Below, in pieces: positions 1 through 23,141 of a DNA stretch of 23,141 nt. The DNA lies in IMG/VR virus record IMGVR_UViG_3300042453_000418, positions 1 to 23,141 of that record, one strand, 5' to 3'. Position 1 is the stretch's first letter; every line of letters starts with the position of its first letter. The notes under the pieces were generated by a model. That model was not told the DNA's origin. It worked only from the letters and a program-made list of their open reading frames with translations, and did no database searches. The translations under genes were made by a program, and so were the position numbers. The DNA is from a virus.

Positions 1-2066
1 CTAAATCGTTCCAAATTCTAAGTTCTGGATTATATGCAAACAAGATCAAGGCAATTATCCGTGAATTATCTTGTAATGCCTATGATTCGCATGTTGCCGC
101 AGGTAAAGCGAATCTTCCATTCGAAGTCCATCTTCCGAATAAACTAGAGACTTGGTTCTCGATTCGAGATTATGGTGTTGGTCTATCACATGATGATGTG
201 GTTAATATCTATACAACTTATTTCGAATCTACAAAGACTTCTTCTAATGAATTTGTTGGTGCATTAGGTCTTGGTTCTAAATCACCATTCAGCTACACAG
301 ATAATTTCACTGTGACTGCTATCAAGAATGGACGGAAAGGAATCTATTCTGCATTCATTAATGAATTTGGTGTTCCCAGTATTGCTCTTATGTCGGAATC
401 TTCCACCGAAGAATTAACTGGTGTTGAAGTTAAGATGTCTGTCACAAATTCTGATGATATTCATAAATTTCTTTCTGAAGCTGTTAATGTTTACGTCTGG
501 TTCAAGACAAAACCGAAGGTTACTGGATCTTCTGTTTTCCAAGATAATATGAAATATGCCGAGATTAAGTTCCTGGAAATGGATATTATTCCTGGTGTAC
601 ATCGATTCGATAAAGCTTATGCAGCCAGGTCTTATGCAGTAATGGGTAATATCTCGTATCCTATCGATGTTCCGAATGCAGAAACGAATCTCGGAAATCT
701 GAAGAATCTGTTGGAATATGGTCTGGTTATGAATTTTGAGATCGGCGAATTAGATTTCCAGGCTTCTCGAGAAGGTTTATCATATAATCAACAAACTATC
801 GATGCTATTAAAAGTAAATTAGAATTGTTGAGTTCTAAGTTGTATTCTCTGTTTTTAGAGCGAGCCAGTAAGATTGATCAGAATAAATGGGTGTTCACAA
901 GATGGTTACTATCTTCTGATAAATTTTGGAAGTCTTCTGCACTTCGATATGCAAAGGATAATCCCTCAGATCTGTATAATCTTGATCATTTCGGACAACA
1001 TCTCTATGTTAGAGAAATTTCTGTTTCAGAAAGCAAGCTGCAAGAGTTGAATATTAAAGTTACATTACTATATCGTTTATCCAAGAAAACAGCCAGAACA
1101 TATAAAGATCAAGATATCAAATTCAATTATGCTATTACCGATTACATTTTCTTCATAAACGATACTAATAAAGGTGCCGTAGAACGTGTAAAATCTGAAT
1201 TGTTGAACAACACATCTGTTTTTGGAAATTATTATGTTGTTATCGAGAAGATCGATAAGACTAAGGATATGCAGATTGATGAATATTTCAATCTGATTCA
1301 CAATCCTCCAAAATCTTTAATTCGCAAAGTTTCTGAATTACAGAATCTCAACACAACAAAGAGGAAGACTGACGTTCGAATTGTCAGATTGGTTGAGGAT
1401 CGTAGTCGAAATAGATCTTTCACAGATCTAATCTGGCGTGAAGAATCTAATCTTGATATTATTGATGATCCGAATAAAGAATTCTATTACATTCCACTAA
1501 ATGGATTCACCCCAGTAACAACTAAGATCCTTTCATTAGATTTCAAAGATGCGATTCGGAGAATTAAATCTTCGAGATTGGATCCTAATATTGTGGTTTA
1601 TGGTGTTCGCAAAGCAGATATCGAACGAGTAAAGACTATGAATAATTGGATTAATGTTGAAGATTATATCGATTCGTTAATCCAAAAGAATAAAGAAGAT
1701 CTTCTTCGCAGCAGTGTTACAATTGACAAGATCTATGAGATTGCGTTCAGCAACAAAAGATTGATGTCGGCATTGTCCGAAGGATCCTTGTTTAAGGTTA
1801 CATCAGAATTAATGAATCCGAAGATTCGATATTCGATGTATAATTTAGAGAAAATTCTACTTGACTTCGATCCCGATTTTTTAGTAGAATATAATAACTA
1901 TCGAACAGTTGCCAAAAATAGTGTGAAAACCTTAAACACTAAGTATCCAATGCTGCAGATTTTACAAGAATATCAGATTGATAGTTCTGAGAAGATTATT
2001 GCGGATTATATCAACTTAATTGACAAGACAGAAGAACAGAGGAAGACATTATGTACCCATATCTAA
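1..2066 (+). CDS. rIIA: rIIA-like GHKL ATPase-fold protein (5' partial)
   Basis: The reading frame is already open at the left edge (first full codon at base 3), so the start is outside the window; about 687 residues are present, against roughly 725 for T4 rIIA. The N-terminal part shows GHKL (Hsp90/gyrase/MutL-type) ATP-binding motifs: the N box RELSCNAYDSH near base 60, the DxGxG-type motif IRDYGVGLS near base 165, and the glycine-rich lid GALGLGSKSPF near base 260. This order, followed by a long non-conserved C-terminal region, is that of T4 rIIA, a membrane-associated protein needed for growth on lambda lysogens and linked to lysis timing. Its molecular function is still not settled. It overlaps rIIB by 16 bases, the same adjacency as in T4, which supports both assignments. 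ATP binding is inferred from motifs only. Confidence 0.9.
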   Translation, partial: KSFQILSSGLYANKIKAIIRELSCNAYDSHVAAGKANLPFEVHLPNKLETWFSIRDYGVGLSHDDVVNIYTTYFESTKTSSNEFVGALGLGSKSPFSYTDNFTVTAIKNGRKGIYSAFINEFGVPSIALMSESSTEELTGVEVKMSVTNSDDIHKFLSEAVNVYVWFKTKPKVTGSSVFQDNMKYAEIKFLEMDIIPGVHRFDKAYAARSYAVMGNISYPIDVPNAETNLGNLKNLLEYGLVMNFEIGELDFQASREGLSYNQQTIDAIKSKLELLSSKLYSLFLERASKIDQNKWVFTRWLLSSDKFWKSSALRYAKDNPSDLYNLDHFGQHLYVREISVSESKLQELNIKVTLLYRLSKKTARTYKDQDIKFNYAITDYIFFINDTNKGAVERVKSELLNNTSVFGNYYVVIEKIDKTKDMQIDEYFNLIHNPPKSLIRKVSELQNLNTTKRKTDVRIVRLVEDRSRNRSFTDLIWREESNLDIIDDPNKEFYYIPLNGFTPVTTKILSLDFKDAIRRIKSSRLDPNIVVYGVRKADIERVKTMNNWINVEDYIDSLIQKNKEDLLRSSVTIDKIYEIAFSNKRLMSALSEGSLFKVTSELMNPKIRYSMYNLEKILLDFDPDFLVEYNNYRTVAKNSVKTLNTKYPMLQILQEYQIDSSEKIIADYINLIDKTEEQRKTLCTHI

Positions 2067-2851
2067 TTCAAGGAAATAACATTGTTATTGTTATCGATAA
2101 CAATTCTCACACAATCAACAAGCAACACATCTCTTATCAAAAGATCGTCGATGCGATCAAGGCCAGTGATTGGGAATCCGTTAAAGAATTAATCGAACCA
2201 ACTAAGTCTCTAGTAGATTATGGTCTGAACAACATCAAGATCGAAGGTGGTGAATTATATTGGAGAGGAGAAGTTTTCGCAAACGCTCTTTCTGATAAGA
2301 TTATTGAGATGTACCGTGAAGGCTTTCCGATTGATCCTATGATTGCTTTCATGGAAAATCTGATGTCAAATCCTTCACATCGTTCTGTTAAGGAACTTTA
2401 TCGATTCTTAGAGCGTGGAAATCTTCCGATTACTTCAGACGGCTGTTTCTTGGCTTATAAGAAAGTTCGAGCTGATTATAAGGACGTCCATAGTGGAACT
2501 ATCGACAATAGTGTAGGACAAATTGTTGAAATGGAACGCAATAAGGTAGATGATGATAAGGATCGAACTTGTAGTTCAGGTTTACATTTCTGTTCTCAAG
2601 ATTATCTCAACCACTTTGGTGGTGAGCGGATTATGATTCTTAAGATTAATCCACGTGACGTTGTTTCTGTTCCATCAGACTACAACGATACAAAGGGACG
2701 TTGCTGCCGATATGAAGTGATTGGTGAATTGACAGGATCACAGAAGCCTGGTACTGTATTCACAAAACCAGTACAAGATAATATCGATGAGGAAGTAGAC
2801 GAAGATCTTTCTTACGATGAATATTGGGATCAACCAGAGTATGGTGATTGA
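2051..2851 (+). CDS. rIIB: rIIB-like protein
   Basis: A 266-residue protein (T4 rIIB is 312) directly after and overlapping rIIA. The start at 2051 is set by an AGAGGA Shine-Dalgarno element about 8 bases upstream, inside the end of rIIA, suggesting translational coupling. The C-terminal half carries features typical of rIIB-family proteins: the DGCFLAYKKVRADYKDVHSG segment around residues 131-150, a CSSGLHFCSQDYL segment around residue 175, and an acidic tail rich in Asp and Glu. In T4, rIIA and rIIB act together at the membrane in rapid lysis and in resisting lambda Rex exclusion. The same job is inferred here from family and gene order. A GAAA-capped hairpin follows the stop codon and may end or stabilise the rII transcript. 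Confidence 0.88.
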   Translation: MYPYLIQGNNIVIVIDNNSHTINKQHISYQKIVDAIKASDWESVKELIEPTKSLVDYGLNNIKIEGGELYWRGEVFANALSDKIIEMYREGFPIDPMIAFMENLMSNPSHRSVKELYRFLERGNLPITSDGCFLAYKKVRADYKDVHSGTIDNSVGQIVEMERNKVDDDKDRTCSSGLHFCSQDYLNHFGGERIMILKINPRDVVSVPSDYNDTKGRCCRYEVIGELTGSQKPGTVFTKPVQDNIDEEVDEDLSYDEYWDQPEYGD

Positions 2852-2860
2852 GAAGGAATG

Positions 2861-2880
2861 GGGGGATAGAAATATCCCTC
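2861..2880 (+). other. GNRA-capped RNA hairpin just after rIIB
   Basis: GGGGGATA (2861-2868) pairs with TATCCCTC (2873-2880) around a GAAA tetraloop, giving eight base pairs with one G-U wobble. It begins 10 bases after the rIIB stop. No T-run follows, so it is not a classic intrinsic terminator; it may protect the 3' end of the rII mRNA or attenuate transcription. Confidence 0.45.
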
Positions 2881-2892
2881 CAAATTATAACT

Positions 2893-3117
2893 ATGATTAG
2901 ACCTACAAAATATAATAGAGTTAGACATCAGGCATCAGGAAATTTCCTATCAAACTACTCTTTCTATGGCAAATCCTATAGTGGTTTCAGAAATACTTCT
3001 TCTTCTTTCTCGAATAAAATTGCTTGTTTTTCAGGAACATTCCATCTTGCAAGATGCGGATCATTTTCTGGATCGATGACGACGAGAGCATCTTTTTCTG
3101 GAAAATTTAGTTTCTAA
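2893..3117 (+). CDS. hypothetical small Ser/Phe/Gly-rich protein
   Basis: The frame encodes 74 residues from the ATG at 2893. A TTG at 2848 in the same frame would add 15 residues, but it overlaps the end of rIIB and would place the 2861-2880 hairpin inside the coding region, so I prefer the ATG. Neither start has a convincing Shine-Dalgarno site. The product is basic and strongly biased towards Ser, Phe, Gly and Arg, with a recurring FSG/SFSG pattern in the second half (FSGTFH, SFSGSM, SFSGKFSF) and two cysteines. I recognise no family. It lies between the rIIB hairpin and the promoter at 3121-3149. It may not be expressed. Confidence 0.35.
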   Translation: MIRPTKYNRVRHQASGNFLSNYSFYGKSYSGFRNTSSSFSNKIACFSGTFHLARCGSFSGSMTTRASFSGKFSF

Positions 3118-3120
3118 TGC

Positions 3121-3149
3121 TTGACATTCCAACCCCACTATAGTATAAT
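3121..3149 (+). promoter_or_regulatory. perfect consensus sigma-70 promoter
   Basis: TTGACA (3121-3126) and TATAAT (3144-3149) are separated by exactly 17 bases, so both hexamers and the spacer match the bacterial sigma-70 consensus. It faces the plus-strand deaminase gene. The expected start of transcription, about 7 bases after the -10 box (near 3156), lies within a few bases of the ATG at 3158. It probably drives early host-polymerase transcription of the deaminase-to-ClpP gene run. Confidence 0.85.
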
Positions 3150-3157
3150 AGTTCTAT

Positions 3158-3577
3158 ATGGAAAGCGAACTGAAGATCTCTCGGATCTTCTCAATTCTGA
3201 AAGAGGTGGCTATTGCCACCCCAAAAGTTGCTGGTGCGAAAGTATCAGCAGCTATCGTCTACAAAAATAGAATTATTTCGATCGGCGTGAATTCCATGAA
3301 ATCCTCGCCACTACAGGCCAAATATGCAGCTAATAAAGATCTATCTATTTTCCTTCATGCTGAAATTGCAGCAATTAAGAATGCGCTACGTCAATTGGAT
3401 GTAGAAGATTTCCCTAAAACTACTCTGTTTATTTGTCGAGCAAAAACAGATATCCTGACTAATAAAATGACATTCGGAATGTCAAAACCTTGTCCTGGTT
3501 GCCAACGTGCTATCGCAGAATTCGGAATTAAGCGTGCAATCTATACACTTGATGATTCTGGATGGGAGGTGATCTGA
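3158..3577 (+). CDS. cytidine/deoxycytidylate deaminase family protein
   Basis: A 139-residue zinc-dependent deaminase of the cytidine/dCMP deaminase superfamily. The catalytic motif H67-A-E69 (LHAEIAAIKNA) and the second zinc motif P-C112-P-G-C115 (KPCPGCQRAI) are both intact: His and two Cys would bind zinc and Glu69 would act as proton shuttle. The N-terminal AAIVYKNRIISIGVNSMKSSP segment fits the start of the fold. It is shorter than T4 dCMP deaminase (193 residues), and whether the substrate is dCMP, a nucleoside or a nucleic acid cannot be told from sequence. Nucleotide-pool synthesis is the most likely role. The next upstream feature is a perfect promoter whose predicted RNA start almost coincides with this ATG, and no Shine-Dalgarno site is present, so the mRNA may be leaderless. 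The stop overlaps the uvsE start (TGATG). Confidence 0.82.
   Translation: MESELKISRIFSILKEVAIATPKVAGAKVSAAIVYKNRIISIGVNSMKSSPLQAKYAANKDLSIFLHAEIAAIKNALRQLDVEDFPKTTLFICRAKTDILTNKMTFGMSKPCPGCQRAIAEFGIKRAIYTLDDSGWEVI
3565..3574 (+). promoter_or_regulatory. extended Shine-Dalgarno site that sets the uvsE start
   Basis: GGAGGTGATC is complementary over ten bases to the 3' end of bacterial 16S rRNA. The GGAGG core lies 7 bases before the ATG at 3577, so translation should start there and not at the in-frame ATG at 3562, which lies upstream of the site. Confidence 0.8.
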
Positions 3578-4488
3578 TGATCCATGCGGGATATTGTTGC
3601 ATAAATCTGACACTTCAAAAATCTTTAGGGATCACTTCTAATAGAACTATGCGTCGTGATACTTTCTTACAGAAAGGCATCGGATATGCATCTGATCTTA
3701 TTCTCGAGAATGTCTCTGATCTGCTAAGGATTGTTGATTGGAACGGTCAGAACAAAATCAAGAATTTCAGAATGTCTTCTAATATGTTTCCATGGGCTTC
3801 AGAATACACTCTCGAAGATCTTCCCAAATGGTCTAAGATTAAAGGAATCTTGAAAGAAACAGGATCTCTTGCGAAAGAATATGACATGCGATTATCTTTC
3901 CATCCTGGTCCTTTTGTGAAATTAGGATCAGCGAAAGAAGCTGTTGTTGATAATTCGATAAAAGAATTAGAGATCCATAACAATATCATGAATCATATGG
4001 GTCTTGAAGCAAGTTCTTATTATCCAATTAATATCCATGTCGGGATGTCTTATTCTGAAGAAGTCTCTGACAGATTCTGTGCTTCTTTTCTGAGATTATC
4101 CGATACAATGAAAAAGAGACTGGTTGTGGAGAATGACGACAAAGCATCGTCATATTCGACTTCTCATCTATTCTTGGATATCCATTCGAAGATCGGAATT
4201 CCTATCACATTTGACTATTTCCACCATTCGTTATATAATGGTAATGAATGGGAGTTAACTGAAGAAGAAGCTTTTGAGATGGCTTATTCGACTTGGGATA
4301 CAATTCCTCTATTCCATTATTCTGAATCGAAAGCATTACATGAAGGAATTGATTGTAATGAGACTGCACACTCAGATTATATCAATTCATTGCCTTCCGA
4401 TTATGGAAAGGACATCTATCTAGATATCGAAGCAAAAGCGAAAGATTTGGCGATTATTAAGATTCTACAGGAGAAAGTACAATGTTAG
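3577..4488 (+). CDS. uvsE: UV damage endonuclease (UvsE/UVDE family)
   Basis: A 303-residue TIM-barrel protein of the UVDE family, which nicks DNA 5' to pyrimidine dimers and other UV lesions using divalent metal ions. Family segments appear in order: GYCCINLTL at the N-terminus, FRMSSNMFPWAS, MRLSFHPGPFVKLGS, INIHVG, RLVVENDD, PITFDYFHH and a late HYSES...AHSDYI. The conserved His, Glu and Asp residues in these are the expected metal ligands. The start is fixed by the extended Shine-Dalgarno site at 3565-3574 and overlaps the deaminase stop. T4 repairs dimers with the unrelated DenV glycosylase, so this would be a functional substitute. The stop overlaps the next small gene (ATG inside AATGTTAG). 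Confidence 0.88.
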   Translation: MIHAGYCCINLTLQKSLGITSNRTMRRDTFLQKGIGYASDLILENVSDLLRIVDWNGQNKIKNFRMSSNMFPWASEYTLEDLPKWSKIKGILKETGSLAKEYDMRLSFHPGPFVKLGSAKEAVVDNSIKELEIHNNIMNHMGLEASSYYPINIHVGMSYSEEVSDRFCASFLRLSDTMKKRLVVENDDKASSYSTSHLFLDIHSKIGIPITFDYFHHSLYNGNEWELTEEEAFEMAYSTWDTIPLFHYSESKALHEGIDCNETAHSDYINSLPSDYGKDIYLDIEAKAKDLAIIKILQEKVQC

Positions 4489-4646
4489 TGACATATTCTA
4501 AGAATTATTTTTCGATCTACACTAAGGATAATGCTTCCGTTCGAATTAAGACTAATGAGAAGAATTTCGATGAGATTCTGACTCTATTCCTAGATGTAGA
4601 TCAGACGAAAGAAAAGAAGCGGCCACGCAAGATTCGGTTTGAATAG
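4482..4646 (+). CDS. hypothetical 54-residue protein
   Basis: A short frame beginning MLVTYSKNYFSIYTKD and ending KEKKRPRKIRFE. Its ATG at 4482 overlaps the last codons of uvsE in another frame and is preceded by AGGAGA 7 bases upstream, a good ribosome binding site. The next gene starts 8 bases after its stop, so it fills the interval between uvsE and the SPFH gene in a compact operon. The central part is mixed polar and acidic and the C-terminus is very basic, which could favour nucleic acid binding. I recognise no family. Confidence 0.6.
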   Translation: MLVTYSKNYFSIYTKDNASVRIKTNEKNFDEILTLFLDVDQTKEKKRPRKIRFE

Positions 4647-4654
4647 GAGAAAAT

Positions 4655-5446
4655 ATGTATAAGCTTAGTTCGATGATTTTGATGATGATTATTTTGGTCT
4701 TTGGAACTTCTTGTTCTAGGGTTAACGTAGATCTTGGACATGAAGCAGTCTTAATCTACAAGCCATGGTTTTTCGGTCATGGTGGTGTTGAGAAGGAACC
4801 TGTCAAGCCAGGTTCTATCTTTGTCGCATTATCTACAGATTCATATGAATTAGACATGAGACCAATTAAGTTCGATGAACCTTTCGACGATATTATGCCG
4901 AAGGACAATAATCCAGTAGATTATCATGCCTCTGTTCGGTTACAGATTACTGATTCTGTTGGTTTGTTGAGTAAGTTTGGAACAGATTACTACAAGAATA
5001 ATATTCAACGTGCTTTCCAGACTATGAATCGTAATCAAGTAAGACAGTACTCAATGCCAGAATTAGCTCTACAACAAGAAGTAGTCGAGAAAGTTGAGCG
5101 TGAATTAGAGAAAGAACTACAAGAATATGTAGATCGTTTTAAGATTCCTGTTAAGATTTTAGACGTTTCTCTTGGTAAGATTTCACCTCAGAAAGAAATT
5201 ATCTCGGCTTATAATGAAACTGGTGTACAACAGCAGAGAGCAAAGACAGAAGCGCAACGTGCTAATGCAGAAGAGTCTCGCAAAGCTGCAGAGATTAAGC
5301 GAGCAGAAGCGGATCGAGCATATCAGGAAGCACGTGGTTTGACTCCTGATCAATATCTTAAGATGCTTCAGATTGAAGCCTGCTCTAAATCAAATTGCAC
5401 TATGATTATGGGTAGTAATGCTGTTCCGATGGTTAATGTGAAGTAA
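4655..5446 (+). CDS. SPFH/band-7 (stomatin-prohibitin) family lipoprotein
   Basis: A 263-residue protein. Residues 1-20 form a signal peptide (MYKLSSMILMMIILVFGTSC) ending in a weak lipobox with Cys20 as probable lipidation site, so the protein is likely anchored at the outer face of the inner membrane. Residues about 25-180 resemble an SPFH domain: a beta-rich start (HEAVLIYKPWFFG), VDYHASVRLQITD, and a helix containing Gln/Asn-rich and Glu-rich segments. Residues about 195-235 form the charged Ala/Glu/Arg coiled coil (QQRAKTEAQRANAEESRK) typical of prohibitins, HflK/HflC and flotillins, which oligomerise into membrane rings. Such proteins often control proteases or membrane domains. Here it is followed by a ClpP-like protease gene. 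Role in infection is unknown; changes to the envelope alongside rIIA/rIIB are possible. Confidence 0.8.
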   Translation: MYKLSSMILMMIILVFGTSCSRVNVDLGHEAVLIYKPWFFGHGGVEKEPVKPGSIFVALSTDSYELDMRPIKFDEPFDDIMPKDNNPVDYHASVRLQITDSVGLLSKFGTDYYKNNIQRAFQTMNRNQVRQYSMPELALQQEVVEKVERELEKELQEYVDRFKIPVKILDVSLGKISPQKEIISAYNETGVQQQRAKTEAQRANAEESRKAAEIKRAEADRAYQEARGLTPDQYLKMLQIEACSKSNCTMIMGSNAVPMVNVK

Positions 5447-5447
5447 C

Positions 5448-5612
5448 ATGAACAAATATAAATGCTCTTTCTATTGTGGTAAAGATAGATCGGTATTCAT
5501 GAGGGACTACGAGGTTCAGGCCTCCAGTCCCTTCGATGCATCCAGGATTGTTGAATCCCTTTATTCTTCTGATAAATATTTCCGTTGGAGTTCTATCCCA
5601 CAACCTAAATGA
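5448..5612 (+). CDS. hypothetical 54-residue protein with N-terminal CxxxC
   Basis: A short frame, MNKYKCSFYCGKDRSVF at the start and WSSIPQPK at the end. It begins 1 base after the SPFH stop and ends 8 bases before the ClpP-like start, so it fits the operon spacing exactly. The ribosome binding site is weak (GAAG close to the ATG), suggesting translation coupled to the upstream gene. Two cysteines, at residues 6 and 10, could hold a metal or a disulfide, but only two ligands are present. The middle (SSPFDASRIVESLYSS) could be a short helix. I recognise no family. Confidence 0.55.
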   Translation: MNKYKCSFYCGKDRSVFMRDYEVQASSPFDASRIVESLYSSDKYFRWSSIPQPK

Positions 5613-5620
5613 GGAACTAA

Positions 5621-6199
5621 ATGGAAAAGATCAATTCGAATACTGAAATTCCTAAGATGTATATTTCGTTCGAAGGAGCTGGATATTATCTGCTCTCAGG
5701 AGAGATTGATAACGAAAACACTTCTGATGCGATTAAGTATATCGTAGAAAGAAATTTAAATTTCCATGAACAAAGAGAATCTACTGAAATTAGAATGATG
5801 ATTAATTCTATTGGTGGCGATCTCTGTTCTGGATTCGCCCTGATTGATATTATGCGATCTTCAGAAATCGATGTCGCAACTTTTGGTCTTGGAACTATCG
5901 CTTCTGCAGGACTTGCTATTTTCATGGCTGGAAAGAAAGGAAAGAGATATATTACACAGAATACTTCTATCCTTTCACATCAATTCTCTTGGGGTTCTTT
6001 TGGAAAAGAACATGAATTGTATGCAAGAAATAAAGAGTTTGAATTAACTACCCAGAGAATGCTTGCTCATTATAAGAAGTGTACAGGATTGAATGAAAAG
6101 AAGGTAAGAGAAATTCTTTTGCCGTCTCACGATGTGTGGTTGTCAGCAGAAGAAGCCGTAAAGTATGGAATTGCTGACAAGATTGTAGAGTGGTATTAA
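5621..6199 (+). CDS. ClpP-like serine protease
   Basis: A 192-residue ClpP-fold protein. The catalytic triad can be placed by motif: Ser95 in TIASAG (ClpP AASMG), His120 in ILSHQF (ClpP MIHQP) and Asp171 in SHDVWLSAEEAVKYGIADKI (ClpP RDxFLSAxEAxEYGLID). Their spacing is almost the same as in E. coli ClpP (97/122/171). The substrate-binding glycine motif INSIGGDLCSG is also present. There is no signal peptide, so it should act in the cytoplasm. It could pair with host Clp ATPases, form its own tetradecamer, or process phage proteins; prohead maturation is more likely done by gp21 (10716-11357). Last gene of the plus-strand run, with an AGGA ribosome site about 7 bases upstream. Confidence 0.85.
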   Translation: MEKINSNTEIPKMYISFEGAGYYLLSGEIDNENTSDAIKYIVERNLNFHEQRESTEIRMMINSIGGDLCSGFALIDIMRSSEIDVATFGLGTIASAGLAIFMAGKKGKRYITQNTSILSHQFSWGSFGKEHELYARNKEFELTTQRMLAHYKKCTGLNEKKVREILLPSHDVWLSAEEAVKYGIADKIVEWY

Positions 6200-6206
6200 A
6201 ATGATG

Positions 6207-6234
6207 TGGGCGAAGGAATCAAACTCTTCGCCCA
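6207..6234. terminator. hairpin between convergent gene blocks, probable bidirectional terminator
   Basis: TGGGCGAAG (6207-6215) pairs perfectly with CTTCGCCCA (6226-6234) around a 10-base loop. It lies 7 bases after the ClpP-like stop and 28 bases after the stop of the converging minus-strand gene. On the minus strand it is followed by ATCATTTTAA, a modest T-run; on the plus strand only scattered Ts follow. Position between convergent operons supports terminator function. Confidence 0.6.
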
Positions 6235-6262
6235 TCACATTTATAGATTTGGTTTTTATTAG

Positions 6263-6589
6263 TTATTCAATTTCGCTATCGAATACTAATTTATATTCTT
6301 TTTGTTGGAAACCATCTTTTTGCGCTTCGGCCATGATTATAACGCTATTACCTTCAATAATTATCTCATAACCACTATGTTCTCCTTTAACACCACCTAA
6401 TGATTTTTCAAATTTTACACTCGAAACAATATCAGAAAGTTTGAAACCAGATGATACGATAGGTTCACCAGCTTTTGCTTCCGCAATTGTTGCTTCTACA
6501 ATTGCTCTGATGTAATTCTTGAGATCTGTGTCGGGTTTTGATTCAGAAATCGTGTTTAGATAATCTTTTTTGAAATTTTGTAGGTTCAT
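6263..6589 (-). CDS. small protein with shared N-terminal segment, candidate internal head protein
   Basis: A 108-residue protein. Its first 36 or so residues (MNLQNFKKDYLNTISESKPDTDLKNYIRAIVEA in two stretches) closely match the starts of three other proteins here (6628-6975, 6998-7336, 12568-12990), while the rest (GFKLSDIVSSVKFEKSLGG...) is unrelated to them. Residues I14-S-E16-S17 resemble the I/L-x-E cleavage site of T4-type prohead proteases. By analogy with T4 internal proteins, whose N-terminal targeting peptide ends in such a site, it may be packed in the prohead and trimmed by gp21. That is inference. An AAGGAG ribosome site lies about 6 bases before the ATG. It is the last gene of the operon headed by the GIY-YIG gene. 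Confidence 0.75.
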   Translation of the reverse strand: MNLQNFKKDYLNTISESKPDTDLKNYIRAIVEATIAEAKAGEPIVSSGFKLSDIVSSVKFEKSLGGVKGEHSGYEIIIEGNSVIIMAEAQKDGFQQKEYKLVFDSEIE

Positions 6590-6604
6590 GTAAACTCCTT
6601 ATAC

Positions 6605-6634
6605 TTATTTATTTATCCCTTATTTATTTATCCC
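6605..6634. repeat. perfect tandem repeat of 15 bases
   Basis: TTATTTATTTATCCC occurs twice with no gap (6605-6619 and 6620-6634). The second copy contains the stop codon of the minus-strand gene ending at 6628; the first lies in the gap before the next gene. On the minus strand each unit contains GATAAATA, one base off the late promoter consensus TATAAATA, so it could be a weak doubled late promoter for the gene starting at 6589, or simple slippage. Confidence 0.6.
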
Positions 6635-6975
6635 TTCATCAGCTTCCCATTCAGAGTTACTGAATGGGAAGGATAATTAGAACCATCAGAATCAGAAAAA
6701 ATGTAAGCAGTGTTCCCATCGATGACAATCGTCATATCTTTATAATTTCCGATCAATAGATCTTTTTCTAGAGGAGCTGGATAGAGTTCTTCATCTTCTC
6801 CAGTTAATGGTCTGAATTCAATTTTAATTAAATCTTTAAGTTTAATCGGAAGATTATTTTCCATTTCTTCTAAATTTTCTTCTACGATTGATCTGATGTA
6901 ATTCTTGAGATCTGAATCATCTGTCGATTCAGAGATAGTCTTTAGATATGCTTGTTTGAAATTCTCTAGATTCAT
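6628..6975 (-). CDS. small protein with shared N-terminal segment, candidate internal head protein
   Basis: A 115-residue protein starting MNLENFKQAYLKTISES. I chose the ATG at 6975 because homology with the sister genes begins exactly there; the frame stays open 43 codons further but that part overlaps the upstream gene and matches nothing. Residues 1-33 are identical to those of the protein at 6998-7336, then the sequences part completely (here ENLEEMENNLPIKLKDLIKIEFRP...). The putative cleavage site is I14-S-E16. The C-terminal part is acidic and looks like a small beta-rich domain (MTIVIDGNTAYIFSDSDG). Unlike its sisters it lacks a Shine-Dalgarno site: the 22-base gap after the upstream stop is A-rich. 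Translation may depend on coupling. Confidence 0.7.
   Translation of the reverse strand: MNLENFKQAYLKTISESTDDSDLKNYIRSIVEENLEEMENNLPIKLKDLIKIEFRPLTGEDEELYPAPLEKDLLIGNYKDMTIVIDGNTAYIFSDSDGSNYPSHSVTLNGKLMKG
6877..6975 (-). repeat. DNA repeat copy 1 encoding the shared N-terminal segment
   Basis: Bases 6877-6957 are identical to 7238-7318 (81 bases), and the following 18 bases up to the start codons (6958-6975 and 7319-7336) differ at only three positions. The two copies lie 361 bases apart in the same orientation. The conservation is at DNA level, silent sites included, so the copies are recent or kept alike by recombination. Confidence 0.9.
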
Positions 6976-6997
6976 GTTATTTAATTGTTTTTGATTT

Positions 6998-7336
6998 TTA
7001 TTTACGGATAAACTCTGGCCAGACCTTTTTGCCTTTAGAATCCCACCAATCTGGCATCTCACCATTTTCTTCTCCATAAAAGTTCCAAACTTGACGATCG
7101 CCATATTTTTCTACGTGCTTTTCTAGTGCGGCGACGAATTTCTTATCAAAACCAATAGGATTGTCCCAATCTGGATTAAGTAGTGGTTTGACGTTTTTCT
7201 CGAAATCGTCTCTAGGTTCATTAGCTTCTGAAATAACTTCTTCTACGATTGATCTGATGTAATTCTTGAGATCTGAATCATCTGTCGATTCAGAGATAGT
7301 CTTTAGATATGCTTGTTTAAAATTTTCTAGGTTCAT
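6998..7336 (-). CDS. small protein with shared N-terminal segment, candidate internal head protein
   Basis: A 112-residue protein starting MNLENFKQAYLKTISES, then DDSDLKNYIRSIVEEV, followed by its own C-terminal part rich in Trp, Asp and Lys (LNPDWDNPIGFDKKF, YGDRQVWNFYG, MPDWWDSKGKKVWPEF). An AGAGGA ribosome site precedes the ATG. It follows the GIY-YIG gene by 12 bases. The I14-S-E16-S17 site resembles both the T4 gp21 cleavage rule and the probable gp23 cleavage site of this phage. The C-terminal part matches no family I know. If cut after Glu16, a product of 96 residues would remain. Role as packaged head protein is inferred from the N-terminus and late-gene context. Confidence 0.75.
   Translation of the reverse strand: MNLENFKQAYLKTISESTDDSDLKNYIRSIVEEVISEANEPRDDFEKNVKPLLNPDWDNPIGFDKKFVAALEKHVEKYGDRQVWNFYGEENGEMPDWWDSKGKKVWPEFIRK
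7238..7336 (-). repeat. DNA repeat copy 2 encoding the shared N-terminal segment
   Basis: Second copy of the 99-base direct repeat described at 6877-6975; 96 of 99 bases match, with the three differences clustered in the first codons. Diverged relatives lie at the starts of the genes at 6589 and 12990. Confidence 0.9.
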
Positions 7337-7348
7337 ATATCCTCTTAT

Positions 7349-7972
7349 CTATTTAGTTATTTTAGGAATTCTACCAGGAACATAATTCTCAGGAACGTTA
7401 TGTGGTAGAGTCATAATTTGATGCATTGAAATAGGATTATAGAACCATTTCTTTCCATAACAATGATTATTCACACCACTTTGTGCAGCAGACATTTTCT
7501 TCTTGGTTTCTATAGAATGCTTTTCGCCAATACGACATTCAGCAAATGATCGTTTTTGTTCTTCTGATCTTCTATTCACAGCTTCAGATAACTTCTGTTT
7601 AGCTTCTTCAGAATGTTTCTTACCTCTATGGTTTCCTGGTGCTGGTTTACCTTTCTTAGCTATAGACATCTTCTTCTTAGTCTCTTCTGAGTGTGTCTTA
7701 CCACCGTTCGTGAGATTAGTTAGTATTCCAGTTCCTAGATCTTTTCTTCCATATCTGGCGATTTCTTGAATCTCTAAGTCTTTTGCTTGATCTTCAGATA
7801 AATTTTCGTGTAGGAATACGATTTTGGATTTATCTTTTGGTACAGGAATTCTGTGTTTATTAAATGCTCTTTGACCTTTACCATAACCAATATAGTAGGG
7901 AGTTCCTGCGAGAGCAGTTTCGGAATCTTTTGAACGCAAATATGCGTAGACGTAATAAATAGTATTAGACAT
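7349..7972 (-). CDS. GIY-YIG homing endonuclease with NUMOD3 repeats (Seg-like)
   Basis: A 207-residue protein. The GIY-YIG nuclease domain covers about residues 5-90: VYAYLR stands for GIY, PYYIGYGKG for YIG, followed by Arg35, a Glu in LEIQEIARYG (67/70) and Asn in LTNLTNGG. Three NUMOD3-type DNA-binding repeats follow (HSEETKKKMSIAKKGK near 94, HSEEAKQKLSEA near 120, HSIETKKKMSAAQSG near 152), then a WFYNP...VPGRIPKI tail typical of phage GIY-YIG enzymes. Such genes cut DNA lacking them and spread by repair, like segA-segG of T4. It is free-standing: neighbouring gp23 is intact and no intron is seen. It has its own late promoter (8039-8046), a leader hairpin (8009-8026) and an AAGGAA ribosome site. 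Confidence 0.87.
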   Translation of the reverse strand: MSNTIYYVYAYLRSKDSETALAGTPYYIGYGKGQRAFNKHRIPVPKDKSKIVFLHENLSEDQAKDLEIQEIARYGRKDLGTGILTNLTNGGKTHSEETKKKMSIAKKGKPAPGNHRGKKHSEEAKQKLSEAVNRRSEEQKRSFAECRIGEKHSIETKKKMSAAQSGVNNHCYGKKWFYNPISMHQIMTLPHNVPENYVPGRIPKITK

Positions 7973-8008
7973 AAGCTAAGTTCCTTTTAGTTTGTGGTTA
8001 GAGGGTAC

Positions 8009-8026
8009 TAGATGTGTCAACATCTA
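8009..8026 (-). other. leader hairpin upstream of the GIY-YIG gene
   Basis: TAGATGT (8009-8015) and ACATCTA (8020-8026) form a perfect 7-base stem with a 4-base loop. It lies in the expected 5' leader, between the late promoter and the start codon at 7972. It does not cover the ribosome site. It could stabilise the leader or modulate expression. Confidence 0.45.
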
Positions 8027-8038
8027 TTATCCTCATTT

Positions 8039-8046
8039 TATTTATA
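8039..8046 (-). promoter_or_regulatory. T4-type late promoter TATAAATA for the homing endonuclease operon
   Basis: TATTTATA on the plus strand, that is TATAAATA on the minus strand, an exact match to the T4 late promoter read by the gp55 sigma factor with the gp45 clamp. It lies 67 bases before the GIY-YIG start and just downstream of the gp23 terminator, so the four genes 7972-6263 form a separate late operon. Confidence 0.75.
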
Positions 8047-8065
8047 TAAAAGTCAATTTTGAGAC

Positions 8066-8092
8066 AAAAAAAGGGAACCCGAAGGTTCCCTT
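8066..8092 (-). terminator. strong intrinsic terminator after gp23
   Basis: Read on the minus strand, AAGGGAACC pairs with GGTTCCCTT (9 base pairs, 8071-8079 with 8084-8092) around a UUCG tetraloop and runs straight into a T-tract (complement of the A-run 8066-8072). It starts 21 bases after the gp23 stop. All features of a Rho-independent terminator are present. Confidence 0.93.
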
Positions 8093-8113
8093 AATTTATT
8101 GTTAAAAACAATC

Positions 8114-9373
8114 CTATAAGATGTTCTTAATCTTTACGAGTCTATAATAATCGTTGGATGCTGCACCTAGAGTTGCGCCATCGCCAGATAGTGGGTTTGC
8201 GACCATACCGTAGCGGGTCTTGAAACCTATTTTTGGCTGGAATGTATCTGGATCAGTTGCACGAACCATTTGTAGTGGTACGTATGGGCAATAGAATAGA
8301 CCTGCGTCATAAGCATTGGATCCCTTGTATCCAACAACCATAACGTCAGAGAATGTTACGCCAGCGCCAACCGAGAAGTATGGATCAACATAGACCTTGT
8401 ACTTACCGTTTAGAATACCAGCAAATGTATTACCAGTGTCGTCAACGTTTAGGTCGGTTGATAGAGCAGGAGTATAATCTAGCTTGCCAGCCATTGCTAG
8501 AGCAGAAGCAACGTCTGAAGAGCAGATAATGATATTACCCTTTCCTCTACGTGTTGCTCTCGCAATTTGGTTCGCTTCTCTTTCAGCATGGAACATTAGA
8601 CCCTTGAAGCGCTCAACTGACCAACGACCGTCAGAGTCGGTATCTAGGTCGAAGTAACCAGCTGTTGTTGTACCAGAGCTTGCACCAGACTTCGCAATCT
8701 TGTATAGGGTTCTGATAACTTCACGGTTAATTTCAGCCATAATTTCGGTTGAAAGAATGTTTGAGAGCTCAGATTCTGCATCTAGATTGTGCATAGCCTT
8801 TAGGTCTTGTGCCAATTCTAGAGAGTATTCTGCCTTTAACGCACGAGTTTGGGCTGTTACGGTTACCTTCTCGATAGAGAAGCCCATGTTTAGTGGGGAG
8901 AAACCTTCGCCTGATGCTGTGGTCATACCAGTACCGAATGTAGATAATGTATCAGAAGCGGTTCTGAAGATATTATCTTGGTGAGTACCAGTTCCTGCGA
9001 AGTCGGTATCGGCTTCGTTGAATAGTGCTTCGGTTGAAGATAGAGGACCAGTTGCGCCAGAACCATACTTTGACTTCATGGCGAAGATTAGACCTGTTGG
9101 CATGTTCATTGGCTGAACACCACAGATATCATAAGCCATTAGGTTTGGCATGGATCTACGGACTAGAGCAATTAGAATTGGGTCAAACTTATCAACGTTG
9201 CCAGCAACGTTAGCAGGAACACCAGATTCGGTGATTAGCTTTCTTGATTCGGCTTGAGCCTTTTCTTGGTTCTCTAATAGAACCGCAGTAACTTGCTTCT
9301 TGTAAGCGTCTTTGATTGGGGCGACTTCTGGGTGATCCAGAATAGCCTTCCATTTGTTCTGTAGATTAGACAT
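8114..9373 (-). CDS. 23: major capsid protein gp23
   Basis: A 419-residue HK97-fold capsid protein of the T4 gp23 type (T4: 521), followed by a strong terminator and preceded by a perfect late promoter and an AAGGAG ribosome site. The N-terminal delta region (MSNLQNKWKAILDHPEVAPIKDAYKKQVTAVLLENQ) is like that of cyanophage and other T4-like gp23 proteins. The probable gp21 cleavage site is L46-I-T-E49/S50, giving a mature protein of about 370 residues starting SGVPANVAG. Other family segments are LVRRSMPNLMAYDICGVQPMN and, near the end, IGFKTRYGMVANPL. G+C is clearly higher than in neighbouring genes, as expected for the most expressed protein. The short length compared with T4 suggests smaller surface insertions. 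Confidence 0.95.
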   Translation of the reverse strand: MSNLQNKWKAILDHPEVAPIKDAYKKQVTAVLLENQEKAQAESRKLITESGVPANVAGNVDKFDPILIALVRRSMPNLMAYDICGVQPMNMPTGLIFAMKSKYGSGATGPLSSTEALFNEADTDFAGTGTHQDNIFRTASDTLSTFGTGMTTASGEGFSPLNMGFSIEKVTVTAQTRALKAEYSLELAQDLKAMHNLDAESELSNILSTEIMAEINREVIRTLYKIAKSGASSGTTTAGYFDLDTDSDGRWSVERFKGLMFHAEREANQIARATRRGKGNIIICSSDVASALAMAGKLDYTPALSTDLNVDDTGNTFAGILNGKYKVYVDPYFSVGAGVTFSDVMVVGYKGSNAYDAGLFYCPYVPLQMVRATDPDTFQPKIGFKTRYGMVANPLSGDGATLGAASNDYYRLVKIKNIL

Positions 9374-9403
9374 ATTTCTCCTTAAGAAATAAATTTATAT
9401 TAG

Positions 9404-9411
9404 TATTTATA
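9404..9411 (-). promoter_or_regulatory. T4-type late promoter for gp23
   Basis: Exact TATAAATA on the minus strand in the 43-base gap between gp22 and gp23, 31 bases before the gp23 start codon. Gives gp23 an additional transcript of its own, as in T4. Confidence 0.8.
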
Positions 9412-9416
9412 AAAAA

Positions 9417-10682
9417 TTAAAACTTGAGATTCTTAGAAATTGCGTTTGAATAAAGATTCATGATAGGATCATCAGTAATAATTGTGTTATCATCAGAGAT
9501 CTCTACCATTGATTCTTCGGTTAATTTCTTCTTTGACTTAGAAGTATCAAACGCATTCTTGACAATATCTTTTAGTTTTTCTTCATACGAAGACTTAGAT
9601 TCGTAGGTTACAGATTCAACTAACTTTGCGAATCTTTCTTTTTGTGCGAGTGATAGATCCTTAGAAACAGATTCGAAGACAGCTTTCTTTGTAGAGACTT
9701 CAGCTTTATTCTTATAGAGAATAGATCTGTTCATCTCTTCATTCAACTTCTCTTCGAATTGTTGTTTTTGTTTATTGAGTTCTTCAACAAATGATTGCTT
9801 CTCTTCAGAGATTGTTGATTCTAGATCGGAAATCTTAGATATTAGATCCTCAACGACGTTAGTTTCCTCAGGGATAACAATATTATGCTCGACGAACATT
9901 GTCTTTAAACCAGACCAGAAAGATTCCATAATCTCAATCTTTAGACCTTGTTCAACAGCCAATGCATTCTCTTCCAACCAGGATTCGGCAACATAAGTGA
10001 GATACTTATCTACTGATTCGATAACATTTTCGTAAACTTCGATATTCTCTTCTTCAGCAGCAACTTCAGGTTCTGGTTCTGGCGCTTGTTCCATACTCTT
10101 AAGTTCTCTTGCGACCATAGTAGAAATTCTAGGATCATCTGCAATCACTTGCATAATACTCATGACTAGAGATAAGAACGGTTCTGCCATACTATTACCA
10201 GATAAATCTGTAATAGCAGCACGCATAGAATTTAATAATTTTGTTCTTTCAGAGTCTGTAGCTTGTAGTAATCTGACAATATCAATATCAGTTAATAGTG
10301 CTCTGATGTCTTCAGGAGTAAAATCTTTCGCTTCTTGTTCCATTACTTCTTCTTCGTCTTCCATCTCACCTTCAGATTCTAAACGAACGATTTCCTCGTC
10401 CTCTTCTTCGATTCCTGCTGTTTTCATAACACCCTTTGCAATATCATGAGCCTTCTTGATAGTACTTTTCTTTAGTGGCGGTTTGTCGCCACTTGTCTTC
10501 ATTGCAGAAGCCATACCAACAGCATAAGCTTCTGGTGGAGTGTCGACTGGTCCTAACTTAGTTGCTTCTTGTACTTTTTGATTGACTGCTTCATCGAATG
10601 CTGTCTTCAACTTAGCAGCAAAATCTTCCGGAAGATCTATGCCTTCGAAGATTGAATCAAATGGATCTTGATTATTTTCCAT
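9417..10682 (-). CDS. 22: prohead scaffold/core protein gp22
   Basis: A 421-residue acidic, helix-rich protein placed between gp21 and gp23 as in T4. The ATG at 10682 is chosen over the in-frame TTG just before it; AGGAG lies about 9 bases upstream. The C-terminal half (from about residue 220: VDKYLTYVAESWLEENALAVEQGLKIEIMESFWSG in two stretches) matches gp22 scaffolds, then a long coiled coil (about 280-330). The N-terminal half is extra relative to T4 gp22 (269 residues) and contains a very acidic stretch EEEDEEIVRLESEGEMEDEE near residue 95, plus an internal part (FTPEDIRALLTDIDIVRLL). It forms the prohead core, is digested by gp21, and leaves before packaging. A late promoter precedes it. 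Confidence 0.88.
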   Translation of the reverse strand: MENNQDPFDSIFEGIDLPEDFAAKLKTAFDEAVNQKVQEATKLGPVDTPPEAYAVGMASAMKTSGDKPPLKKSTIKKAHDIAKGVMKTAGIEEEDEEIVRLESEGEMEDEEEVMEQEAKDFTPEDIRALLTDIDIVRLLQATDSERTKLLNSMRAAITDLSGNSMAEPFLSLVMSIMQVIADDPRISTMVARELKSMEQAPEPEPEVAAEEENIEVYENVIESVDKYLTYVAESWLEENALAVEQGLKIEIMESFWSGLKTMFVEHNIVIPEETNVVEDLISKISDLESTISEEKQSFVEELNKQKQQFEEKLNEEMNRSILYKNKAEVSTKKAVFESVSKDLSLAQKERFAKLVESVTYESKSSYEEKLKDIVKNAFDTSKSKKKLTEESMVEISDDNTIITDDPIMNLYSNAISKNLKF

Positions 10683-10703
10683 CAATTACTTCTCCTATAC
10701 TCT

Positions 10704-10711
10704 TATTTATA
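10704..10711 (-). promoter_or_regulatory. T4-type late promoter for gp22
   Basis: Exact TATAAATA on the minus strand in the gap between gp21 and gp22, 21 bases before the gp22 ATG. RNA would start only about 10-15 bases before the start codon, leaving room for the ribosome site and little else. Confidence 0.75.
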
Positions 10712-10715
10712 ATTT

Positions 10716-11357
10716 TTACAATCTCGAAAGAAAGTCTTTGAAAATCGCAATCTTTTCTTCTTGTAACCCTTTAGATGTATCTAATCTCTTTTTATAAGAA
10801 TCAATTGTCACTTCTTTCACAATACCATTATTCCAAACCCATTCTTTAGATTCCATAACAGCTTCTACGAATGCTTCATGAGCAGATGGATCAGCAACGA
10901 TATCTGCTGCAGTCATAATCTTGTAATCTGGTTGAACGATTGAGTATTGGCCTTCTTGTTTCAAAGAACCTAATCCTCTAGTGGAAACACCTAACATACA
11001 TCCGCCATCGATAAATGCCTTGACAATTTTCCCATTAGGAGTATTCAAGATCTTCGCTTTACCAATATAATTAGTGCCTTTTTGTTCTAATGTTGTTATA
11101 AGGTGAGATACTCTATCGAGATTAATAGTAGGATTTTCTGGATGACCTAATTCTCCGAACGCTCGATTTTTATTAACATATTCTTCAACATAACGTTCTA
11201 CTTCTGGTCTCATATATTCCATCATATATTTTCTTGAATTTCTATTAGGTTCTTCACACTGAATAAAAATACCTTCAATGAAATAATCTTTCGGCTTACC
11301 TTCAGCAGATTCTGAAACAATTTTAATAACTTCATTTACTTCTGTTAATAGTTTCAT
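10716..11357 (-). CDS. 21: prohead maturation protease gp21
   Basis: A 213-residue serine protease (T4 gp21: 212). The catalytic His lies in FGELGHPENPTINLDRVSH (His72) and the catalytic Ser in LGVSTRGLGS (Ser125), both in the arrangement of T4 gp21 and related herpes-type prohead proteases; an Asp in IVADPSAHEAF follows at the expected distance. The enzyme sits in the core, activates itself, cuts gp22 and small core proteins to peptides and removes the gp23 delta region, with specificity for I/L-x-E. Its own N-terminus (MKLLTEVNEVIKIVSESAEG) has candidate self-cleavage sites (LLTE, IVSE/S). The start ATG overlaps the stop of the upstream basic protein gene, so translation is probably coupled. 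This enzyme is the likely processor of the shared-N-terminus proteins. Confidence 0.93.
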   Translation of the reverse strand: MKLLTEVNEVIKIVSESAEGKPKDYFIEGIFIQCEEPNRNSRKYMMEYMRPEVERYVEEYVNKNRAFGELGHPENPTINLDRVSHLITTLEQKGTNYIGKAKILNTPNGKIVKAFIDGGCMLGVSTRGLGSLKQEGQYSIVQPDYKIMTAADIVADPSAHEAFVEAVMESKEWVWNNGIVKEVTIDSYKKRLDTSKGLQEEKIAIFKDFLSRL

Positions 11358-11623
11358 TTGTATATTCCTGCTCTTTTACCTTTTTTAATTGAGATCTTTC
11401 TTTTCTTGAGAATTGATGATAATTTTGCTGCTCGTTTTCTTGAAGCTTTTCTAGCAGATATCGATCTCTTTCTCTTCTCTGCTGGAGCCATTCTTACTAA
11501 CTTCTTACCAGAAACCCTATAACCAGCCTTCGCAGATTTAATCTTCTTGCGTTGAATCTTTCCACCACGAACCCTATCGTAGCGGATTTTTTGGCCAATC
11601 TTTAAAGTTTTCTCTAAGAGCAT
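11354..11623 (-). CDS. small very basic protein, gp68-like prohead core candidate
   Basis: An 89-residue protein with an extreme excess of Lys and Arg (KIQRKKIKSAKAGYRVSGKK, EKRKRSISARKASRKRAAK). It lies immediately upstream of gp21 with a 4-base overlap, the place of gene 68 in T4, which encodes a minor prohead core protein; T4-like phages of other hosts carry short basic proteins at this spot. The start ATG overlaps the stop of the preceding gene (TAATG). It may bind DNA or neutralise the acidic gp22 core. Identity with gp68 rests on position and charge, not on clear sequence match. Confidence 0.6.
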   Translation of the reverse strand: MLLEKTLKIGQKIRYDRVRGGKIQRKKIKSAKAGYRVSGKKLVRMAPAEKRKRSISARKASRKRAAKLSSILKKRKISIKKGKRAGIYK

Positions 11624-12042
11624 TAAGAATATTGTCCAACCTTGACGAATCCGGATGTTTTTTCTAATTTCATAACAAGAGTGTACGGATCAGTTGTTGT
11701 AGAAGTTAATAGGATAGTCGAATCTGCCCCAGCAGCAACATTAGTAATCTTAGATTGATAATCTTTACTATAATTGATTCCACCATTTCCACTATAGTGA
11801 CCAATTAATTGATCTGTAGATCCATTAAAATGTAATGAGATCTTATTAGTTCCTGTAATAGACCAGTCAAGTTTGTCTACAGATACAATAGCAACTCCGG
11901 TTGATCCAGCAAAACCAGTGGCTCCGATCGGACCTGTTGCGCCGCCTGGGTGTAAAACAAACGCAAGAGTCTCTATCCCCGCCCCGGAAATAGTAACAAC
12001 TGCCGAATTTTCGTCTTGTCTTAAAATAGTAGTAGTTGCCAT
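11623..12042 (-). CDS. virion-associated protein with short collagen-like segment (unknown role)
   Basis: A 139-residue protein. After a beta-rich start (MATTTILRQDENSAVVTISGAG) it has a short Gly-x-y run GGATGPIGATGFAGSTG at about residues 33-49, then a beta-rich C-terminal domain (VDKLDWSITGTNKISLHFNG...TLVMKLEKTSGFVKVG). Collagen-like runs are common in phage structural proteins and usually form trimers; the same Gly-Ala-Thr-Gly pattern occurs in the tail fibre here. It lies between the gp67-like and gp68-like genes, so a head-surface or head-associated role is plausible. I do not recognise a named family. Start has AAGG about 8 bases upstream; the stop overlaps the next gene by one base. 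Confidence 0.65.
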   Translation of the reverse strand: MATTTILRQDENSAVVTISGAGIETLAFVLHPGGATGPIGATGFAGSTGVAIVSVDKLDWSITGTNKISLHFNGSTDQLIGHYSGNGGINYSKDYQSKITNVAAGADSTILLTSTTTDPYTLVMKLEKTSGFVKVGQYS

Positions 12043-12186
12043 TTATTATACCTTAATAGAATTTGGTTTATTATCTTTCGATAGAGAAATAATCTTCTCA
12101 ATAATTTTGTTTTTAAGAGGTATGATCCCACACCTCCTAAACTATCTGTTCAATTTAGCTACAAATGGTCTTTGAAGCTTCCGTTA
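12043..12186 (-). other. 144-base gap with strong SD-like site but no ATG
   Basis: On the minus strand an AGGAGGT element (12132-12138) is followed after 5 bases by ATC, which opens a 26-codon frame (IIPLKNKIIEKIISLSKDNK..., stop TAA 12046-12048) ending right before the next gene. The same SD bases can also pair in a 7-base-pair hairpin (GAGGTGT with ATACCTC). Either a remnant of a small gene that lost its start codon, or a regulatory hairpin. See findings. Confidence 0.4.
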
Positions 12187-12567
12187 TCAATCTTTGTATC
12201 TGTCGGGGTTATTGTTATATAGTTTGTCAGCGTCCCGACTATTTGGATACCCGTCTTTATCAAAACCCTCACCTGGACGATTCCCAGAAGGCATATTATA
12301 GATACCTCTCTTAGGTTTAGTATCGTATCCCTTTAAGAAAGCTTTAATTTCTTTAATTTCTGCATTTGTTTTAGCTGGTTTACCTAATATCTTCTCAAGT
12401 CTATCATGTTCTGCACGGAAGCTAGCTTCGTCATGTTCTGTATCATCATACCGATTATATATTGGATATTGCTGGTGAAACGGCTCTTGAACATCTCTGA
12501 TAGCAGCATGCAATTTTGGATAAAACTTTTTGGATATTACAATGCGGCCTTCAGCTTCTCCAATAAG
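12187..12567 (-). pseudogene. 5'-truncated tandem copy of the 12568-12990 gene
   Basis: Directly after the TAA stop of the upstream gene, and in the same frame, 126 codons stay open: LIGEAEGRIVISKKFYPKLHAAIRDV... This matches the middle of the upstream protein (ISITKRKYPKLHAAIKDL), and the likeness continues to the end (FDKDGYPN here, FDEFGYPD there). The N-terminal segment MNLQNFK... is missing. There is no ATG, GTG or well-placed TTG with a ribosome site; the TTG at 12511-12513 is simply the Leu in PKLHAA. The best reading is a tandem duplication followed by deletion that joined the end of copy 1 to the middle of copy 2. It may be dead, or made as a 267-residue fusion by stop readthrough. 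Confidence 0.7.
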
Positions 12568-12990
12568 TTATTCAAATGGATCTAGCGATTTGAAGGTATC
12601 TGGATAACCAAATTCATCAAAAGCTCTTAGATTTCGTGGATAATCGGATTCGGTTCCAGATCCACGAAAATATGGTTTTGGTTCGAATCGCTTCATGAAT
12701 TTTTTAAGTTCTGCATTTTGTAATCCGTCTTTGGTGCTTAATAACTTCTCAAATTTATCTAGTTCTGCTTCGGTGGCATAACTAGTAAAAATTCGAAAGC
12801 GTCTAGATCCAGGATCAAGATCTTTAATAGCAGCATGCAATTTTGGATATTTTCTTTTGGTTATGGATATTTCATTTTCTTCAACCAAAACTTCTTCGAC
12901 AATTGTTCTGATATAGTTTCTTAGATCTGAATCGTCTGTTGATTCTGTGATTATCTTTGTATATACTTCTTTAAAATTTTGTAGGTTCAT
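12568..12990 (-). CDS. small protein with shared N-terminal segment, candidate internal head protein
   Basis: A 140-residue protein starting MNLQNFKEVYTKIITES, then DDSDLRNYIRTIVEE, the same N-terminal segment as the three proteins at 6263-7336, but located between the gp67-like and gp68-like genes. Here the candidate cleavage site is K-I-I-T-E16/S17, almost the same as the gp23 site K-L-I-T-E/S. The C-terminal part (KYPKLHAAIKDLDPGSRRFRI, ATEAELDKFEKLLSTK, PRNLRAFDEFGYPD) is shared only with the truncated copy next to it. AAGGAG lies about 6 bases before the ATG. Position inside the prohead core gene cluster supports a head role; the exact function is unknown. Confidence 0.75.
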   Translation of the reverse strand: MNLQNFKEVYTKIITESTDDSDLRNYIRTIVEEVLVEENEISITKRKYPKLHAAIKDLDPGSRRFRIFTSYATEAELDKFEKLLSTKDGLQNAELKKFMKRFEPKPYFRGSGTESDYPRNLRAFDEFGYPDTFKSLDPFE

Positions 12991-12999
12991 ACGTTCTCC

Positions 13000-13155
13000 T
13001 TATAACTCTTTTTTAACTTGTTCTCTTTTTTCTTTTAACAAATCGGAAATTTTGTTAGCAATTAGAGAATTGACAATAGGTTTAATTGCTTGTGGATTCC
13101 CTTCTTTTGAATGTTTGATAATTGCTTCGATTTTGGCTCTTTCAGTTTGTGTCAT
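13000..13155 (-). CDS. 67: gp67-like prohead core peptide
   Basis: A 51-residue, highly helical, Lys/Glu-rich protein: MTQTERAKIEAIIKHSKEGN at the start, NSLIANKISDLLKEKREQ towards the end. It lies directly after gp20, the place of gene 67 in T4, whose product is a small prohead core protein needed for correct head shape and later cut by gp21. The pattern of a helix, a glycine turn, then a helix ending in K-x-x-E-R-x-x-V resembles the N-terminal part of gp67 proteins, though T4 gp67 is 80 residues with an acidic tail that is missing here. AGAGGA lies about 6 bases before the ATG and a perfect late promoter lies 14 bases upstream of it. Confidence 0.6.
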   Translation of the reverse strand: MTQTERAKIEAIIKHSKEGNPQAIKPIVNSLIANKISDLLKEKREQVKKEL

Positions 13156-13168
13156 ATAATCCTCTAAT

Positions 13169-13176
13169 TATTTATA
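13169..13176 (-). promoter_or_regulatory. T4-type late promoter before the gp67-like gene
   Basis: Exact TATAAATA on the minus strand, overlapping the gp20 stop codon and 14 bases before the ATG at 13155. It would give the head-core cluster (13155 to about 10716) its own late transcript with a very short leader. Confidence 0.7.
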
Positions 13177-14752
13177 CCTGCGGAACATTATCTGTTGGAG
13201 GTAATTCAATGTTAGAAATCTCTGGAGTTTCTAATGGTGGAAGTTCTTCAGGAGAAGGATTACCAAGGTCCGACATTCCTAGATCCATTGGAGTTTCTTC
13301 TGGGACTTCTTCATCAGGAATAGATTCTTTATCGATCGCCATCTCTTTAATCTCATCATCAGATAACTTCAAGAAATGCTTCTTAATATAATCTTCTGAG
13401 AAATAAGATTCACCTAAACCAAGTGCAGCAGAAGCCAATTCGATTCTTCTAGTCATAATTTCGGCTTCGTTATATTCGGCGAAGTGAGAATCTTTTCTGA
13501 AGTCATAATAGATATTATTCTTAATATAAGTATCCCATTCTTCAGATGTGATGATATTCTTAAGAACCAATTGTGTTCTAAGAAGATCTGTGAAGATAGA
13601 GGAGAATCGCATTCTCAATCTCTTGATAAACTTATTGAATTTAACTTCTTCTCTGTCAATTTCTGCAGTTCTACCCGTATTGAATGTAGATCCTTCAGTA
13701 ATTCTTGTTATAGGTACGTGTAGAGCATTATATAGTTTCTTTCTGAAATATTCAACGTCGCCCATTTCACCGAGATTTGCGCCACCTGGTAGAGTAGAGA
13801 TATCTGTTGTTTTACCATCTTCTCCAACGGGAATCCAGAAATCTTCTAGAACGCTAAGTGTTCTTGAGTCGTCTCGTAATTCACCTGTTGCTTGATCGTA
13901 TACAATCTTATTTCTGAACTTATTCATCAAAGAATTTACATATTGTTCAGCTTTAATTTTAGGTAAACCAGCAGTACCAATTTTAAATACTCTTCTCTCT
14001 GGTGCTCTTGCTAACCTGTAGATTACAGTAGCATCTTCTAACATTCGCAATTGATTGTACGGTTTAATTGATTTATGTAAATATGAAATTACTGTTGCTT
14101 TATTTTTATAATCAATCAATCCAGAGTTACAATATGCTACTGAATCTGCAGGTAACTTAATATCACTCTTATAAACGTAATATTCTTGTACAGTCTTCTG
14201 TAATTTAACACCACGTTTCGAGAATTCTTCTTTAACTTCTCTAATCTTTTCGATTTCTCTTGGATCTATATATCTTAATTCTTGAATACCATCTTTAGTA
14301 TTCTTGGAGTCGATTACTACAGAGAAGAATAATCTTCCATCAATATACCATCTTTTGAAGATTTCATATGCATTTTCGTTGAAATCTAGTAAATTTAAGA
14401 TTGTATCGAATTCTTCTTGTATTACTTCTTTGATATCTTCCGAAAAAGGAAGACGGTCTAAAACAACTCCGACTGGGGATTCTGGATCCCCAGTCACAAT
14501 TGCTTCGTTAATAATTTCGTCGATAGCAGATTCGATTTCTGGCATCAGAGAAAGATCTCTATATTTATTTATGAGTATTCTCTTATCAGAAGAAGAAAAA
14601 TCAGTATTAAATGATGTATTTACGAATCCACCACTTGAAGTTACAATAGTAGCGTCGTCGTCTAACTGTGGAGGAACAGGAGAAAGTAAATCTTTCTCCT
14701 CTTCGGGTCCTCTTCTTTTAAATGAAAAACCAAAATAATCGAATAATGCCAT
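13172..14752 (-). CDS. 20: portal vertex protein gp20
   Basis: A 526-residue protein (T4 gp20: 524) starting MALFDYFGFSFKRRGPEEEK. Family segments include DEIINEAIVTGDPESPVGVVLD, WYIDGRLFFSVVID, ELRYIDPREIEKIREV, APERRVFKIGTAGLPK, FWIPVGEDGKTTDISTLPGG and ITEGSTFNTGRTAEIDREEVKF, all in gp20 order. Twelve copies form the portal ring that starts prohead assembly, docks the gp16/gp17 motor and later joins the tail. The last 50 residues are rich in Pro and Glu. AAGGAT lies before the start. A perfect 10-base inverted repeat lies within the coding region at 14471-14495. Confidence 0.95.
   Translation of the reverse strand: MALFDYFGFSFKRRGPEEEKDLLSPVPPQLDDDATIVTSSGGFVNTSFNTDFSSSDKRILINKYRDLSLMPEIESAIDEIINEAIVTGDPESPVGVVLDRLPFSEDIKEVIQEEFDTILNLLDFNENAYEIFKRWYIDGRLFFSVVIDSKNTKDGIQELRYIDPREIEKIREVKEEFSKRGVKLQKTVQEYYVYKSDIKLPADSVAYCNSGLIDYKNKATVISYLHKSIKPYNQLRMLEDATVIYRLARAPERRVFKIGTAGLPKIKAEQYVNSLMNKFRNKIVYDQATGELRDDSRTLSVLEDFWIPVGEDGKTTDISTLPGGANLGEMGDVEYFRKKLYNALHVPITRITEGSTFNTGRTAEIDREEVKFNKFIKRLRMRFSSIFTDLLRTQLVLKNIITSEEWDTYIKNNIYYDFRKDSHFAEYNEAEIMTRRIELASAALGLGESYFSEDYIKKHFLKLSDDEIKEMAIDKESIPDEEVPEETPMDLGMSDLGNPSPEELPPLETPEISNIELPPTDNVPQV
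14471..14495. repeat. perfect inverted repeat inside gp20
   Basis: GACTGGGGAT (14471-14480) and ATCCCCAGTC (14486-14495) flank a 5-base spacer, giving a perfect 10-base-pair stem in DNA or RNA within the codons for VTGDPESPV. It is GC-rich in an AT-rich gene. Confidence 0.75.
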
Positions 14753-14781
14753 GAATAATCCTTAGTTATTTTCTTTCAAAA

Positions 14782-15303
14782 TTAACTGAAATCAGAAACA
14801 CCAGCGGATTCCCACCAGTCATATTGTAAAGTTACTGTAAATTCTTCGATAGTATCATTGGATTCCCAAGACACATCGATAGGAGAAATATCCGTAGGAA
14901 ACATCCCTACGAATTTGTATTCTTTTACAACAGCACCTTGTTTGCTATATTGTGTTACGAAAGCTAGTGGTGCTTTGTATCCTAAATCTACCTTAGTATT
15001 CTGAACATGTTGGTTGATTGTGCTCATCCAGAGTTCGAATCCATTTCTCACTCTGAAATTTTCTTCGTTGATCACTGTAACAGTCCACTCTGCGAATGTT
15101 TGATCGCCGTGTACTTTAATTTTTCTACCGAAATAAGGAACTTCAACTACACCTAATGTCTTACCAGGTAATTGCGCCGCTTTGCAATGAAATGTGAAAT
15201 CGTTTTCGGCAAAAGGTAAACCGAATACCTTTGCTTCGAATAGAGTTGGTCTAGCTCCTTCAAGACTAAACGCACCCTTGAATCTATCTAATGTGAATGC
15301 CAT
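14782..15303 (-). CDS. 19: tail tube protein gp19
   Basis: A 173-residue protein (T4 gp19: 163) that stacks in hexameric rings to form the inner tail tube. Family features include the start FTLDRFKGAF, then FHCKAAQLPGKTLGVVEVPYFGRKIKV, EWTVTVINEENFRVRNGFELW, and the end FVGMFPTDISPIDVSWESND. These are hallmarks of the T4/cyanophage tube fold. It lies between sheath and portal genes exactly as in T4. The ribosome site AAGGA is about 12 bases from the ATG, rather far. AATAAATA (one base off the late promoter) lies about 25 bases upstream. Confidence 0.94.
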   Translation of the reverse strand: MAFTLDRFKGAFSLEGARPTLFEAKVFGLPFAENDFTFHCKAAQLPGKTLGVVEVPYFGRKIKVHGDQTFAEWTVTVINEENFRVRNGFELWMSTINQHVQNTKVDLGYKAPLAFVTQYSKQGAVVKEYKFVGMFPTDISPIDVSWESNDTIEEFTVTLQYDWWESAGVSDFS

Positions 15304-15340
15304 ATCTTATTAAATCCTTTATTCTTATTTATTCGTTAGA

Positions 15341-15364
15341 AATGGGAGGATTGCTCCTCCCATT
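15341..15364 (-). terminator. GNRA-capped hairpin between gp18 and gp19
   Basis: AATGGGAGGA (15341-15350) and TCCTCCCATT (15355-15364) form a perfect 10-base-pair stem; on the minus-strand RNA the loop is GCAA, a GNRA tetraloop. It starts right after the gp18 stop. The following T-run is weak (TTTCT), so it may be a leaky terminator or a 3'-end stabiliser that sets gp18 apart from gp19 expression. Confidence 0.6.
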
Positions 15365-15365
15365 A

Positions 15366-17309
15366 TTAGAATTGACCAATAATCTCAGAAAATTCCACGC
15401 CTGTTCTGACGGCAACGAAATTTAGTTGAATGAAATTAATAGATCTTGCTGGTTTAATGTAAATATCACCAACGAACGAATTAGAATCAATTACCTGAGG
15501 TGTGTTGTTTGTTGTGTCGCAAACAACCTTGAAATCAGTAATTCCTCTTCTACCTTGTACGTCTCGTAAGAATGGTTCTACTAATCCAACGAATTGTGCT
15601 CTTGTGAATTCGTCGTTTAATTCGAATAAAGAGAACTTAGAAGCAGTAGAAATCGATTTCTTAAGAACATTGAATAATCTACGGACATTAATTCTATCAA
15701 AAGCTGATGGCTTAGAAAGAAGTGTCTTGTCGCCAAATAACACAGTTCCTTGACCAGGGAACGTGACTACTGGATTAATTCCAATCTTGAATAGATCGTC
15801 TCTATTAGCTTTATTTGGATTAAACGCTAATTTAACAACATTCTTTAGATTTCCTCTATTGAAACCTGCTGGCGAGAACCAAGGATCGTTAGTTGCGTCT
15901 GTTCTGGCACATAGACCAGCAATGTCAGCATTCAGAGGAACCCAGCGGAAAACGTCATTATACTTATCATATTGGTATTTCCAACCAGAATCAACAACAG
16001 CATAAGAAGATGATGGTAATAGATTTCTGAATGTTGTGATATCTGTTACTTCTTGTCCTTTATTATCTACAACCGAAACCTTAGTAGGAGATAAGAACAC
16101 AACAGCGTCTCCTCTGTTCTCAGCAATAGATTGGACGAGATAAGTTCCAACTGTAGAATTAGCAGAAGCACCGATAATTAGGTTCACATCAATTGTTTCT
16201 GCGTCGGCGAATAGATCGTATCCAGCCTGGATTTCTCCATTGGAAAGAACATTAGCATCAACTCCGGCAGTTAACGAAGAAGTGATCGCTCCACCTGGTA
16301 CGGCATCATAAGCGCCAGCAGAAGAAGCAGTTGTACCCCAATCTGTTGTAGTTCTTGGATGATTGGTCCACCAAATATATCTGGATCTATTATTAATTAC
16401 ATTTGCGTAATAATTCGACTCGCCAGATTCCGTCTTAGCATCAGAAGCTTTCGAAACAAATTCGAATTTCTCTAATACAGAATTTTGTGTTCCTGTAAAT
16501 TTACCGTCTTCATCGATAACGATAATATGTAACTCATCAAGCGATCCACCATTTTGGGATGCATATGTAGAAGTTCCTGGCGCAATACCAAAAGATGATG
16601 CGTAAGTCCAACCAGTGAATCCTGTTGAGTCACAAATAGACACTTTGAGCGAGTTACCTAACACACCTGGATACTTTGAGGTCCATGTTCCAGCAGCCGA
16701 ATCAACACCAGAAATATAATTCTGTTGATAATCCTCTTCATTTTTAATTAAGATAGTATTTGCAGTTGAAGCTGTGATTACTGGTACTGTGGTGAATCCT
16801 GTAGCACCTGTAACAGTTACTGTTGGCGTTGTGGAATATCCTGTTCCAGCATCTGTTAGAGATACTGCACTAACAAGAACACCAGTCGCACCACCATATG
16901 CAAGTGTTGCTGTGCCTTGTGCACCAGAACCGCCGCCACCTGTGAATGTTAATGCAAATGTTCCTGGGGCCATAGCATTAGTAACACCAGCAGTAACAAT
17001 AGTTAAACCAGAGATACCTGAAGCACCATTAGTTGCATTTCTAGCTGTGGATCCTACATTTCTAACTACTCGTAGTGCATTTGAGTAGCTTAAAAAATTT
17101 GCTGCTGAAAAGAAAGTGTCAGCAACGTCGTTATTTGGTTTGTTGAATGTATCTACTAGTTCTACTTCTGAAGAAATAGTTCTAACTTCTAGAACTGGTC
17201 CCCACTGAAAAGCACCAGCAATTGCACCGATTGATGTTGCAACTCCAGGTACTGTAGTTGTCAAATCGATCTCAGATACATTCACTCCTGGCGATAAATT
17301 AATAGCCAT
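15366..17309 (-). CDS. 18: tail sheath protein gp18
   Basis: A 647-residue contractile sheath protein (T4 gp18: 659). The N-terminus LSPGVNVSEIDLTTTVPGVATSIGAIAGAFQWGP is the standard sheath start, with ALRVVRNV near residue 80. The C-terminal region has VVCDTTNNTPQVIDSNSFVGDIYIKPARSINFIQLNFVA-type segments that form the conserved inner domain of all contractile sheaths. Between residues about 101 and 180 an inserted glycine-rich beta segment (TGGGGSGAQGTATLAYGG, SLTDAGTGYSTTPTVTVTG) carries the GTGYxxxPTVTV signature common in surface repeats of phage structural proteins. AGGAG lies before the ATG; a perfect late promoter lies 55 bases upstream. Confidence 0.95.
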   Translation of the reverse strand: MAINLSPGVNVSEIDLTTTVPGVATSIGAIAGAFQWGPVLEVRTISSEVELVDTFNKPNNDVADTFFSAANFLSYSNALRVVRNVGSTARNATNGASGISGLTIVTAGVTNAMAPGTFALTFTGGGGSGAQGTATLAYGGATGVLVSAVSLTDAGTGYSTTPTVTVTGATGFTTVPVITASTANTILIKNEEDYQQNYISGVDSAAGTWTSKYPGVLGNSLKVSICDSTGFTGWTYASSFGIAPGTSTYASQNGGSLDELHIIVIDEDGKFTGTQNSVLEKFEFVSKASDAKTESGESNYYANVINNRSRYIWWTNHPRTTTDWGTTASSAGAYDAVPGGAITSSLTAGVDANVLSNGEIQAGYDLFADAETIDVNLIIGASANSTVGTYLVQSIAENRGDAVVFLSPTKVSVVDNKGQEVTDITTFRNLLPSSSYAVVDSGWKYQYDKYNDVFRWVPLNADIAGLCARTDATNDPWFSPAGFNRGNLKNVVKLAFNPNKANRDDLFKIGINPVVTFPGQGTVLFGDKTLLSKPSAFDRINVRRLFNVLKKSISTASKFSLFELNDEFTRAQFVGLVEPFLRDVQGRRGITDFKVVCDTTNNTPQVIDSNSFVGDIYIKPARSINFIQLNFVAVRTGVEFSEIIGQF

Positions 17310-17363
17310 TATGTTTCTCCTAATTAGAGTTAAATTATTCTTTCGAATATGGAATTCTAATTA

Positions 17364-17371
17364 TATTTATA
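17364..17371 (-). promoter_or_regulatory. T4-type late promoter for gp18
   Basis: Exact TATAAATA on the minus strand in the gap between gp17 and gp18, 55 bases before the gp18 start. It allows much higher sheath expression than the upstream terminase genes. Confidence 0.78.
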
Positions 17372-17389
17372 AAAACAGAAATCTTGAGA

Positions 17390-19378
17390 TTACAGTAACC
17401 AAGAATTATCTGTGTATTCTGATTCATTACCGTCTGTTATTCCTGCAAAAGAGTAAATCTCTTCTTCAATATTCTCTTGCTTTTCTAAAAAAGATCTTCT
17501 GAGATCGGAATTAGTAATTTCTTTAAAGAAAGATTCGTTCGTTGCCCAAGAAAATAACAACAAAGCCATGACTAGATCGTCATGTTTTCCAGATTCACCA
17601 GACCAAGATCCAGATTTATTGATGAAAGAATATAATTCTTGAACCATATCTTCAGTAAAATTAATTAATCTATCTTCCTCGATAAGTGTTTTAAGAATCG
17701 AAGCACCTAATCTTTTAACACCAGTTGTCATCTCGACACCAATTTTATTCGATTTGGTGAAAGAATTCCTAAGTTCTTGTCCACGTTTCCCTGTAATTGT
17801 GGTGAATATATTTTCATATTCTAAATCCCAATAACAAGATTCCGCAACAGTTTGGCCGACAGTATTTCTTTCAATTAGAAGGAATGCGTTATTATAACTT
17901 TTAGCAAGATCAACGATAATATTCGGAAGCATTATTGGTCTTGTGGTATTATCTTTAAATCTTGCAACAATCTTGTAAGGAATAGTGGTTGTATCTATCA
18001 CAACAGCAACAGAGTAATCATTTTCTACTCCTCTTGATGAGTCGACAGTTACAACATAATTATGATTTTGTAAAGATTTTTCCAGAACGACTAATGAATC
18101 AGTCTGTTTAATAGGGACTTCCCAAGTAAGAGATTGTAATTTGTGTCCTGATATTAGTGTGTTAGAAGAGCCTAGGAATTCGTTTCCATATTCCTGTCGA
18201 AAACCATAGTCTCCAAGAATTTCTAATTGTGTTTTTTTCCAATTTTCGTCTCTACCAGGAACCATATCCCATGTAATTTCGTATGGAACAAATTCGCTTC
18301 TGTTTTCTTCAGCATCTTTCCATAACTTATAATAATGATTCATTCCATTAGGTGTCGAAGTTACTATGAATTTAGAATCAGTTCCTGACGAAATTGTCGG
18401 GAACGTCGATTTAAAGAATTCTTCTGCATTATCGATGAATCCATACTCGTCACAATACACACAATTATGTGAAACAATTCCATTTGTAATATATGAATTA
18501 GTTTCTTCTACATTCAATAGATCGTATACTTCTTCATCAGGAACATTCTCAATAGAAATTACTCCTTTGTTTGGATAAATCGAATAACCTAATTTTAGGT
18601 ATTGAGCTTCGACGAATTCTCCATTATCCAACATAATTCTATGATCCGGTGTACACTTTAAGAATTCACCTGTATCCAAAGAAATCTTAATCAAATCAGA
18701 AACAATTCCTCTAGATATAATACCATCAAAATCACGAAATCCTAGTTGAGTCAAGACTTTGAATTTTCTGGTTGAATCTGATATCAAATCTACACACTCT
18801 GAAATCGGAATGAGAAAAAATTCATCAGTCAATTCATCATATAATCTTATTTTCGTGTCACCAGTAACACAATTTGGAGATCTGCCTCTTATGGAATCAG
18901 TCGATGTTGCGGCAGTAAAAATTTGAGAATTGTTTCCGAATTCTAGAGATCCTTTATTAAGGACATCGACTCCTGGTTGGAGAAAAAATGGAAGATTCTC
19001 GAGTGCAAGTGTTATTCTAGATAGAATTTCTCTCGCTGTAGCTGCTTTATTTGCCAGAATAGCAACAGTCTTATCGCTGTTGAAAATTGCATACCAAAGT
19101 AGAAATGCAGCTACAGTTGTAGTCTTAGCTGCTTGTCTAGCTGCCAATATAATCGAGAATCTATTTGTCCAAAGAGATAGAATTAATTCTTTCTGATATT
19201 CTCTTAGTGTAAGAGGTATCAATCCTTTATCGAGAGAAATAATTTTAACATAATTTTCGATAAAATAGATCGGATCTTTAGAACAACGAATATATTCTTC
19301 GATTTGTTCCTGAGTGTAATTTTCAGATAGATTAGTTCTTTTTATTTTTGGATTTAGATAATAAGTTCTATCACTCAT
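17390..19378 (-). CDS. 17: large terminase gp17 with in-frame mini-intein
   Basis: A 662-residue precursor; removing the intein (residues 170-305) leaves 526 residues (T4 gp17: 610). The ATPase domain shows a Walker A-type loop AARQAAKTTT (79-88), Walker B VYCDEYGF right after the intein, and the coupling motif VTSTPNG. The nuclease domain shows the acidic triad of terminases: VVTVDSSRGVENDY, LLIERNTVGQ and GKHDDLVMALLLF. The enzyme drives DNA into the prohead through the gp20 portal and cuts the concatemer. The P-loop has Ala where T4 has Gly (RQLGKTT in T4, RQAAKTT here). Activity needs protein splicing, because the intein splits the ATPase domain just before Walker B. It follows gp16 with a 2-base gap. 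Confidence 0.95.
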   Translation of the reverse strand: MSDRTYYLNPKIKRTNLSENYTQEQIEEYIRCSKDPIYFIENYVKIISLDKGLIPLTLREYQKELILSLWTNRFSIILAARQAAKTTTVAAFLLWYAIFNSDKTVAILANKAATAREILSRITLALENLPFFLQPGVDVLNKGSLEFGNNSQIFTAATSTDSIRGRSPNCVTGDTKIRLYDELTDEFFLIPISECVDLISDSTRKFKVLTQLGFRDFDGIISRGIVSDLIKISLDTGEFLKCTPDHRIMLDNGEFVEAQYLKLGYSIYPNKGVISIENVPDEEVYDLLNVEETNSYITNGIVSHNCVYCDEYGFIDNAEEFFKSTFPTISSGTDSKFIVTSTPNGMNHYYKLWKDAEENRSEFVPYEITWDMVPGRDENWKKTQLEILGDYGFRQEYGNEFLGSSNTLISGHKLQSLTWEVPIKQTDSLVVLEKSLQNHNYVVTVDSSRGVENDYSVAVVIDTTTIPYKIVARFKDNTTRPIMLPNIIVDLAKSYNNAFLLIERNTVGQTVAESCYWDLEYENIFTTITGKRGQELRNSFTKSNKIGVEMTTGVKRLGASILKTLIEEDRLINFTEDMVQELYSFINKSGSWSGESGKHDDLVMALLLFSWATNESFFKEITNSDLRRSFLEKQENIEEEIYSFAGITDGNESEYTDNSWLL
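18464..18871 (-). mobile_element. mini-intein in the large terminase
   Basis: Residues 170-305 (136 residues) of the gp17 precursor. Block A is CVTGDTKIRLYD with nucleophile Cys170; block B is GEFLKCTPDHRIML with the Thr and His of TxxH; block F is EEVYDLLNVEETNSYITNGI; block G is VSHN with penultimate His304 and terminal Asn305, followed by Cys306 as +1 residue. All residues required for splicing are present. There is no LAGLIDADG or HNH homing domain. The joined extein would read RGRSPN-CVYCDEYGF, in register with T4 gp17 around Walker B. Confidence 0.93.
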
Positions 19379-19380
19379 TA

Positions 19381-19743
19381 CTATTCTTTATTACCTTTCA
19401 AAAATTTTTGTAATTCTGCTGTCGATCCTATGAATAGATTATTTTGAGTATTATTCTGGACCTCAGGTTTAGATTTCGTCTCTTTTATAGTGATATCTGC
19501 GAGCGATTTAGCTACATCAGCCGTTGTCTTGATTAAATTAGAAACAACTTCGTATGCTCTTGGAGATTCAGAAGCTTTGGCGAATTCAAGAAGATTATCT
19601 AAAGCATCTTGAGATTTATCAAGTAATTCATGATGTATCTTCTTGACCTTTTCGATATCTTGATTAGTCTCTTCCTGTACAACTAATTCTTGTTTTTGTG
19701 TAGGTTCTATATCGAATATTTGATTTAACTTATCGTCTATCAT
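19381..19743 (-). CDS. 16: small terminase gp16
   Basis: A 120-residue protein (T4 gp16: 164). The central helical pair is recognisable by HELLDKSQDALDNLLEFAKASESPRAYEVVSNLIKTTADV, matching the T4 segment with SPRHMEVFATLM, and the C-terminal NNLFIGSTAELQKFLK matches the T4 ATVFMGSPTELMDEI motif. It forms a ring that recognises viral DNA and regulates gp17. It lies immediately upstream of gp17. No strong ribosome site precedes the ATG at 19743. Confidence 0.88.
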   Translation of the reverse strand: MIDDKLNQIFDIEPTQKQELVVQEETNQDIEKVKKIHHELLDKSQDALDNLLEFAKASESPRAYEVVSNLIKTTADVAKSLADITIKETKSKPEVQNNTQNNLFIGSTAELQKFLKGNKE

Positions 19744-19755
19744 CTAAATCACATT

Positions 19756-20085
19756 TTATGAAGTCCACGGTGCTGGTTTTGTGACAACTGGTGGATTTTT
19801 AATCATTTCCATCTGAGCTGCCAATGATGCATCATAATTATCGACTGTTTCTTGCGTTAGAGCAGCCACAGTCCAGTTGATGAAATCTTGTTTGGATAGA
19901 TTTTCAAAATCTGTGAAATTATCCGGATCTGGATTTTCTAAAGACAGCGATCCATAAACGTCAACATAATGATCGCCATCTCGCATTCCTCTCCTCCATT
20001 CATAAGAAACCACTACATTTTCGAGTGATTCTGCCACTGGTTTCACTTTGATTGCAACAAAATTCCATATATATTCTGAGTTCAT
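19756..20085 (-). CDS. small phage protein next to the tail fibre gene (DUF7936-like)
   Basis: A 109-residue protein with a pattern I know from small proteins near structural genes in marine T4-like phages: an N-terminal WNFVAIKVKP strand, ENVVVSYEWR, a GSLSLENPDP turn, FENLSKQDFINWTVAAL, and a Pro-Pro end NPPVVTKPAPW. These I associate with the uncharacterised domain DUF7936, but could not check. It lies 3 bases after the tail fibre stop and 12 bases before gp16, so it is probably made with the fibre. A role in fibre assembly or attachment is possible but unproven. Ribosome site AAAGGAT about 8 bases before the ATG, in the end of the fibre gene. Confidence 0.65.
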   Translation of the reverse strand: MNSEYIWNFVAIKVKPVAESLENVVVSYEWRRGMRDGDHYVDVYGSLSLENPDPDNFTDFENLSKQDFINWTVAALTQETVDNYDASLAAQMEMIKNPPVVTKPAPWTS

Positions 20086-20088
20086 ATA

Positions 20089-23000
20089 TCATCCTTTCAA
20101 TTTATTTATCTCTTCTGCGAGTTGTTTGTTTTGTTCGGAAAGTTCTTGAACAGCTTTGACTAGTAAAGGAATCAACTTGACATCGGCCATGCCGTAGAAT
20201 TCTTCGACCGATCCGTCTTCTCGATTTAACTCGTTGCGCTTGATAACTGTTTCTGAGTACAGAGTGTCCGCAAGGACTTCTTTAACTTCCTGGGCGATAA
20301 AACCAACCTGAGTGCCTTGATGGAAATTGTGAATATCATGTTTCTTCCAATCAAAAGTGACAGGGTTTAGTTTACCAACTAGATCCAATCCAGATTGCAA
20401 TGGAACAATATTCTGCTTGTATCGGCCATCTGACGTAGCAATAGTTGCATTGGTAGCGAAGATTTGACTGTTAACTTGAAGATTATAGGCGCCATTCGAT
20501 GACGAATAACCAATCAAAACGTATCCGTCAGAGTTGATACGCATTCTTTCGGTGATATTTCCACCGTTTGCACGAGTACCAAAGGCCAAATAAGTCGCAT
20601 AATTTCCATCGGTTGCATTTTCTTTTGCACCCTTGATAATAGCAAATTGAGCAAAACTTGTTCCGGTGTATCTACCACCAAGTCCAATTGTGGCTCCCAC
20701 GTCTGCACCAAGTGTAGAGTTGGAATGTACGTTGAAATTAGCAGGATTACCACCAATTCCGAAAGCATAATTTGGACCTACAACAGTGGCTCCCACGTCG
20801 ATAGTATCGCCACCAGTGTTGAGTGTACCACTAGTTAATACCGTGAATTTATTAGCTGGACTCGCCGTGCCAATACCCACGTTGCCGTTAGCATCGATAC
20901 GCATACGCTCTGATCGACTAGTAGCACCAGTTGCAGTAGTTTCAAATGATATGTAAGATCCTCTAGCAGATTCTGTTTGATTTTCGGCGCAAAATATGTT
21001 AATAGACCCGTGATTATTCGCAGTTGTGCCACCATAACTACTACCAATTAAGGCCATAGTTCTATCACCAGATTGAGTTGCAGTGGGAGAACTAATCGTG
21101 CCTCTTGCAGCAAATCCAATCATACCAGCTCTAACATCTGAAGACCCGTAACTAGTTGTGTATATTCCGGGAGCACTAGATCCGGATACACATTCAAATC
21201 TAGATTTTGGACTAGCAGTCCCGATACCTATATCACCAGTCCAGAGGATACGCATGCGCTCTGTTAAGGCAGTGTCCCCAGTAGCAGCACGGGTACTGAA
21301 CGCCAAATCTCCAACAGGCCCAGTTCCGTTTGTGAGTAGTCCTTTAATAGCTGCAAATGCAAAATTACCAGTACTATTGGCTGCCGAGAAAAGAACAGAG
21401 CCACCGTTTCCACCAGCAGCACCACTGTCAAACAGCATAATCGAACCACCTTTATTGCCGCTGTTTGTGATAGCAGCAGTGGTTTGATTAGCTCCACGGA
21501 CTTCTAATTGATGGCCAGGATCCGAAGTTCCAATGCCCACGTTACCACCAGATGCAAAATACACCCGATTCACCGCCGCCGCATTGGATCTTTCTAAGAA
21601 TGCTAATCCATTTGTAGACCCAGTTCCGCTTGCGTCTTGGTTAGAAAATTCCCACCAATAAGCAGGATTAGTTGTGTACAGAGAGATAAAATTTCGATTA
21701 TTGCTAGCGTCCGTCCTGCCCTGGAATCTAGCAACTTCGTTAGACACCTGACCAACAACATGCAACGGAGTTGCTGGATTATTTGTTCCAATGCCCACGT
21801 TGCCAGTGCCGCTGGGATTCAAGTGAATTCCACCATTACACACCAACTGCAAATTGTTGGTAAACCCAGTTCCTGAATAGTTCCCCATGCCGATAGCAGC
21901 AGCGCCTTGACTGGTTGTAAACAGCAGATAGGCCGGATTAGTGCTTGAGTGTTCAATTTTAACGTACACATCAGGTGATGTGGATTTGTACACATGCAAC
22001 AGACTCGATGGGCTCGCCGTTCCAATGCCAACTTCACCAGTTGAGAGGAAACGCATCCGCTCAGTTAAGCTGGCGTCTCCAACAGCAGCACGAGTACTAA
22101 ATGCCAGATCACCTGTAGTGTTTGTGCTGCCGCTTGTGAGCAACCCCTTGAATGCAGCAAAAAAGCCCTGATTGGCTCCAAAAACAACTGCGCCGCCATT
22201 GCCACCAGCGGCACCGCTGTCTTGCACTTGAATAGAACCGCCCTGACCAGCAGAAGTGGACATGGCTGCTGTGGTCTGACCAGCACCCAGTATGTGAAGT
22301 TTTGCACCTGGACTCGACGTTCCAATACCAACCCTATCATTTGCTGAATCAACATATAATGTGTTAGTATCAACTGTTAAAGCAGCAGCAGTAACTCTGG
22401 TTCCATCAAAAGTTAGATTTGCGGAACCTGCTGTTGTTCCACCTGAATTATAGAGAATTTGTGTATCAGAACCACCAGTTGGACCTGTGGCACCAGTTAA
22501 TCCTGTTGAACCAAATTGTCCTGTTGCACCTTGACCTGTGGCACCAGTTAATCCAGTTGAACCGATGAATCCTGTTGAACCTGTAAATCCAGTCGCACCT
22601 AAGAATCCTGTCGATCCTATTATTCCACCACCAATCTCTATAAAATTGTATTCTAAAGAATGTGTTTGCGCTGGAAGAGGATATGAAGTTAAATCTATAA
22701 ATTTAAATAGAAGATGAGAATATCCTTGACCTAAATCTGTAATATTAACTGATATTCCAAGAGAAGCATTTAGATCAGAATTAGATAATTTAATCCGGTT
22801 CTCATCTACTCTGATTACATAATAAGTTTGCCAGGATACTAATCCACCAATATCAGTTCCTCCATTAGAAGAATAGATAACTCTATCGCCAGTAGAAAAA
22901 TTATGAGTGTCTACATAGATAGTATCTTGATCGATCTGAATTAGATCTTCAAAAGAACTTAGAAAAAATTTAATGCTATCGATGCTAGATGTCAGATAGA

Positions 23001-23141
23001 TTGTATCTGGAGTCTTCACCACAACATAATATTCGGATCCATCTGTTAATCCAATATTATATGGAGTGGGATCTGAACCGTTCTGATATCTTGCAATGTC
23101 ACCTGTTACCAAATTATGTGTTGGTATGAATATAGATGAAT
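20089..23141 (-). CDS. long tail fibre with collagen-like stalk and S74 chaperone (5' partial)
   Basis: At least 1017 residues; the frame is open to the right edge, so the true start lies outside. In order: two copies of a THNxxTGDxVxY...YYVIxVD module (about 22700-23141), a collagen-like run of GSTG/GATG triplets (about 22470-22625), six tandem GxVGIGTxxPxxxLxV stalk modules starting near 22319, 22020, 21787, 21529, 21221 and 20869, a loose seventh ([10 protein letters not shown]), and the C-terminal intramolecular chaperone ([13 protein letters not shown], about 20089-20445) of the peptidase S74 family. This domain folds the trimer and cuts itself off using the Ser-Lys pair in SDxRxK. It ends in a coiled coil ([18 protein letters not shown]). 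It most likely binds the host receptor. Confidence 0.88.

Follow-up and report, generated by a model that had tools for sequence, protein, structure and literature searches.

The large terminase gene and its insert

The window analyzed here (the whole stretch of 23,141 nucleotides, IMG/VR virus record IMGVR_UViG_3300042453_000418) comes from an uncultured T4-like myovirus; its gp23 shares 63% identity with that of Pelagibacter phage HTVC008M and about 60% with those of Methylophilales phages Melnitz, and its large terminase (TerL) is ~45% identical to cyanophage TerLs. The terL (gp17) gene is a single ORF of 662 codons encoding a T4-type large terminase that is interrupted between SIRGRSPN and CVYCDEYGF by 136 residues, with the insertion point preceding the invariant Walker B Asp-Glu by 4 residues. 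The features of the locus are as follows:

17390..19378, minus strand: terL (gp17) precursor ORF, matching Pfam Terminase_6N and Terminase_6C
18872..19378, minus strand: N-extein (residues 1-169), TerL ATPase to SIRGRSPN, including the Walker A-like motif
18464..18871, minus strand: predicted mini-intein (residues 170-305) without endonuclease domain (Pfam/NCBIfam, AlphaFold/Foldseek, empty-site alleles)
18869..18871, minus strand: intein Cys1 (Cys170), first nucleophile, invariant among contiguous relatives
18641..18652, minus strand: block B TPDH (residues 243-246), its His invariant in 22 relatives
18464..18469, minus strand: block G, penultimate His304 and terminal Asn305
18461..18463, minus strand: +1 Cys (Cys306), C-extein residue 1, also in the empty-site alleles L008-L010
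17390..18463, minus strand: C-extein (residues 306-662), Walker B (CVYCDE), remaining ATPase and RNaseH-like nuclease
18446..18451, minus strand: Walker B Asp310-Glu311, columns invariant in 20 TerLs

A check of the ORF and its residues returned the coordinates, splicing residues, insert length and predicted spliced product (526 residues, 662 minus 136) that had been given in the first-pass annotation, which had also placed an endonuclease-free intein just before the Walker B strand. The insert has the attributes of a class 1 intein: a nucleophile at position 1 (Cys170), a block B TxxH motif (T243-P-D-H246), a block G His-Asn followed by Cys (H304-N305/C306, where the slash here and below marks a splice junction or insertion point), a HINT fold, on prediction only, and precise absence from the inteinless homologues L008-L010. 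Its 136 residues form one HINT domain with no endonuclease domain between the splicing blocks, and a scan of the segment against Pfam gave no match besides Intein_splicing (39.7 bits against a cut-off of 35.8 for the segment alone; 33.7 bits, just below the cut-off, for the whole ORF). The NCBIfam models place its ends at the annotated boundaries, intein_Nterm starting at residue 170 and intein_Cterm (23.5 bits, cut-off 15.6) ending at 306. An AlphaFold model of the intein, built from 22 related sequences, reached a pLDDT of 94.6; a model of the whole precursor (pLDDT 71.5, junction regions <50) was set aside. Foldseek searches of the PDB with the intein model list inteins at the top, the best match being the VidaL intein (6vgv, TM 0.89, E 4.5e-9) and others including the NpuDnaB and Mtu RecA inteins. 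Among solved structures, the best sequence match is CatC (E 2.3e-10, residues 33-135), which is the C part of a consensus engineered from atypical split inteins. With the Pfam cut-off passed and the models of both ends, the fold and the empty sites in agreement, the intein reading exceeds a chance match.

Two further observations concern the surrounding sequence. The Walker A of TerL (residues 80-88; 19124-19126 and neighbors) reads RQAAKTT, with Ala replacing Gly before the catalytic Lys85, a form common to the TerLs of the window, L005, L008-L010 and L023. Elsewhere in the window, several small ORFs in 6263-7336 and 12568-12990 open with near-identical MNL[EQ]NFK leaders and then have a TISES..DSDLKNYIR stretch in common, an N-terminal domain repeated across proteins that otherwise differ.

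Close relatives with and without the intein

The first-pass annotation had proposed comparing terL alleles with and without the intein. In three viral contigs (L008-L010) TerL is 85% identical in amino acid sequence to the spliced product and reads RGTSPN/CVYCDEYGF; the DNA joins exactly at the predicted intein boundary, with no base lost or gained. The same intein is found at 97% identity in three further contigs (L005-L007), whose TerLs are nearly identical to the window's. Presence of the intein is thus sporadic among close relatives, a pattern usually seen with an element that is mobile or was lost recently rather than with a fixed one, and the clean empty site in the nearest intein-free TerLs speaks against the old fixation proposed in the first-pass annotation. 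The possibility that the segment is an ordinary, nonspliced domain was pursued in 77 intein-free TerLs that cover the site: none has an insert there, and the segment never aligns as an ordinary domain. The residue corresponding to the +1 Cys is Ile, Leu or Val in 74 of these 77; the remaining three, with Cys, are L008-L010, whose +1 Cys either predates the intein and allowed its insertion or was kept after precise loss. Sliding-window identity to L008 is not raised on the flanks of the insertion site, which gives no indication that a co-conversion tract formed recently.

Between the window and L005, the intein has a dN of 0.013 and a dS of 0.084, values that come from few sites (10 changed codons, mostly clustered in one patch). 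The two terL genes hardly differ outside two short stretches in which changes are dense, at 18584-18625 (TerL codons 252-265, within the intein) and 19271-19312 (codons 23-36), which may reflect either recombination or an assembly mosaic. In L018 and L019, whose TerLs are ~76% identical to the window's over the best segment, a split intein lies at Walker A (GK/T) with a further ORF in the break; the same phage group therefore has inteins at two sites.

A family of inteins at one TerL position

Profile searches of viral contigs recovered many TerL inteins in T4-like phages, at several insertion positions: Walker A (GK/T), RGxS/C, RGxSx[N/S]/C (the window's), DE/CAFI immediately past Walker B, and, further downstream, a site preceding CEFLGSS. 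A scan of genome contigs gave a single match (L152), the C-terminal fragment of an intein inserted elsewhere in TerL, and a degenerate DNA junction pattern found no match in viral contigs, an uninformative result as the pattern allowed Arg as CGN only and fixed the other bases. At the same site, L161-L164, L168 and L173 have contiguous inteins without an endonuclease; these are 130-134 residues long and ~40% identical to the window's. Split inteins, broken after ~35 residues, occupy the site in L113, L114, L115, L123, L126, L129, L156 and L160; a GIY-YIG endonuclease is fused to the N part or encoded by a separate ORF in the break in L113, L114, L115, L123 and L156 (L160, with a putative endonuclease, has the same layout), and an HNH endonuclease lies in the break in L126 and L129. 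The C part has its own start in L113-L115 and L123, and in L156 there is a four-base overlap between the two ORFs.

A tree built from the C-terminal 100 residues groups the window intein with the mini-inteins of L161 and L164 and the split inteins of L156 and L160 (support 95/85), and this group is nested in a wider one made up of same-site inteins only (support 84/80); the alignment is short and many other branches are weak, and we rely on the tree for close groups only. The topology fits a lineage that keeps to a single position in TerL but whose endonuclease is gained, lost or moved, and the window intein is, by its sequence, the endonuclease-free state of one branch of that family.

Several same-site inteins have unusual arrangements of their own. 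L128 (IMGVR_UViG_3300007541_001453, 2197-3312) has an intein of 372 residues with an HNH/NUMOD3 gene (2318-3073) nested in a different frame; the intein frame stays open across the nested gene: its 252 codons include 0 stops, whereas 2000 synonymous shuffles gave a mean of 18.3 and a minimum of 9. This is probably a case of two genuinely overlapping genes within an intein, the one instance that we found. One in-frame TAG interrupts L119 (1135-1536), which reads VLT-TAG-HGF against VLTQLGF in the window, so that either the phage reads TAG as Gln or the intein is split at one codon. The C parts of the split inteins of L114, L115, L123 and L126 end in His-Gln/Cys, not His-Asn/Cys. More widely among the TerL genes recovered, two inteins per gene, in combinations of the Walker A, Walker B and CEFLGSS sites, occur in L168 (126-1221), L129, L086 and L091.

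The GIY-YIG endonucleases of same-site inteins, together with a GIY-YIG/NUMOD3 gene in the window itself (7349-7972), might suggest that the window intein is mobile through the trans help of that gene, a link on which the first-pass annotation had speculated. The gene, however, lies directly downstream of gp23, 9 kb from the intein, and homologues (54% identity across the full gene, 81% in its first 108 residues) lie directly downstream of gp23 in G004 and G006, the two empty-site relatives with enough sequence, where TerL is uninterrupted. Nor is its product close kin of the intein-borne GIY-YIG group: it does not match the proteins of L113 and L114, and its matches to L089, L115, L123 and L133 are weak and fall mostly in the NUMOD region, whereas the L114 protein matches those of L113, L115, L123 and L133 at 42-48%. 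The window gene looks like an ordinary free-standing homing-type gene with nothing linking it to the intein, and we regard such collaborative homing as the most improbable of the alternatives weighed here.

A decayed or poorly splicing intein, leaving an impaired TerL allele or a contig from a defective population, is scarcely more probable. The window copy does read LKLGYSIYP where L005 has LKSGDSIYP, replacing the common Gly-Asp with Gly-Tyr, and its splicing efficiency could differ; yet the catalytic residues are all intact, the frame is open, the fold is confidently predicted, three further contigs have the same intein, and the extein is strongly constrained relative to L008 (dN 0.10, dS 1.4). 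We give as little credence to a domesticated regulatory intein, in which splicing would act as a redox or other checkpoint on packaging through Cys306 and Cys309 or through Cys170. Catalytic Cys residues on both sides, the missing endonuclease and the CxxC formed at the junction by Cys306-V-Y-Cys309 might favor this reading, but both Cys306 and Cys309 are present in the empty-site TerL; they are thus extein features of the TerL lineage and not specific to the intein, and they lend no support to the redox sensitivity suggested in the first-pass annotation. The sporadic presence of the intein also argues against domestication, and comparison gave no sign of a function past splicing. By far the most probable reading, from sequence and predicted structure, is a canonical class 1, endonuclease-free mini-intein that would remove itself post-translationally from a phage TerL and that belongs to a same-site lineage with empty, mini and split relatives.

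Proposed splicing and known TerL inteins

The class 1 splicing pathway is established, and combining it with the residues present suggests the following course for the window intein. Cys170 would attack the Asn169-Cys170 bond in an N-S shift helped by block B TPDH, the N-extein would pass to Cys306, Asn305 would cyclize with the help of His304 to release the intein, and an S-N shift would join RGRSPN to CVYCDE, giving a 526-residue TerL with its Walker B strand intact. Packaging presumably depends on this reaction, since an insert four residues before the invariant Walker B Asp-Glu would be expected to abolish it unless spliced out. The intein belongs to a lineage specific to the TerL position RGxSx[N/S]/C before the Walker B Asp-Glu, with relatives in other uncultured T4-like phages that have a GIY-YIG (or HNH) gene in the break or none. 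From its endonuclease-free, contiguous state, present inheritance of the window intein would be vertical or by ordinary recombination; copying in trans by the endonuclease of a same-site relative during co-infection is a further, speculative route. We consider it possible, though rather unlikely, that the contiguous mini-intein is a rejoined descendant of a split, GIY-YIG-bearing intein at the same site, that the states interconvert, and that the +1 Cys of the empty-site relatives is a scar of earlier occupation. If so, the site would preserve a natural history in which inteins were repeatedly gained, split, deprived of their endonuclease and cleanly excised.

The anatomy was correctly read in the first-pass annotation, and the intein is ordinary in kind, TerL inteins near Walker A and B having already been described and shown to splice; alone it matters little, as a further TerL intein. 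Seen alongside its relatives, it points to a position in TerL at which empty, mini and split-with-endonuclease states of one lineage coexist in uncultured T4-like phages; such a set is useful for comparing the ways in which inteins become split, shed their endonucleases and acquire them again. Splicing tools akin to AceL/Cat-TerL might also be developed from the compact, contiguous form.

Among known systems, mycobacteriophages have been described with inteins at seven sites in TerL or terminase-like proteins, Walker A and Walker B included; the five kinds tested all splice, and two cut DNA (Kelley et al. 2016; PMC5050341). Like the window intein, these lie in the large-terminase ATPase domain near Walker A or B; unlike it, they reside in terminase_1/6 and terminase-like proteins rather than a T4-type TerL, the DNA cleavers carry LAGLIDADG endonucleases, and the Walker B intein TerL1-e was grouped with class 3 (PMC5050341), whereas the window's appears to be a class 1 mini-intein. 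An intein has also been reported in the terminase gene of a Campylobacter phage (PMC3322345). The split AceL-, GOS- and Cat-TerL inteins listed in a review (PMC11766414; PDB 6dsl) share the TerL host and a homologous C part, but are atypically split after 25-37 residues, whereas the window intein is one chain, with a single ORF in place of separate N and C ORFs. The DE/CAFI inteins of T4-like isolates (Escherichia phage kaaroe, Pseudomonas phage PspYZU05, Shewanella phage Thanatos-2, Vibrio phage vB_VmeM-32 and Desulfovibrio phage 7757) lie in the same gene and are related to the window's at 32-37% identity, but sit after Walker B, ~6 residues downstream of its site, and several of them are split inteins whose N half is fused to additional sequence. 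VidaL, the closest in structure, is 21% identical to the window intein in sequence.
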